Source: Proteus mirabilis ATCC 29906
Lineage (GTDB): Bacteria > Pseudomonadota > Gammaproteobacteria > Enterobacterales > Enterobacteriaceae
Assembly (NCBI RefSeq): GCF_000160755.1
Contig: NZ_GG668578.1
Location: 1 to 64,000, forward strand
DNA: 64,000 nt
Direction: 5' to 3'
The position numbers and the translations under genes are program-made. Below are positions 1-64,000 of this stretch, in pieces. A model generated the notes under the pieces. The model ran no database searches and was not told the origin of the DNA. It saw only the letters and a list, made by a program, of their open reading frames with translations. Numbering within the stretch: the stretch's first letter is position 1; each line of letters begins with the position of its first letter.

Positions 1-82
1 GTTCAACAGCATATTTAATAATCAGAGTATCGATTTTAGCGCTATTTATAAACATTTATTGCTCAAAAAACAGATCAAATAG
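1..82 (+). CDS. Possible 3' end of an unidentified gene (partial)
   Basis: A reading frame is open from base 2 to a TAG at 80-82 and would give a 26-residue C-terminus ending LLLKKQIK. A strong hairpin terminator follows about 55 bases later, which fits the tail of a plus-strand gene that begins left of the window. The frame is too short to assign a family, and a second frame is also open here, so it could be chance. I do not recognise the protein. Confidence 0.25.
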   Translation, partial: FNSIFNNQSIDFSAIYKHLLLKKQIK

Positions 83-136
83 GTACTCTTCTCTTTGTTC
101 TGTCCATTTACCTTTAAAAACACAAAACTGCAGGCA

Positions 137-168
137 TAAAAAAGAGGCCTATTCAGGCCTCTTTTTCA
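137..168. terminator. Bidirectional intrinsic terminator after clpB
   Basis: The 12-base arms AAAAAGAGGCCT (139-150) and AGGCCTCTTTTT (155-166) form a perfect hairpin with a 4-base loop. A-runs and T-runs flank it on both sides, so it can end clpB on the minus strand and any plus-strand transcript entering from the left edge. Confidence 0.85.
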
Positions 169-213
169 ATTTAATGACATCTTCTATATATCATTACTAT
201 ATATAAAGATACT

Positions 214-2790
214 TTATGACTGTTTTGCAATGATCTGATTGTCATCTAAGTCCAAGATAATTTCTTTACCCGGAACTAATTTACCCGACAAGATATCTTG
301 CGCTAATGGGTTTTCAACCTCTTGTTGGATAGCACGTTTCAATGGACGAGCACCATAGATTGGGTCGAATCCAACTTCACCCAGTTTTTCTAATGCTGCT
401 CCCGTAATAGTCACGTGATAACCACGCTCTTCTAAACGCTGATACAAACGACGTAATTGAATTTGAGCAATAGCGGCAATATTCTCTTTACCTAATGGAT
501 GGAATACCACTACCTCATCAATACGGTTAATAAATTCAGGTCTAAAGTGGTGACCAACAACATCCATAACAATAGTTTTCATTGCCGGATAATCAAGAGT
601 ACCGAAGCGCTCTTGAATTAAATCCGAGCCTAAGTTTGATGTCATAATGACTACGGTATTACGGAAATCAACGGTTCTACCTTGTCCATCTGTTAAGCGG
701 CCATCGTCTAATACCTGTAATAAAATATTAAACACATCAGGATGCGCTTTTTCTACCTCATCTAATAAGATGACAGAATAAGGACGGCGACGAACAGCTT
801 CTGTTAGGTAACCCCCCTCTTCATAGCCCACATATCCTGGAGGCGCCCCCACTAAACGTGAAACAGAGTGTTTCTCCATAAACTCAGACATATCGATACG
901 CACCATCGCATCATCACTATCAAACAAGAAATCAGCGAGCGCTTTACACAATTCAGTTTTACCAACCCCGGTTGGCCCTAAGAATAAGAACGAACCAATT
1001 GGGCGATTTGGATCTGATAATCCAGCACGGCTACGACGAATTGCGTTAGAGACTGCATTTACCGCCTCATCTTGGCCGATAACGCGTCTATGTAATTCCT
1101 GTTCCATTCTTAACAGTTTTTCACGCTCCCCTTCTAACATTCTAGACACAGGGATACCTGTCCAACGTGCTAAGATTTCAGCGATTTCAGCATCTGTTAC
1201 TTTGTTACGTAACAGTTTCATATGCTTATCTTCAGTTTTATTGGCTTCAGCAAGTTGTTTTTCTAAAGTAGGAATTTGACCATATTGGATCTCTGACATT
1301 TTTGCCAAATCACCACTACGGCGAGCCTGCTCTAGTGCAATACGCGCTTGCTCTAATTCTGCTTTTATATGCTGAGTACCAGTAAGCTCTGCTTTTTCTG
1401 CTTTCCACTCTTCTTCTAAGCTAGAATACTCTTTCTCTTTTTCTGCAAGTTCTTCATTTAACATAGCTAAACGTTTTTTACTTGCATCATCAGATTCTTT
1501 TTGCAGTGCTTGCTGTTCAAGTTTTAGCTGAATAATTCTTCTATCCAGTCTATCTAATGCTTCTGGTTTTGAATCCATCTGCATACGTAGACTTGCCCCA
1601 GCCTCATCGATTAAGTCAATTGCTTTATCTGGCAACATACGATCAGAAATATAACGATGAGACAAAGTAGCTGCTGCTACAATCGCCGGATCCGTAATTT
1701 GTACATGGTGATGCAATTCATAACGCTCTTTTAAACCACGCAAAATGGCGATGGTATCTTCTACCGTAGGCTCCGCCACATAAACTTTTTGGAAACGACG
1801 CTCTAAAGCTGCATCTTTTTCAATGTATTGACGATACTCATCTAATGTAGTGGCGCCGACACAGTGTAATTCACCACGTGCCAAAGCAGGTTTCAACATG
1901 TTTCCTGCATCCATCGCACCATCAGCTTTACCAGCACCAACCATAGTATGTAATTCATCAATAAACAGAATGACACTACCTTCCTGTTTAGATAAATCAT
2001 TTAATACCGCTTTTAAACGCTCTTCAAATTCACCACGATATTTAGCCCCTGCTAATAAAGACCCCATATCAAGTGAAAGCACACGTTTATTTTTTAAACC
2101 TTCAGGAACTTCTCCATTAACGATCCGTTGAGCTAAACCTTCAACAATCGCGGTTTTACCTACACCAGGCTCACCAATTAATACTGGGTTATTTTTAGTA
2201 CGACGTTGTAATACCTGGATTGTTCTTCTTATTTCTTCATCACGTCCAATAACGGGGTCAAGCTTGCCTTGTTCTGCTCGTTCTGTTAAATCAACAGTAT
2301 ATTTTTTCAATGCTTGACGTTGGTCTTCTGCATTTTGATCGTTCACTGTTTCTCCACCACGTATTTTTTCAATGGCTAATTCTAAACTGGCTTTGTTAGC
2401 TCCGGCGGCTTTTAGCATATCAGCAACCTGACCACCGCTTTCCATGGCAGCTAAAAGAAAAAGTTCTGATGAAATAAATTCATCACCTTTTTTCTGAGCT
2501 AACTTATCGCATAAATTAAGATGTTTAATTAAATCGTTTGAAGGGTGAACTTCTCCACCAGCACCTTCCACTTTTGGTAATCGAGATAATGCATCATTAA
2601 TTCTTTCATTAAATTGTGAGGCATTAACACCTGTGGATGTTAATAGTGGGCGAATAGAGCCACCTTGTTGATTAAATAACGCACTCAGTAAATGTATGGG
2701 TTCTATAAATTGATTATCGTTCCCAAGTGCCAATGACTGGGCGTCTGCGAGAGCTTGCTGGAATTTATTGGTTAATTTATCCAGACGCAT
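214..2790 (-). CDS. clpB: ATP-dependent chaperone ClpB (disaggregase)
   Basis: Cytoplasmic hexameric AAA+ disaggregase that works with DnaK/DnaJ/GrpE to resolubilise heat-aggregated proteins. At 858 residues it is essentially the length of E. coli ClpB (857). In order it has the Clp N-domain (about 1-145), a first AAA module with Walker A GEPGVGKT near 206-213, the charged coiled-coil M-domain (about 410-525) and a second AAA module with GPTGVGKT near 605-612. The start has a good GGAGGTG ribosome site at 2793-2799. A sigma-32 type promoter precedes the gene and a strong terminator follows it. The next gene upstream is pgeF, as in E. coli, but the local promoter suggests heat-shock transcription independent of rluD-pgeF. 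Confidence 0.98.
2344..2358 (-). promoter_or_regulatory. Internal translation start for the short ClpB form
   Basis: Codon 149 of clpB is GTG (complement of 2344-2346). It is preceded, five bases away, by the Shine-Dalgarno-like GGTGGAG (complement of 2352-2358). In E. coli, translation also initiates at GTG codon 149 to make the N-domain-less ClpB80. The same codon number and a strong ribosome site are seen here; dual products are inferred. Confidence 0.7.
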
Positions 2791-2835
2791 AACACCTCCA
2801 AGTAAAATTCGATTTAAAATTTATCACTGGAGAAT

Positions 2836-2863
2836 AGATGAGGTCATTTAGACAATATTCAAG
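2836..2863 (-). promoter_or_regulatory. Sigma-32 heat-shock promoter of clpB
   Basis: On the minus strand, CTTGAA (complement of 2858-2863, with one flanking base) is followed after 14 bases by CCTCATCT (complement of 2836-2843). This matches the RpoH consensus CTTGAA / CCCCATNT with one mismatch, about 45 bases before the clpB start. E. coli clpB is a known RpoH gene. Confidence 0.8.
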
Positions 2864-2935
2864 CTCAAAATGACAATTTTGAGCAAAAATATTTGCCTAT
2901 ATTTGGGATAAGGAAGAATAAACGTTGGAGAGCGT

Positions 2936-3667
2936 CTATTTGATCCAGATTAATGAGGCCATACGTCCGGTAGTATGTTCACGTCGATAGGAGAAAAAGC
3001 GTGATTTATCGCTAACAGTACAAAAGTCCCCACCATAAATCTGATTTACCCCACTTTCCTGCAGAATTATTCTCGCTAACATATAAATATTAGCTAAGTA
3101 TTTGCCATTGTGGGAAATAAATGCGCTATCAAAGGCAATATTTTTTTCTACAAAAGCGAGACGGACTTCTGCTCCTACTTCAAAAGCATTAGGGCCTATT
3201 GCTGGCCCTAACCACGCCATAATCTTCTCATTAGAGGCTTTAAATTGAGCGAGTGTCTGTTGTAATACACCTTGGCAAAGCCCGCGCCATCCACCATGGG
3301 CAGCGCCAACTTCCGTTCCATCAATGGTACTAAATAGCACAGGTAAACAATCTGCGGTCATGATAGCGCACACCTTATTAGCACTAGAGGTGTAAAGGGC
3401 ATCGCCTTCAACGGAATTATTGTCTTGATTATCCAAATTGACCACCTCAATACCATGAACCTGTGTTAACCATAATGGCATTTCAGGTAATTGAGCTTGT
3501 TGACAAATGATACGTCTATTTTGTTCTACCAATAGCGCATCATCGCCCACATGCGCTCCTAAATTAAGGCTGTTATAAGGTGGCAAACTGACACCGCCAG
3601 TTCTTAATGTGCTACATGCGCCAATATTGTCAGGCTGTGGCCAATCAGGATAAATCAATGAGGTCAT
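2936..3667 (-). CDS. pgeF: Multicopper-oxidase-fold (laccase-domain) protein PgeF/YfiH
   Basis: Member of the YfiH/DUF152 family. E. coli YfiH has been linked to peptidoglycan precursor quality control and to oxidation of phenolics; relatives act on purine nucleosides. The 243-residue protein has the family hallmarks: a His in LTQVHGIEV, a Cys/Asp segment IMTADCLPVLF, and the AAHGGWRG loop that supplies a metal-binding His. Its ATG directly abuts the rluD stop, so the two are translationally coupled as in E. coli. It is cytoplasmic, with no signal peptide. The precise substrate cannot be read from sequence. Confidence 0.93.
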   Translation of the reverse strand: MTSLIYPDWPQPDNIGACSTLRTGGVSLPPYNSLNLGAHVGDDALLVEQNRRIICQQAQLPEMPLWLTQVHGIEVVNLDNQDNNSVEGDALYTSSANKVCAIMTADCLPVLFSTIDGTEVGAAHGGWRGLCQGVLQQTLAQFKASNEKIMAWLGPAIGPNAFEVGAEVRLAFVEKNIAFDSAFISHNGKYLANIYMLARIILQESGVNQIYGGDFCTVSDKSRFFSYRREHTTGRMASLIWIK

Positions 3668-4645
3668 TTACCAGTCCATTTCATCTTTAAACTGTTCTGC
3701 GTCCACTTTTAGTACGCGAATAAGTTCTACCATATCATCAGGCAACGGTGCATGCCATTCCATTTCAATTCCGGTAATAGGATGATAAAGGCGTAACATT
3801 GTGGCATGTAGTGCTTGTCGGTCAAAGCGACGTAACGTCTCACGAAATTCTTCACTAGCCCCTTTCAAAGGACGCGGTCTACCACCATACAGTTGATCAC
3901 CAATTAATGGATGATGGATATGAGCCATATGGACACGAATTTGGTGAGTTCGACCGGTTTCTAGACGCAAACGTAAGCGGGTATGGGCACGGAAATGTTC
4001 CATAACACGATAATGCGTCACCGCAGGTTTTCCCATTGGGTGCACTGCCATATGGGTACGTTTGGTGGGATGTCGAGAAATTGGCTCATTAACCAGCCCT
4101 CCTGCTGTCATCCTTCCTGTTGCAACCGCTTCATATTCACGGGTGATTTCGCGACGCTGTAATGCTTCTACCAAGTGAGTTTGAGCGGGAACTGTTTTTG
4201 CAACAACCATCAAACCTGTTGTATCTTTATCTAAACGATGAACAATACCAGCACGGGGAACATTAACAATCTCTGGATAACGATAAAGAAGTGCATTTAA
4301 TACGGTGCCATCAGGATTACCTGCACCGGGATGAACAACAAGATCTCTTGGTTTATTAATCACCAAAATATCATCATCTTCATAGACGATATTTAACGGA
4401 ATATTCTGAGGCTCCCAACGAACATCCTCTTCGATTAAGGCATCGACTTCAATTTTTTCACCGCCAAGCATTTTTTCTTTTGGCTTATTGATGATTTTAT
4501 CGTTAACCTGCACTCTATTGTCTAAGATCCACTCTTTTATGCGTGATCTTGAATAATCAGGGAACAATTCGGCCAAAGCCTGATCTAAGCGTTGACCCAG
4601 CTGTGAATCTGCGACTGTAGCATTAAGTCGTATTTGTTGAGACAT
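3668..4645 (-). CDS. rluD: 23S rRNA pseudouridine synthase RluD (U1911/1915/1917)
   Basis: Isomerises three uridines in helix 69 of 23S rRNA, a modification important for late 50S assembly and translation termination. At 325 residues it is the family length (E. coli 326). It has an N-terminal S4 RNA-binding domain (about 18-80) and an RluA-type catalytic core with HRLDKDTTGL, which carries the catalytic Asp. The C-terminal RTHQIRVHMAH segment is typical of the family. It is divergent from bamD and forms the first gene of an rluD-pgeF unit. Confidence 0.97.
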   Translation of the reverse strand: MSQQIRLNATVADSQLGQRLDQALAELFPDYSRSRIKEWILDNRVQVNDKIINKPKEKMLGGEKIEVDALIEEDVRWEPQNIPLNIVYEDDDILVINKPRDLVVHPGAGNPDGTVLNALLYRYPEIVNVPRAGIVHRLDKDTTGLMVVAKTVPAQTHLVEALQRREITREYEAVATGRMTAGGLVNEPISRHPTKRTHMAVHPMGKPAVTHYRVMEHFRAHTRLRLRLETGRTHQIRVHMAHIHHPLIGDQLYGGRPRPLKGASEEFRETLRRFDRQALHATMLRLYHPITGIEMEWHAPLPDDMVELIRVLKVDAEQFKDEMDW

Positions 4646-4772
4646 AAATAGTTTCTATATTAAGTTAGTATTTTGACGGCACAGCCGTTTCATTTAAAAT
4701 GAGTTATAGTATAACCGATTTCAGGGAGCTTCACGGAGAGACTCCCAAACCTATTCAGAGGATAATCAATAC

Positions 4773-5510
4773 GTGATGAGACGCATGAAATACCTAGTGG
4801 CAGCGGCCACTGTAAGCCTGTTACTTTCTGGCTGTTCTAGTTCAGACAAAGACGCAACTGCTGATATGTCTCCTTCTGAGCTTTATGCAACAAGCCAAGA
4901 AAAATTGCTAGATGGCAATTATGGAGCGGCTATCAAACAACTGGAGTCTCTCGATAATCGCTATCCTTTTGGTCCTTACTCACAACAAGTTCAGCTTGAT
5001 CTGATTTATGCTTATTATAAATCAGCTGAGTTACCAATGGCGATTTCCGCTATTGACCGCTTTATGCGATTAAACCCAACCCATCCGAATATTGACTATG
5101 TTCTATATATGCGTGGGTTAACCGCTCAGGCATTAGATGATAGTGCATTACAAGGATTCTTTGGTATTGATCGCTCAGACCGTGATCCTCAGCATGCAAG
5201 AGTGGCTTTCAAAGACTTTAGCCAGTTAGTTCGCTACTATCCTGATAGCCTCTACACAGCAGATGCCACAAAGCGTCTTGTTTTTCTTAAAAACCGTTTA
5301 GCGAAATATGAACTCTCTGTTGCGAAATTCTATACCAAACGAGGGGCTTATGTCGCGGTTATTAATCGAGTTGAACAAATGATGCGTGATTATCCAGATA
5401 CCGAAGCTACACGTGAAGCGCTTGTGTATATGGAAAATGCCTACAAAAAACTAGGCTTAACTCAAGAAGCAGATAAAGTTGCCTCACTGATTGCAGCCAA
5501 CCCTGCTTAA
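4773..5510 (+). CDS. bamD: Outer membrane assembly lipoprotein BamD
   Basis: Essential lipoprotein of the BAM complex, which folds beta-barrel proteins into the outer membrane from the periplasmic side with BamA. The N-terminus is a lipoprotein signal with lipobox LLLSGC, the Cys being the acylated +1 residue. The rest is TPR-like helices (about 30-240) with a conserved [17 protein letters not shown] stretch. Two starts are possible: GTG at 4773 or ATG at 4776. AGAGGA at 4757-4762 is better spaced for GTG, and E. coli bamD also starts with GTG. It is divergent from rluD and ends in a strong terminator. Confidence 0.97.
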
Positions 5511-5524
5511 ACATTTTTACTATC

Positions 5525-5556
5525 AAAAACAGCAGCCTAGCGCTGCTGTTTTTTTA
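5525..5556 (+). terminator. bamD terminator
   Basis: Arms AAAAACAGCAGC (5525-5536) and GCTGCTGTTTTT (5542-5553) pair with a short loop and lead into a run of seven T, 15 bases after the bamD stop. Confidence 0.85.
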
Positions 5557-5697
5557 TGCTAATTCAAAGGCTAAAAACTTACTTTTCATCAGACCAACCC
5601 TCTTAATATGAACGAATAAACACGACTCTACAAGCACTCTTTTTCAGCTATTTATCATTTGTCACGTTTCTATTACTTGTTATATAAACTTCTAACA

Positions 5698-5719
5698 AAA
5701 AGTGATCTTGATCATGTTT
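5698..5719 (+). promoter_or_regulatory. Putative CRP site upstream of raiA
   Basis: The core AGTGATCTTGATCATG (5701-5716) sits in flanking A and T runs. Aligned to the 22-base CRP consensus it matches at 18 positions. It is centred about 72 bases before the raiA start. CRP activation of raiA (yfiA) is reported in E. coli; here it is inferred from the site. Confidence 0.6.
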
Positions 5720-5779
5720 TAAATTGTGTATCACGATATTCTGAACCTATCCAAGATGGAGTAATAAAGAGGTAACTAT

Positions 5780-6115
5780 ATGATTATAAATATCACTAGC
5801 AAACAAATGGACATTACCCCAGCACTACGTGAACACATTGAAAGCCGTTTAACTAAACTTAACAAATGGCAGGTAAATTTAATCAACCCTCATATTATTC
5901 TCACTAAGGATCCAAAAGGTTTTAGTGTTGATGCAAGTATTCATACTCCGAATGGACAACTTGTAGCAAACGCACAACATGTTGATATGTATGCGGCAAT
6001 TAATGATCTCTTGGCAAAATTGGAACGTCAATTAAATAAAGTTCAGCATAAAAATGAGTCTCGACGTGCGGCCAATAGCTTAAAAGAAGAAAATTTACTC
6101 GTAAATGAAATATAA
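5780..6115 (+). CDS. raiA: Ribosome-associated translation inhibitor RaiA
   Basis: Stationary-phase and cold-shock factor (YfiA/pY) that binds in the 30S A/P sites and holds 70S ribosomes in an inactive state. The 111 residues match the short HPF/RaiA fold: [19 protein letters not shown] is the typical beta-alpha start, a basic helix [11 protein letters not shown] lies near residue 90, and a charged tail follows. GAGGTAA precedes the ATG at normal spacing. It is monocistronic, with a CRP-like site upstream and its own terminator. Confidence 0.96.
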
Positions 6116-6167
6116 GTAGTGAAGCTTGATTAAAAATTAGAATAATTCACTGACTCAAAACGCCTCT

Positions 6168-6192
6168 GCGCATCCTCGTGATGCGCTTTTTA
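6168..6192 (+). terminator. raiA terminator
   Basis: GCGCATC (6168-6174) and GATGCGC (6180-6186) form a perfect 7-base stem with a CTCGT loop, followed by TTTTTATTG. Confidence 0.85.
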
Positions 6193-6265
6193 TTGTATTT
6201 TTCTTGACTCCTCACCCATCATCATGTTTGATAGCTATATGTTAAATAGTTAATCAATCCATATA

Positions 6266-6319
6266 ATGATGACTCACTCTTTTTTGCCATTCTTCTTTTT
6301 CTTTTTACTCTATTCTTAA
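6266..6319 (+). CDS. pheL: pheA operon leader peptide PheL
   Basis: A 17-codon frame beginning ATG ATG reads MMTHSFLPFFFFFLLYS and ends at TAA 6317-6319. It holds six Phe codons, five of them consecutive (6290-6304). It lies upstream of pheA and just before an attenuator hairpin, as pheL does in E. coli ([15 protein letters not shown]). Ribosome stalling at the Phe codons when charged tRNA-Phe is scarce would keep the attenuator open. The start could be either ATG (6266 or 6269). It is too short for ordinary gene callers. Confidence 0.9.
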   Translation: MMTHSFLPFFFFFLLYS

Positions 6320-6320
6320 A

Positions 6321-6388
6321 GAGGCTTTGTTTATTTCAGAAAGAAAAGTAAGAACGACAATAGCCTCCAAAAATGGAGGCTTTTTTAT
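6321..6388 (+). promoter_or_regulatory. pheA transcription attenuator
   Basis: The terminator stem is AGCCTCC (6362-6368) with GGAGGCT (6375-6381), followed by TTTTTTATTT. GAGGCT (6321-6326), directly after the pheL stop, is complementary to AGCCTC (6362-6367) and can form the competing antiterminator. A ribosome stalled on the Phe run leaves 6321-6326 free (read-through), while one at the stop covers it (termination). This is the classic 2:3 versus 3:4 arrangement. Confidence 0.85.
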
Positions 6389-6424
6389 TTAAAATGGTAC
6401 GAGACAAAAGTATAGGGCACTAAC

Positions 6425-7582
6425 ATGGAAAAACTCGATTTATTAGCAATCAGAGATAAAATCACTGCGCTAGATTCTGAACTACTTTCACTATTAGCTC
6501 AAAGACGCCAATTATCGACTGAAGTTGCTCAATTTAAATTAAATACCCACCGCCCTATTCGAGATAAAAACCGTGAGCGTGAACTGCTTGAGCTATTAAT
6601 CGAAAAAGGGAAAAACGTTGGATTAGATGGCTTTTATATCAGCCGTATTTTTCAAATGATCATCGAAGATTCGGTGCTCACGCAGCAAGCCATTTTACAG
6701 CAACACCTTAATGCGACTGCAAATGAATCTGCAAGAATTGCTTATTTAGGCCCTAAAGGTTCTTATTCTCATATTGCCGCTCGCCAATATGCAGCCCGCC
6801 ATTTTGATACTTTTGTTGATTGCACTTGCCATAAATTTGAAGATATTTTTACACTGGTAGAAACAGGACAAGCAGATTACGGTTTACTACCTATTGAAAA
6901 CACCAGTTCTGGTGCAATTAATGATGTTTATGATTTACTACAAACGACCTCGTTGTCGATTGTTGGCGAAATTCGTATTCCGATAAACCATGCTTTATTA
7001 ACAGCAGTTAAGAGTAGCCTAGAAGAATTACACACTATTTATAGCCATCCACAACCATTCCAACAGTGCAGTCACTATTTAAATCAATACCCTCACTGGA
7101 AAATTGAATATTGTGAAAGCACAGCTGCGGCAATGGAAAAAGTTGCATTAGCACAATCTCCCCATGTAGCCGCTATTGGCAGTGAAGCTGGCGGATCGCT
7201 TTATAATTTAACACCACTTGCTAGTAATTTAGCTAATCAACAAATTAATGTTACTCGTTTTATTGTGATTGCCCGTAAACCTATTGATGTATCAGAACAA
7301 GTACCTGCAAAAACCACCTTTTTAATGGCAACGGGGCAACAAGCAGGGGCATTAGTTGATGCTTTAATTACCTTAAAACAATACAGCATTATTATGACTA
7401 AATTAGAGTCTCGCCCAATAAATGGTACACCTTGGGAAGAGATGTTTTATATTGATGTACAAGCTAATTTACGGGATATCAATATGCAAAAAGCATTACA
7501 TGACTTATCAAAAACATCTCGTTCACTCAAAGTATTAGGATGCTATCCTTCAGAAAATATTGTACCCGTTGAAATACAATAG
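6425..7582 (+). CDS. pheA: Bifunctional chorismate mutase/prephenate dehydratase (P-protein)
   Basis: Converts chorismate to prephenate and then phenylpyruvate, the committed steps to phenylalanine. The 385 residues carry an AroQ chorismate mutase helix domain (1-about 95), a prephenate dehydratase domain beginning near [13 protein letters not shown] (about 105-285), and a C-terminal ACT regulatory domain with the phenylalanine-binding ESRP motif in [16 protein letters not shown]. Cytoplasmic. Expression is controlled by the pheL attenuator just upstream, and a hairpin terminator follows. tyrA lies close by but on the other strand, separated by dcuB and two small peptide genes, unlike the tight pheA/tyrA pair of E. 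coli. Confidence 0.98.
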
Positions 7583-7604
7583 CTTATTACCCTACTTTAT
7601 AACC

Positions 7605-7637
7605 AAAAGCCAGATAGCTTATTGTTATCTGGCTTTT
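7605..7637. terminator. pheA terminator
   Basis: AAGCCAGATA (7607-7616) and TATCTGGCTT (7626-7635) form a 10-base stem flanked by A-runs and T-runs. It lies between convergent pheA and dcuB and may serve both, though the T-run is best for pheA. Confidence 0.75.
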
Positions 7638-7675
7638 CTACTTTTATGACTCTATTCCCAGGATAATTTAGCTAA

Positions 7676-9019
7676 TTATAAAAAACCATACATAGCAGCA
7701 AATACCCAGCCAAAAATACAAGAAACAGTAACACCAATTAATCCCGGTAAAATAAAGCTATGATTAATAACAAAACGACCTATACGTGTTGTTCCTGAAC
7801 GGTCAAATTGGATAGCGGCTAAATCACTGGGGTAAGTAGGAAGAATATAATAGCCATAACACGCCGGTGCTGAAGCAACAATATAGGCAGGATCAATACC
7901 AATACCTAAAGCCAAGGGAACTATTGCGGCTAATGCGGCGGCTTGTGAATTAACAAACTTAGAAACAAGTAATAAGACAACGGCATAAGCCCAAGGATAC
8001 TCACGAACTAATTGTCCTAATGCAGCTTCTATTTCTTTCATATGTGCAGAGAACATGGTTTCTGCCATCCAAGCAATACCATAGACCGCCACAATGGCTA
8101 TCATACCGGAGCGAAAAACTTCATTTTTAGAAATAAGTGAGGGATTAGTTTTACAAATAATAATAATAGAAGCGCCCGCTAATAACATAAACATTTGAAT
8201 AACTAATACCATAGATAATGGTTTATTATTAAATACGGGACGTAATTCAGAAAATGCACCTAATACAGCAACAACCGCAATCGCACCTAAGAATATCCAC
8301 ATTGCTACCCAATTTTTCATTGGTAATTTTTTATCTAACAATGTTGCAGTATCACCATAAACGTAATCATGATTCTCTGGTATGGAAATAAAATCTTGGA
8401 AGCGCTGATCTTTATCTAACTCTTTACCTCTAAACCAGCTAAAAATCCCAATGGCTAAAATACCAATAAAGGTTGATGGAATGGTAATCGCTAATAAATC
8501 TAAAAACTCAAGATGCTTACCATTAAAAGTGACATTACCTAACATTGCCACTAAGGTGACGACCGCAACAGATACAGGACTTGCGATAATTCCCATTTGT
8601 GAACCAATGGTACTGGCTGCCATCGGTCTTTCTGGACGAATATTATTTTTAATCGATACATCATAGATAATAGGCAAAATGGTATAAACCACATGTCCAG
8701 TACCACATAATATAGTCAGGGTACAGGTAACGAGAGGTGCAACAATAGAAATATACTTCGGATTTTTTCTTAATAATTTTTCAGCTATTTGCAACATAAC
8801 ATCTAAACCACCCGATGCTTGTAACGTTGCAGATGCAGAGACGACAGCAATAATCACTAACATCACATCGACAGGCGGTTTACCCGGAGGTAAATTAAAA
8901 ATAAAGACTAAAATAACCAGCCCCACTCCGCCTAATAGACCTAATGCAATTCCCCCTTTCCTTGCTCCATAAAATAAACAAACTAATATAATGGCTAGTT
9001 GTATTATAAAATCCATCAT
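7676..9019 (-). CDS. dcuB: Anaerobic C4-dicarboxylate antiporter DcuB
   Basis: Inner membrane carrier exchanging fumarate, malate or aspartate for succinate during fumarate respiration. The 447 residues are strongly hydrophobic with about 10-12 membrane segments. Runs such as [20 protein letters not shown] and [17 protein letters not shown] are DcuA/DcuB family signatures, and the sequence resembles E. coli DcuB (446 residues) more than DcuA. In E. coli dcuB is controlled by FNR and DcuSR; I see only a weak half FNR site upstream (TTGAT at 9140). It sits alone here between pheA and tyrA, a context different from E. coli where it neighbours fumB. Confidence 0.94.
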
Positions 9020-9404
9020 TAACCCCTTAAAAAACGCATCGGAATAGAAATAAAAAATAATACAATTAAATCGTTAGCACTTTTTGCAAAAAAACAACGT
9101 CGACCAATATAATTTACGGCATCTGTTATAGGTATTTTTTTGATCGTTGTTATAGTTTTAATATCCGTTAATTATTTTATGCAAATTTAAGATCTCACCA
9201 ACAAATAGCTTAAAAAGAAAAGACATTCTTGAACATTTATCATTAACTAATTAAACCCATAGACAACAATTACATAACAAATAAATTAAAAATAATATAA
9301 TGTTGTCATTATTAGGTGATTACTAAAAATAGAAATTTCATTCATTTTTTCTAAATGTATATTGGTTTTATTCATTGTGAATATTGAATAAGTAAGGAAT
9401 AGAT
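9020..9404. other. AT-rich intergenic region between dcuB and the small peptide genes
   Basis: The 385 bases must hold the dcuB promoter (minus strand) and a promoter for the two small peptide genes (plus strand). It is very AT-rich with several A/T runs. I see no further open frame with a ribosome site and no clear terminator. TTGAT-CGTT-GTTAT at 9140-9153 is only a half match to the FNR palindrome. Confidence 0.5.
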
Positions 9405-9560
9405 ATGCATACAATTATCATGTTACTGCTAGGTTTGAGCTATTTGAATTTCGTTGATAGTGCTCATAAAGGAAAAGGCTATTACTCCTATTCATTAGAT
9501 CACCATATAAGTTCAACTCGCTGTACCGTAAGCCCATGCCCCGTTCCGAAAGATTATTAA
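9405..9560 (+). CDS. Small putative secreted peptide A (51 residues, STRC-x3-PC tail)
   Basis: A 51-codon frame starts at ATG 9405, with AAGGAA (9394-9399) five bases before it. The first 20 residues are hydrophobic (MHTIIMLLLGLSYLNFVDSA) and could be a signal peptide ending VDSA. The remaining 31 residues are polar and end in SSTRCTVSPCPVPKDY, with two cysteines. The next gene, 29 bases downstream, encodes a similar-size peptide whose tail also reads STRC-x3-PC, so the two look like paralogs in one operon. I do not recognise the family. The paired design argues that it is real; the function is unknown. Confidence 0.6.
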   Translation: MHTIIMLLLGLSYLNFVDSAHKGKGYYSYSLDHHISSTRCTVSPCPVPKDY

Positions 9561-9589
9561 GTTATAACTATCAACGTTAGGAGAAGAAA

Positions 9590-9763
9590 ATGAAGAAATT
9601 AATTATTTTTATACTATCAAGTTTATTCGCTTTTTATGCTAGCGCTTATACTTGGGATAATAAAATCAAAGATACCAGCACTGTTAATCAGTATTGTCAA
9701 CATAATAGCAATACCCAACAATCTACTCGCTGTGTTTGGCCCCCTTGTGATGATGAGTGGTAA
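9590..9763 (+). CDS. Small putative secreted peptide B (57 residues, STRC-x3-PC tail)
   Basis: A 57-codon frame from ATG 9590 has a strong AGGAG (9579-9583) six bases upstream. The N-terminus MKKLIIFILSSLFAFYASA is a textbook Sec signal peptide with cleavage after ASA, leaving a 38-residue mature peptide. It contains three cysteines and ends QSTRCVWPPCDDEW. The STRC-x3-PC motif is shared with the gene just upstream. The mature form is small, polar and acidic at its end, so it should be periplasmic or exported, possibly disulphide-bonded. A hairpin terminator follows at 9794. I do not recognise the family. Confidence 0.72.
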   Translation: MKKLIIFILSSLFAFYASAYTWDNKIKDTSTVNQYCQHNSNTQQSTRCVWPPCDDEW

Positions 9764-9793
9764 TATTTATCGCAAGATATAACATATAAAATA

Positions 9794-9826
9794 AAAAACG
9801 AATAACATAACCTGTCATTCGTTTTT
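9794..9826. terminator. Terminator between peptide genes and tyrA
   Basis: AAAAACGAAT (9794-9803) and ATTCGTTTTT (9817-9826) are perfect 10-base inverted arms, usable from both strands: after the small peptide genes and after tyrA. Confidence 0.75.
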
Positions 9827-9867
9827 CTTACTATAAGTATTAGGTATAGCGTTTATGTATATTTATA

Positions 9868-10992
9868 CTAAATCCGGCTATCATTGGCTTTTTGTAATAA
9901 CGCACCACTCTCTTTCATAAATTGTGAAGCATAATCACCGAACCAATCACTTACATTATTAAATGAGCCAATAAATTCATCTTTTGTGTTTATATCTAAT
10001 AAGGCTATAGCTTCACCTAATGAATGATGATATCTACGGATCAAGTTAATGTTTTCTTGTGAAGATAAAATAATATCGGCATATAATTGTGGATCTTGAG
10101 CAAAGAGCCTACCAATCATCGCTAGCTCTAAACGATAGATGGGAGAAGATAATCTTAATAAACTGGCTAAATCGACATTCTCTTTCACCAAATGTTGCCC
10201 ATATGCAAAAGTAGTAAAATGTCGCAATGCTTGGATAAAACTCATATTTTTATCGTGCTCTTGTGCAGTAATAGCCTCTATTCTTGCTCCCCACACCATA
10301 AGTTGCTCAAGCAACCACTCAAAATGTGATAAATCTCGCCCTTCACAATAAGCGATAACTTGTTTTGCTAAACTTGGCACATCTGGACCAAACATTGGAT
10401 GTAGTCCTAAAACAGGGCCATTATGTGCTTTTAACATCGCCTCTAAAGGCGCTTGCTTGATTGAGGCTAAATCTACCAATAAACAATTTTCTGGCAAGGG
10501 CGGTAATTGCTCAATAACATCAACCGTTAAATGGATTGGGACACTGATTATCACCATACCAGCATCCGCAAAAATAGCCGGAGATTTACTTTGCCACTCA
10601 TCCGCTTCAAGACTTTCCACTTGATAGCCAGAAAGTGTAAAGAGACGAGAAAAAAGTCTCCCCATTTTTCCGTTCCCCCCCACAATGACAATTTTGCCTA
10701 ATTGGGGATTAAGTGTTTTAAAGCCTTTATCATTTTCTTTGCTATATGACTCTCTCATTACTCGACGTAAAACATCTTCAATTAAATCAGCAGAAATACC
10801 CATTTTTTCTGCTTCATTACGTCGAGAAGCAAGCATTGCGGCTTCTCTATCTGGTGCATAGATAGGTAACCCGTGGCGATTTTTAACTTCTCCCACTTCT
10901 GCTACCAATTGCATTCTTTTGGCGAGTAAAGAAAGCAATGTTTTATCCACCTGATCAATTTGCTCTCGCAAATTTTGTAATTCTTCAGCCAT
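9868..10992 (-). CDS. tyrA: Bifunctional chorismate mutase/prephenate dehydrogenase (T-protein)
   Basis: Makes prephenate from chorismate and oxidises it with NAD+ to 4-hydroxyphenylpyruvate for tyrosine synthesis. The 374 residues (E. coli 373) have an N-terminal AroQ mutase domain (1-about 90) and an NAD-binding dehydrogenase domain starting at [19 protein letters not shown] near residue 105, with [10 protein letters not shown] as the catalytic His loop. It lies 35 bases downstream of aroF on the same strand, forming the aroF-tyrA operon of enteric bacteria, presumably under TyrR control from the aroF promoter region. Confidence 0.98.
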
Positions 10993-11027
10993 CTATGCTT
11001 GCCTCTTCTTATTAAAGTGTTATTGGG

Positions 11028-12122
11028 TTAGCTAACTTTTCTTAGTTGCGCTGCACGCTGTGCTAAAACTGGCAAAATTTGCTGATGCAGATTTCTTAAC
11101 ACCGATTCAGTGGTTTCCCAGCTAATACATGCATCAGTAACAGAAACACCGTACTTCATCTCACTACGGGGCTGCTCTGATGACTGATTGCCTTCATTAA
11201 TATGGCTTTCTAACATAATTCCTGTTATTGATTGATTGCCTTTTTTAATTTGCTCAATCACTGAATCAACCACGACAGATTGACGACGAAAATCTTTATT
11301 TGAATTACCATGACTGCAATCAATCATCAATGATGGTGTTAATCCCGCTTTTATCATATGAGCTTCACATAACGCGACATCTTCTTCATGGTAATTAGGT
11401 TTCTTACCCCCACGCAAAATAACATGTCCATCAGGATTGCCTTGTGTTTGTAATAAACAGACTTGTCCTGATTGATTAATGCCCATAAAACGATGTGGCA
11501 TAGAAGCCGCTTTCATCGCATTAATAGCCGTATCTAAATTACCATCTGTACCATTTTTAAAACCGACAGGCATTGATAAACCTGATGCCATTTCACGATG
11601 GGTTTGAGACTCGGTCGTTCTTGCCCCAATAGCTGACCAACTAAATAAATCACCTAAGTATTGAGGATTGTTAGGATCTAAGGCTTCCGTAGCTAAAGGT
11701 AAACCTAACTGAACCAACTCTGTTAATAGTTTACGGGCAATATGTAAGCCTTTTTCCATCTCAAAGCTACCATCCATAAACGGATCACTAATTAAACCTT
11801 TCCAACCAACTGTTGTACGAGGTTTTTCAAAATAGACACGCATCACAATATACAGACTATCACTTAACTCAGACGCTAAGACTTTTAGACGTTTTGCGTA
11901 ATCTAACGCAACATCGACATCATGAATAGAACAAGGGCCACATACCACTAATAAACGCGGATCACGACGTTGAACAATTTCAGAAATAGTTTGACGTGAT
12001 TGAGTAATGGCATGCAGATCATTACGACTCAACGGGTATTTTTGTTTTAACTCTTCCGGCGTAATTAACACCAGCTCTTCGCTGATGTTGACATTATTGA
12101 GTGCGTCTTTTTGCATGATCAT
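11028..12122 (-). CDS. aroF: 3-deoxy-7-phosphoheptulonate synthase, Tyr-sensitive (AroF)
   Basis: Condenses phosphoenolpyruvate and erythrose 4-phosphate, the first step to chorismate. The body matches E. coli AroF closely (LLVVCGPCSIHD, KPRTTVGWKGLI, GARTTESQTHREMASG). The E. coli protein begins MQKDALNNV; here that is preceded by an in-frame ATG ATC, and AAGG sits 8 bases before the upstream ATG at 12122 but 14 before the ATG at 12116. I therefore choose 12122 (364 residues), with 12116 as the alternative. The open frame continues further upstream to 12215, but that extension is not conserved. TyrR-like boxes lie upstream, and tyrA follows in the same operon. Confidence 0.95.
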   Translation of the reverse strand: MIMQKDALNNVNISEELVLITPEELKQKYPLSRNDLHAITQSRQTISEIVQRRDPRLLVVCGPCSIHDVDVALDYAKRLKVLASELSDSLYIVMRVYFEKPRTTVGWKGLISDPFMDGSFEMEKGLHIARKLLTELVQLGLPLATEALDPNNPQYLGDLFSWSAIGARTTESQTHREMASGLSMPVGFKNGTDGNLDTAINAMKAASMPHRFMGINQSGQVCLLQTQGNPDGHVILRGGKKPNYHEEDVALCEAHMIKAGLTPSLMIDCSHGNSNKDFRRQSVVVDSVIEQIKKGNQSITGIMLESHINEGNQSSEQPRSEMKYGVSVTDACISWETTESVLRNLHQQILPVLAQRAAQLRKVS

Positions 12123-12230
12123 AATCGTTACCTTTTTTATGTCTGTCATTGTGATTTTTGTGTGTCTAAACGATAAGATAACATGCAATGTAAAGAAATC
12201 AATCCATATTTTCAATAAAAAAGGTATAAT

Positions 12231-12248
12231 CGTAATTATATGTTTACA
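12231..12248. promoter_or_regulatory. Putative weak TyrR box overlapping the aroF promoter
   Basis: CGTAAT-TATATG-TTTACA matches the TyrR consensus TGTAAA-N6-TTTACA in 4 and 6 of six positions in its two arms. The minus-strand hexamer TATAAT (complement of 12235-12240), a possible aroF -10, lies inside it, as expected of a repressor site. Confidence 0.45.
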
Positions 12249-12346
12249 TAATAGAGATATTGTTAGATTTATTTTTATAAATCAATAAATTGTAAATATC
12301 AAAATAACACAAAAAATGTGACTAAGATAAAATAAAAATAGCAGAC

Positions 12347-12364
12347 TGTAATTTTAATTTTACA
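12347..12364. promoter_or_regulatory. Putative strong TyrR box upstream of aroF
   Basis: TGTAAT-TTTAAT-TTTACA matches the TyrR consensus at 11 of 12 defined positions. It lies about 225 bases upstream of the aroF start; E. coli aroF also has a distal TyrR box in addition to promoter-proximal ones. The rest of 12123-12516 is AT-rich, without a convincing gene. Confidence 0.6.
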
Positions 12365-12516
12365 CACGCAAGAAATTGGCCTTCACCTAGCAGATGAAAC
12401 GACTTTATAAGAGATGTTATTTAATGATGAGAAAAATAGGCAAGGAGGTGAGTTATTGTCGAGTGCTTATAAAAAGATAGAAGACATTAGAGGAAATAGA
12501 GCAGGTTATAGTCAAA

Positions 12517-12543
12517 AAAAGGCCAGCTGATGCTGGCCTTTTA
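12517..12543. terminator. Terminator of the rpsP-rimM-trmD-rplS operon
   Basis: GGCCAGC (12521-12527) and GCTGGCC (12532-12538) form a 7-base stem with a TGAT loop. On the minus strand it is followed by a run of seven T, just downstream of rplS. Confidence 0.85.
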
Positions 12544-12572
12544 ACCATAACTTTCGGATGTGCGAAAGCGTA

Positions 12573-12941
<369 letters not shown>

Positions 12942-12978
12942 CTAGGTAAACTGATATTAATGACACTTTGTGTCAGAC

Positions 12979-13737
12979 TTACTCTGCTGTTCTTTGCAAA
13001 TGTTCCTGCTGGAATTCTGCTAACAGCACTCTTTGCTCGTCAGTCAGAGCTAGGCTTTCCAGAAGCTCAGGTCTTCTTAGCCAGGTCCGGCCCAGCGATT
13101 GTTTCATACGCCAGCGATTAATATGAGCGTGATTACCAGACAGTAACACTGCCGGAACCGCCATACCATCTAACACCTCTGGACGAGTATAGTGAGGATG
13201 ATCCAGTAATCCTTCTGCAAAAGAGTCTTCTTTCGCCGAAGCCGCATGTCCAAGAACACCGGGAACAAAACGTGCTACTGCATCTATCATTATCATGGCA
13301 GGGAGTTCCCCACCACTTAATACGTAATCACCAACAGACCACTCTTCATCGATTTCGGTCTGAATGACACGCTCATCTATTCCTTCGTATCGACCGCAAA
13401 CCAGAATTAATTTCTCATTTGTGGCCAATTCGCAAACACCTTGTTGATCGAGTTTGCGCCCTTGAGGTGATAAATAAATCACCTTTGCACCATCACCTGC
13501 CGCAGCTTTTGCTTGATGAATAGCTTCCCTTAACGGTTGTACCATCATCAACATACCGGGACCACCGCCATAAGGGCGATCATCTACTGTATGATGTCTG
13601 TCATAAGTGAAATCTCGGGGATCCCAACATTCCACATTCAGCAGACCATGCTTCACTGCCCGACCAGTCACCCCGTACTCGGTTATAGCGCGGAACATTT
13701 CAGGAAATAGGCTAATTACCCCAATCCACATTTGCAC
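12979..13737 (-). CDS. trmD: tRNA (guanine-37 N1)-methyltransferase TrmD
   Basis: SPOUT-class enzyme that methylates G37 next to the anticodon with S-adenosylmethionine, preventing +1 frameshifting; essential. The 252 residues contain the trefoil-knot SAM site ([13 protein letters not shown], then [16 protein letters not shown]) and the early loop [11 protein letters not shown]. It sits third in the rpsP operon, 33 bases after rimM, in the conserved enteric arrangement. Confidence 0.98.
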
Positions 13738-13770
13738 TGTCCCACTGTTGAGAACCGTTAACCGGAGAAT

Positions 13771-14316
13771 CTAAAAACCAGGATCCCAATCAACGATAAT
13801 TTTTTTCGCTGAGAGATCGACTTTCTTGATAACCTGCCCATCAAGAAACGGAACTAACCGCTCCCTGACACCGAATGCATCTTTCAGATTTGCTTTGATT
13901 ACCATGACATCATTTGAGCCCGTTTCCATCATGTCGTTAACGACACCTAAATCGTAGCCCTTGTCAGTTTCTACCTGACAACCCATCAGATCTTTCCAGT
14001 AATACTCACCGTCTAGATCAGGAAGTTGTGTAGCACTTACGACAATTTCAAAATTAGTCAAAATATTTGCAGCATCTCTGTCGTCAATACCTTTTAGCTT
14101 GACGATAATATCTTGATTGTGGTGTTTCCAAGTTTCTATCTCAATGGATTCCCATTGACCATGTCGTTGAATAAACCACGGTTGATATTCAAAAATGTTT
14201 TCGGCATGTTCGGTGGAAGAAAAAACTCTGAGCCAACCACGGATCCCGTAAGGTGAGCCCAACTTACCCATAACAATAGGTTCTACAGGCTCTTTAAAGG
14301 TTTTTTGTTCGCTCAT
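13771..14316 (-). CDS. rimM: 16S rRNA processing/30S maturation factor RimM
   Basis: Cytoplasmic factor that binds ribosomal protein S19 and helps mature the 30S head. It has an N-terminal RimM beta-barrel ([19 protein letters not shown]) and a C-terminal PRC-barrel ([11 protein letters not shown]... VPFLDGQVI) ending DWDPGF, exactly as in E. coli. The start at ATG 14316 gives MSEQKTF and 181 residues; a GTG three codons upstream is open but poorly conserved. GGTGG lies five bases before the chosen ATG. It follows rpsP by 18 bases. Confidence 0.97.
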
Positions 14317-14334
14317 TGTTACCACCGCGACAGA

Positions 14335-14583
14335 TTAAGCGCTTTTCTTCGCTGATTTGATCAGGCCAGCAACACGTTCTGAAACAGTTGCGCCTTGAGC
14401 AACCCAATGTTCAACACGGTCTACGTCTAAACGTAATTCTTCTGCATTACCGGTTGCCAGTGGGTTATAAAAACCTACACGTTCAATAAAACGACCATCA
14501 CGCGCATTGCGGCTATCGGTCACGACTACTTGGTAAAACGGACGCTTTTTTGCGCCGCCACGAGCTAAACGAATTGTTACCAT
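14335..14583 (-). CDS. rpsP: 30S ribosomal protein S16
   Basis: Small-subunit protein needed for efficient 30S assembly. Starting at ATG 14583 gives [10 protein letters not shown] and 82 residues, as in E. coli. GAGG sits five bases before that codon. The frame is open further upstream to 14604, but those residues are not part of S16. It is the first gene of rpsP-rimM-trmD-rplS. Confidence 0.98.
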
Positions 14584-14646
14584 AACATCCTCATTAGTTA
14601 ACAAAACAACCAGACCCCATCGAGGAATGGCGTCCGGTTGTCATAT

Positions 14647-14716
14647 AAAAAGCCCGAAAAGTTTACTCACTTTGGCGAAAAAAGCAATCCAAAGCGACGT
14701 TTTTTTCGGACTTTTT
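14647..14716 (-). terminator. ffh terminator with a nested hairpin
   Basis: On the minus strand, AAAAAGTCCGAAAA (complement of 14703-14716) pairs with TTTTCGGGCTTTTT (complement of 14647-14660) over 14 bases with one G-U. The roughly 40-base loop contains a second stem (CTTTGG/CCAAAG). It lies between ffh and rpsP and should separate the two units. Confidence 0.65.
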
Positions 14717-14720
14717 GCTT

Positions 14721-16082
14721 TTAGCGACCTGGAAAGCCTGGTGGCATCATACCTTTCATGCCACGCATCATCTTAGCCAAGCCGCCCTTCTTCATCTTTT
14801 TCATCATACGTTGCATATCATCAAACTGCTTTAATAAGCGGTTGACGTCTTGCACTTGTGTTCCCGATCCCATCGCAATACGACGTTTACGAGAACCTTT
14901 GATGATTTCAGGTTTTTGGCGCTCTTTTTTCGTCATTGAGCTAATAATAGCTTCCATTTTGACTAAAATTGAGTCGTCCATTTGTGATTTCACCGCATCA
15001 GGCACCTGAGACATGCCGGGCATTTTACTTAGCATACTCGCCATGCCCCCCATGTTTTTCATTTGCTTTAACTGATCTAAGAAATCATTTAAATCAAAAC
15101 CGTCCCCTTTTTTTAGTTTAGTTGCCAGCTTTTCAGCTTGCGCTCGGTCAACTTTACTTTCGATATCTTCAATTAATGAAAGAACATCGCCCATGCCTAA
15201 AATACGTGAGGCAATACGATCGGGATGGAAAGGTTCTAATGCTTCTGTTTTTTCACCAACACCGAGGAATTTAATTGGTTTCCCTGTGATATGACGAATA
15301 GATAATGCGGCACCACCACGAGCATCACCATCAACTTTAGTTAATACCACCCCTGTTAAAGGGAGTGCTTCATTAAAGGCTTTTGCGGTGTTAGCAGCAT
15401 CTTGCCCTGTCATTGCATCAACAACGAATAGGGTTTCTACTGGATTGATTGCTTTATGAAGAAGTTGGATCTCCTCCATCATGCCTTCATCAACATGTAA
15501 ACGACCCGCAGTATCCACCAGCAATACATCATAAAATTGGAGCTGAGCATGTTTTAACGCATTGCTAGCAATGGTGACGGGATTTTCTTGTACCGTTGAA
15601 GGGAAAAAGTCAACACCAACCGTTTCGGCTAAGGTTTCCAGTTGTTTAATCGCTGCGGGACGATAGACGTCAGCAGAAACTACTAATACTTTTTTCTTCT
15701 TTTTCTCTTTTAAAAATTTACCGAGTTTAGCAACACTTGTCGTTTTACCCGCACCCTGTAAACCAGCCATTAATACCACGGCAGGAGGCTGAGCTGAAAG
15801 GTCAAGATCGTTATTGACCTCTCCCATCGCATTTACCAGCTCATTTTGTACAATTTTGACAAATTCCTGACCTGGGGTCAGACTTTTGTTAACTTCATGA
15901 CCTACTGCACTCTCTTTGACACGTGCAATAAACTCACGAACCACGGGCAAAGCCACATCAGCTTCTAATAAAGCCATACGCACTTCGCGCAGTGTGTCTT
16001 TAATGTTTTCTTCGGTCAGTCGGCCTCTGCCGCTGATATTGCGCAATGTGCGCGATAATCTGTCACTTAAATTCTCAAACAT
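14721..16082 (-). CDS. ffh: Signal recognition particle protein Ffh
   Basis: GTPase subunit of the bacterial SRP; with 4.5S RNA it targets nascent inner membrane proteins to FtsY and SecYEG. The 453 residues match E. coli Ffh. There is an N-domain (1-about 85), a GTPase G-domain with LQGAGKTTSVAKL, DTAGRL and TKVDGDARGG, and a methionine-rich M-domain (about 300-435) binding signal peptides and RNA. The C-terminus is Met/Gly/Pro rich. It is divergent from ypjD and upstream of rpsP. Confidence 0.98.
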   Translation of the reverse strand: MFENLSDRLSRTLRNISGRGRLTEENIKDTLREVRMALLEADVALPVVREFIARVKESAVGHEVNKSLTPGQEFVKIVQNELVNAMGEVNNDLDLSAQPPAVVLMAGLQGAGKTTSVAKLGKFLKEKKKKKVLVVSADVYRPAAIKQLETLAETVGVDFFPSTVQENPVTIASNALKHAQLQFYDVLLVDTAGRLHVDEGMMEEIQLLHKAINPVETLFVVDAMTGQDAANTAKAFNEALPLTGVVLTKVDGDARGGAALSIRHITGKPIKFLGVGEKTEALEPFHPDRIASRILGMGDVLSLIEDIESKVDRAQAEKLATKLKKGDGFDLNDFLDQLKQMKNMGGMASMLSKMPGMSQVPDAVKSQMDDSILVKMEAIISSMTKKERQKPEIIKGSRKRRIAMGSGTQVQDVNRLLKQFDDMQRMMKKMKKGGLAKMMRGMKGMMPPGFPGR

Positions 16083-16254
16083 TATCTTAGCTCAGTGTTA
16101 AAGTTGGGCTTGTCTGTCGTCTATTTCATCGATTATATCACGATGACGCGCAGATCTCTGCATAGAGATTTACGCTTAATGACTTCAATAGTTGGAGCGG
16201 AATTCACCTAGCGCTATACTAAGCAATTATGTACCCTATTATGTAAGCGAAACT

Positions 16255-17055
16255 ATGCCCGTTATATCAATCTCTATCGTTGCTGTCTGCGCTTATTTAC
16301 TCAGTCTGGTGTTTATTCTCCCCAGTTTGCTGAGAAAAGAGCAAAATGGATACCGTGGATTAGCGCTGCTTTTTGCGGTGGTCGCCCTTGTGACCCATGC
16401 TATCTCATTAAAATTTTTGATTTTCCGTCCACATAGCGGGCAAAATCTGTCACTCACCAATTTAGGGGCGGTGGTCAGTTTAATGGTCTGCGTTATCATG
16501 ACCATTGTTGCTTCCCGTGGTAGAGCTTGGTTTTTGCTGCCTATTGTTTATTGCTTTTCCATAGTCAATCTCATTATTGCCGCCTTGATGCCAGGTGAGT
16601 TTGTCACCCACCTTGAAAGTAGCACATCGCTCTTTATTCATATTGGGCTTGCTTTATTAAGTTACGCCACTTTGTTAATTGCTGCTTTATATGCCTTACA
16701 ACTCAGCTGGCTCGACTATCAACTAAAAAATAAGAAACTAAAATTTTCACCACAAATGCCACCATTAATGTCAATTGAACGTAAAATGTTTCATATTACC
16801 CAAGTGGGGGTAGTATTACTGACATTAACCTTGTGTACCGGCCTGTTATATATGGATAATATCTTTGGTAAAGAAAATATCCATAAATCAATATTTTCTA
16901 TTATTGCGTGGTTTGTCTACATCATTTTATTATGGGGACACTTCCGTGAGGGTTGGCGTGGGAAAAAAGTGGTTATTTTTAACCTGATCGGTGCCATTAT
17001 TTTGACATTAGCTTTTTTTGGTAATCGTTTATTGCAAGAGTTAATGCTTAATTAA
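16255..17055 (+). CDS. ypjD: Inner membrane protein YpjD, cytochrome c assembly family
   Basis: Multi-pass membrane protein of the CcmC/HemX-like cytochrome c assembly superfamily; its role in enteric bacteria is not established. Starting at ATG 16255 gives MPVISIS and 266 residues, matching E. coli YpjD (263). The frame is open back to 16192, but that stretch is not conserved. About eight hydrophobic segments are visible, plus LLWGHFREGWRGKK, which resembles the conserved C-terminal loop of the family. It is divergent from ffh and followed 35 bases later by corB. Confidence 0.93.
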   Translation: MPVISISIVAVCAYLLSLVFILPSLLRKEQNGYRGLALLFAVVALVTHAISLKFLIFRPHSGQNLSLTNLGAVVSLMVCVIMTIVASRGRAWFLLPIVYCFSIVNLIIAALMPGEFVTHLESSTSLFIHIGLALLSYATLLIAALYALQLSWLDYQLKNKKLKFSPQMPPLMSIERKMFHITQVGVVLLTLTLCTGLLYMDNIFGKENIHKSIFSIIAWFVYIILLWGHFREGWRGKKVVIFNLIGAIILTLAFFGNRLLQELMLN

Positions 17056-17090
17056 TCTTTTCATTTTAAGGTAGCAAAAGGAACTCAATT

Positions 17091-18365
17091 TTGGAGCATG
17101 TGTCGACAACAACGCTCATTATCATACTTATCGGTATGATCTTTGCCTCAGCCTATTTTTCAGGCACTGAAACTAGCATGATGACTATCAATCGTTATCG
17201 GCTACGCCACGCAGCCAAGCAAGGTAATCGCTCTGCCAAAAGAGTAGAAAAACTATTACAGCGTCCCGATAGATTGATTAGCTTAGTATTAATTGGTAAT
17301 AACCTGATTAATATTGTCGCCTCCGCTCTCGCCACTATTGTAGGAATGCGTTTATATGGTGATGCAGGAGTAGCTATTGCAACAGGTGTATTAACCTTTG
17401 TCATTCTTATTTTTGCTGAGGTACTACCAAAATCTATCGCAGCGCTTTATCCAGAACGTTTCGCTTATCCAAGTAGCGTTCTTTTGTCACCTTTACAGAA
17501 AATCATGTTGCCCGTTGTGTGGTTTTTTAACCAAATTACCTTAGTGTTTATGCGCATTTTCGGTATTAAATCCCCCGTAATACAGGGTAATGCGGTATCA
17601 AAAGAAGAACTACGCACCATTGTGAATGAATCAAAATCGAAACTGTCACAGCGTAACCAAAATATGCTGATTTCTATTTTGGATTTAGAAAAAGTGACTA
17701 TTGGCGATATTATGGTGCCGAGAAATGAAATTTTTGGTATTGATGTCAATGATGAGTGGAAATCCATTGTCAGACAGTTAACTCACTCCCCTCATGGGCG
17801 TATTGTCCTTTATCGTGATACCCTCGATGACGTCATTGGTATGCTACGAGTACGCGAAGCTTACCGTCTTATGACAGAGAAGAAAGAATTTACTAAACAA
17901 ATTTTGATTAAAGCGGCTGATAAAATCTATTTTATCCCAGAAAGTACACCACTTAGCTTACAACTAGTTAATTTTCAACGTAATAATGAAAAAGCCGGTA
18001 TTGTCGTCGATGAATATGGTGAAATTCAAGGATTAGTCACTGTTGAAGATATCCTAGAAGAGATTGTCGGTGATTTTACTACCTCAATGTCTCCTTCTTT
18101 AGCAGAAGAAGTGATCCCACAAAAGGATGGTTCACTATTAGTGGATGGCACAACCAATATCCGAGATATCAATAAAGCCTTTGCTTGCCATTTACCAGAA
18201 AATGAAGCACGAACAATTAATGGGGTTATTATTGAAGAGTTGGGTGATTTACCCGTAGTAGGTGCCAAAATAACGATTGATGGTTATGAATTTGAAGTGT
18301 TGGAAGTGCAAGACAATGTGATTAAGAAAGCCTTGATCCGCCATCTTACGCCCTCTCGTCACTAG
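17091..18365 (+). CDS. corB: CNNM/CorC-family membrane protein CorB (YfjD)
   Basis: Inner membrane CNNM-type transporter implicated in Mg2+ and Co2+ efflux. The 424 residues have a DUF21 domain of about four membrane segments (1-about 150, with FSGTETSMMTINRYRL), two CBS domains (about 190-325, with VEDILEEIVGDF) and a C-terminal CorC/HlyC domain. The start is TTG 17091, giving MEHVSTTT, the same N-terminus as E. coli YfjD; AAAGGA precedes it. It is convergent with luxS. Confidence 0.94.
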   Translation: MEHVSTTTLIIILIGMIFASAYFSGTETSMMTINRYRLRHAAKQGNRSAKRVEKLLQRPDRLISLVLIGNNLINIVASALATIVGMRLYGDAGVAIATGVLTFVILIFAEVLPKSIAALYPERFAYPSSVLLSPLQKIMLPVVWFFNQITLVFMRIFGIKSPVIQGNAVSKEELRTIVNESKSKLSQRNQNMLISILDLEKVTIGDIMVPRNEIFGIDVNDEWKSIVRQLTHSPHGRIVLYRDTLDDVIGMLRVREAYRLMTEKKEFTKQILIKAADKIYFIPESTPLSLQLVNFQRNNEKAGIVVDEYGEIQGLVTVEDILEEIVGDFTTSMSPSLAEEVIPQKDGSLLVDGTTNIRDINKAFACHLPENEARTINGVIIEELGDLPVVGAKITIDGYEFEVLEVQDNVIKKALIRHLTPSRH

Positions 18366-18429
18366 CGATTATTAATAGCGGTTCAATGCAATTGGCGTTG
18401 GCCGTTATGATAAATCACCCATCAAATTA

Positions 18430-18476
18430 AAAGAGACAACAAATCAAGAGCAAATAGCTTGAGTTATTGTCTCTTT
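18430..18476. terminator. Terminator between corB and luxS
   Basis: AAAGAGACAA (18430-18439) and TTGTCTCTTT (18467-18476) pair, and an inner TCAAG/CTTGA stem extends the structure. It is placed between convergent genes and usable from either strand. Confidence 0.7.
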
Positions 18477-18495
18477 ATCTATAAAGCAACTGTAA

Positions 18496-19011
18496 CTAGA
18501 TTTGTAACTCTTTGAGTTTGTCTTCTGGTAGTGCTAATTCATCATTATGATTAATGCCAATAGTGTGAGATAAAATGTCTCGTGCAATATCTTGAGCTTC
18601 AGCTAACGAGTGCATTTCATAAGTTCCGCATTGGTAGACATTAAGCTCAGGAATATGGTTTTGATCTTTAACCTTCAATACATCTTCCATAGCTGCCTTC
18701 CATGCATTAGCAACACGTTGCTCATCAGGCTGACCAATTAAGCTCATATAAAAGCCTGTACGACATCCCATTGGCGAAATATCGATGATCTCAACACCTT
18801 CACCATTTAAGTGATTACGCATGAAACCTGCAAATAAGTGCTCTAACGTATGAATTCCTTTCTCAGGCATGGCTTTTTTATTTGGGACAGTAAAGCGTAA
18901 GTCAAAAACGGTAATAGTATCACCAGAGGGTGTTTTCATCGTTTTAGCAACGCGTACCGCAGGTGCAGACATACGTGTATGGTCAACAGTAAAGCTATCC
19001 AATAACGGCAT
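18496..19011 (-). CDS. luxS: S-ribosylhomocysteine lyase LuxS (AI-2 synthesis)
   Basis: Cleaves S-ribosylhomocysteine to homocysteine and DPD, the precursor of autoinducer-2. The 171 residues match E. coli LuxS in length. The metal site is visible as HTLEH (residues 54-58 region) with the later Cys in CGTYEMHSL, and GCRTGFYMS holds the substrate Cys. AGGAGG precedes the start. It lies downstream of gshA on the same strand, with the sRNA gene micA on the opposite strand between them. Confidence 0.98.
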
Positions 19012-19055
19012 AAAAAACCTCCTAAGAAAATTTTTAAATATTTTTAAGAGAACAT

Positions 19056-19083
19056 GAAACTTTCTGCGAGCGCCTCGGTCTTA
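19056..19083 (+). promoter_or_regulatory. Sigma-E promoter of micA
   Basis: GAAACTT (19056-19062), 15 bases, then GTCTTA (19078-19083), with the proposed RNA start six bases later at 19089. This fits the RpoE consensus GGAACTT / GTCTAA closely, and E. coli micA is transcribed from an RpoE promoter. Confidence 0.75.
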
Positions 19084-19088
19084 GTAAT

Positions 19089-19165
19089 GAATACGCGCAA
19101 AATGTTATCATCCCTATTTCTCTATAGAATTTATTCAGCCACACAAATTTTAGTGTGGCTTTTTT
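19089..19165 (+). ncRNA. micA: Hfq-dependent small RNA MicA
   Basis: A roughly 77-base RNA lies between luxS and gshA, opposite in strand, exactly where E. coli micA (sraD) is. The 5' part contains ACGCGCAAAATGTTATCATC, almost identical to the conserved E. coli antisense region used against ompA and other porin mRNAs. The 3' end is a terminator stem GCCACAC/GTGTGGC (19139-19145 and 19153-19159) followed by six T. A sigma-E promoter precedes it. Its expected role is to repress outer membrane protein synthesis during envelope stress. Confidence 0.87.
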
Positions 19166-19176
19166 CTATCTGAGTT

Positions 19177-20757
19177 TTAAGAAGCCACACCATCATTATT
19201 TGGCCCAGCATGGAGCTTCAAATATTCATCGAAAGAAATGGTATCACTCTTTTCTAAGTCTGCCTGACGTTTAATAGATGAAATTCTCTCATGTTCAAAA
19301 GCATCATCTGTTAACACTTCATAAGCGGTATTGACTAATTGTTGATGATATTCTTCAGCTAAAGATAGACCATAACCGCCAATACCCTGTGCTTTAATTT
19401 TTTCTAATAATCTGCCAGAGAAGGTTAATTGCGGATTATCAAACATTTCCTCTAACTTAAGGCAAACTTCTAGATATTTAGTTCCAGAACAGCTATCTAA
19501 TACCTTAGCTACGCGCTGTAAGTCAGCAAAAAGCGCTTTCCCCACTTGTGCTAATGGCTCTTTTCTTTCACCACAACCCATGCCAATAACTTGACCTGGC
19601 TTACGCCCTTCTAGAATAACGTTATTCCAATTTGCACGACAGCAGGCCAATTCTTCTGCATTCATTTCTGGTGCATCCGCTAATACACACCAAATCAAGA
19701 ATAAATCTAAGAAACGGATTTGTGTTTCATCAACGCCGATAGGCGTAAATGGATTGATATCTAATGAGCGAACCTCGATATATTCGATACCACCACGTAA
19801 TAATGCATCAGAAGGTGATTCATCCCCTTTGACTACGCGTTTAGGACGAATAGGCGCATATAATTCATTTTCAATTTGTAATACGTTAGTATTTAATTGA
19901 ATATACTTACCGTCTTTCTTTACACCTAATTTAGCAAATTCTTCTGACGGTTTATGAATAGCCTTTTTCAAACCTTTCACATAAGTCTCTAGATGATTAA
20001 AAGTAATATCTAAATCACTCTGTGACTTATTGGTATAGCCTAAATCACTTAAGCGCAACGAAGTTGCATAAGGTAAGTATTTGGCGCCTTTAGGGGTATT
20101 TTCAAAGGGTAAATTGGTTTTTCGACCTTTTAAGAATGAACCACAAATAGCTGGCGAAGCACCAAAGAAAAAAGGAATTATCCAACCAAAACGGTAGTAA
20201 TTACGGATCAAACGTAAATAACCGTCTGAAATCGCCTCTTTACCTGTTTCTTCATCGGTGATATTTGCCCACGCTTGCCAAAATTCGATAGGTAACGAAA
20301 AATTGTAATGCACACCAGAAATAGTTTGCATTAACGCACCATAACGATTTTTCAGCCCTTCTCGATATAACGTCTTAAAACGCCCAACATTAGAGGTACC
20401 AAATTGCGCTAATGTTATTTTATCTTCGGCTTCAATAAAGCAAGGCATACTCATCGGCCACATACGCTCATTGGTTAAATGACGTGCCGTATAGCGATGC
20501 AAATCACTTAAAAAATGTAAGGTGTGATCAATATTATCGTCAACAGGAGTAATAAACTCTAACAGAGACTCAGCAAAATCTGTCGTGATCCACTTGTGAG
20601 TGAGTGACTTACCTAGCTCGACAGGGTGTCCTGTAGCCGCTAAATGACCATCAGGAGTAACTCTTAAGGTTTCTCGCTCTATACCACGGTGGATACCACA
20701 TAAAACTTTAGGATGGGCTTCCAACCAAGAAAGCGCTTTAGATACGTCCGGGATCAA
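19177..20757 (-). CDS. gshA: Glutamate-cysteine ligase GshA
   Basis: ATP-dependent first step of glutathione synthesis, joining glutamate and cysteine. The 526 residues fit the proteobacterial type-1 family (E. coli 518), with conserved blocks GLERETLRV-like [25 protein letters not shown] and [12 protein letters not shown]. The start codon is TTG at 20757 giving MIPDVSKAL, as in E. coli, supported by GGAGG five bases upstream. The second enzyme, gshB, is also in this window at 62670. Confidence 0.97.
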
Positions 20758-20910
20758 AGGTGACCTCCCGCGTTGGTTAATGTTAATAAGTAGATAACAG
20801 TTACTTTATCGCAAAGTCACCAAATTGTCGCTGATTAGATGATATCGGCGTTATTAGTTGATGCGAAACAAATCGATAATATATAAACAATGCAGGAAAG
20901 AGAAAAAGCA

Positions 20911-20936
20911 AAAAGCCCCGCGATAAGCGAGGCTTT
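20911..20936 (-). terminator. Terminator of the tRNA cluster
   Basis: On the minus strand, GCCTCGC and GCGGGGC form a 7-base stem (one G-U) with a short loop, followed by TTTTTGCTTTTT, just downstream of the last tRNA-Arg. Confidence 0.8.
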
Positions 20937-20941
20937 AAAGA

Positions 20942-21018
20942 TGGTGCATCCTGGAGGATTCGAACCTCCGACCGCTCGGTTCGTAGCCGAGTACTCTATC
21001 CAGCTGAGCTAAGGATGC
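20942..21018 (-). tRNA. tRNA-Arg(ACG), copy 4 in transcription order
   Basis: A 77-base cloverleaf on the minus strand with encoded CCA. The acceptor is GCATCCT/AGGATGC, the anticodon loop CTACGAA (anticodon ACG, read as ICG for CGN codons), and the T-arm GGTTCGAATCC. It is identical to the other three copies upstream. It corresponds to the argQ/Z/Y/V cluster of E. coli. Confidence 0.97.
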
Positions 21019-21061
21019 AGTCGTACTAATTTAACTAAGATAAGCTAACTTTATAAAAAGA

Positions 21062-21138
21062 TGGTGCATCCTGGAGGATTCGAACCTCCGACCGCTCGGT
21101 TCGTAGCCGAGTACTCTATCCAGCTGAGCTAAGGATGC
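21062..21138 (-). tRNA. tRNA-Arg(ACG), copy 3
   Basis: Same 77-base sequence as the neighbouring copies, with anticodon ACG and encoded CCA. A 43-base spacer separates it from the last copy. Confidence 0.97.
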
Positions 21139-21189
21139 GTCGTTATCTTTTTGCCTCTCACATTACATTGTGCAATGTCGAGAAATAAG

Positions 21190-21266
21190 TGGTGCATCCT
21201 GGAGGATTCGAACCTCCGACCGCTCGGTTCGTAGCCGAGTACTCTATCCAGCTGAGCTAAGGATGC
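21190..21266 (-). tRNA. tRNA-Arg(ACG), copy 2
   Basis: Identical tRNA-Arg(ACG) with encoded CCA. It is the first copy after an intervening terminator-like hairpin (21315-21349). Confidence 0.97.
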
Positions 21267-21314
21267 ACGTTGTTTAATTTTACTCTTTTAATGCAAATTA
21301 TTCACTATTTGCAC

Positions 21315-21349
21315 CAAAATAAAAACCCCATACATTTAATCATGGGGTT
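21315..21349 (-). terminator. Terminator-like hairpin inside the tRNA cluster
   Basis: On the minus strand, AACCCCAT (complement of 21342-21349) and ATGGGGTT (complement of 21324-21331) form an 8-base stem followed by TTTATTTT. It lies between the first and second tRNA-Arg, so it either partly terminates the serine-arginine transcript or acts as a processing signal. Confidence 0.6.
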
Positions 21350-21355
21350 GGAATA

Positions 21356-21432
21356 TGGTGCATCCTGGAGGATTCGAACCTCCGACCGCTCGGTTCGTAG
21401 CCGAGTACTCTATCCAGCTGAGCTAAGGATGC
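21356..21432 (-). tRNA. tRNA-Arg(ACG), copy 1
   Basis: Identical 77-base tRNA-Arg(ACG) with CCA, directly after tRNA-Ser (9-base spacer). Confidence 0.97.
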
Positions 21433-21441
21433 AAATCTAAA

Positions 21442-21534
21442 TGGCGGTGAGAGAGGGATTCGAACCCTCGATGCAGCTTTTGACCGCATACTCCCTTAGC
21501 AGGGGAGCGCCTTCAGCCTCTCGGCCATCTCACC
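21442..21534 (-). tRNA. tRNA-Ser(GCT)
   Basis: A 93-base class II tRNA with a long variable arm, encoded CCA, acceptor GGTGAGA and anticodon loop CTGCTAA (anticodon GCT, decoding AGC/AGU). It is the first gene of the cluster, matching serV of E. coli, which also precedes the argVYZQ genes next to csrA. Confidence 0.97.
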
Positions 21535-21591
21535 ATATTTAGAACCACTCGAAGAAGTTCTTTGTGAACATCTCGTCTCTGTGTGGCGCAC

Positions 21592-21619
21592 ATATTACTT
21601 TCTCAGCCTGAGAAGTCAA
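21592..21619 (-). promoter_or_regulatory. Putative promoter of the tRNA-Ser/Arg cluster
   Basis: On the minus strand, TTGACT (complement of 21614-21619), a 16-base spacer and TAATAT (complement of 21592-21597), followed by a GC-rich stretch GTGCGCCACAC, the kind of discriminator seen at stringently controlled stable-RNA promoters. The remainder of 21620-21923 shows no credible gene. Confidence 0.55.
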
Positions 21620-21929
21620 ACAATTTTTCTCAACTTTTTACGAATATAGGTTCGTTTGAACACTTCACAAACAAACTGATGCGTTTATCAGCAAGAAAGG
21701 CTAAAAAAGAACTGAATACCATGATATCGCTGATGAAAAATCATTCAAGCATTTTATCTCATCGACGAATAATTTTATTCCCCCTACTAATAATTATGAA
21801 TCGAATGATAAGCAGTAAAAAGACTTTCAATTCTGTCAATCAGAATAAGCGGATAGTGTAATAATAAATACAGTTCAAAAGAGCGAGGTGAAGAACGAGA
21901 AAGAAAATGGAAAGTTCTATAGAAAAGAA

Positions 21930-21962
21930 AAGCGCCCAGACCCGGCAAAAGTGTGGACGCTT
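21930..21962 (-). terminator. csrA terminator
   Basis: On the minus strand, AAGCGTCCA (complement of 21954-21962) pairs with TGGGCGCTT (complement of 21930-21938) with one G-U, followed by TTTCTTTTC. It lies 38 bases after the csrA stop. Confidence 0.75.
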
Positions 21963-21999
21963 ACGAAGAAAGGGTAACTAGCTAAAAATAAGAGATTGC

Positions 22000-22188
22000 T
22001 TAGTAGTTATCTGTGGGCTGAGTTTTCTCGGCCTGAATTCGTTGATAGATCTCTTCACGATGGACAGATACTTCTTTGGGGGCATTTACGCCAATACGTA
22101 CCTGATTACCTTTAACCCCTAAAACGGTTACGGTTACATCATCGCCTATCATAAGCGTTTCACCAACTCGACGAGTTAGAATAAGCAT
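22000..22188 (-). CDS. csrA: Carbon storage regulator CsrA
   Basis: Dimeric RNA-binding protein that recognises GGA motifs in mRNA leaders and represses or stabilises them; it controls glycogen, biofilm and motility genes and is antagonised by CsrB/CsrC-type RNAs. The 62 residues (E. coli 61) begin [20 protein letters not shown] and keep the RNA-contacting Arg in [20 protein letters not shown] precedes the ATG. It lies between alaS and tRNA-Ser, as in E. coli. Confidence 0.98.
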
Positions 22189-22354
22189 TCTTTGCTCCTT
22201 GAAAATTTACAAGAGTCGGGTCTCTAGAATTTCCCGGCCATTATCCATCATACATTGTCAATTCGTATAATCATTATTTATCACATATAGCCCATACTTC
22301 ATAACAAAATATAAATTTTGTGATTGATTATTTAACGGATTGTCAATATTACAT

Positions 22355-22391
22355 AAAGCGTTACCCCTAAAAACTAGGGATAACGCTTTTT
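22355..22391. terminator. Hairpin terminator after alaS
   Basis: AAAGCGTTA (22355-22363) and TAACGCTTT (22381-22389) pair perfectly, with an inner CCC/GGG. The longest T-run is on the plus strand, so termination of alaS (minus strand) may be partial, allowing read-through to csrA. Confidence 0.6.
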
Positions 22392-22405
22392 CAGGTAGCT
22401 ATCGC

Positions 22406-25033
22406 TTAAAGATGCGATTCTACCCACTCGTCAACACTCGCTAAAGCAGCGGGTAACGCTTCAACATCTGTACCACCAGCTTGTGCCATATCAGGGCGAC
22501 CACCACCTTTACCACCGATTTGCTGAGCGACAAAACTAATTAGCTCACCTGCTTTTATTTTAGCAGTCAAATCCTTAGTCACACCGACAATTAAGCTCAC
22601 TTTACCATCAGAAATAGTAGAAAGTACAATTATTGCTGAACCTAATTGATTTTTTAAATCATCAACCATTGTTCTTAACATTTTTGGTTCAACATTATTC
22701 AGTTCACGAACTAAAAGTTTGATACCTTTCACATTCTTAGCTTGGCTTCCTAACGAGGAGCTTTCTTGAGCTGCTTGCTGATCTTTCAGTTGTTGAAGTT
22801 CTTTTTCTAATGAACGGTATTTTTCTTGAACCGTTTTAATTTTCTCAACTAAATTACTACCATCACTTTTAAGTGCATGTGCCACAAGAGAAATCAGATC
22901 CGATTGCTCATGAACACTTTCAATCGCTGTAGCCCCCGTAATCGCTTCAATTCGGCGAATACCGGCCGCAGTCCCTGATTCACTCATAATGCGGAATAGA
23001 CCAATATCACCCGTTCTGGCTGCGTGAGTACCACCACAAAGTTCAGTTGAGAAATCCCCCATGGTTAAAACACGAACACGTTCTTCATATTTCTCACCAA
23101 AGAGTGCCATCGCACCTTTTTGCTTCGCATCTTCAAGATCCATTAACTCGGTGACAACCGGCGAGTTAAGGCGGATTTGCGCGTTAACAATGTCTTCAAT
23201 TTCACGTAACTGTTCTGGTTTTACTGCTTCAAAGTGAGAGAAGTCAAAACGCAGATATTTATCGTTAACTAAAGAGCCTTTCTGGGTAACATGAGTGCCT
23301 AATACTTGGCGTAATGCCGCATGCAATAAATGCGTTGCTGAGTGATTTAAGCGAATAGCATCACGACGAGCCACATCAATGACTGCATTGATCTTATGAT
23401 TAACAATAAAAGATCCAGAAATGACTTTACCAATATGACCAATAGCCTTGCCATATTTTTGCGTGTCGGTAACTTCAAACTGGCTATCTTTGCCAATCAG
23501 AAGACCTTTATCACCTACTTGGCCACCAGACTCAGCATAAAAAGCCGTTTTATCTAAGAAGATAATCCCTTCTTCACCTGCTTTAAGCTCAGTGACTGTT
23601 TGACCATTATGGAAAATCGCATTAATAGTACCTTGTTGCTCATTATGGTCATAACCTGAGAAATCACTGCGACTATCGACTTTAATCAGTTCGTTATAGT
23701 CAGTACCAAAACCGCTAGATTCACGAGCACGTTTACGTTGCTCTTCCATTGCCAGTTCAAAGCCTTCTTCATCAACTTTGATATTTCTTTCACGGCAAAC
23801 ATCCGCAGTTAAATCTAATGGGAAACCATATGTATCATAAAGACGGAAAGCCGTTTCACCCGCTAAAGTATCACCGGTTAATTTTTCTAGCTCTTCATCT
23901 AATAATTGTAAACCGCGCTCTAAAGTACGTGCAAACTGCTCTTCTTCCGTTTTAAGTACTTTTTCAACGATTTCTTGTTGATTCTTAAGTTCTTTACCGG
24001 CTTCAGCCATTACATCAATAAGCGGTGCAACGAGTTTATAGAAGAAAGTATCTTTCGCACCTAACATATAACCATGGCGTACAGCACGACGGATAATACG
24101 ACGTAGCACATAGCCTCGACCTTCATTAGAAGGAATGACACCATCACAAACAAGGAAAGAACAAGAACGGATATGGTCGGCAATCACACGTAATGATTTA
24201 TTTGCTAAGTCTGTCGCATTAGTCACTTCAGCAACGGATTTAATGAGTGCGCGGAATAAATCAATATCATAGTTAGAGTTAACATGCTGTAGTACAGCAG
24301 TAATACGCTCTAATCCCATTCCCGTATCAACAGAAGGCTTCGGCAATGGATCCATTGTACCATCTGATTTACGGTTGAACTGCATAAAGACGATATTCCA
24401 GATCTCAATATAGCGATCACCGTCTTCTTCAGGTGTCCCTGGCGGTCCCCCCCAAATATGATCACCATGATCGTAAAATATCTCAGTACATGGACCACAA
24501 GGCCCCGTATCTCCCATTTGCCAGAAGTTATCTGAAGCAAATGGTGCGCCTTTATTATCACCAATACGAATAATGCGCTCAGCTGGAACACCAACTTCTT
24601 TATTCCAGATATCATAAGCTTCATCATCAGTGGCATAAACGGTTACCCAAAGTCTCTCTTTAGGTAAGTTAAACCACTCTTTGCCAGTTAATAATTCCCA
24701 GGCAAAGTTAATTGCATCATGTTTGAAATAGTCACCAAAACTAAAGTTACCTAACATTTCAAAAAATGTATGGTGACGTGCTGTATAACCCACATTTTCT
24801 AAATCATTATGTTTACCACCCGCGCGCACACAACGTTGCGCGGTTGTCGCTCGGGAATAAGGTCGGTTGTCCAATCCAAGAAATACATCTTTAAATTGGT
24901 TCATCCCTGCGTTTGTAAACAGCAATGTTGGATCATTATTTGGAACCAAAGAACTGCTTGGTACTATTTGATGTCCTTTAGTATGAAAAAAGTCGAGAAA
25001 CGCCTGACGGATCTCAGCGGTGCTTTTGCTCAT
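22406..25033 (-). CDS. alaS: Alanyl-tRNA synthetase
   Basis: Charges tRNA-Ala and edits mischarged Ser/Gly. The 875 residues (E. coli 876) have an N-terminal class II catalytic domain ([33 protein letters not shown]), an editing domain with the zinc motif [11 protein letters not shown] and later [11 protein letters not shown], a coiled-coil region near 740-780 and a C-terminal domain ending [12 protein letters not shown]... EWVESHL. It lies between recA and csrA as in E. coli, except that recX is not found upstream. Confidence 0.98.
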
Positions 25034-25934
25034 AATTATCCCGAAATCAAGCTGGAAAAACAGAAATTAGAAATCTAGTTAGAGGAGGTTTAGTTTTACC
25101 TCTACTTAGCCAACGAATACATAAGTAGGGATAAGATAGAATTTCTTCGCTCAGAAGTAAAACCCCCGATAAACTTATTCGAGTTGACATTGTAAATCGT
25201 CTAGTAGTTTTCTGAAAGTAGCAACATACTTCAAGATAGGTCGTTTTAACCAAATCGAGGCGAATTTTGTAAGATATGAGAAGGTAATGACGATAATTTC
25301 ATAATAAAACTATTAAATAATTTTTTCGTCATTTTTAGTTTATTATCAATAGCATTTTGCTCATTTGCTCGCAACAGCTATCCTAAATCTGTATTATCAA
25401 AAAAAGCCAATATTCCCATTACACATTTAATTTTTCTGAATAAAAATCCCGCCAGAATCATTTAACTAAATATATTTACTGATAAATTTAAAATAATAAA
25501 GTAGCAAAAATCCATTTCTCTCGTAGTCAAAGAGATTGATTATCTATATAGATAGATGCTAACAAGTTATTTTAATGCTGTTTTTTCAAACATGTAAAAG
25601 AAATATGATGTTATAAATAACCAATAGAATACATCACCAAATCTTCACTATATAAACACTTACATAGTGTAAAACCACCCAAAGATAAAAATATTGTTAT
25701 TGCTGATAAAATAGTAATAAATTGCAAAAAAAAAGAAAAACAGTGAAAAATAAACTAATTTTTCACTACCACTGAGTGGTTAATTTTTACATAAAACAAA
25801 AAGGAAGCTTTTTTAAGGCTTCCTTTGATATCTGAATAAAATTTATACAAACAAGTTATTCTATGGGATGCTGTCGTGATAATAGCCAATGATTTAAGGT
25901 CTATTTTCACACAAACAGCATGACAACCAGCTAA
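25034..25934. other. Gene-poor AT-rich gap between alaS and recA (no recX)
   Basis: About 900 bases without a convincing gene. E. coli has recX here, but no frame on either strand resembles RecX; the longest (25047-25253, minus) is 68 codons and of unusual composition. From about 25540 the DNA holds stacked inverted repeats: ATCTATATAGAT near 25542, CACTAT/ATAGTG near 25648-25671, AGTGAAAAAT/ATTTTTCACT (25742-25767), ACCACTGAGTGGT (25768-25780) and the recA terminator (25800-25826). It could be decayed gene sequence or hold an unannotated RNA. Confidence 0.6.
25790..25826 (-). terminator. recA terminator
   Basis: AAAGGAAGC (25800-25808) and GCTTCCTTT (25818-25826) pair perfectly. On the minus strand the stem is followed by TTGTTTTATG, about 110 bases past the recA stop. 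Confidence 0.7.
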
Positions 25935-27002
25935 TTACTCTTTTGTGTCGTCAGCATCACTGTCTGACTCTTCACCTGCAAAATCCGCAGCACTTGTGAA
26001 TTCACCAGCATGATTTAACAACATTTCACGCAATTTAGTGTTTAACTCATTGTACATTTCAGGATGTTCTTTTAAGTAATTGGTTGCGTTAGCTTTACCT
26101 TGACCAATTTTTTCGCCATTGTAGCTATACCAAGCACCTGCTTTCTCTACTAACTTATGTTTAACACCTAAATCAATCAGTTCGCCATAGGTATTAATAC
26201 CTTCACCGTACATAATTTGGAATTCAGCTTGTTTAAACGGTGCAGCCACTTTATTTTTAACAACTTTAACGCGAGTCTCACTACCAATGACTTCATCACC
26301 ATTTTTGACAGAGCCAATGCGACGAATGTCTAAACGAACAGAAGCATAGAATTTAAGCGCATTACCACCGGTCGTGGTTTCTGGGTTACCAAACATAACA
26401 CCGATTTTCATACGAATTTGGTTAATGAAAATCAGCAGTGTATTAGAGTTTTTAAGGTTACCCGCTAGTTTACGCATAGCTTGGCTCATCATACGTGCGG
26501 CTAAACCAACGTGTGAATCACCAATTTCACCTTCAATTTCAGCTTTTGGTGTTAATGCTGCCACGGAGTCCACGACAATAACATCGACCGCACCAGAGCG
26601 AGATAATGCATCACAAATTTCCAGAGCTTGTTCACCTGTGTCAGGTTGAGAGCAGAGTAGATTATCGATATCGACACCTAGCTTTTGAGCATAAATTGGG
26701 TCTAATGCATGTTCAGCATCAATAAATGCACAAATTTTTCCTTCACGCTGAGCAGAGGCAATAACTTGTAGAGTCAAGGTTGTTTTACCAGAAGATTCAG
26801 GGCCATAGATTTCAACAATACGGCCACGTGGCAATCCACCTGCACCTAAAGCAACGTCTAATGATAAAGATCCTGTAGAGATAGTTTCTACGTTCATGGA
26901 ACGGTCTTCGCCCAGACGCATGATAGAACCTTTACCAAATTGCTTTTCAATTTGACCAAGTGCTGCGGCCAATGCTTTTTGTTTGTTTTCATCAATAGCC
27001 AT
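25935..27002 (-). CDS. recA: Recombinase RecA
   Basis: Forms ATP-dependent filaments on single-stranded DNA for homologous recombination and triggers LexA self-cleavage. Starting at ATG 27002 (GGGAG six bases upstream) gives MAIDENKQ and 355 residues; the frame is open a further nine codons but those are not conserved. Walker [10 protein letters not shown] lies near residue 67, loop L2 is [21 protein letters not shown], and the acidic tail ends [10 protein letters not shown]. It is preceded by a LexA-controlled promoter almost identical in layout to that of E. coli recA. Confidence 0.99.
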
Positions 27003-27080
27003 GTTATCTCCCTCTGGGCAGTGAAGCATAAAGATGGGTCACTACCATTAAAACGTATATGATTTTGCTTGTTGAAACTC

Positions 27081-27108
27081 ATTATACTGTATAATCATAC
27101 AGTATCAA
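27081..27108 (-). promoter_or_regulatory. recA promoter with embedded LexA (SOS) box
   Basis: On the minus strand, the -35 is TTGATA (complement of 27103-27108) and the -10 is TATAAT (complement of 27081-27086). The 16-base spacer is exactly the LexA box CTGTATGATTATACAG (27087-27102). The extended plus-strand form TACTGTATAATCATACAGTA (27085-27104) is palindromic except at its centre. Confidence 0.95.
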
Positions 27109-27109
27109 G

Positions 27110-27616
27110 TTAATTATTAATAATTTCTTTAAGAATTGATTTTAAAGAGAAAATCACAGATTTGGCTCTCACCTCCTCTCGTGATCCACTAAAAATACAG
27201 TGTTTAGCAACCACTCGAAGCCCCTCTGGGGTTTTTATTGCAAAGCCAAACCAAACTAAACCAACGGGCTTCTCTTCACTACCGCCGCCGGGACCTGCAA
27301 TACCACTAACCGATACAGCATAGTCTGCATTTGCTGTTAGCAGTGCCCCTTTTGCCATCTCACAGACAACTTGTTCACTCACGGCACCAAAATCAGACAA
27401 TGTTTGCTCATCTACACCAATCATGTCATGTTTAGCTTGATTACTGTAAGTCACAAAACCTCGATGATAATAATCCGAGCTACCTGCTATATCAGTAATG
27501 ACTTTTGCAATCCATCCTCCAGTACATGATTCTGCAGTAGTTAACGTTTTTTTTCGCTCTAGCAGTGCCTGACCGACTTCAATGCTCAGATGGGTCATTT
27601 CATCATTATTTATCAT
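27110..27616 (-). CDS. pncC: Nicotinamide-nucleotide amidohydrolase PncC (CinA C-domain)
   Basis: Deamidates nicotinamide mononucleotide to nicotinate mononucleotide in NAD recycling. The 168-residue single-domain protein has the CinA C-terminal fold with TTAESCTGGWIAK near residue 25 (active-site Ser) and SGIAGPGGGSEEKPVG. It lies immediately upstream of recA, as ygaD does in E. coli. Its stop is only a few bases from the recA -35 region. Confidence 0.95.
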   Translation of the reverse strand: MINNDEMTHLSIEVGQALLERKKTLTTAESCTGGWIAKVITDIAGSSDYYHRGFVTYSNQAKHDMIGVDEQTLSDFGAVSEQVVCEMAKGALLTANADYAVSVSGIAGPGGGSEEKPVGLVWFGFAIKTPEGLRVVAKHCIFSGSREEVRAKSVIFSLKSILKEIINN

Positions 27617-27648
27617 GAAGGTTGTTTCACCTCGACTCTCAATTAACG

Positions 27649-28851
27649 TTATTCAGCTCTCTTTCTGGTGCAATCCCATAACCATAATCCACCAATTGCT
27701 AGCGCAAAGATAGCACCAAAGCCAATACCAATTGTAATAACGGAAACACCCATACTGGTGACTAGTGAGAACAAACCTAGCATCAGTAACATTGCGGTAT
27801 TCTCACCTAAATTTTGTACAGCAATGGCATTACCCGCTCCCACACTATGCTTTCCTTTATCTTGTAGCAAAGCATTTAATGGTACAACAAAGAAGCCACC
27901 AAAAATGCCAATAACAACTAAGATAAAATAGGCTGGAATAATGGTGGTTTGTAATGAGAAGTAAACAACACCTAAGCCAATTAAAACCCCGGCAGGCATA
28001 CAACGACGGACCGTTTTTAATGTGACAAACTTAGCGGCTAAACCAGCGCCAATCACGATACCAATCGCCACCATCGCATTTAATATTGTTGGTGTTGTAT
28101 TATCAGTCATTCCCAAAGCAATAGGCACCCATTGCACTAATAGAAAACGCAATGTTACGCCGGCCCCCCAAAACATACTTGTTCCTACCAGAGAAAAACG
28201 GCTCTCTTTATCTCGCCATAAAGAGCCACAAGCAGCTAAGAATTGATTGAATATTTTTTTAATATTCCAGCCTCGACCTATTTGAGCAGGTGATAACTTG
28301 GGAATGCTAAAGTTAACCAATACAGCCAAAGCATACATTGTCGCACAGACAGCTAATGCTAAGATAATGCTCCAATCGGAAAGAAGCCCACCAATCACAG
28401 AGCCTAATAAAATTGCCGCAATAGTTGATGCTTCCATTAAGCCATTTGCTTTGACTAAACGCTCGCCATCGGTTAACTCACCTAAAATACCATATTTAGC
28501 AGGCGAATAAATGGCGGCGCCGATCCCCACTAAGGCGTAACCTAAGAATGGATCGGTTCCAATACAAATAAGAAAAGCACCGGCAAATTTTAACGCATTA
28601 CCAGTAAGCATCACCCTACCTTTAGGCTGGCGATCGGCAACTTGTCCAACAAAAGGAGCTAAGAGAATATAAGCCAGCACAAACACCATTTGTAAAATAG
28701 GCTGGCTCCATTCTGGATAAAGTGCTGATTTAAATTGAGCGAGTATGGCAAATAACAAAGCATTATCCGCAAATGCAGAAAGAAACTGTGATAATAATAC
28801 TGCTTTCATGCCCTTACTCAGTAATGGGGGCTGACTTATATTCTCTGACAT
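27649..28851 (-). CDS. lplT: Lysophospholipid transporter LplT
   Basis: Major facilitator protein that flips lysophosphatidylethanolamine into the cytoplasmic leaflet for re-acylation by Aas. The 400 residues carry about 12 membrane segments; the start [25 protein letters not shown] is typical of LplT. Its ATG overlaps the aas stop by one base (TAATG), so the two are translationally coupled, as in E. coli. Here the pair sits next to pncC-recA, a different place from E. coli. Confidence 0.96.
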
Positions 28852-31016
28852 TAATTATTTTCCTGTTCAGCGAGTTGCTTTAACGAGACAAAATCCGTTT
28901 TGCCACTTCCTAAAACAGGAATTTCTTTGAGAAAACGAATATCTTTTGGTACCGCAATTTCTGCCACACCAGTGGATTTAGCTAATGCCGATAACATACT
29001 GCGATCAAGTTGCTTATCGGTGGTAAAAAGCACTAATGACTCACCTCGACGTGGATCATTTACCGCCACCACAGCATGGTTGCCTTCCGAGGCTTTAGCC
29101 GCTAATTGCTCTACACTTTCAAGAGAAACCATTTCTCCTGCTATTTTTGCAAAACGTTTTACACGCCCTTTAATAGTGCAAAAACCTTCGCTATCAATAG
29201 CAACGATATCTCCCGTATCATACCAACCCGCTTCTTCGATGCCTTCGGCATTTATTGCTGTAGGCTGTTCTAATTTATAAGGGGACTCAACGCGCAAATA
29301 GCCAAGCATGATATTAGGGCCACGCAGTTGTAATCTTCCACCATCCGTAATGCCGCTTATGGGAATTAAACGCCCTTCCATGCCTGGTAATAAACGCCCC
29401 ACGGTATATGGCTTAGCACTCATTGGTACATTAATGGAGACAACAGGAGCGCATTCAGTGACCCCATAACCTTCTAAAATACGAATACCAAATTTATCCT
29501 GCCATAATACTCGTGTCGATTCGGACAGTTTTTCCGCCCCTGCAACCACATATCTTAGTCGAGCAAAATCATAAGGATGAGCAAATTTGCCATAATTGCC
29601 TAAGAAAGTTGAAGTACCAAACAATACTGTACAATTTTGGTCATACACTAATTCAGGTACTACACGATAATGTAGTGGGCTTGGGTAGAGGAATACTCGT
29701 GCCCCTAAGCAGATAGGTGCTAATACACTTACCGTTAAACCGAAAGCATGGAATAACGGTAATGCAGCCATAAATTTATCTCTGGGTGAAAAGTCAGCAA
29801 TAGCGCGAATTTGCTCTACATTCGCCAATAAACTGGAGTGGCTATGAACAACACCTTTCGGTGTGCCTTCAGATCCAGAAGTAAATAAGATAACTGCTGC
29901 ATCCGTCGATTTTTGCGCTAACATCGCTTTATGAGGAGTGAGTAAGTGCTGTGCAATCCAGCGTTTATCTTCTCTAGTAATGCTATCTTTGAGATCTTCA
30001 AGATAAACCCAGTTTGCATCCGGAGTCTGTTCTGGAATATGTAATAAATTTCCTTTCTCTAAAAATTGGCGTGAGGTAAAAATCGTTTTAATGGAGGCCG
30101 CTTTCATGGCATTTTGTACACCTAAGCTACCCGCAGTATAGTTAAGCATCGCCACAACCCGTTGGCGCATCGTTGCCCCAAATAAAGCCGCAACCGTAAC
30201 GGTAGTATTAGGAAGTAAAAGGCCAATTCGTTCATTAGGTTCGGTATAGCGTTCAATAATACGACTAACACCTAATATTTTTTTCAATAGGCCCTGATAA
30301 CTATCCTCTTTCATATTAATATCTGAAATAAGAGGACTGAAACGACCAAACTGAGACATTCCTTGTAAAAATGCCTCATAGAGCGTGATATTAGGACGTG
30401 CTTGCATAATAGCATCCATCATAATATCACGGAGCTTTTCTCCCGATAAGCGACGGCGCTCTGCTGATTTTTCCGCTGTAGGCATAGGTAAATCAACCGC
30501 AGGTAGCACTTTTATTGTGATTTTAGGAAAGAGCTTTGCTTTTATATTTAACGTTTTATGCACTCGAGAAAAGTAGCTAAATTCAGCACCTTCTATTCTA
30601 ACAGGGATAACTTTTGCCCCTGATTTAGCAGCAATAAACGCAGCACCTTCATAAATCTTCATCAAACCAATAGTTACCGTAATTCTCCCTTCAGGGAAAA
30701 TAACAACAGGACGGCCTTTATCGACTTCTTTAACTAATTGGCGAACCGCCATTGGATTAGCGGGATCTAAAGGAACAATATCCGCATAACGACTGAGCCA
30801 TTTGGTATGTTTGGCATTAGCCACTGAGGTGTAAACAGCAAAGACAGGGTTAATCGGTAAAAATAAACGCAATAATATACCATCAATAAACGATGTATGA
30901 TTTGGCGTAATAATGCATTTTTCATATTGTGAAAACTGATTAATTAGTCCTTCAATTCTTACTCGAAATAAGAATTTAAATAGTGTTTTAAAAAACGCTA
31001 TCAACATCATATCCAT
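28851..31016 (-). CDS. aas: Bifunctional acyl-ACP synthetase / 2-acyl-GPE acyltransferase Aas
   Basis: Inner membrane enzyme that activates fatty acids on ACP and re-acylates 2-acyl-glycerophosphoethanolamine. The 721 residues (E. coli 719) have an N-terminal PlsC-type acyltransferase (NHTSFID, the HX4D site, near 39-45; FPEGRI) and a C-terminal AMP-binding domain ([34 protein letters not shown]). Three near ATGs (31016, 31010, 31007) are possible; E. coli alignment favours the last, MLIAFF, but no ribosome site decides. Confidence 0.96.
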
Positions 31017-31113
31017 ATCTCATTTTGCTATAATTAGCCTTACTATAAATAGGATATGATGAAAATAAAATAGTTGTCTTTTGTTTTCGTCTTTATATAG
31101 GACAACTTCCTAA

Positions 31114-31626
31114 TTATTTAGCGAGTTTTGCGAGAATGACCTCAATAATATCATTAATAGATAATCCAGCATCAACAATAATATCTGCGCATTGCATATA
31201 TAAAGGCTCACGCTTAATTAAAACATCATGTATTTCTGAAACTAATGTTTTTCCCGTCAAGCTAGGTCTTTGTGCCTCATTAGGATCTTGAGATAAACGC
31301 TCAACTAAAGTTTCAAGTGAAGCTTGTAAATAAACAATTACACCTGAATTTTTCATATAAACACGATTTTTTTCTGCCAACACTATCCCTCCCCCCGTTG
31401 AAATAACTTGGTTAGGTTGGCTAACTTGAATAAGCGCATCTGATTCAAGTTGGCGAAAGACATCCCAACCTTCCGCTTCAACCATAGAAGAAATAGTTTG
31501 TTGATATTTATCTGTTATCCAATTATCTGTATCAATAAATTGATAATCTAAAGATAGAGAAAGCGCTTTACCTACTGTTGTTTTTCCTGCACCTCTAGGT
31601 CCTATAAGGTAAATTGTACTTTCCAT
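31114..31626 (-). CDS. aroL: Shikimate kinase II AroL
   Basis: Phosphorylates shikimate to shikimate 3-phosphate in the chorismate pathway. The 170 residues have the P-loop GPRGAGKTTVG (about 9-19), shikimate-binding DTDNW, and GGGIVL. It resembles AroL rather than AroK, and a TyrR box upstream agrees, since aroL but not aroK is TyrR-regulated in E. coli. It sits alone between aas and proA. Confidence 0.95.
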   Translation of the reverse strand: MESTIYLIGPRGAGKTTVGKALSLSLDYQFIDTDNWITDKYQQTISSMVEAEGWDVFRQLESDALIQVSQPNQVISTGGGIVLAEKNRVYMKNSGVIVYLQASLETLVERLSQDPNEAQRPSLTGKTLVSEIHDVLIKREPLYMQCADIIVDAGLSINDIIEVILAKLAK

Positions 31627-31664
31627 AAATGCACTCTCTCCGCTGTGTTAACCTGCTAAATGGG

Positions 31665-31682
31665 TGTAATCTAAAATTTACA
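31665..31682. promoter_or_regulatory. Putative TyrR box upstream of aroL
   Basis: TGTAAT-CTAAAA-TTTACA matches the TyrR consensus TGTAAA-N6-TTTACA at 11 of 12 positions, about 40 bases before the aroL start. A half box TGTAAA (31686-31691) follows three bases later with a poor second arm, resembling the strong-plus-weak box pairs of E. coli TyrR promoters. Confidence 0.7.
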
Positions 31683-31719
31683 ATGTGTAAAGTATTAAGT
31701 ATCATACCTCACAATACAA

Positions 31720-31754
31720 AAAAATAAAGCCACACTTTATGAAAGTATGGCTTA
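31720..31754 (-). terminator. proBA terminator
   Basis: On the minus strand, AAGCCATACTTT (complement of 31742-31753) pairs with AAAGTGTGGCTT (complement of 31727-31738) with one mismatch, followed by TATTTTTTTG. Confidence 0.8.
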
Positions 31755-31770
31755 GCTATTTAAGGGATTA

Positions 31771-33024
31771 TTAGCGACGTAATGTATTGTCGCCGTAACC
31801 AATCCATTTATAGGTGGTTAGAGCATCTAATCCCATAGGGCCTCGTGCATGTAGCTTTTGTGTACTCACCGCTACTTCAGCACCTAAGCCAAACTGTCCA
31901 CCATCTGTAAAACGTGTGCTAGCATTCACATATACCGCAGCAGAATCAACTTGGCGTACAAAGCGATCAGCATGACTGATAGATTGCGTTAAAATAGCAT
32001 CTGAGTGCGCGGTACCATATTGGCGAATATGAGCAATTGCCGCCGTTAAATCATTAACGACTTCAACATTCAGATCCAGTGATAGCCATTCATCACAATA
32101 ATCTGCTTCAGTCACATCGACGACCGTCGCACGTCCCTTTTTCAATGCAGTTATAGCGCGTTGACTGGCATGCAAAGTAACCTTTTGTGCTGCCATCGCA
32201 TCACTTAATTGAGGCAAGAAACTCTCCGCAATAGCTTCATGTACCAATAGCGTTTCTAACGAATTACATGCGCTTGGACGCTGAACTTTAGCATTAATAA
32301 TAACATTTAATGCTTGGTCTAAATCAGCACTTTCGTCAACAAAGGTGTGACAAACACCAATCCCCCCCGTGATCACAGGAATAGTGGATTGTTCACGACA
32401 TAACTTATGTAATCCTGCACCACCTCGAGGAATAAGCATATCAATATACTCATCCATTTTTAGCATTTTTGCGACTAATTCACGATCTGGCTTATCGATA
32501 GCTTGAATAGCAGCCGCAGGAATAGCGCATGTTTCTAGTGCTTGCTGGATCACCGCGACAACGGCTTGGTTAGTATGGTGAGTCTCTTTTCCGCCACGGA
32601 GAATAGCCGCATTCCCTGTTTTTAGGCATAAAGATGCTACATCTATAGTCACATTTGGACGAGCTTCGTAAATAACGCCAACAACCCCTAAAGGGACTCG
32701 GCGGCGTTCTAAACGTAAGCCACTGTCTAACAAACGACCATCTATCACTTGACCTACAGGATCTTCTAGATGACAAACTTGGCGAACATCATCAGCGATC
32801 GCTTTTAAACGTTCTGATGTGAGTAATAAACGATCAAGCATTGCAGCATTAATATTAGACTCTCGTGCCGCCACCATATCTTTTTCATTAGCAGCAAGAA
32901 TAATGGCTTCTTGCTGTTCTAATAAATCAGCGATGACTAACAGTGCCTGATTTTTTTGTTCGGTTGATAGCTGAGCTAAGTGCCAAGAAGCTTCTCGCGC
33001 CGCTTTTCCCATTTGTTCTAACAT
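31771..33024 (-). CDS. proA: Glutamate-5-semialdehyde dehydrogenase ProA
   Basis: NADPH-dependent reduction of gamma-glutamyl phosphate, the second step of proline synthesis. The 417 residues match E. coli ProA in length. The aldehyde dehydrogenase fold shows the catalytic Cys in [15 protein letters not shown] and the cofactor segment [13 protein letters not shown]. It lies 11 bases after proB, forming the proBA operon. Confidence 0.97.
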
Positions 33025-33035
33025 ATTTATACTCC

Positions 33036-34139
33036 CTAGCTCACAATCATATCATCACGGTGAACCGCAACACTGCCATACTCATAACCTAAAATTTGAC
33101 TAATCTCTTGCGAATGGTGCCCCGCAATTAAGCGTAGCGCATCACTATTATAATGCGCGACACCATGAGCAAGATCTTTTCCTTGCAAACTTTGAATGCG
33201 GATAACACACCCTCGAGAAAAGTCACCTTTAATTTCTTTAATACCTTTAGGTAAAAGAGAACTCCCCTGCTCTTTAATCGCCTTTTCAGCCCCATTATCA
33301 ACAATGATAACCCCTGCGACTGGAGCACCAAAAATCCATCGTTTACGCGTTTCAAGGGGGCTTTTTAAACCATGAAAGAGTGTTCCGACAGGTTCATTAT
33401 CAATAACTTTACTGATAACATCAGGCTTAACACCGGCGGCAATAACAACGTCAATACCAGCACGCCCTGCAACAGTGGCCGCTTGTAACTTAGTTGCCAT
33501 ACCTCCAGTACCTAAACCAGAGACACTATCACCGGCCATTTGACGTAATTCATCGTTGATATCAAAAACTTCTGGAATAAGCTTCGCATCCGGATTGCTA
33601 CGAGGATCGGCCGTATATAGACCTTCGATATCAGTAAGTAATAGGAGTTTATCAGCGCCACCTAAAATGGCAGCTAATGCCGAAAGATTGTCGTTATCCC
33701 CTACTTTTATTTCTGCAGTAGCAACGGCATCGTTTTCATTGATAACAGGAATAATCTTGTTATCTAATAATGCATGCAGTGTATCACGCGCATTCAAAAA
33801 ACGTTCTCTATCTTCTATATCCGCGCGAGTTAATAACATTTGCCCAATATGAATACCATAAATAGCAAATAGCTGTTTCCATACCTGAATTAAAGCACTT
33901 TGCCCCACAGCGGCTAATAGTTGTTTAGATGCTATTGTTGCGGGCAAATCGGGGTAGTTTAAATATTCACGCCCTGCCGCTATTGCTCCCGACGTGACAA
34001 TAATTATCCGGTGCCCTTTTTCGTGTTGTTTTGCACATTGGCGAACCAGCTCTACAATATGAGACTGATCCAGACGTCGTGAACCACCAGTCAGTACACT
34101 TGTCCCTAATTTAACAACCAGCGTTTGGCTGCTACTCAT
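33036..34139 (-). CDS. proB: Glutamate 5-kinase ProB
   Basis: First enzyme of proline synthesis, feedback inhibited by proline. Starting at ATG 34139 gives [16 protein letters not shown] and 367 residues, the same length as E. coli ProB; the frame is open to 34178 but the extra 13 residues are not conserved and no strong ribosome site decides. The amino acid kinase domain (1-about 255, with INENDAVAT and [10 protein letters not shown]) is followed by a PUA domain. It is downstream of crl; the phoE porin gene found between crl and proB in E. coli is absent. Confidence 0.96.
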
Positions 34140-34237
34140 AACATTTACCATTTTTTGTTGATTTAAAAGATCATACACTGTTTTATCAGGAGAGAAGCGT
34201 TATGCCAACTGACATAACGCAAAATCTATGAAAAGTT

Positions 34238-34258
34238 GCCCTAACACAAAATTAGGGC
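34238..34258 (-). terminator. Hairpin at the end of crl
   Basis: On the minus strand, GCCCTAA and TTAGGGC (34238-34244 and 34252-34258) form a 7-base stem that includes the crl stop codon, followed by AACTTTTC. A second perfect stem, GCGTTATG/CATAACGC (34197-34204, 34213-34220), lies between it and proB. Either may limit read-through into proBA. Confidence 0.5.
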
Positions 34259-34653
34259 TTAAGGGGAAGAGGAAAATTGCTCATTTTTTCATCTGGAACT
34301 AGCGTCATCTCTAATTCACTTACCGCCACTTGTAGAAAATCATGAAAACGAATAAGTGTTTCATGTATTGATTCAATCACATCTTTTTTACTTATTACTT
34401 GATTAACCCAATCGCCATTTTTATCGAATAGGCCAACTTGGTAATAATAAATTAACTGTTCACCATTACGTTCAAGTTCCATCCACCAGCCCCAAAACTC
34501 TCGTTTTTCTGGTGTGACTTTCTTATTTACACAAACAGCTAAACAATCAAAAAAAAACTGGCTTTCTTGGCATTGTTGCTCACGGATATAAGGTCCTATT
34601 TGAGCAAAACGTTTTAATAACTTACCTCGGGTAGGGTGCAAAGATGAAGTCAT
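34252..34653 (-). CDS. crl: Sigma-S assembly factor Crl
   Basis: Small cytoplasmic protein that binds RpoS and favours its association with core RNA polymerase, boosting stationary-phase and curli-type genes. The 133 residues (E. coli 133) keep the conserved aromatic core FWGWWMELE near residue 53-61 and YYYQVGLFDKNGDWVNQVIS. AAGGAG lies nine bases before the start. Its position beside frsA and proB is as in E. coli. Confidence 0.95.
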   Translation of the reverse strand: MTSSLHPTRGKLLKRFAQIGPYIREQQCQESQFFFDCLAVCVNKKVTPEKREFWGWWMELERNGEQLIYYYQVGLFDKNGDWVNQVISKKDVIESIHETLIRFHDFLQVAVSELEMTLVPDEKMSNFPLPLKP

Positions 34654-34724
34654 AAATTCAGTCTCCTTATCACCTCTACTGTTATATAATCTATTATAAT
34701 TAGCAAGTTATTGTTTGAAATTAT

Positions 34725-35975
34725 TTATATTAATTTAGCATAGATCCAATCTGCACTTTTAGTTAATGCCTGTTCAAGCCCTTTATAAAGTGGTTTTTCT
34801 TTTATTTCTACTATATCGCCATCCATAGAAGAGCGAGCAATGAGCTGCGAATCCTCTTTAGGACTAATTTCATCCCCTTTCCAATAAACACTCATCATCG
34901 GCACTGGCATACGACGACCAATCAACCCTTGGTTTTTCAGTGAATAACTACTTAACGATAGTCTGAGATTGTTTTCATCTATATTTAATAATCCTAAGCG
35001 GCTCGCCAGTACATCAAGATACATAATGGGGATTTTCTTCTGTAATTCCGCTTGAGTAAAAAAGGCATGAATTAATGGCCCTAATGCCACAACACCTTTA
35101 ATCAATTTTGGATAAAGATAGGCTAAACGCACCGCAATATTGGCACCAAACCGAAATCCCATTACGCCCACTCGAGTGTGATCAATCCATGGAATATCTC
35201 CCAACTGCTGTAAAATATCGCCATGCAATTGACAGGTATTTTCGCTGAGTTTCTGCTTAACAGAATAACCGATAGATGGCATATCTACGGTTAACATCGC
35301 GATACCTTTTGGTGATAAGTAGCGCCTAAAAAAGTTAACATAATCACTTTGTAAACTATCTAACCCACCACAAAAAATGACTGTTGGATAAGGTCCTTTA
35401 CACCCTTTAGGTAGATGTAAAAATCCACTGGTAGTTCCTTTACCTGTTAATTTAAATGTCAGTTTTTTTACTTCAAATGAAGAGAATTTCATGGCATTTT
35501 CAAAAGCTTTCATCGCCAATACTACCGCTTGATCAGCAAGAAAATCGCCATTAATAAATGGATAAGCAGCAATACTATAAAGGTTTGCCGCCCGTAACCA
35601 ACAATTAGCGGCTGCTTCCTCTGAGGTCTCTCGTAACGCTTTTTGTTGCCAAATCATTGCTTGATGAGACCATTCAAATGACCAGTTGCCACGTCGATAG
35701 CCAACGACTGTATCAATAAATTTATCATCACTGCGTGGCGCATCAAAAATAGCAATGCGACTTAATACTTCTTCGATCTCTATGGGGGAAATACCTCGCC
35801 AGATCCACTGTAGACGTTGAATTGTGCGATACCAATTTTGCTGGCTCATCCCATTAAGTACAGAGTACGAATCAATATTAGATTTAGGGTGTGTGTACTG
35901 TATTAACGTTGAGGTTTCCGCATGTTTAGCACGAGGTTTAAATAACGTTTCAGAAAGATTTGTATTATTTGCCAT
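34725..35975 (-). CDS. frsA: Esterase-like protein FrsA (fermentation-respiration switch)
   Basis: Alpha/beta-hydrolase-fold protein reported in E. coli to bind unphosphorylated EIIA-Glc and shift fermentation/respiration balance. The 416-residue protein starts at ATG 35975 (MANNTNLSETLFKPR, matching E. coli); a TTG four codons upstream is open but not needed, and AAGAGTG precedes the ATG. The nucleophile elbow reads GFRFGAN, where esterases have G-x-S-x-G, so the usual catalytic Ser is absent, as in E. coli FrsA. Confidence 0.95.
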   Translation of the reverse strand: MANNTNLSETLFKPRAKHAETSTLIQYTHPKSNIDSYSVLNGMSQQNWYRTIQRLQWIWRGISPIEIEEVLSRIAIFDAPRSDDKFIDTVVGYRRGNWSFEWSHQAMIWQQKALRETSEEAAANCWLRAANLYSIAAYPFINGDFLADQAVVLAMKAFENAMKFSSFEVKKLTFKLTGKGTTSGFLHLPKGCKGPYPTVIFCGGLDSLQSDYVNFFRRYLSPKGIAMLTVDMPSIGYSVKQKLSENTCQLHGDILQQLGDIPWIDHTRVGVMGFRFGANIAVRLAYLYPKLIKGVVALGPLIHAFFTQAELQKKIPIMYLDVLASRLGLLNIDENNLRLSLSSYSLKNQGLIGRRMPVPMMSVYWKGDEISPKEDSQLIARSSMDGDIVEIKEKPLYKGLEQALTKSADWIYAKLI

Positions 35976-36126
35976 ATCACTCTTCAAATCAGTGTGTATC
36001 GTATAATGAGGCTCAAAATTCTGCTCATATCATAACATGGATTTCACTTCTACAGTGGAATAGCAGATCAACATCAGCACGAAGAGATAGGAAAAGCGTA
36101 AGGTCATCAAAAATAAAGCCGATATA

Positions 36127-36174
36127 AAAAATCCTCGCATAGGAACTGGGGTCAGTTCAATAAACGAGGATTTT
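36127..36174 (-). terminator. gpt terminator with nested stem
   Basis: AAAATCCTCG (36127-36136) and CGAGGATTTT (36165-36174) pair perfectly. An inner stem GAACTG/CAGTTC stacks inside. On the minus strand it is followed by TTATAT, just downstream of gpt. Confidence 0.75.
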
Positions 36175-36207
36175 ATCAATATATTTGAATTAATTGATTA
36201 AGATAAA

Positions 36208-36669
36208 TTATTTTTTATCACAAACAGGGGGAACAAACATAACGCCCATATCCCAAGGTTGTTCAATCCAGGTATTTTGTGGAATATCAACCACAAAATC
36301 ATCAACTAACGGACGCCCTTCTGGCTTAGCAAAGATAGTGACAAAATGTGCTTTCGGATACATTTCACGGATAACTTTTGCGGTGCCACCTGTATCAACT
36401 AAATCGTCAACAACGATAAAACCTTCACCATCACCTTCTGCTTTTTTTAAGATTTTGAGGTCACGTTGATGGTCATGATCATAGCTAGAAATACAGACAG
36501 TATCCACATGGCGGATACCCAATTCACGAGCAAGTAATGCGGCAGGAACTAATCCACCACGACTGACGGCAATAATGCCTGTCCATTGTTCGACTGGTAA
36601 CAAACGTTGTGCCAATTGACGGGCATGTATTTGCAACATATCCCACGTTACAACATATTTTTCGCTCAT
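36208..36669 (-). CDS. gpt: Xanthine-guanine phosphoribosyltransferase
   Basis: Purine salvage enzyme converting guanine, xanthine and hypoxanthine to nucleotides with PRPP, peripheral to the inner membrane. The 153 residues (E. coli 152) carry the PRPP-binding loop [17 protein letters not shown] near residue 85-101. It is divergent from pepD, as in E. coli. Confidence 0.98.
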
Positions 36670-37022
36670 AATATTGTGATCCTAGCTACTTGAAATTCGA
36701 GAGAAGCTTTTTTGCGGAAAAAAAGGTTGCGCGAGATTATAGTGATTTGAGCGTTCAAAAACCAGAGAAAACATAAAAATGGTCGAGATAATCCTCATTT
36801 TTCCTGATATGTGTTTTTTTTGTCTAAAAAATACGCAATAAAAAAGCGAACACCAACACAGAAATCCAAATTATTAGATAGATACGTAAGAGAATGACGC
36901 ATTCATCAAAAGAAAGTGATATTCTCAATTATATTTGGCGAATAACGCTCAGAATAATAAAGCTAACCCTTAAGAAAGCGGTAGGCTATTCATAACACAG
37001 ATGCTGTTAGAGGAGATCCATC
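36670..37022. other. Divergent promoter region between gpt and pepD
   Basis: The 353-base region must contain both promoters. It has AT-rich blocks near 36750-36960 and the pepD ribosome site GAGGAG just before 37023. I see no gene, tRNA or clear terminator in it. Confidence 0.5.
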
Positions 37023-38480
37023 GTGTCTGAACTATCTACTCTATCCCCACAACCATTATGGGATATTTTTGCAAAAATTTGTTCAATTCCACACCCTTCA
37101 TACCATGAAGAAGCCTTAGCGTCCCACATTATGGCTTGGGCGACAGAAAAAGGTTTATCTGTAGAGCGCGATGCGGTAGGAAATATTTTAATCCGTAAAC
37201 CTGCCACCAAAGGTATGGAAGATCGTAAAACAGTCGTTTTACAAGCGCACTTAGATATGGTGCCACAAAAAAATAACGATACCGAACACGACTTTACCAA
37301 AGATCCTATCCAACCTTATATTGATGGTGAATGGGTAAAAGCGAAAGGCACCACATTAGGTGCAGATAATGGTGTTGGTATGGCTTCTGCACTTGCTGTA
37401 TTAGCTGACGATACTGTTAAACATGGCCCCTTAGAAGTATTGTTAACCATGACAGAAGAAACTGGAATGGATGGTGCTTTTGGACTACAGCCTGGTTGGT
37501 TACAAGCAGATATTCTGATTAATACAGACTCAGAAGAAGAAGGCGAAATCTATATGGGTTGTGCCGGTGGTATTGATGTTAAAACCACGGTAGACCTCAC
37601 TTATGAAGCTATTCCTGCAAACCATATCGTCAAAAAACTGGTACTAAAAGGCCTAAATGGCGGCCACTCTGGTGGTGATATTCATTTAGGTTTAGGTAAT
37701 GCAAACAAATTATTAGCGCGTTTCCTTGCTGAACATGCGGATGAATTAGCACTAAAATTAATTGATTTCCATGGTGGTACACTGCGTAATGCTATCCCTC
37801 GTGAAGCGCATATTATTTTTGCTATTCCTGCGGATAAAGCGACTCAATTAAATAGCATTACCACAGAATTTGAAGCGCTATTAAAAAGTGAATTAGCCAT
37901 TGCTGAAAAAAATCTAGCTATCGAATTAACAGATACTAGCACCGAAAAACCAGTATTTACTGCTGATTGTCAATCTCGCACTATCAATTTACTTAATGCC
38001 ATGCCAAATGGTGTTATCCGCATGAGTGATGATGTGGAAGGTGTGGTTGAAACCTCATTAAACGTCGGTGTAGTGAGTATTGTTGACGATAAAGTAGAAA
38101 TCCTATGTTTAATTCGCTCTCTGATTGATAGCGGTAAAACTTATGTTGTTAGCATGCTGACAGCATTAGCCAAACTTGCTCAAGCAGATATCGAAACCAA
38201 AGGTGGTTATCCTGGCTGGAAACCTGATGCGGATTCACCGGTTATGCACTTAGTACGCGACACTTATCAACAACTATTTGATAAAGTGCCAAATATTATG
38301 GTGATCCATGCAGGTCTTGAGTGCGGTCTATTCAAAAAACCTTATCCAGATATGGATATGGTTTCTATTGGGCCAACCATTCGCGGTGCACATTCACCGG
38401 ACGAGCGAGTACACATTAAGAGTGTAGGCCAATACTGGCAATTACTGACTGCCATTTTAAAAGCGATCCCAGCTAAATAA
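37023..38480 (+). CDS. pepD: Cytosol non-specific dipeptidase (peptidase D)
   Basis: Cytoplasmic M20-family zinc dipeptidase (carnosinase-type) that recycles unblocked dipeptides. The 485 residues match E. coli PepD. Metal-site segments are visible: LQAHLDMVPQ (His), LGADNGVGMA (bridging Asp), MTEETGMDGAFG (Glu-Glu) and NTDSEEEGE. The start is GTG 37023 giving MSELSTLSPQ, with GAGGAG upstream. A strong terminator follows. Confidence 0.97.
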   Translation: MSELSTLSPQPLWDIFAKICSIPHPSYHEEALASHIMAWATEKGLSVERDAVGNILIRKPATKGMEDRKTVVLQAHLDMVPQKNNDTEHDFTKDPIQPYIDGEWVKAKGTTLGADNGVGMASALAVLADDTVKHGPLEVLLTMTEETGMDGAFGLQPGWLQADILINTDSEEEGEIYMGCAGGIDVKTTVDLTYEAIPANHIVKKLVLKGLNGGHSGGDIHLGLGNANKLLARFLAEHADELALKLIDFHGGTLRNAIPREAHIIFAIPADKATQLNSITTEFEALLKSELAIAEKNLAIELTDTSTEKPVFTADCQSRTINLLNAMPNGVIRMSDDVEGVVETSLNVGVVSIVDDKVEILCLIRSLIDSGKTYVVSMLTALAKLAQADIETKGGYPGWKPDADSPVMHLVRDTYQQLFDKVPNIMVIHAGLECGLFKKPYPDMDMVSIGPTIRGAHSPDERVHIKSVGQYWQLLTAILKAIPAK

Positions 38481-38501
38481 TTTTACTTAAAAACAGTTAT
38501 C

Positions 38502-38527
38502 AAACCCGCTTAATAAGCGGGTTTTTT
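38502..38527 (+). terminator. pepD terminator
   Basis: AACCCGCTTA and TAAGCGGGTT form a 10-base stem (38503-38524) leading into TTTTTTG, 20 bases after pepD. Confidence 0.88.
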
Positions 38528-38629
38528 GTTATTTTATCTCCCTATAACTTATTCCCAACCCACCTTATAAAAGCCAATTCTTATACTATTTTGTAATAAA
38601 AATTAATACTAATAAAAATAATTTATAGA

Positions 38630-38648
38630 ATAATAATAATTATCATTA
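38630..38648. promoter_or_regulatory. Putative Fur box upstream of the TonB receptor
   Basis: AATAATAATAATTATCATT matches the 19-base Fur consensus GATAATGATAATCATTATC at 14 positions, and the next bases (TTATCATTAGTATTAATA) continue the repeat pattern. It lies about 80 bases before the receptor start, a position suited to iron-dependent repression. Confidence 0.65.
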
Positions 38649-38728
38649 GTATTAATATTTACATAATGGTATTTTCACCATTACCGCATTTTAGGTAAAG
38701 AAAAATTAAAAATTTAAAGGGATCAACA

Positions 38729-40891
38729 GTGTCTAAAAAAATTATTGCTACCAACCTATTACTTGCTCTCCCCTTCAGTCTGTTATCGTTACAAATTCAT
38801 GCCGCAATGACACAAAATTCACCTGATAAAATCATTGTTACCGCATCCCCCTCACAAGATCCGCAAGGACCAATTTCAGGTTTAGTGGCAACAAAAACAC
38901 TATCAACAAATAAAATACTTAGTGATATAGATAAGACACCACAATCAATCAGTGTCATTACACGCGACCAGATGGATGCGCAAGATGTCAGTTCAGTCTC
39001 TCAAGCATTGCGGTACACACCTGGCGTTTTCACTGAATATCGCGGCAGTTCAAACCGAAATGATGAAATCTTTATTCGTGGATATAGCTATGCCCCCCGT
39101 TTTCTTGATGGACTTAGTTATGGTATGGGAGCCTCATCTTCTACAGGAGCTATTGACCCTTGGCTATTAGAGAGAGTTGAGCTGATCCGTGGCCCGTCTT
39201 CTGTTCTATATGGTCAATTAAATCCAGGTGGTCTTGTGGCAATGACCAGCAAAAGACCCACTTCAACAACCATTAATCATATTCAAGCACGTGTAGGAAA
39301 TGATAAATTAGCAGAGACAGCTTTTGATTTTGCAGGCTCATTAAGTGATGATAATCGTATTCTCTATCGCCTTAATGGATTAGCAAAAACACAACATACT
39401 CAAATTAAAGACTATAAAGAAGAACGATTTGCCCTTGCCCCTGCCATCACTTTTTTGCCAAATGAGCAGACACGTTTAACGTTATTAAGTTTTATTCAAC
39501 AAGAGCCCGAAGCGGGATACCGTAATTTTTTGCCAGCTTATGGTACGGTCAAAACAACACCCGAAGGCACCATTCCATTTGATTTCAATGTAAATAATGC
39601 TGATTATCACCAATCATGGCGCCAACAATATGGCGTTGGTTATGAATTTGAACATGAATTTAATGATAGATTAAAATTGATCCAAAATGCCCGTTATAGC
39701 CATATCAAACAAAAATATAAATATCTTGTTTTTGGTTCATTAAGAAAAGATAACCCTTATATTCTTGAGCGCCGAGCTCAACAGGAAAAACGAGAAACAG
39801 ATACATTTGGTATTGATACTCGACTACAAGCTGATTTTGATACTGAAAAATTAGCGCATACAGTAATTATAGGTATTGATTATCAATGGAGTAAAAATAA
39901 AGACAATTTATTGCAAGCGATGGGCCCAGAATATGATTTGGATTGGCGAAATCCTAATTATCATTATCCTATTGATATCAGTTTACAAAAACCGGTGACA
40001 AATCAATTACAAAAACACGACCAGTTAGGGATCTATTTGCAAGATCAGATCCAATGGAAAAACTGGATCTTATTAGGGGGATTACGCCAAGATTGGGCGC
40101 AAGTTCGTACCTATGATCACATCAAAAGCAGCAAAGACCAACAAGACGACCAGAAGCTAACCGGTCGAGTGGGTCTACTCTATGCCTTTGATAATGGTAT
40201 TTCACCTTATATTAGTTATAGCACCTCTTTTGAACCTAATTTACAGACACGAAGAGCTCCGGGTAGTGCACCATTTGAGCCAAGTGAAGGACGTCAATTA
40301 GAAGCAGGAATAAAATACCTCACCCCAAATGAACAGACATTAGCAACACTCTCTATTTACCAATTACAACAACGTAATGTGACTAACTATAACGCTGAAA
40401 AAGCCTATTTTGAGCCAGTAGGTGAAATTAGAAGCCGTGGTATTGAAGCGCAAATTAATAGCCAATTAACTGAAAATATATCATTTATTAGTAGCTATGC
40501 TTATACCGATACTGAAGTGAGAAAAACCATCACCGCAGGTACACAAGGAAAAGAATTACCACGGGTTCCTAAACATATGGCATCATTTTGGGGGCAGTAT
40601 GATGAAACATCAGGGCTATTTAATGGTGCTAAAGCGGGCTTTGGTGTGAGATATATCGGTGTATCTCAAGGTGACACTAAAAATACGATTAGTGTACCTG
40701 CAGTCACTTTGTATGATGCCATGGTAGGTTATTCTTTAGGCGAGTTATCCTCCTCTTTAAAAGGGGCTGAAGTTCAACTAAATATGAATAATATTGCCAA
40801 CAAACACTATGTTGCCTCTTGTGCGGGTGAAACTGCCTGTTTTTATGGCATTGGCAGAACCATGACAGCAACGATAAATTACCGCTGGTGA
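38729..40891 (+). CDS. TonB-dependent ferric siderophore receptor, FhuA/FoxA type
   Basis: Outer membrane receptor for an iron-siderophore complex, powered by TonB-ExbBD. The 720 residues start at GTG 38729 (AAAGGG upstream) with a signal peptide ending IHA. A TonB box follows (KIIVTAS, near 35), then the plug domain (about 60-165, with TPQSISVITRDQM and RGPSSVLYGQLNPGGLV) and a 22-strand barrel ending in aromatic YRW. A Cys pair in ASCAGETACFYG near the C-terminus resembles that of FhuA and FoxA, suggesting a hydroxamate ligand, but the ligand cannot be fixed from sequence. No transport genes lie beside it. Confidence 0.9.
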   Translation: MSKKIIATNLLLALPFSLLSLQIHAAMTQNSPDKIIVTASPSQDPQGPISGLVATKTLSTNKILSDIDKTPQSISVITRDQMDAQDVSSVSQALRYTPGVFTEYRGSSNRNDEIFIRGYSYAPRFLDGLSYGMGASSSTGAIDPWLLERVELIRGPSSVLYGQLNPGGLVAMTSKRPTSTTINHIQARVGNDKLAETAFDFAGSLSDDNRILYRLNGLAKTQHTQIKDYKEERFALAPAITFLPNEQTRLTLLSFIQQEPEAGYRNFLPAYGTVKTTPEGTIPFDFNVNNADYHQSWRQQYGVGYEFEHEFNDRLKLIQNARYSHIKQKYKYLVFGSLRKDNPYILERRAQQEKRETDTFGIDTRLQADFDTEKLAHTVIIGIDYQWSKNKDNLLQAMGPEYDLDWRNPNYHYPIDISLQKPVTNQLQKHDQLGIYLQDQIQWKNWILLGGLRQDWAQVRTYDHIKSSKDQQDDQKLTGRVGLLYAFDNGISPYISYSTSFEPNLQTRRAPGSAPFEPSEGRQLEAGIKYLTPNEQTLATLSIYQLQQRNVTNYNAEKAYFEPVGEIRSRGIEAQINSQLTENISFISSYAYTDTEVRKTITAGTQGKELPRVPKHMASFWGQYDETSGLFNGAKAGFGVRYIGVSQGDTKNTISVPAVTLYDAMVGYSLGELSSSLKGAEVQLNMNNIANKHYVASCAGETACFYGIGRTMTATINYRW

Positions 40892-40926
40892 TCATCTATT
40901 AATTAAAAAGTATATTTAAATACATT

Positions 40927-40963
40927 AACCATAGTGCGCCTTGATGCTCGCTATGGTTTTTTA
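40927..40963. terminator. Terminator between the receptor gene and dinB
   Basis: AACCATAG (40927-40934) and CTATGGTT (40951-40958) pair, followed by TTTTAAT on the plus strand. It is placed between convergent genes. Confidence 0.75.
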
Positions 40964-40967
40964 ATAC

Positions 40968-42023
40968 TTATAATGCTAAAAGAAGTTGTCGTTCCATTTG
41001 TGGATCTTGCAACGTAACATGAAAACCGACTAATCTTACTCCCCTGCCATTTCGACGTTCATGCCATGCCTGATAAGCAATATCAATTAAATCCGTTTTT
41101 TCTAAAATAGGATGAGAATGCTCTTGGGTGGTTAACTGGAAATCATCAAATTTTAATTTAACCCCTTGTCTCGCAATTCTAAGATCAGGTTTCACTCGGC
41201 TTAATCGTTTTTCTAATTCATCATATAATCCATCAAGCAATGCTAAACACTCATCCCATGAATCAATATCTTCAGCCAGTGTGCGCTCAACACCAACAGA
41301 TTTTCTTAAACGTTCAGGATTGATTAATCGCTCATCAATACCATGGCTACGCTCCCATAAGCTTTGCCCAAATTTACCTAGATTTCTCACTAAGGAAATA
41401 ACATCCGTACCACGAACATCAGCACAGGTTTCTAATCCCATCTCTTGTAATCGAGCAAAGGTGACTTTTCCTACTCCCGGAATTTTATTTAATGGTAATT
41501 TTAAAATAAAGTCATCCATCTGTTCAGGGGTGATCACATATTGTCCATTTGGTTTATTTAAATCAGATGCTATTTTGGCGAGAAACTTAATCGGTGCAAT
41601 ACCGGCGGAAGCCGTGAGGTTAAGTTCAGCAAAAATTTGCTGGCGGATCTGTTGCGCTATCAATGTGGCAGAGCCGTGACAGTGTTTACTATCAGAGACA
41701 TCAAGATAAGCTTCATCTAATGAAAGCGGCTCTATTAAATCTGTATAACGGGCAAATATTTGACGAATTTTAGCTGAAGTCTCTTTATATAATGCCATGC
41801 GACCGGGCAATACTTTTAAATGAGGGCATAATTTTAATGCCGTAGCCGTTGACATGGCACTACGGACACCAAAACGGCGAGCAGGATAATTAGCAGTACA
41901 GATAACACCTCGACGAGAAGCATTACCACCGACTGCGATAGGGATCTCTTTTAATGTAGGGTTATCTCTCATTTCAATCGCAGCATAGAAACAATCCATA
42001 TCGACATGAATAATTTTCCGCAT
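40968..42023 (-). CDS. dinB: DNA polymerase IV DinB
   Basis: Y-family error-prone polymerase for translesion synthesis past minor-groove lesions. The 351 residues (E. coli 351) have the start IIHVDMDCFYAAIEMRDNP, the catalytic pair in PLSLDEAYLDV near 103, a helix-hairpin-helix LNKIPGVGKVTF and the little-finger domain. The C-terminus ends QMERQLLLAL, the expected beta-clamp-binding motif (consensus QLVLGL in E. coli). A LexA box lies just upstream, making it an SOS gene. Confidence 0.97.
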   Translation of the reverse strand: MRKIIHVDMDCFYAAIEMRDNPTLKEIPIAVGGNASRRGVICTANYPARRFGVRSAMSTATALKLCPHLKVLPGRMALYKETSAKIRQIFARYTDLIEPLSLDEAYLDVSDSKHCHGSATLIAQQIRQQIFAELNLTASAGIAPIKFLAKIASDLNKPNGQYVITPEQMDDFILKLPLNKIPGVGKVTFARLQEMGLETCADVRGTDVISLVRNLGKFGQSLWERSHGIDERLINPERLRKSVGVERTLAEDIDSWDECLALLDGLYDELEKRLSRVKPDLRIARQGVKLKFDDFQLTTQEHSHPILEKTDLIDIAYQAWHERRNGRGVRLVGFHVTLQDPQMERQLLLAL

Positions 42024-42042
42024 ACAATCACCTCACGCTATT

Positions 42043-42062
42043 TACTGTTTAAATATACAGTA
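42043..42062. promoter_or_regulatory. LexA (SOS) box of dinB
   Basis: TACTGTTTAAATATACAGTA contains the LexA core CTGT-N8-ACAG with symmetric TA flanks, 20 bases before the dinB start. Confidence 0.9.
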
Positions 42063-42258
42063 AATAACCATTAACTACAATTTTTATTCCCTGATCTATA
42101 CCTATTTTAAGTGATATTAGTGATTATTATTTTAATTAAGTACGTTTGTTTATAGAAATGTCACACAGTAATGATAGATTACTTTTAACTTATTCTGCTC
42201 TTTTTATTTTTATCGTAATTATTTGAAAATCAAATATAAAACAAGGAAATAGAGTTAT

Positions 42259-43131
42259 ATGATCAAAATATTTATTGCAATTTCATTCCTCTTTTACTCA
42301 GTATTTGTTATGGCTTCTCCTAAAATTATTGCACACAGAGGTGGCACAGCGGATGCACCTGAAAATACCGAAATTGCTATCAAAACAGCACTAAGCAATC
42401 AAGCTGATGCAATTTGGATAACCGTTCAACTGTCTAAAGATAATGTCCCTGTTCTTTATCGTCCAAGTGATCTAAAAAGCCTCACTAATGGGCAAGGGGC
42501 AATTTCAACCTTTACTGCCAAAGAATTGGCGCAATGGGATGCAGGATATAAATATGGGGAAGCACAACAATTTCCATATCGCAATAAAGGGGTTACTATC
42601 CCGACATTGGAGTATATTCTGACTCAATTTCCTAAAACACAATTCTATATTGACTTAAAATCACCTGATGCCGATCCCGTTATACAAGGCAAAGCATTAG
42701 CTTCGGTATTAAGCAAACATAATGCGTTAGAGAGAACGCGTGTTTATTCTACCAATAGTGCTTTTTTAGATGCGTTACCTGATAACGTACAACGCTTTGA
42801 AAGTCGTGATGTTACCCGCGATATCTTAGCCAATATTACTATGGGGCATATCTGTTTACTGCCAGAAAATCTTGATATCACACGTTGGTATGGCCTTGAA
42901 CTGCACAGAAAAGTTGAGGTGGTTGAAAAATATACCTTAGGTGAAGCTCGTTCAGCGGCTGTATTAAGTTGGGACAAAGATGCGATGTCTTGTTTTCGTG
43001 CGGGGGGTAATGCGCATATCGTTTTATTCGGTATCAATACTGAGAAAGATTATTTGCAAGCAGTAGAATTAGGTGCTGATGCAGTTATGGTTGATTCTCC
43101 AGCTAAAATAAAAGCATTCAGAAAAGAGTAA
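42259..43131 (+). CDS. Secreted GDPD-superfamily protein with altered active site
   Basis: TIM-barrel protein of the glycerophosphodiester phosphodiesterase superfamily with a signal peptide (cleavage after VMA, about residue 19), so periplasmic or exported. HRGG (26-29) and PENT (34-37), with the first catalytic His, are kept. Where GlpQ-type enzymes have the metal pair E-x-D and then HD, this protein reads W-I-T (53-55) and Y-R (67-68). A subfamily with this pattern exists in proteobacteria as far as I recall. Its activity on glycerophosphodiesters is therefore doubtful. It stands alone, between dinB and a CsbD-like gene. Confidence 0.85.
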   Translation: MIKIFIAISFLFYSVFVMASPKIIAHRGGTADAPENTEIAIKTALSNQADAIWITVQLSKDNVPVLYRPSDLKSLTNGQGAISTFTAKELAQWDAGYKYGEAQQFPYRNKGVTIPTLEYILTQFPKTQFYIDLKSPDADPVIQGKALASVLSKHNALERTRVYSTNSAFLDALPDNVQRFESRDVTRDILANITMGHICLLPENLDITRWYGLELHRKVEVVEKYTLGEARSAAVLSWDKDAMSCFRAGGNAHIVLFGINTEKDYLQAVELGADAVMVDSPAKIKAFRKE

Positions 43132-43224
43132 ACATCGTTGCGACATTGGCGCTTTTTTACCTTAATACATTTCTCTTCTACACTTAATAGTGTCAATAAA
43201 CAGAAATAAGTTAGGTGGAATAAG

Positions 43225-43437
43225 ATGTTAAATAATAAAGCTTCTGGTGACTGGAATTTATTTAAAGGAAAAGTGAAAGAAAAATGGGGAAAACTCACCC
43301 ATGATGAACTGGATATTATTGAAGGAACCAGAGAGCAACTGATAGGGAAACTCCAAGAGCATTATGGCTATTCTTATGATGAGGCAAAAAAAGAAGTATT
43401 AGAGTGGGAAGGCAGTAACCCTTATCCTTGGAAGTAG
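43225..43437 (+). CDS. CsbD/YjbJ-family stress protein
   Basis: A 70-residue hydrophilic protein with the CsbD family pattern: WNLFKGKVKEKWGKLTHDELDIIEG, then an amphipathic helix, ending EWEGSNPYPWK. E. coli YjbJ is an abundant stationary-phase protein of unknown function. The start has GGTGGAAT upstream. It is followed by a strong bidirectional terminator. Confidence 0.9.
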   Translation: MLNNKASGDWNLFKGKVKEKWGKLTHDELDIIEGTREQLIGKLQEHYGYSYDEAKKEVLEWEGSNPYPWK

Positions 43438-43499
43438 CAGCGACTTAATCACAGTATTAAAAAGCTTAATATCCTTATCTGAAAGCGATTTTTCTAAAC

Positions 43500-43536
43500 A
43501 AAAAAGAGTGGCGTATAAAATATACGTCACTCTTTT
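43500..43536. terminator. Bidirectional terminator between the CsbD-like gene and nqrM
   Basis: AAAAGAGTG-G-CGTATA and TATACG-T-CACTCTTTT form a long stem with a 3-base loop and one mismatch. T-runs follow on both strands, suiting the convergent genes. Confidence 0.85.
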
Positions 43537-43593
43537 ATTTTAGCTATTACTTGATAAATCTATCGTTAGCAAAAAAATGCATCGATAACCAAA

Positions 43594-43821
43594 CTATAAG
43601 ATGCGGTTTTTTTGCAATAGCTCTTGGCGAGCAGCTTCTTTCGCCATTCTTTTTTTACGAGCATCACAAGGTTCAGGACAATCACACTCTTTCTCAATAC
43701 CAATAGAGCCTAAACCACCACAACTGCCCTGAATACTTTTACGTTTAACAATATATCCTAAAGCCATTCCAAAGAATGCCAGTAAGAACAAGATGAAGGC
43801 AAAAAGAAATATTTTTAACAT
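43594..43821 (-). CDS. nqrM: Na+-NQR maturation protein NqrM
   Basis: Small membrane-anchored protein (DUF539) required to assemble the Na+-translocating NADH:quinone reductase, thought to deliver iron to the NqrD/NqrE site. The 75 residues have one N-terminal membrane helix (about 4-25) followed by a Cys-rich stretch SCGGLGSIGIEKECDCPEPC with four to five cysteines. It lies 19 bases after apbE at the end of the nqr gene set, its usual place. Confidence 0.93.
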   Translation of the reverse strand: MLKIFLFAFILFLLAFFGMALGYIVKRKSIQGSCGGLGSIGIEKECDCPEPCDARKKRMAKEAARQELLQKNRIL

Positions 43822-43840
43822 AACCTTCTCTCCTTAAATT

Positions 43841-44863
43841 CTACTTTTTCAAGAATGGGGCGAATGCCTTACTATAACGCTCTTCAAACCCATTTTCAGT
43901 TTTAACTATCATAAAAACAGGAATATTTAATTTATTTGCTACCTCTAAGCCCTTTTCAGGCCCCAGAACATTTAACCCTGTTGATAAACCATCAGCACTC
44001 ATACAAGTAGGTACAATTACGGTAATAGAGGCAAGGTTATGTTTGATTGGGCGACCTGTTGTAGGATCAATCGTATGAGAAAAACGGACGCCATCTTCTT
44101 CAAAATAGTTACGATAATCCCCCGATGTCGCAATCGAATTATCACCCGGTTCAATAATTAATTGTACACTCTGTGTGGTGCCATCATTAGCAGGTTTTTC
44201 AATCGCAATGCGCCAAGGTTTATCATTACCATTAACACCTTGTGTTCTCACCTCACCACCAATATCAACCATATAGTTGGTAATATTTTGAGAAATCAAA
44301 TATTCGGCAACAGCATCAACACCGTAACCTTTAGCAATAGAAGAGAGATCAACATAAAGCTCAGGTATTTTTTTAATTAATGTATTACCTTCCACTGCAA
44401 GGTAATCAATTCCCGTCCATTTTTTACGTTTAGCTAGTTCATCGGCTGAAGGTTGATGAGTAAAACGTCCTTCAGGGCCAAACCCCCATAAATTGACTAA
44501 AGGCCCAACAGTAACATCTAAAGCCCCATCCGTAATTTTATTAATACGAATCGCTTCACTAACGACTTTAGCAGTAGCGGGTGAAACTGGGAATGGCGTA
44601 TTAATTTCACGACTTTGATTGAAACGACTTAATTCAGATTGAGGACGATACGTTGACATTTGATCGTTCACTTCTTCAAGAATACGATCGATTTCTGTTT
44701 GTAAGACGCTTTGTGAAGGTGAATCACTACTAGGAACATATTTAATTGAATAGTAAGTTCCCATCGTTTCGCCTTCTAACACCTGCTGTTTTTCACCACA
44801 GGCTGATAAGAAAACCAGTGCACATAGCATCAAGATCCCATGCATCATCTTTCTTTTTAACAT
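43841..44863 (-). CDS. apbE: FAD:protein FMN transferase ApbE
   Basis: Periplasmic lipoprotein that attaches FMN to threonine in S-G-A-T motifs of NqrB and NqrC using FAD. The 340 residues have a lipobox VFLSAC at the N-terminus, EGETMGTYYSIKY as the typical start of the mature domain, DLSSIAKGYGVD and the metal-binding HTIDPTTGRPI. It follows nqrF by 85 bases, with a strong hairpin between. Its two substrates are encoded just upstream. Confidence 0.96.
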   Translation of the reverse strand: MLKRKMMHGILMLCALVFLSACGEKQQVLEGETMGTYYSIKYVPSSDSPSQSVLQTEIDRILEEVNDQMSTYRPQSELSRFNQSREINTPFPVSPATAKVVSEAIRINKITDGALDVTVGPLVNLWGFGPEGRFTHQPSADELAKRKKWTGIDYLAVEGNTLIKKIPELYVDLSSIAKGYGVDAVAEYLISQNITNYMVDIGGEVRTQGVNGNDKPWRIAIEKPANDGTTQSVQLIIEPGDNSIATSGDYRNYFEEDGVRFSHTIDPTTGRPIKHNLASITVIVPTCMSADGLSTGLNVLGPEKGLEVANKLNIPVFMIVKTENGFEERYSKAFAPFLKK

Positions 44864-44883
44864 ATATCTCTCTTCTGATCATG

Positions 44884-44905
44884 AGCGCCCACATTAGTGG
44901 GCGCT
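44884..44905. other. Strong intercistronic hairpin between nqrF and apbE
   Basis: AGCGCCCAC (44884-44892) and GTGGGCGCT (44897-44905) form a perfect 9-base GC-rich stem with an ATTA loop. On the minus strand no T-run follows, so it is more likely an mRNA-stabilising or attenuating element than a full terminator. Confidence 0.6.
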
Positions 44906-44948
44906 TGTCATTTCATACTGTTATGCTTTATCTACTTTATGAGAAAAA

Positions 44949-46175
44949 TCAACCACCAAAGTCATCCAGCATAATATTTTCATCTTCTACGCCTAAATCT
45001 TTAAGCATTTTGATCACCGCAGCATTCATCACTGGTGGTCCACACATATAGAATTCACAATCTTCTGGTGCTGGATGATCTTTGAGGTAGTTTTCATAGA
45101 GCACATTGTGAATAAAGCCGGTGTAACCCGTCCAATTATCTTCCGGTAATGCATCTGACAACGCAACATGCCAAGTAAAGTTTTCATTCTCTTTAGCCAG
45201 CATATCAAAATCTTCTGTATAGAACATTTCACGCACAGAACGAGCACCATACCAGAAGCTAATTTTACGTTTAGAATGTAAGCGTTTTAGCTGATCAAAA
45301 ATATGTGAACGCATCGGTGCCATACCAGCACCACCACCAATGAAGATCATTTCCGCATCAGTTTCTTTTGCGAAGAATTCACCAAATGGTCCTGAAATTG
45401 TCACTTTATCACCCGGTTTTAATGACCAGATATAAGATGACATAATTCCCGGTGGCACATCAGGATTACGTGGTGGCGGTGTCGCAATACGCACGTTTAA
45501 CATGATAATGCCATGCTCTTCAGGGTAGTTCGCCATGGAGTATGCACGCACTGTGGTCTCTTTAACTTCAGAAACATAGCGGAATAAATTAAATTTATCC
45601 CAATCTTCACGATACTCTTCAGGAACATCAAAATCTTCATAGCGCACTGTGTGAGGAGGACATTCAATCTGAATAAAGCCCCCAGCACGGAAAGGTACCA
45701 CTTCACCTTCAGGAATTTTTAATACCAACTCTTTAATAAACGTGGCTTTGTTATCATTTGAGATAACTTCACATTCCCATTTTTTAATCCCGAAGATCTC
45801 TTCGGGTAGCTCTAATTTCAGATTATTTTTAACGTTAACCTGACAAGCTAAACGGCAACCTTCTTTAGCTTCACGCTTATTAATATGAGAAAGCTCAGTA
45901 GGAAGAATATCTCCACCACCTTCAAGTACTTTTACGCGGCATTGACCACAAGAGCCACCACCACCACATGCAGATGAGATAAAAATACCTTCGTTTGATA
46001 ATACATTGAGTAATTTATCACCGGCTGGCGCATGGAAACTTTTTTCAGGATCTCCATTCACCTCAACTTCAATATCCCCTGTATTGACTAACTTTGATTT
46101 TGCAAACAAAATCAATGCAGTTAGCACCAATACAATCAGGGTAAACATCGCAACACCTAGAATAATTATATCCAT
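44949..46175 (-). CDS. nqrF: Na+-NQR subunit F (NADH-oxidising, 2Fe-2S and FAD)
   Basis: Electron input module of the Na+ pump. The 408 residues start with one membrane helix (3-25), then a ferredoxin domain with the 2Fe-2S cysteines in [12 protein letters not shown] and a later Cys in GCRLACQV, then an FAD/NADH reductase domain ([11 protein letters not shown] for flavin; [14 protein letters not shown] and CGPPVMN for NADH). Same length as Vibrio NqrF. It is last in nqrABCDEF. Confidence 0.98.
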
Positions 46176-46191
46176 GAGTTCTTCTCACCCT

Positions 46192-46788
46192 TTATAGCTG
46201 AACACCAGAGAAGGACATGAAACCTAATGCCATCAACCCTGTGGTGACAAAAGTAACTCCTAATCCCTTCATACCTGACGGTACATCCGCGTATTTCATT
46301 TTTTCGCGAATAGAAGCCAGTAATACGATAGCTAACATCCAGCCAATTCCAGAGCCGAAACCATATACAATAGATTCACTAAAGTTATAGTCACGTTGTG
46401 CCATAAAGGACACACCACCAAAAATAGCGCAGTTAACAGTGATCAGTGGCAAGAAGATCCCCAATGCGTTATATAGCGAAGGGAAGTAGCGATCTAAAAT
46501 CATCTCGAGGATCTGTACCAGAGCCGCAATCACACCAATGAAAGTGATAAAGTTTAAGAAACTTAAATCAACACCTTCCATTAATGCATTTGCGCGTAGT
46601 ACATAGTTGTAAACCAAGTTATTCAAAGGTACAGAAAGCCCCAGAACAACGGTTACCGCAATACCTAATCCAAATGCTGTTTTTACATTTTTAGATACCG
46701 CAAGGAAAGTACACATCCCTAAGAAGAACGCCAGTGCCATATTTTCAATAAAAACAGCACGAACAAATAAGCTTATATAATGTTCCAT
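46192..46788 (-). CDS. nqrE: Na+-NQR subunit E
   Basis: Membrane subunit with six predicted helices and inverted topology relative to NqrD. The pair binds an iron centre through conserved cysteines, and here a Cys lies in [13 protein letters not shown] (about 25) and another in [12 protein letters not shown] (about 112-120). The 198 residues match the Vibrio protein. It lies 16 bases before nqrF. Confidence 0.97.
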
Positions 46789-46793
46789 GGCAA

Positions 46794-47423
46794 TTAGTCC
46801 TCTTCAACCTGTGCAGGTTTTAATGTACGTAATCCCCAAATTAGCAAGCCAATAATAAAGAAAGCACTTGGCGCTAATAGGAATAAGCCATTAGGTTGAT
46901 ACCAACCGCCGTTTTGGATAGATTCCATCACCGTAATGCCAAATAATTTACCTGAACCAAATAGCTCACGTAAAAATCCAACAAGGATCAAGATAACCCC
47001 ATATCCTAGGCCATTACCGATACCATCCATAAAGCTTTCGATAGGTGGTGACTTCATCGCATAGGCTTCAGCGCGTCCCATCACGATACAGTTAGTAATG
47101 ATAAGACCAACGAAAACAGAAAGCTGTTTAGATATTTCATAAGCGTACGCTTGTAAAACTTGGTCTACCACAATTACTAATGAAGCAATGATCGCCATTT
47201 GCACAATAATACGTACACTGCTGGGGATATAGTTGCGGATCAGTGAAATAAAGAAGTTTGAGAATGCCGTCACTAATGTTACCGCAATGGTCATTACTAA
47301 TGCCGTCTCAAGCTTGGTTGTTACTGCTAATGCAGAACAGACCCCTAATACCTGTAAGGCAATCGGGTTATTATCTAACAACGGCCCGAGTAAAACGCGT
47401 TTGATCTCTTTTGTATCAGCCAT
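46794..47423 (-). CDS. nqrD: Na+-NQR subunit D
   Basis: Membrane subunit, RnfE/NqrD family, about six helices. The start at ATG 47423 gives [20 protein letters not shown] and 209 residues; the frame extends five codons upstream inside nqrC but without conservation. Conserved Cys lie in [12 protein letters not shown] and [14 protein letters not shown]. It overlaps the end of nqrC by 8 bases, suggesting translational coupling. Confidence 0.97.
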
Positions 47424-48201
47424 TGATCTCTCCTTCACGAACTTTTTTCAGGAATGGGCCGAAACCTTTATCACCTAACCAAAAATCGAACATATGTTGA
47501 ACGCCGTTAGAGGTTAAGGTTGCACCTGAAAGGCCATCAATACCATAAGGACTATCTGATGCCCCGCCACGTACGATTTTAATAGCAGGCACACCTTCTT
47601 CATTCAGTAAGCGTTTACCTTTCCACTGTGCCTTCCATTGCGGATTATCAACTTCTCCACCTAGCCCCGGCGTTTCACCATGAGAATAATAGGTAATCCC
47701 CTTCGCTGTTACACCATCAATATCTACCGCAACAAAGGCATACATGACCGACCATAGGCCTGAACCATAGACGGGCAGTACCACTTCTTGGGTTTTACCT
47801 TGATCATCAAGAACAAAGTAAACTTCTGCGGTATTGGCACGACGACGAATTTTTGCAATATCTTCTTCAGGTGATAGTGCGATAGAGGTTTCATCGCTAC
47901 GTAGTTCGCTATTTAAATCAAAGTCGCCTTTACTGTCTGTCAATTCGCCAGTTTTGAAGTTTACAATCTTAGCTTTAATGCGTGTATCGTAAACTTTGAG
48001 TACTTCACTGGCGCTCATCTTAGGCACCAATAAACCAGCAACATCTAGAATATTACGTTGTTTATCCAGTAGCTTTTGCTCTTCTTGCTTAGATTTAAGT
48101 CCAACAGCAGAGCCAGCCACTACCACGGAACAAACAAGACATAGAATAAATACAACGAGGAACGTTCTTCCGACGCTATCTTTGTTTTTTTCTTTAGCCA
48201 C
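47416..48201 (-). CDS. nqrC: Na+-NQR subunit C (covalent FMN)
   Basis: Periplasmic-facing flavoprotein with one N-terminal membrane helix (about 11-33) and an FMN-binding domain. [22 protein letters not shown] carries the S-G-A-T site whose Thr receives FMN from ApbE. Starting at GTG 48201 gives an N-terminus MAKEKNKDS and 261 residues, close to the Vibrio protein; GGAG lies nine to ten bases upstream. The frame is open to 48258 but that part lies within nqrB. It overlaps nqrB by 8 bases. Confidence 0.95.
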
Positions 48202-49432
48202 GAGCTTTTCTCCGCTTAATATTCGCCTGAACAACCACATAGTCAAACAGCGGTGCAAATAAGTTGGCGAATAAGATTGCTAGCATCATTCCTTCTGGGT
48301 AAGCCGGATTGACGACACGGATTAGCACAGCCATTACGCCAATTAAAATACCGTAAGCCCATTTGCCTTTATCAGTGAATGAAGCTGATACCGGATCGGT
48401 TGCCATAAACATCATACCAAATGCAAAGCCACCTAATACGAGGTGCCAGTGCCAAGGCATTGAGAATAATGGATTAGAGTCAGAACCAATCAAGTTAAAC
48501 AGATATGACATTGCAATCATACCCACCATCACACCGGCAACAATGCGCCATGATGCGATACGAGCAAATAAAATGATTGCGCCGCCAATTAGGATCATCA
48601 GTGTTGAGACTTCACCAATAGAACCAGGGATATTTCCAAGGAATGCATCCATCCAAGAAATAGGCTGCTGAGTGACATTATTTAACAATGCACTTTGACC
48701 AGAAACAGACCATTGAGAGAGAGGGGTTGCACCAGAGAAACCATCAGCGGCAGTCCAAACAAGATCACCTGAAATTTGTGCCGGATAAGCAAAGAAGAGG
48801 AAAGCACGCCCTGCTAATGCGGGGTTTAAGAAGTTACGTCCTGTTCCACCAAAAATCTCTTTTGCAATTACGACACCAAAGGTGATACCTAAAGCAGCCT
48901 GCCATAATGGTAATGTGGGCGGCACAATTAACGCAAACAGAATAGAAGTAACAAAGAAACCTTCGTTAATTTCATGTCCGCGAATAAGGGAAAATAACAC
49001 TTCCCAGAAACCACCTACCGCAAATACAACAAGATAGATAGGTAAAAAGTAAGTTGCCCCAAGGAGCATTTTACTTCCCCACCCAGCATCTGGTGTCAAT
49101 GATGCACCTAAATACTGTGCAAGTGCATAGTGCCAATCAGAAGCAATCACTTGCTGTAACTCAGCACCACTATACAACTGATTAAGAGCAGGGATCGCTT
49201 GTTGACCAACGTTATACATTCCCCAGAACATCGCTGGGAAAACAGATAACCAAACAAGGATCATCATACGTTTTAGATCGATGGTATCGCGTACATGCGA
49301 ACCATTACGTGTCACCGTACCCGGCGTATAAAAAACCGTTGTGACCGCTTCATAGAGTACATACCACTTGGCGTATTTACCACCGGGCTCAAAATGGTGC
49401 TCTACTTTTTCAAATAAATTTTTCAACCCCAT
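48194..49432 (-). CDS. nqrB: Na+-NQR subunit B (covalent FMN, Na+ path)
   Basis: Large membrane subunit, about 10 helices, 412 residues. It holds covalent FMN on Thr of [11 protein letters not shown] (near residue 236) and, in Vibrio, riboflavin, ubiquinone and part of the Na+ pathway. Conserved blocks include [24 protein letters not shown] and [23 protein letters not shown]. It lies 3 bases after nqrA and overlaps nqrC. Confidence 0.97.
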
Positions 49433-49435
49433 GAG

Positions 49436-50776
49436 TTACCCTTCCTGCTCAATTTTGGTCAATACTTGGCGCAGTGCTGGGCCATACTCATATTTGCTTG
49501 GACAAACATAAGTACATAGTCCCAAATCTTCTTCGTCCAATTCCAAACAACCTAATGCTTGAGCACTGTCAGTATCACCGACAATCAAATCACGTAACAA
49601 ATGTGTTGCCATAATGTCTAATGGCATAACACGCTCATAGTTACCAATTGGCACCATTGAACGTTCACCACCATTCATTGTGGTTGTAAATGCAAAACGT
49701 TTGTTCTTTAAGAAGTGACCAATTGTGGTACGTGTAATGGAGAATTTATTAGTACCTGGATAACCCCAACCAAATAACTCTTTTTCACGACCTTCGCGTA
49801 ATACAGAGACTTGGTTATGAAAACGGCCTAAATAGTGATGCGCTTCGTCCGATTTCCAACCCCATAAAATAGAGCCAGAAATAATACGATTATCACCATC
49901 GACTAATTGATCTTTCGTTAATTCATAAAGATCAGCACCTAAACAGGTACGTAATAATCGAGGGGCTTTAACTTGAGGTCCCGCTAATGCAACAACACGC
50001 TCGGTATATAAAGAGCCGGTAGTAAAGAGATACCCCATCGCAATAACATCTTGGTAGTTAAGATGCCATACCATTTTTTTCGCGCTGACTGGCTCTAAAA
50101 AATGGATATGAGTACCCACTAATCCCGCAGGATGAGGGCCAACAAATTGGTTATAGCTAATTTGTCCATCATTGAGTTTAGCCGGTGCTTTTTCACCATG
50201 ACAAACATGCACCTTACCCTCTGTTAATTTACTTAAAACAATCAGACCATCGTTAAAAGCCTGCTCGTTTTGTTCAATGATCACAGTAGGATCTGCCGCT
50301 AATGGATTAGTATCCATCGCAGTGACAAAAATTGCCACTGGCGTGGTTCCTAATTTAGGGGAACGACTGTATGGACGTGTTCTTAACGCTGTCCATAAAC
50401 CTGAATTTACTAGGTTTGTTTCTACCTGTTCACGGGTCAATTCTGAAAGTGATGAGCTATCATAACTGTCGAAAGTGACTTCTTCATCGCCGTCAACTTC
50501 AATAACAACGGATTGAAGTACACGGCGCTCACCGCGGTTAATGGCAACAACTTTACCACACGCAGGGCTTGTGAATATTACACCGGGGTTCTTTTTATCT
50601 TCAAAAAGAACCTGCCCTTTTTTAACATGCTCACCTTCCGAAACCATCATAGAAGGACGCATTCCGACATATTCTTCACCTAGCAAAGCTACGTGTCGAA
50701 TCGCGGGTCCGTCTTCTATCACTTGGGCAGGCGCTCCTGCAATTGGGAGGTCGAGTCCTTTTTTAATTTTAATCAT
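49436..50776 (-). CDS. nqrA: Na+-NQR subunit A
   Basis: First gene of the operon; a cytoplasmic peripheral subunit that contacts NqrB and takes part in quinone binding. The 446 residues start [20 protein letters not shown], the family signature, with [21 protein letters not shown] as a lipoyl-like region. The promoter must lie in 50777-51191. In Enterobacterales with NQR the pump adds to or replaces other NADH dehydrogenases and supplies a Na+ gradient. Confidence 0.97.
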
Positions 50777-51191
50777 AAGATTTGCACAAGTTTATCAGTT
50801 AAACCCTAAGCTACAAATTCACCCCGAAAATGTAGCGACTCTGTAATAAAAACACCTTAAGGTAGTTTGATACCCTAAGTTATTTATCTCCGATAATTGT
50901 TACTATTTTCTCTTATTCTGCCGATCTGAATTTTATCATCTCAGTTTCAGCCTGTCTGACTATTCGAGTGATTTAGCTCAAGCAAATGGGAATATTATTT
51001 TGACTGAAACGTTAACAATTCGCATAAACCGAATTAAAATATCACATTTCTCGACCAACGATTAAGTTTTATACAGAATATTTTGTAATAGAAAAGAAAC
51101 CATAGTAGATTTAAATTTACAAATTGATTGCTTCATTGCAATCTACAATCTAGTTTATCAACAAATTTTAAGCCTTTTTTTTGATAAAACC
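50777..51191. other. Divergent region between nqrA and dpaA
   Basis: This 415-base AT-rich stretch holds the promoters of the nqr operon (minus) and dpaA (plus). The palindrome ACCTTAAGGT at 50854-50863 sits about 80 bases before nqrA and could be a regulator site, but I cannot name the factor. There is no gene-like frame. Confidence 0.5.
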
Positions 51192-51944
51192 ATGACCAGT
51201 CACGCAAAACAATTAATCATATTTTTAACAATAATATTAACCTCATTATTTGTTAATGCTGAAAATAGTTCAAAATTTCTTATCAAACCTGTTAAAAAAA
51301 GTACAGGGGAGCCCATCTATATTCAAATATTTAAAGAAGAAAACTTACTAGAACTGTATATAGAAAAACAGGATGGACAATTAGAGAAAATACGTACTTA
51401 TCCCATTTGTAGCTATTCGGGAGGATTAGGTCCGAAGAAATATCAAGGTGATTTAAAAAGTCCCGAAGGCTTTTATCAAGTTAATCAAACTCAGCTTAAC
51501 CCAAATAGTCGGTTTTATCGAGCAATTAACCTAGGATTTCCTAATCAATACGATCAAGAGCAAGGTTATACCGGTGATTTTTTGATGATCCACGGTGCTT
51601 GTAAATCAGTGGGTTGCTATGCAATGACCGATACTGTGATGGATGAAATCTACCAATATGCCGAACTTGCGCTGAAAAATGGCCAACAGAACATTAATAT
51701 TCATATTTTCCCTTTTAAAATGACAGCCGAAAATATGAAAAAATTCCAATACTCTGCCAATATGGATTTTTGGCAACAGTTAGCACCTGCTTACCAATAT
51801 GTGGAAGAATACCAAAAAATCCCAGTAATTAGTGTAAAAAACGGTCGCTATTTGGTGAATAATCGTGAGGCTATTTCCACATTAAATTTAGCTAAAAGTA
51901 TCGATAGTAAATGGTTACAAAATTCGCAACCCACGATCAAATAA
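51192..51944 (+). CDS. dpaA: L,D-transpeptidase-fold peptidoglycan-Lpp amidase DpaA (YafK/LdtF)
   Basis: YkuD-domain protein; the E. coli ortholog YafK (LdtF/DpaA) cuts Braun lipoprotein from peptidoglycan. The 250 residues have a signal peptide (cleavage after VNA, about 23), and the catalytic motif HGACKSVGCYAM (about 134-145) with His and Cys as in YafK rather than the usual HGT...SxGCxR. It ends 30 bases inside the convergent yafJ. The gene order matches E. coli yafK-yafJ-gmhA-fadE. Confidence 0.93.
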   Translation: MTSHAKQLIIFLTIILTSLFVNAENSSKFLIKPVKKSTGEPIYIQIFKEENLLELYIEKQDGQLEKIRTYPICSYSGGLGPKKYQGDLKSPEGFYQVNQTQLNPNSRFYRAINLGFPNQYDQEQGYTGDFLMIHGACKSVGCYAMTDTVMDEIYQYAELALKNGQQNINIHIFPFKMTAENMKKFQYSANMDFWQQLAPAYQYVEEYQKIPVISVKNGRYLVNNREAISTLNLAKSIDSKWLQNSQPTIK

Positions 51945-52682
51945 AACAAACTCACCAACAGGAATTTTTTGCCAAGATTCATTACCTGTTAAGGGTAATG
52001 TCGATATTACCGACACAATATCATCCGCTTTAGTGTGTTGCTGAAAATCAATTTCAATATCTTGATCCAGCAATTTGGCCTTACCAAAAGGAGCTTTACG
52101 GGTTATCCAGTGTAAATTAGTTGAACAATATGCCATAACAAATCGGCCATCGGATAACAACATATTAAACACACCTTTTTGCCGCAATTGATCAGCTAAA
52201 ATAGCAATGAAACGAAAGACCGCCGGCCAATTAGATGGTGTTCTCTGGTAACGCTTTTCAAGCTGATTTAATATCCAGCAAAAGGCTTTTTCACTATCAG
52301 TCTGTCCTACCGCTCTAAAACGCCCTGTATCCAGTGATTGATAACCTTTAAGTTGTCCATTATGAGCATAAGTCCAATTTTTACCCCACAGTTCACGGGT
52401 AAAAGGATGCGTATTTTCTAAACTGACATTACCTCGATTAGCTTGGCGAATATGCGCAATGACAGCATGTGATTTAATGGGGTATTCTTGTACAAAACGA
52501 GCGACGGGTGAAACGGCACTAGCTTGTGGATCTTTAAATGTACGACATCCTAATCCTTCATAAAAGGTGATACCCCAGCCGTCTTTATGAGGGCCAGTTT
52601 TACCACCACGAGGAATGAGGCCACTTAAACTAAAATTGATATCAGTGGGTACATTTGCACTCATGCCCAACAATTCACACAT
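51915..52682 (-). CDS. yafJ: Class II glutamine amidotransferase YafJ
   Basis: Stand-alone N-terminal nucleophile (class II) glutaminase domain of unknown partner. The 255 residues begin MCELLGMSANVPTD, with Cys2 as the catalytic nucleophile after Met removal, and keep GPHKDGWGITFYEG and HIRQANRG for glutamine binding. Close to E. coli YafJ throughout. Its 3' end overlaps dpaA by 30 bases. Confidence 0.95.
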   Translation of the reverse strand: MCELLGMSANVPTDINFSLSGLIPRGGKTGPHKDGWGITFYEGLGCRTFKDPQASAVSPVARFVQEYPIKSHAVIAHIRQANRGNVSLENTHPFTRELWGKNWTYAHNGQLKGYQSLDTGRFRAVGQTDSEKAFCWILNQLEKRYQRTPSNWPAVFRFIAILADQLRQKGVFNMLLSDGRFVMAYCSTNLHWITRKAPFGKAKLLDQDIEIDFQQHTKADDIVSVISTLPLTGNESWQKIPVGEFVLFDRGLRIL

Positions 52683-52740
52683 CGCCCGCTCCTACTTACT
52701 CACGCTTTAATTATTCATATAAGGCAATATTACTATATCG

Positions 52741-53319
52741 TTATTTTTCCATTTCTTTTTCAATCAGCTGGATCAGAATATGAATAACTTTGATATGGAT
52801 TTCTTGAATACGGTCGGCATAACCAAAATGAGGGACACGAATTTCAATATCTGCACTCCCTGCCATTTTTCCGCCATCTTTACCTGTTAGAGTAATAACT
52901 TTCATACCTTTTTCACGAGCGGCACTAATGGCTTTAATAATATTGCCTGAATTACCGGAAGTTGAGATCCCCAGTAATACGTCACCCTCTTTACCTACCG
53001 CTTCCACATAACGTGAAAAAACATATTCATAACCAAAGTCGTTACTCACACAAGAAATATGGCTCACATCAGAAATTGCGATAGCAGGATAACCGGGTCT
53101 ATTTTCACGATAGCGCCCCGTTAATTCTTCTGCAAAATGCATAGCATCACAGTGTGATCCCCCATTACCACAGGATAAAACTTTGCCGCCTGCTTTAAAT
53201 GAGTCTGCTAATAATACAGCTGCTTTTTGAATGGCTTCAATATTCGCATCATCTTGTAAAAAACGAGAGAGTGTATCTGCCGCTTCAGTTAATTCGCCAC
53301 GAATAAGATCTTGGTACAT
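52741..53319 (-). CDS. gmhA: Sedoheptulose-7-phosphate isomerase GmhA
   Basis: Makes D-glycero-D-manno-heptose 7-phosphate, the first step to the ADP-heptose of the LPS inner core. The 192 residues match E. coli GmhA (LpcA). The SIS-domain phosphate site is [17 protein letters not shown] (about 51-67), with ISTSGNSGN later. It is divergent from fadE, as in E. coli. Confidence 0.98.
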
Positions 53320-53513
53320 AGGATTTTTACTCCAGAAAAGGGATCAAAAAATATCTATTTCTCAGTGTAACGGATCCAATGATACGAAAGAAGCACCTCT
53401 TTACCTACAAATGCTAACTTCTCTCATTTACGAATAATTTGTGAGCTACATTGTAATTAGAATGTAAAAATATTGCTAAAACTTGGTGACTGCATTAGAT
53501 CTAAATAACACAC

Positions 53514-53530
53514 AACAGGTCTGACCTCTG
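53514..53530. promoter_or_regulatory. Putative FadR operator upstream of fadE
   Basis: AACAGGTCTGACCTCTG matches the FadR consensus AACTGGTCNGACNTGTT strongly, with an intact GGTCTGACC core. It lies about 30-45 bases before the fadE start, and E. coli fadE is repressed by FadR. Confidence 0.75.
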
Positions 53531-53557
53531 ATGTCTTGCAAATACAGGAGTTTTATT

Positions 53558-56005
53558 ATGACCCTACTCAGTATTGTGCTTTTCTTAGTTCTCATCGGTA
53601 TACTTAGTTACCGAAAATACAGCCTTGTAGTAAGCAGTATCTTACTTATTGCTTATACTTTCGTGATGGGTTTAGCCAATATCTGGAGCTACTGGCTATT
53701 ACTGCCCGTTGCATTGATATTATTACCATTCACTCTTCCTTCTATTCGCAAAGCATATATCTCAGCCCCTGCACTAAAGGCTTTCCAAAAAGTGATGCCA
53801 TCTATGTCTAAGACAGAGCAAGAGGCCATTGATGCGGGAACAACATGGTGGGAAGGTGAATTATTCCGTGGAGCACCAGATTGGAAACAACTTCACAATT
53901 ATCCTAAGCCACAACTTACCGCTGAAGAACAAGCTTTTCTGGATGGTCCAGTTGAAGAAGTTTGTCGCATGACCAATGATTTCCAAATCACACATGAACT
54001 AGCTGATTTACCTCCTGAGATTTGGCAATATTTAAAAGACCATCGTTTCTTTGCGATGATTATCAAAAAAGAGTATGGCGGATTAGAGTTTTCTGCCTAT
54101 GCACAATCTCGTGTACTGCAAAAGCTCGCGGGTGTTTCAGGTATTCTCGCCATCACTGTAGGTGTACCTAATTCATTAGGTCCAGGTGAGTTATTGCAAC
54201 ATTATGGTACTGATGAGCAGAAAAAACGTTACTTACCTGGTTTAGCCAAAGGTGATGAAATTCCATGCTTTGCATTAACCAGCCCTGAAGCAGGCTCTGA
54301 TGCTGGCGCTATCCCTGATAGTGGTGTGGTTTGTATGGGGGAATGGCAAGGTGAGCAAGTCCTTGGTATTCGTCTCACATGGAATAAACGCTATATTACT
54401 TTAGCACCTATAGCCACAGTATTAGGACTCGCTTTTAAACTTCGCGATCCAGACCATCTACTGAGTGATAATGAAAATCCCGGTATTACTTGTGCTTTAA
54501 TTCCAACCGACGTAAAAGGGGTAGAAATTGGTCATCGCCATTTCCCACTCAATGTTCCTTTTATGAATGGTCCCACTCGTGGTAAAGATGTTTTCGTTCC
54601 TATCGATTTTATTATCGGTGGTCCAAAAATGGCAGGCCAAGGTTGGAGAATGCTGGTGGAATGTCTTTCAGTCGGTCGTGGTATCACACTGCCATCTAAC
54701 TCCACTGGAGGCTTAAAAAGTGCAGCAATGGCAACAGGTGCTTACTCTCGAATTCGTCGTCAGTTTAAGCTTCCTATCGGTAAGATGGAAGGAATTGAAG
54801 AGCCATTAGCGCGCCTTGCTGGTAATGCTTATCTCTTGGATGCAGCTTCAACCTTAATTACCACAGGTATTATGTTAGGAGAAAAGCCTGCCGTACTTTC
54901 TGCTATCGTAAAATATCATTGTACCCATAGAGCGCAACGCGGGATTATTGATGCAATGGATATTGTTGGTGGAAAAGGGATTTGTCTTGGCCCTTCTAAC
55001 TTTGTGGCTCGCTCTTATCAAGGCTCCCCCATCGCCATTACGGTGGAAGGCGCTAATATTCTCACTCGTAGCATGATCATTTATGGACAAGGGGCTATTC
55101 GTTGCCACCCTTATGTTTTAGATGAAATTGCAGCGGCTAGAGATAACAACTTACACGACTTTGATCATGCCTTATTTGGTCACTTAGGCCATGTTGCCAG
55201 TAATACATTACGTAGCCTTTGGTTAGGTATCACTAATGGTCGCTTAAGTACCGCGCCAACAAAAGATGAAACTCGTCGTTATTACCAACAAATTAACCGG
55301 CTCAGTGCCAACATGGCGTTACTTTCTGATGTTGCCATGGGGGTTTTAGGTGGTAGTTTAAAACGTCGTGAACGTATTTCTGCAAGGCTTGGCGACATTT
55401 TAAGTCATATTTTCCTCGCCTCTGCGGTACTAAAACGTTATGAGGATGAAGGTCGTAATACCGCTGATTTACCACTGGTACACTGGAGTATTAAAGAGTG
55501 TTTATACCAAGCAGAAAATGCCATTGATGAGCTATTACGCAATTTCCCAAATCGTTTTATTGCAGGAGCCCTGCGCGCCATTATTTTCCCTCTGGGTAAA
55601 GTGCAGAAACTGCCTTCAGATAAGTTAGATAGTAAAGTGGCTCAAATTATCCAACAACCTTCTGAAACCCGTGATCGTATTGGTAAAGGGCAATTCCTCA
55701 CACCCAGTGAGCACAATCCTCATGGCTTAATGGAAGAAGCTCTGCTCGATATTTTAGCCGCAGAGCCACTGTTTGAACGTATCTGTCGACTCTATGAAAA
55801 GAAATTTAGCTTCACTCAATTAGATAAATTAGCGGATAAGGCTTTAGCTGATAAACGAGTGACTCCCGAAGAAGCAGATATCTTACGCAAAGCGGAGCAA
55901 AGCCGTTTACGTAGTATTAATGTGGATGAATTTGACTTTGATGCCTTGGCGGTGCCGGCAAAAAAGTCGTCAACTGATACAATAAAAACAGATAAAGCAG
56001 CCTAA
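53558..56005 (+). CDS. fadE: Acyl-CoA dehydrogenase FadE
   Basis: FAD enzyme of the first beta-oxidation step, passing electrons towards the respiratory chain. Starting at ATG 53558 (CAGGAG eight bases upstream) gives [11 protein letters not shown] and 815 residues, like E. coli FadE (814); the frame is open nine codons further but is not conserved. Two N-terminal membrane helices (about 1-60) precede the acyl-CoA dehydrogenase core ([29 protein letters not shown]) and a C-terminal domain specific to FadE. A FadR-like operator lies upstream. Confidence 0.97.
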
Positions 56006-56063
56006 TTATGCCGTTATGATCGTCAATAAATAGTCTGCCATTTAACGACTGAAACACGGATAC

Positions 56064-56105
56064 AACACCTCATTATTTTAATTTAATAATGAGGTGTTTT
56101 TTATT
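56064..56105 (+). terminator. fadE terminator
   Basis: AACACCTCATTATT (56064-56077) and AATAATGAGGTGTT (56085-56098) form a perfect 14-base stem followed by TTTTATT. It lies between convergent fadE and lysA. Confidence 0.88.
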
Positions 56106-56138
56106 GGGAGATGATCACAATGGGAGGAATAGTAAAAG

Positions 56139-57383
56139 TTACAGGTTAATTTCTAGCGCTAATAGCTCTTCAATGGTTTGACGACGTCTAATTAATTGAG
56201 GTATGCCCTGTGAAATTAACACTTCAGGAATAAGGGGACGACTATTATAGTTAGATGACATTGATGCACCATAAGCCCCCGTATCATGAATAACTAAGTA
56301 ATCACCAACTTCTGCCGGAGGTAATAAACGAGGAGCAACCATTCCTCCTTCTTGCTGGGTAAACACATCACCAGATTCACAAAGAGGCCCTGCAACTATG
56401 GTTTCTTGTTGAAACTCGCTAGATTTTAATTGGCCGTATTTATCTAATAATGTGATTTGATGGTAACTACCATACATAGCTGGGCGCATTAAATCACTAA
56501 ACCCTGCATCCACCAGCACATAATGACGATTTCCCATCGACTTAACCGCCCTTACTTGTGACACTAACACGCCAGACTCAGCCACTAAAAAGCGTCCTGG
56601 TTCAATTTCCAGTTCAATATCATGCCCAAGGTGTTGCGCTATACGTTGACGAGCACTATCCCATAAAGAGAAATAGTGGTTTAAATCGACTCTTTTATCT
56701 CCTTGCTGATAAGGTGTTGACAATCCCCCACCGGCCGAGATGGCTTTAATATCAACATTAGAGGTGAGTACTTGCTCAACCATTGCATCACAGACACTCG
56801 CTAAATGCTGATAATCAACCCCTGAGCCAATATGCATATGGAAACCAACCAAACTCAAATTGTATTGATTAATCACCGCTAATGCTTCTGGCACATCTTC
56901 ATACCAAATACCATGTTTGCTATTTTCCCCACCTGTATTGGTCTTTTGGCTATGTCCATGACCAAACCCAGGATTTATTCTTATCCACACCGCGTGCCCT
57001 TGATGACGTTCTCCAAGTTGGCGAAGCATATCAATAGAACCTGCATTAACCGGAATATCTAATTCAACCACACGTTCAATCGTTTTTTCATCGAGTAAAT
57101 CGGCGGTAAAGACAATTTCACTACGCTCTCGACCACCTTGGAAACCGGCAACCAACGCCCGCTCAATTTCACCTAGTGAGACAGAATCAACTTTAACGCC
57201 CTGCTGTTTCATTAACCGTAAAATATGAATGTTAGAGCAGGCTTTTTGTGCAAAACGAACCACATCAAAGGCTTTTAATTGCTCAATATGTTCAGAAATA
57301 GTCTCACCTTGATAGATCCATAATGGCGTGCCATAAGTTTGTGCTAATTGAGATAGGATCGCATTGTTGGATGTTGTCATCAT
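56139..57383 (-). CDS. lysA: Diaminopimelate decarboxylase LysA
   Basis: PLP enzyme for the last step of lysine synthesis. The 414 residues have the fold-type III barrel with the PLP lysine in FDVVRFAQKACSNIHILRL (near 46), HIGSGVDY, EIEPGRFLVAESG and the substrate loop GPLCESGDVF. Two successive ATGs (57383 and 57380) are possible. It is divergent from lysR, which activates it when diaminopimelate is plentiful in E. coli. Confidence 0.97.
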   Translation of the reverse strand: MMTTSNNAILSQLAQTYGTPLWIYQGETISEHIEQLKAFDVVRFAQKACSNIHILRLMKQQGVKVDSVSLGEIERALVAGFQGGRERSEIVFTADLLDEKTIERVVELDIPVNAGSIDMLRQLGERHQGHAVWIRINPGFGHGHSQKTNTGGENSKHGIWYEDVPEALAVINQYNLSLVGFHMHIGSGVDYQHLASVCDAMVEQVLTSNVDIKAISAGGGLSTPYQQGDKRVDLNHYFSLWDSARQRIAQHLGHDIELEIEPGRFLVAESGVLVSQVRAVKSMGNRHYVLVDAGFSDLMRPAMYGSYHQITLLDKYGQLKSSEFQQETIVAGPLCESGDVFTQQEGGMVAPRLLPPAEVGDYLVIHDTGAYGASMSSNYNSRPLIPEVLISQGIPQLIRRRQTIEELLALEINL

Positions 57384-57492
57384 TTTTTACTCAGCAATGT
57401 AGGGTGAATAAAAATATTATTAAGCAATTAAAGCGGGAATAAAAATATCAAATTAGCTATAGTCTATTCACTTGTGATATAGGATAAAATTT

Positions 57493-58419
57493 ATGAAAAC
57501 TCCATTTAGTTGGCGACATATTGAAATTTTTCATGCAGTGATGACCACACAAAACCTAACCGAAGCGGCAGATTTACTGAAAACGTCTCAACCCACAGTC
57601 AGTCGCGAACTATCACGTCTTGAACAACTATTGTCATTTAAGCTATTTGATAGAATTAAAGGTCGCCTACAACCTACCACGGAGGGATTAAGATTTTTTG
57701 AAGAGGTACAGCGCTCTTATTATGGACTTGATCGCATTATTACCGCAGCCAATAGTATTCGCCATTTTCATCAAGCGGAATTAAATATCACCTGTTTACC
57801 GGCATTTGCTCAATCACTATTACCCTCAATTTGCCAACAATTTCTCAGCCAGTATCCCGAGGTTAATTTAACGATAGTGCCACAGGAGTCTCCTTTATTA
57901 GAGGAGTGGTTATCTGCACAACATTATGATTTAGGGCTAACTGAGCACACACAAACACCTGCCGGAACCCAACAAGAAACACTGCTAACGTTAAATGAAG
58001 TCGCTATTTTGCCAAAGTCTCATGTGTTAAGTAAAAAAGCATTACTGCAGCCACAAGACTTTCATCAAACTCGTTTTATCAGCTTATCTGCTAATGATAG
58101 TTATCGACAACTTATTGATGCTATGTTTATTAAACAGGGGATCACTCGACAATTGATCATGGAAACACAAAGTGCGGCCTCAATTTGTGCCATGGTGAGT
58201 AAAGGCATTGGTGTTTCTATCGTTAACCCTATTACCGCCCTTGATTATCAATATAGTGATCTCTGTATACGGCCACTGAGTTTTACCATTCCATTTACGG
58301 TGAGTTTGATCACACCATCTCATCGCCCCTCATCACAACTTGTGCGCTATTTTATTGATGTGATGAAAACCACTTTAGCTAATTACCCAAAACAATTAAC
58401 TCACGCGTTCACCCGATAA
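57493..58419 (+). CDS. lysR: LysR, activator of lysA
   Basis: Founding member of the LysR family. The 308 residues have an N-terminal helix-turn-helix (WRHIEIFHAVMTTQNLTEAADLLKTSQPTVSRELSRLE) and a periplasmic-binding-like effector domain. It is divergent from lysA with a 109-base shared promoter region, the classical arrangement. Its last 24 bases overlap the end of the convergent LysR-family gene at 58396. Confidence 0.95.
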   Translation: MKTPFSWRHIEIFHAVMTTQNLTEAADLLKTSQPTVSRELSRLEQLLSFKLFDRIKGRLQPTTEGLRFFEEVQRSYYGLDRIITAANSIRHFHQAELNITCLPAFAQSLLPSICQQFLSQYPEVNLTIVPQESPLLEEWLSAQHYDLGLTEHTQTPAGTQQETLLTLNEVAILPKSHVLSKKALLQPQDFHQTRFISLSANDSYRQLIDAMFIKQGITRQLIMETQSAASICAMVSKGIGVSIVNPITALDYQYSDLCIRPLSFTIPFTVSLITPSHRPSSQLVRYFIDVMKTTLANYPKQLTHAFTR

Positions 58420-59316
58420 TGACAACCAATGAGGCGAAGAAGCAAACCAGTCAACCAGAAAATCCAGTAAAACACGCACGGCTGCGGGCATATTTTGTCG
58501 GCTCGCTAACACGGCATAAATTCCCATAGGCTGTGGCTGATAATCCGCTAACAAAATTTCTAACTCACCCCGTTCAAGATAGGGTTTTGCTGAGCAGTAA
58601 GGTTGTAAGGAGACTCCGGCACCTTGCAAAGTGGCTTGCAATAACACAACAGACTCATTGGCACTTAAATTACCACCTACAGGAACAGAATAACGCTCAT
58701 CACCTAAACTAAACTCCCACAAGCTACTGCCAAAAAAGCGATATGTGAGACATTGATGATAAGTCAAATCATCCGGCGTGTTAGGGATACCATGTTTAGC
58801 TAAATAATCTTTATGAGCACAAACCACAGAAAGACATTTTGCTAAAGGGCGGGCTATCAGATTAGGCTCTAAATGGTTGGTAATACGCAATGCAATATCA
58901 ATACGCTCTTCAATAAGATTGACTGTCTGATTAGATATCTGCAAATCGACTGCAATAAGAGGATAAAGTTGTATAAATTCAGTTATAGCCACAGATAATG
59001 CACAATTAGCGAGTGATTGTGCCGTTGTAATACGCACCAGCCCACTGATTTGGTGACTCTCTTTGGGAATATTCGCGGGAATACGCTCGGCCATCTCTAG
59101 CAGTTGTAAACTTTGTTGATAAACTAATTCTCCCACGGAAGTCAGACTCTGCTTACGGGTTGTTCTATGCAACAAACGCACCCCAGCCCACTCCTCCATT
59201 TCATTAAGATAGCGCGTCACCATTGCTCTAGACATACCTAGATAATCAGCAGCTTTAATCATGCTACCTTGCTTAACGATGGTCACAAAAACCTCTGATG
59301 CTTTAATTTTGTCCAT
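58396..59316 (-). CDS. LysR-family transcriptional regulator
   Basis: A 306-residue regulator with an N-terminal HTH (VTIVKQGSMIKAADYLGMSRAMVTRYLNEME) and a substrate-binding domain typical of the CrgA/AaeR-like branch. It is divergent from the MBL-fold gene at 59421 with about 105 bases between, so it most likely controls that gene and the DsbA-like gene after it. The inducer is unknown. It overlaps lysR tail-to-tail. Confidence 0.92.
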   Translation of the reverse strand: MDKIKASEVFVTIVKQGSMIKAADYLGMSRAMVTRYLNEMEEWAGVRLLHRTTRKQSLTSVGELVYQQSLQLLEMAERIPANIPKESHQISGLVRITTAQSLANCALSVAITEFIQLYPLIAVDLQISNQTVNLIEERIDIALRITNHLEPNLIARPLAKCLSVVCAHKDYLAKHGIPNTPDDLTYHQCLTYRFFGSSLWEFSLGDERYSVPVGGNLSANESVVLLQATLQGAGVSLQPYCSAKPYLERGELEILLADYQPQPMGIYAVLASRQNMPAAVRVLLDFLVDWFASSPHWLSLSGERVS

Positions 59317-59420
59317 ATTATTTGCTCGATTTATGCAACAATGTATTCACCAAAACAGGGTTTTTCTCCCATTTCATGCAACCTATTATAGAACGCATCA
59401 ACATGATGGAGAAAATAAAG

Positions 59421-60293
59421 ATGAAAAAATTACTTCCTTTAACACTTGCAACTACTGCGTTTTTCGCCACTTCTGTTATGGCAACAGAGTTAACATTAGA
59501 TATCTACAATCCCGGTGATGCCAGTGTATTCCCTGTTTCATCTGAAATCATTTATGGTGATAAAGATGCTGTCTTAATCGATGCTCAATTCCAAAAAAAT
59601 GATGCTCAAGCCTTAGTCGATAAAATTAAAGCATCAGGGAAAAACTTAACTTATATCTATATCAGCCATTCTGATCCCGATTTTTATTTTGGGTTAGATG
59701 TCATTACTGAAGCATTTCCAAATGCTAAAGTGATTGCCTCAGCTCCCACCGTCAAAATCATTAATGAAACCCAAGCAGGAAAACTTGCCTACTGGGGGCC
59801 TGTCCTCAAAGACAATGCCCCTAAAAAAGTTATCATTCCTGAAGTCGTTACTGGTGATAGTTTTTCTCTTGAAGGTGAAAAACTCTATATCAAAGGATTA
59901 GATAGCCAATCTCCAGAAAGAACCTATGTTTATGTGCCAAAACTGAATGCTATTATGGGTGGGGTAATACTGTCTGAAAATATTCATGTGTGGCTAGCAG
60001 ATACTCAATCTAAAGCACAACGCCAATATTGGCTAGAAGCGTTACAACAGATTAAAACGTTATCACCTAAAACGGTTATTCCGGGACATTATGTTCCAAA
60101 AAGCAATTATGATATGCGTTCTGTTGATTTCACAATGAATTACCTTAAAGAGGCAGAAACTAAACTCGCTGAAACTCAAAACTCAGAACAATTTATTGCT
60201 GCGATGGAAAAAAGTTATCCTGACTTAGCAGATAAATCGAGTTTAGAGCTTAGCGCAAAAGTCCTTAAAGGAGAGATGAAATGGCCTCAGTAA
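59421..60293 (+). CDS. Secreted MBL-fold protein with reduced metal-ligand set
   Basis: Metallo-beta-lactamase-fold protein with a clear signal peptide: starting at ATG 59421 gives MKKLLPLTLATTAFFATSVMA and cleavage near 21; GGAG lies nine bases upstream. The frame is open to 59322, but the extension lacks signal-peptide character. The canonical zinc motif H-x-H-x-D-H is replaced by HSDPDF (83-88), which keeps the first His and the Asp only; a later His is in IPGHY. It may bind one metal or none. It overlaps the following DsbA-like gene by 13 bases and is likely controlled by the divergent LysR gene. Substrate unknown. Confidence 0.88.
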   Translation: MKKLLPLTLATTAFFATSVMATELTLDIYNPGDASVFPVSSEIIYGDKDAVLIDAQFQKNDAQALVDKIKASGKNLTYIYISHSDPDFYFGLDVITEAFPNAKVIASAPTVKIINETQAGKLAYWGPVLKDNAPKKVIIPEVVTGDSFSLEGEKLYIKGLDSQSPERTYVYVPKLNAIMGGVILSENIHVWLADTQSKAQRQYWLEALQQIKTLSPKTVIPGHYVPKSNYDMRSVDFTMNYLKEAETKLAETQNSEQFIAAMEKSYPDLADKSSLELSAKVLKGEMKWPQ

Positions 60294-60946
60294 GCCATGT
60301 GAACCAAGAAAATAGCACCAAAAAGCTGCACTATATTTACGATCCACTTTGTGGGTGGTGCTACGGCATTGCCCCACTTATTGAAGTAGTGAGTCACGAA
60401 TACCCACATGTACTAACGCTACATGGTGGGGGATTATTTACCCCGACAAGAAAAGTGACAGGGGGCGATGCATGGAAAGAGCATGTAACCCCTATCGATG
60501 AACGTATTAGCCAGTTATCGGGGCAAATTTTTAGTCAGCAATACCGCAATAACCTCGCCAATACAGAGATGACATTAAACTCACTGATGCCAATTGCAGC
60601 GATATTGGTAGCAAGAAAAATGGGCGATAGAGATGTTATGTTATTAAAAGCGTTACAAGATGCCTATTATCTTGATGGATTAAATATTAGTGATAAAGAT
60701 GTGCTATTTTTTATCGTACAAAAACTCGGGTTTGATATCACCCTTTTTTCGACGCTATTTACGCAAGTAAATGAGTATGAAATAACTCAACATATACAGC
60801 AAACTCAACAATTAATGCATCAAGTAAATGGTCGTGGTTTCCCAACGCTATGTATTGAAGATAACCAAACCTACCAGTTGATCCCAGTAGAGAATTATTT
60901 TGGCGATACAAAAAGTTGGACTTCTTTTCTAAAACAAACGCTGTAA
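60281..60946 (+). CDS. DsbA-family thioredoxin-fold protein (CGWC), cytoplasmic
   Basis: A 221-residue thioredoxin-fold protein of the DsbA/FrnE-like superfamily. The redox motif is PLCGWCYG (Cys24 and Cys27), with the cis-Pro loop GRGFPTL near residue 187. No signal peptide is present, so it should act in the cytoplasm, unlike DsbA. AAGGAG precedes the ATG, which lies inside the end of the MBL gene (13-base overlap), suggesting translational coupling. The combined context suggests a small LysR-regulated redox or detoxification unit, but no substrate can be named. Confidence 0.88.
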   Translation: MASVSHVNQENSTKKLHYIYDPLCGWCYGIAPLIEVVSHEYPHVLTLHGGGLFTPTRKVTGGDAWKEHVTPIDERISQLSGQIFSQQYRNNLANTEMTLNSLMPIAAILVARKMGDRDVMLLKALQDAYYLDGLNISDKDVLFFIVQKLGFDITLFSTLFTQVNEYEITQHIQQTQQLMHQVNGRGFPTLCIEDNQTYQLIPVENYFGDTKSWTSFLKQTL

Positions 60947-60986
60947 TACCTTACTGAAAATAGAGTAAATAATGATAGAGACTTGA

Positions 60987-61009
60987 AGGTGTAGACAAAT
61001 TCTACACCT
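60987..61009. terminator. Hairpin after the DsbA-like gene
   Basis: AGGTGTAGA (60987-60995) and TCTACACCT (61001-61009) form a perfect 9-base stem with a 5-base loop. The T-run is weak (CACTCTTATTTA), so termination strength is uncertain. It lies between convergent genes. Confidence 0.6.
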
Positions 61010-61047
61010 CACTCTTATTTAATATTCAGCAAGAAATATTAGCCTAT

Positions 61048-61680
61048 TCAATACATTATTATTGTCTTTACTCTTAAAACAACTATCGCTGAAAATGCAA
61101 GGCAAGAGCCAAAGGCAATCTGCTTTATCTTCACATTAGTAAAAGCCCAAATAAGCATATAAATAACAATCCCTAATAGTGCAGCGAAAAAGAGGATATA
61201 AGGTAATAGTTCTATTCCACACCAAGCGCCTATGGCACTAAAAAGCTTTACATCACCCAACCCCAAAATAGTCTCTTGATATATCCAATAACTGAGCCAA
61301 TAAATACTATAAAAAAACAAGCTTGCGACTAAACAGCCATAAAAAGAGCAAATTGAAGAAATCACGCCATAAGGCGTTAAATTAAGCGTAATTCCAAAGA
61401 AAAGTAACCAAAAAGTTAAGTTATCAGGTAGCTGAAGATAATCTGCATCGAAAAACGAGAGAGTTAAGAGGTAAAAACTAAACAATAGAAATAATATTAA
61501 TAACGAATAATTAGAAATAGTAAAAGACCAATAAAAACAGATAATTAAATAGACTTGCCACAATTGCTGATAACGAATAGGTGAGAGGCGTGCTAAAACA
61601 GAGGTAGAGAAATAATCGCTACACCCTTTTAAAAAGGTAAAAAAGGCCATTGTAATCATGATGTTTTGCGGTAATAACAT
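61048..61680 (-). CDS. Prepilin peptidase (A24 aspartyl protease), orphan
   Basis: Membrane aspartyl peptidase of the type IV prepilin peptidase family, about six helices in 210 residues. The two catalytic-site motifs are present: FFDADYLQLPDNLT (Asp78, LPD 84-86) and LGLGDVKLFSAIG (GxGD at 140-143). The N-terminal methyltransferase region with CxxC pairs, seen in PilD, is missing or shortened. AAGGAT precedes the start. No pilin, secretion ATPase or secretin gene is nearby, so its substrates lie elsewhere or it is a relic. It is AT-rich and leucine/phenylalanine rich. Confidence 0.85.
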   Translation of the reverse strand: MLLPQNIMITMAFFTFLKGCSDYFSTSVLARLSPIRYQQLWQVYLIICFYWSFTISNYSLLILFLLFSFYLLTLSFFDADYLQLPDNLTFWLLFFGITLNLTPYGVISSICSFYGCLVASLFFYSIYWLSYWIYQETILGLGDVKLFSAIGAWCGIELLPYILFFAALLGIVIYMLIWAFTNVKIKQIAFGSCLAFSAIVVLRVKTIIMY

Positions 61681-61927
61681 AAATATCTATCCTTGATATT
61701 TGCGAGTTCCTAATCTAGGACTCTAAAATAGAATGCTATTACTTCCAAGCAATGGTTGTTTTATCATATTGCAAACATGAAGTTTTACGACAAATCTCGC
61801 AAATAAAATCCAGCTATAATGATAGAAAAAGCCACCTGATAACTTGCATGAGCTAATGGCATGCGTATGATGCATATCACAATATCTTGTTTATCATGGT
61901 TAACATTTTACGTAAGGGTTTCACGTT

Positions 61928-62659
61928 ATGCGTATTCCTCGCATTTATCATCCAGAGCCACTCAGTGCAGGTACACAAACTTCATTAGCAGAAGAAGCTG
62001 CAAATCACGTTGGACGAGTATTAAGAATGTCAAAAGGCCAAAAACTGGCACTTTTTGATGGCTCCAATCAAGTATTTGATGCTGATATTATCGAAAGCAG
62101 CAAAAAATCAGTGATTGTGCAGATTAATGAAGGACAAATGGATGATAGAGAATCCCCACTTGATCTCCATTTAGGCCAAGTACTTTCACGTGGTGAAAAA
62201 ATGGAGTTTACTATCCAAAAGTCCGTTGAATTAGGTGTTAATACCATTACTCCGCTGATCTCTGAACGTTGTGGTGTTAAACTAGATCCTAGTCGTTTAG
62301 AAAAAAAACATCAGCAATGGCAAAAAATTATTATCTCAGCCTGTGAACAATGTGGCAGAAATAAAATTCCACAGCTTATGCCGGTGATGTCATTAGAGGC
62401 GTGGTGTGCCCAAACGGATGATAGCTTAAAACTTAATTTACACCCTAGAGCAAGCCAAAGTATTAATACCTTGCCACTTCCAGTTAAAAAAGTACGACTA
62501 TTAATTGGCCCTGAGGGGGGATTATCCCCTGAAGAAATTGCCATGACAGCAAAATACCATTTTACTGATATTTTATTAGGTCCTCGTGTATTAAGAACTG
62601 AAACAACAGCACTCACCGCAATCACCGCTTTGCAGGTTCGGTTCGGCGATCTGGGATAA
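61928..62659 (+). CDS. rsmE: 16S rRNA (uracil-1498 N3)-methyltransferase RsmE
   Basis: SPOUT-class methyltransferase acting on 16S rRNA U1498 in the 30S subunit. The 243 residues (E. coli 243) start [13 protein letters not shown] with an N-terminal PUA-like domain (1-about 70) and a knotted SAM domain ([29 protein letters not shown]). It is first of rsmE-gshB-yqgE, as in E. coli. Confidence 0.97.
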
Positions 62660-62669
62660 AGGAGAAATA

Positions 62670-63626
62670 ATGATTAAATTAGGTATTGTGATGGATCCTA
62701 TTTCATCCATCAAAATTAAAAAAGATACCAGCTTTGCCATGTTACTCGAAGCACAGCGCCGTGGTTGGGAAATCCATTATATGGAAATGAACGATCTTTA
62801 TCTTAATCAAGGTGAAGCCCGTGCTCACACACGTCTGTTAAGTGTAGAAGAAAACCCTGAAAAGTGGTTTGAATTTGGTCAAGAGCAAGATATTGCGTTA
62901 GGCTCCCTTGATACCATTTTAATGCGTAAAGATCCCCCATTCGATACCGAATTTATCTATGCTACCTATATTCTTGAACGTGCTGAAGATATGGGGACTT
63001 TAATTGTTAATAAACCACAAAGCTTACGTGATTGTAATGAAAAACTCTTTACAGCATGGTTCCCTTCATTAACGCCAAATACATTAGTCACTCGAGAAGC
63101 CAAACACCTTCGCGCTTTCCATGAAAAACATGGTGATGTGATTTTTAAACCACTTGACGGTATGGGTGGCGCCTCTATTTTCCGCCTGAAAAAAGATGAT
63201 CCAAACGTCGGTGTTATTATAGAAACCTTAACAGAGCACGGTCACCGTTTCTGTATGGCACAGAATTTCTTACCAGAAATTGTTGATGGTGATAAACGTA
63301 TTCTGGTAGTTGATGGAGAGCCGGTTCCTTATTGCTTAGCCCGTATCCCTGCCAAAGGGGAAACCCGTGGTAACTTAGCTGCAGGTGGCCGTGGAGAAGC
63401 GCGCCCATTAACAGAAAGCGATTGGGCAATTGCACGCCAAGTAGCACCTATCTTAAAACAAAAAGGCCTTATTTTTGTTGGATTAGATGTTATTGGTGAT
63501 CGTTTAACGGAAATTAATGTTACAAGCCCAACTTGTGCACGTGAGATTGAAGCAGCTTATCCTGAGGTTTCTATTACAGGTATGTTAATGGATGCTATTG
63601 AAGCGCGCCTTAACAAGAAAAACTAA
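62670..63626 (+). CDS. gshB: Glutathione synthetase GshB
   Basis: ATP-grasp enzyme adding glycine to gamma-glutamylcysteine. The 318 residues (E. coli 316) show MIKLGIVMDPISSIKIKKDT at the start, FKPLDGMGGASIFR as the ATP-grasp loop and the metal region GLDVIGDRLTEINVTSPT. It lies 10 bases after rsmE, so probably co-transcribed. Works with GshA encoded at 19177. Confidence 0.98.
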   Translation: MIKLGIVMDPISSIKIKKDTSFAMLLEAQRRGWEIHYMEMNDLYLNQGEARAHTRLLSVEENPEKWFEFGQEQDIALGSLDTILMRKDPPFDTEFIYATYILERAEDMGTLIVNKPQSLRDCNEKLFTAWFPSLTPNTLVTREAKHLRAFHEKHGDVIFKPLDGMGGASIFRLKKDDPNVGVIIETLTEHGHRFCMAQNFLPEIVDGDKRILVVDGEPVPYCLARIPAKGETRGNLAAGGRGEARPLTESDWAIARQVAPILKQKGLIFVGLDVIGDRLTEINVTSPTCAREIEAAYPEVSITGMLMDAIEARLNKKN

Positions 63627-63662
63627 TTTTTAAACGATGTGTTTTAAGGTTTAAAAGTCTTT

Positions 63663-63706
63663 ACCTAGCCCTTATATTAAACATTATCAATAGGGCTAGG
63701 TTTTTT
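63663..63706 (+). terminator. gshB terminator
   Basis: ACCTAGCCC (63663-63671) and GGGCTAGGT (63693-63701) form a 9-base stem followed by TTTTT, 37 bases after gshB, separating it from yqgE. Confidence 0.85.
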
Positions 63707-63738
63707 AATAAAAACAATCAGAGAACAGTATTACTATT

Positions 63739-64000
63739 ATGAATTTACTCAACCATTTTCTTATTGCTATGCCATCATTAAGCGATCCGCTCTTTCAACG
63801 CTCGGTCGTCTATGTTTGCGAACATAATGAAAACGGTGCAATGGGTTTAGTTATTAATAAGCCGATTGAAGATATCTCTATTGAAAGTGTCTTAGAGCAG
63901 TTGGAGATATTCTCAGCAGATAGAGATAGTGCGATTAGCTTACAAAAACCGGTTATGTCTGGTGGCCCTGTAGCGGAAGAGCATGGTTTTATCTTACACA
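63739..64000 (+). CDS. yqgE: YqgE/AlgH family protein (partial, runs off the window)
   Basis: The first 87 codons of a UPF0301 (AlgH/YqgE) protein, beginning [20 protein letters not shown] and containing [22 protein letters not shown], the family signature; function unknown. The frame is open at the right edge. The ribosome site is weak (GAGAA about 12 bases upstream). Gene order gshB-yqgE matches E. coli, where yqgF follows. Confidence 0.95.

Follow-up and report, generated by a model that had tools for sequence, protein, structure and literature searches.

Tandem genes for two short, probably exported Proteus peptides with strongly constrained cysteine-containing tails

Between dcuB and tyrA, the window (the whole analysed stretch of 64,000 nucleotides) carries two short open reading frames in tandem, here called P1 and P2. 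The initial annotation had described them as frames for 51 and 57 amino acids, 29 bases apart and each preceded by a Shine-Dalgarno site, and both coordinates and sequence agree with this description. The locus comprises the following features:

7676-9019, minus strand: dcuB, gene for a Dcu-type C4-dicarboxylate transporter (Pfam DcuA_DcuB)
9358-9363, plus strand: TATATT, possible -10 element of an inferred P1-P2 promoter (recurring block AAT[GA]TATATT)
9394-9398, plus strand: Shine-Dalgarno site of P1, AAGGA (from the sequence)
9405-9560, plus strand: P1, ATG-initiated frame for a probably exported peptide of 51 amino acids (exactly this length in 16 of 16 intact copies)
9522-9557, plus strand: conserved tail of P1, residues 40-51, CTVSPCPVPKDY in the window and CTVSPCPDPKDY in most relatives (from pN/pS)
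9561-9589: spacer of 29 bases between P1 and P2
9578-9583, plus strand: Shine-Dalgarno site of P2, TAGGAG (from the sequence)
9590-9763, plus strand: P2, ATG-initiated frame for a probably exported peptide of 57 amino acids, with A-S-A at residues 17-19
9731-9760, plus strand: conserved tail of P2, CVWPPCDDEW, residues 48-57 (from pN/pS)
9793-9827, no strand assigned: hairpin of 15 pairs with a T run, lying between P2 and tyrA and possibly terminating transcription from both sides
9868-10992, minus strand, convergent with the pair: tyrA (from the list of open reading frames)

The full translations are MHTIIMLLLGLSYLNFVDSAHKGKGYYSYSLDHHISSTRCTVSPCPVPKDY for P1 (9405-9560) and MKKLIIFILSSLFAFYASAYTWDNKIKDTSTVNQYCQHNSNTQQSTRCVWPPCDDEW for P2 (9590-9763). 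The neighbouring genes are those we take to be pheA and tyrA from sequence knowledge and the initial annotation, which had placed the pair beside dcuB in the pheA-tyrA neighbourhood. This arrangement is seen in the window, and dcuB is present at the locus in 19 of the 20 genomes of our genus set (which includes the window's own genome, G000), but in G002 the pair directly follows pheA, between pheA and tyrA and without dcuB (contig G002:C121). A link of the pair to DcuB is weakened by this genome, where P1 and P2 are kept although dcuB is absent from the locus. Among the adjacent genes, none was recognised as encoding a receptor, a protease or a transporter for the two peptides. From position 9020 to 9900 the window is identical to Proteus mirabilis H63 at 877 of 881 bases, which marks it as this species or a very close relative; two of the four differences are synonymous, one lies in a spacer base, and one changes residue 47 of P1, which is V in the window and D in H63 and in the 15 other intact P1 copies. 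Elsewhere in the window, Rfam models match a Phe_leader upstream of pheA (6271-6389), a MicA small RNA (19089-19164; 41.3 bits, just over the gathering score of 41) and five tRNA genes clustered on the minus strand (20945-21534), four of them with equal score.

An AAT[GA]TATATT block upstream of P1 is found at the same place in 15 of the 20 genus genomes (judged by eye from alignments) and may hold a promoter; TATATT at 9358-9363 was not listed by a consensus promoter scan. When up to two mismatches were allowed, FNR-like matches occurred in 13 of the 20 regions upstream of P1 (mean of 13.0 in dinucleotide-shuffled sequences) and CRP-like matches in five (shuffled mean 2.7, maximum 9), which gives no evidence of a site for either regulator, and the window's own region contains neither. 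As for the terminator that the initial annotation had placed after the pair, a hairpin with a T run does lie at 9793-9827 and is also present in the plus strand fold, but the terminator scan lists it for the minus strand alone, the side of tyrA (mean of 0.2 sites in shuffled sequences); in our reading it possibly terminates P1-P2 as well.

The sequence ahead of the start codon includes GGA in 15 of 16 intact P1 copies (exception G016) and in 12 of 13 intact P2 copies (exception G002; both by eye). Signal peptides were likewise judged by eye. The N-terminus of P2 is Sec-signal-like (MKK...FYASA), with A-x-A at residues 17-19 in nine of 13 intact copies and A or S at residue 19 in the remaining four, so that a plausible cleavage site is present in all 13. 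P1 also begins with a hydrophobic segment, of only about 12 to 14 residues by eye; K or R is absent ahead of it in 14 of 16 intact copies, and in most a clear cleavage site is lacking, which makes export of P1 less sure. The hydrophobic N-termini of the initial annotation, with the Sec-type signal that it gave for P2, are thus supported. AlphaFold models place a helix at residues 3-24 of P1 and 2-37 of P2, in the latter case spanning the expected cleavage site, while the tails are of low confidence and form no ring (mean pLDDT 65.7 for P1 and 63.7 for P2); as models they neither support nor exclude a ring.

The lack of a clear cleavage site in most P1 copies would fit a role as membrane-tethered periplasmic regulators, in which the N-terminal anchor is kept and the cysteine-containing tail adjusts the activity of an inner membrane sensor kinase or transporter, by analogy with MgrB and PhoQ. 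MgrB is a small periplasmic-facing regulator of PhoQ. The conserved cysteine pair in both tails and the invariant length of intact P1 would also suit such regulators. Yet the hydrophobic stretch of P1 is short, P2 has its plausible cleavage site in every intact copy, and neither peptide has a Pfam match up to an E value of 10, and we consider this explanation unlikely, if worth keeping in view.

The initial annotation had made the standing of the two genes depend on conservation of the frames outside the strain, and such conservation is found. P1 is intact in 16 of the 20 genus genomes, always with exactly 51 amino acids, and P2 in 13, with 52 to 58. Both are intact in 12 genomes, P1 alone in four (G012, G016, G017, G018), P2 alone in one (G019) and neither in three (G008, G013, G015). 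A single-query search with P1 reached 16 of the 20 genomes at E <= 0.001, including the broken copy of G019 and missing the intact one of G002; in profile searches at E <= 1, P1 matched 18 and P2 19 of the 20 genomes.

The lesions, most of them read by eye, are diverse. P2 of G016 has a -1 frameshift beside its start, and that of G018 has one base added in a run of A, so that its unchanged tail is out of register with the usual ATG by one base. This genome has an open reading frame of 51 residues that begins at an internal TTG, from which translation is possible; this copy was left out of the intact count. In these two species, G016 and G018, a single base at an A run directly after the start codon puts P2 out of frame and leaves the tail unchanged; frameshifts at A runs could reflect sequencing error, recent loss or slippage. 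P2 has a changed start codon, a frameshift and an insertion in G017 and has acquired a stop and lost both cysteines in G012; P1 of G019 has a stop within its tail, and both genes are damaged in G013 and G008. In G015 (contig G015:C30) the P1-P2 coding segment is gone and the upstream flank and the hairpin before tyrA are kept. Frame-breaking changes, which the initial annotation had regarded as a sign against the genes, thus do occur, with frame-breaking or tail-losing lesions in eight of 20 genomes, but both frames are intact in the other 12. Loss of the intact pair in eight genomes by differing lesions suggests that the pair is dispensable. At the same time, the conserved frame, length and tail lead us to reject chance open reading frames, and the comparison supports P1 and P2 as real genes.

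Selection acts very unevenly along both peptides. In P1, pN/pS was 0.42 in the signal region, 0.59 in the middle and 0.016 in the tail (tail pS 0.62, pN 0.010) for 14 copies, that is, the intact ones minus the divergent G002 and G014, and 0.53, 0.77 and 0.027 for all 16 intact copies. The corresponding values for P2 were 0.41, 0.79 and 0.081 for ten copies, from which G002, G010 and G014 had been omitted because of differing length or register and in three of which a trailing R had been trimmed; the first seven codons of the P2 tail gave 0.033 over all 13 copies. All of these ratios are uncorrected Nei-Gojobori proportions, several of the genomes are close relatives, and the pairs compared are not independent. 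Amino acid entropy tells the same story, with 0.11 (P1) and 0.12 (P2) bits in the tails and 1.31 and 1.13 bits in the rest, and none of 100,000 random draws of columns was as conserved as the tail of either peptide. The constraint on the tail proposed in the initial annotation is therefore supported, and in P1 it extends to the last residue. The drift of the middle while the last dozen residues stay the same suggests, at the level of sequence, that function resides in the tail.

Codons of the P1 tail often differ synonymously between genomes (168 of 424 same-residue comparisons among nine genomes), and the constraint there is therefore on the protein. An RNA element is disfavoured by this synonymous change together with the fold of the locus, which was nothing unusual (z +1.3, with a fold as good or better in 90 of 100 shuffles), and the lack of any Rfam match for the pair up to an E value of 1. 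In the P2 tail (9731-9760), synonymous sites vary less than in the rest of P2 or in the P1 tail (57 of 335 comparisons among ten genomes, with 157 of 560 in the signal region and 125 of 537 in the middle), which may be chance.

The motif shared by the two tails is shorter than the STRC-x3-PC initially annotated. Both tails contain C-x3-P-C and then a D, which adjoins the second cysteine in P2 and stands one residue further on in P1; the exceptions are V47 of the window's P1 and CVWPLC in P2 of G007. Before the first cysteine, STR is common to both peptides in G000 and in none of the other 19 genomes. R precedes the first cysteine in 14 of 16 intact P1 copies (H in G002 and G014) and in only three of 13 intact P2 copies (G000, G005, G019). 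Besides CVWPLC, variants of the P2 tail include an extra C-terminal R (G004, G007, G009) and the ends DVW (G010), DDW (G014) and DDEI (G002). Recognition of the end of P2 is thus not strict, and the extra R disfavours recognition of a C-terminal carboxylate of the PDZ type. In a profile-profile comparison P1 and P2 matched over 46 columns (probability 95.6%, E 1.3e-8), a score to which the hydrophobic N-termini contribute, and BLASTP aligned ten residues around the motif only (E 0.002); the old duplication put forward in the initial annotation is therefore probable on sequence grounds.

Both cysteines are present in all 16 intact P1 and all 13 intact P2 copies, near acidic residues, and CX4C might be a redox or a copper/zinc site of periplasmic thiol or metal-binding peptides. 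We regard this as highly improbable, as it leaves the conserved T, V, S, W, P, K and Y around the cysteines, and the difference between the two tails, unexplained. A signal sequence followed by a variable middle and a conserved C-terminus, the proline-rich WPP and CPDP tails and the position of P1 just upstream of P2 recall nascent-chain arrest or leader peptides such as SecM and VemP, whose C-terminal residues act in the ribosome exit tunnel while the signal sequence senses export. Against this analogy, no plus strand gene follows P2 before the convergent tyrA, where the hairpin lies, P1 is conserved to its last residue, and there is neither a special RNA fold nor an Rfam match. Moreover, P2 is intact where the P1 tail has a stop (G019), and P1 is intact where P2 is broken (G012, G016, G017), which together make arrest peptides very improbable.

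Searches against databases are consistent with the statement of the initial annotation that no described family has this tail. Neither peptide matched a family in Pfam-A (scanned up to E 10) or NCBIfam, and PDB sequences gave nothing of weight: none matched P1, and the best match of P2, to PDGF-B through VWPPC (E 0.83), was put down to chance. Against PHROGs, P1 had no match and P2 had five weak ones (best E 0.0021), all ending at or before residue 47 and none covering the conserved tail. A phage origin was rejected, with only two Pseudomonas phage records for P1 (E 0.3) and none for P2, as was a plasmid origin, for which the only matches in a plasmid collection were two Proteus mirabilis records taken as chromosomes. 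These records, NZ_OL790811.1 and NZ_OL790812.1, are chromosome-like in size (4.08 and 4.09 Mb). One P. mirabilis record is blank at the locus, but it carries only 45 features in 4.08 Mb, and the blank is uninformative on annotation. A literature search, in which subscription journals are thinly covered, found nothing for locus tags PMI0386-0393 (guessed), for HI4320 dcuB or for CVWPPC/CTVSPC, and among the listed titles on small proteins and swarming or on small open reading frames and ribosome profiling, none names the locus.

Searches of 60 relatives with single queries had no match below an E value of 0.025 outside the genus. The P1 profile matched G000 and G002 strongly among 198 family genomes and 19 others at E 0.01 to 0.1, where about 20 chance matches are expected at the limit used; some of the weak matches reach tail columns (e.g. 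G141, positions 12-46, E 0.011). None of those outside Proteus was called a relative, although a very divergent one may be among them. Among 394 order genomes, with at most 16 candidates scored per genome, the P2 profile gave a strong match in G000 and matches at E 0.002 to 0.02 in 22 further genomes; 21 of these 22 extend no further than position 46 and miss the tail, and the remaining one (G332, positions 3-53) contains a stop. A P2 scan of genome contigs confirmed one of 351 candidate stretches, in Fonticella tunisiensis, which was put down to signal-sequence similarity (residues 1-25). A tyrA gene was matched in 135 of 196 family genomes, and among the 28 best-scoring non-Proteus tyrA loci, which were inspected, pheA and tyrA are convergent with less than 170 bases between them in 21, about 1 kb apart in five and with pheA out of reach in two. 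C-x3-P-C near a stop codon occurred four times at these 28 loci, in no case with a signal-like hydrophobic start in the residues inspected (by eye). In the family and order samples, which hold few species per genus, no convincing relative was thus apparent, and as far as these sequences go the family is seen only in Proteus; we infer that the Proteus line gained the pair.

Small size, probable export, restriction to one genus and repeated loss would fit antibacterial peptides, unmodified and microcin-like, directed against kin or competitors. However, the neighbours dcuB, pheA and tyrA provide no immunity or export gene, the P2 end is acidic, and the tail is nearly invariant across species. 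Competition peptides usually diversify. We therefore judge a microcin-like role quite improbable.

Two frames with ribosome sites, hydrophobic N-termini, a drifting middle of about 20 to 28 residues and a C-terminal core of 10 to 12 residues under strong purifying selection are the sequence-level basis of the reading we prefer. A CX4C motif in an exported peptide is expected to be oxidised by DsbA. This layout and the expected ring favour a model in which the peptides are exported and bind a conserved partner through their CX4C loop and acidic tail, a reading we hold tentatively and at somewhat less than even confidence. P1 and P2 would be paralogous, Proteus-specific peptides made from one short bicistronic transcript and exported by Sec; signal peptidase I would free P2, while P1 might be freed or left tethered by its N-terminus. 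DsbA would then close CX4C into a six-residue ring, C-TVSP-C in P1 and C-VWPP-C in P2, and the ring with its acidic or aromatic end would dock on a conserved partner, located in the envelope or outside the cell; the drifting middle would be a spacer or pro-region. As ligands, the peptides would be either a signal or modulators of an envelope protein, and the trait would be dispensable and probably condition-specific or social, in agreement with its repeated loss. A more speculative and rather improbable extension is an undescribed system of Proteus for cell-to-cell signalling or self-sensing, in which P1 and P2 would be the two peptide ligands and each would offer its six-residue disulfide ring and acidic tail to a conserved receptor of its own; the system might have a part in swarming or in life with the host. 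Should the tails prove to be ligands, Proteus would possess an unrecognised pair of exported peptides whose active part of 10 to 12 residues is short, chemically simple and synthesisable, and could be used as bait for the partner. Regardless of such a role, the locus holds two conserved genes small enough to escape notice.

Several known systems resemble P1 and P2 in part. MgrB shares a length of about 50 amino acids, a hydrophobic N-terminus and a conserved cysteine pair in the C-terminal part, which in P1 and P2 is probably exported, but P1 and P2 are a genus-restricted tandem pair without a Pfam match, their CX4C spacing lies close to the C-terminus, and P2 has a plausible signal peptidase site. 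SecM and VemP likewise combine a signal sequence with a conserved C-terminal stretch; in contrast to these, P1 and P2 are much shorter, their cysteines are conserved, the constraint on P1 reaches the last residue, and no regulated gene lies downstream of P2, only P1 having a downstream gene, namely P2. The Phr-type precursors of Gram-positive bacteria show the same order of signal sequence, drifting middle and conserved C-terminal core, whereas P1 and P2 are Gram-negative peptides with no Pfam or NCBIfam match, a disulfide-capable ring in the core and no recognised receptor gene nearby. Finally, urotensin II and octreotide are animal or synthetic molecules with which no homology is claimed, but in shape they offer a CX4C ring of equal size, and in P2 there is likewise a Trp inside the ring.
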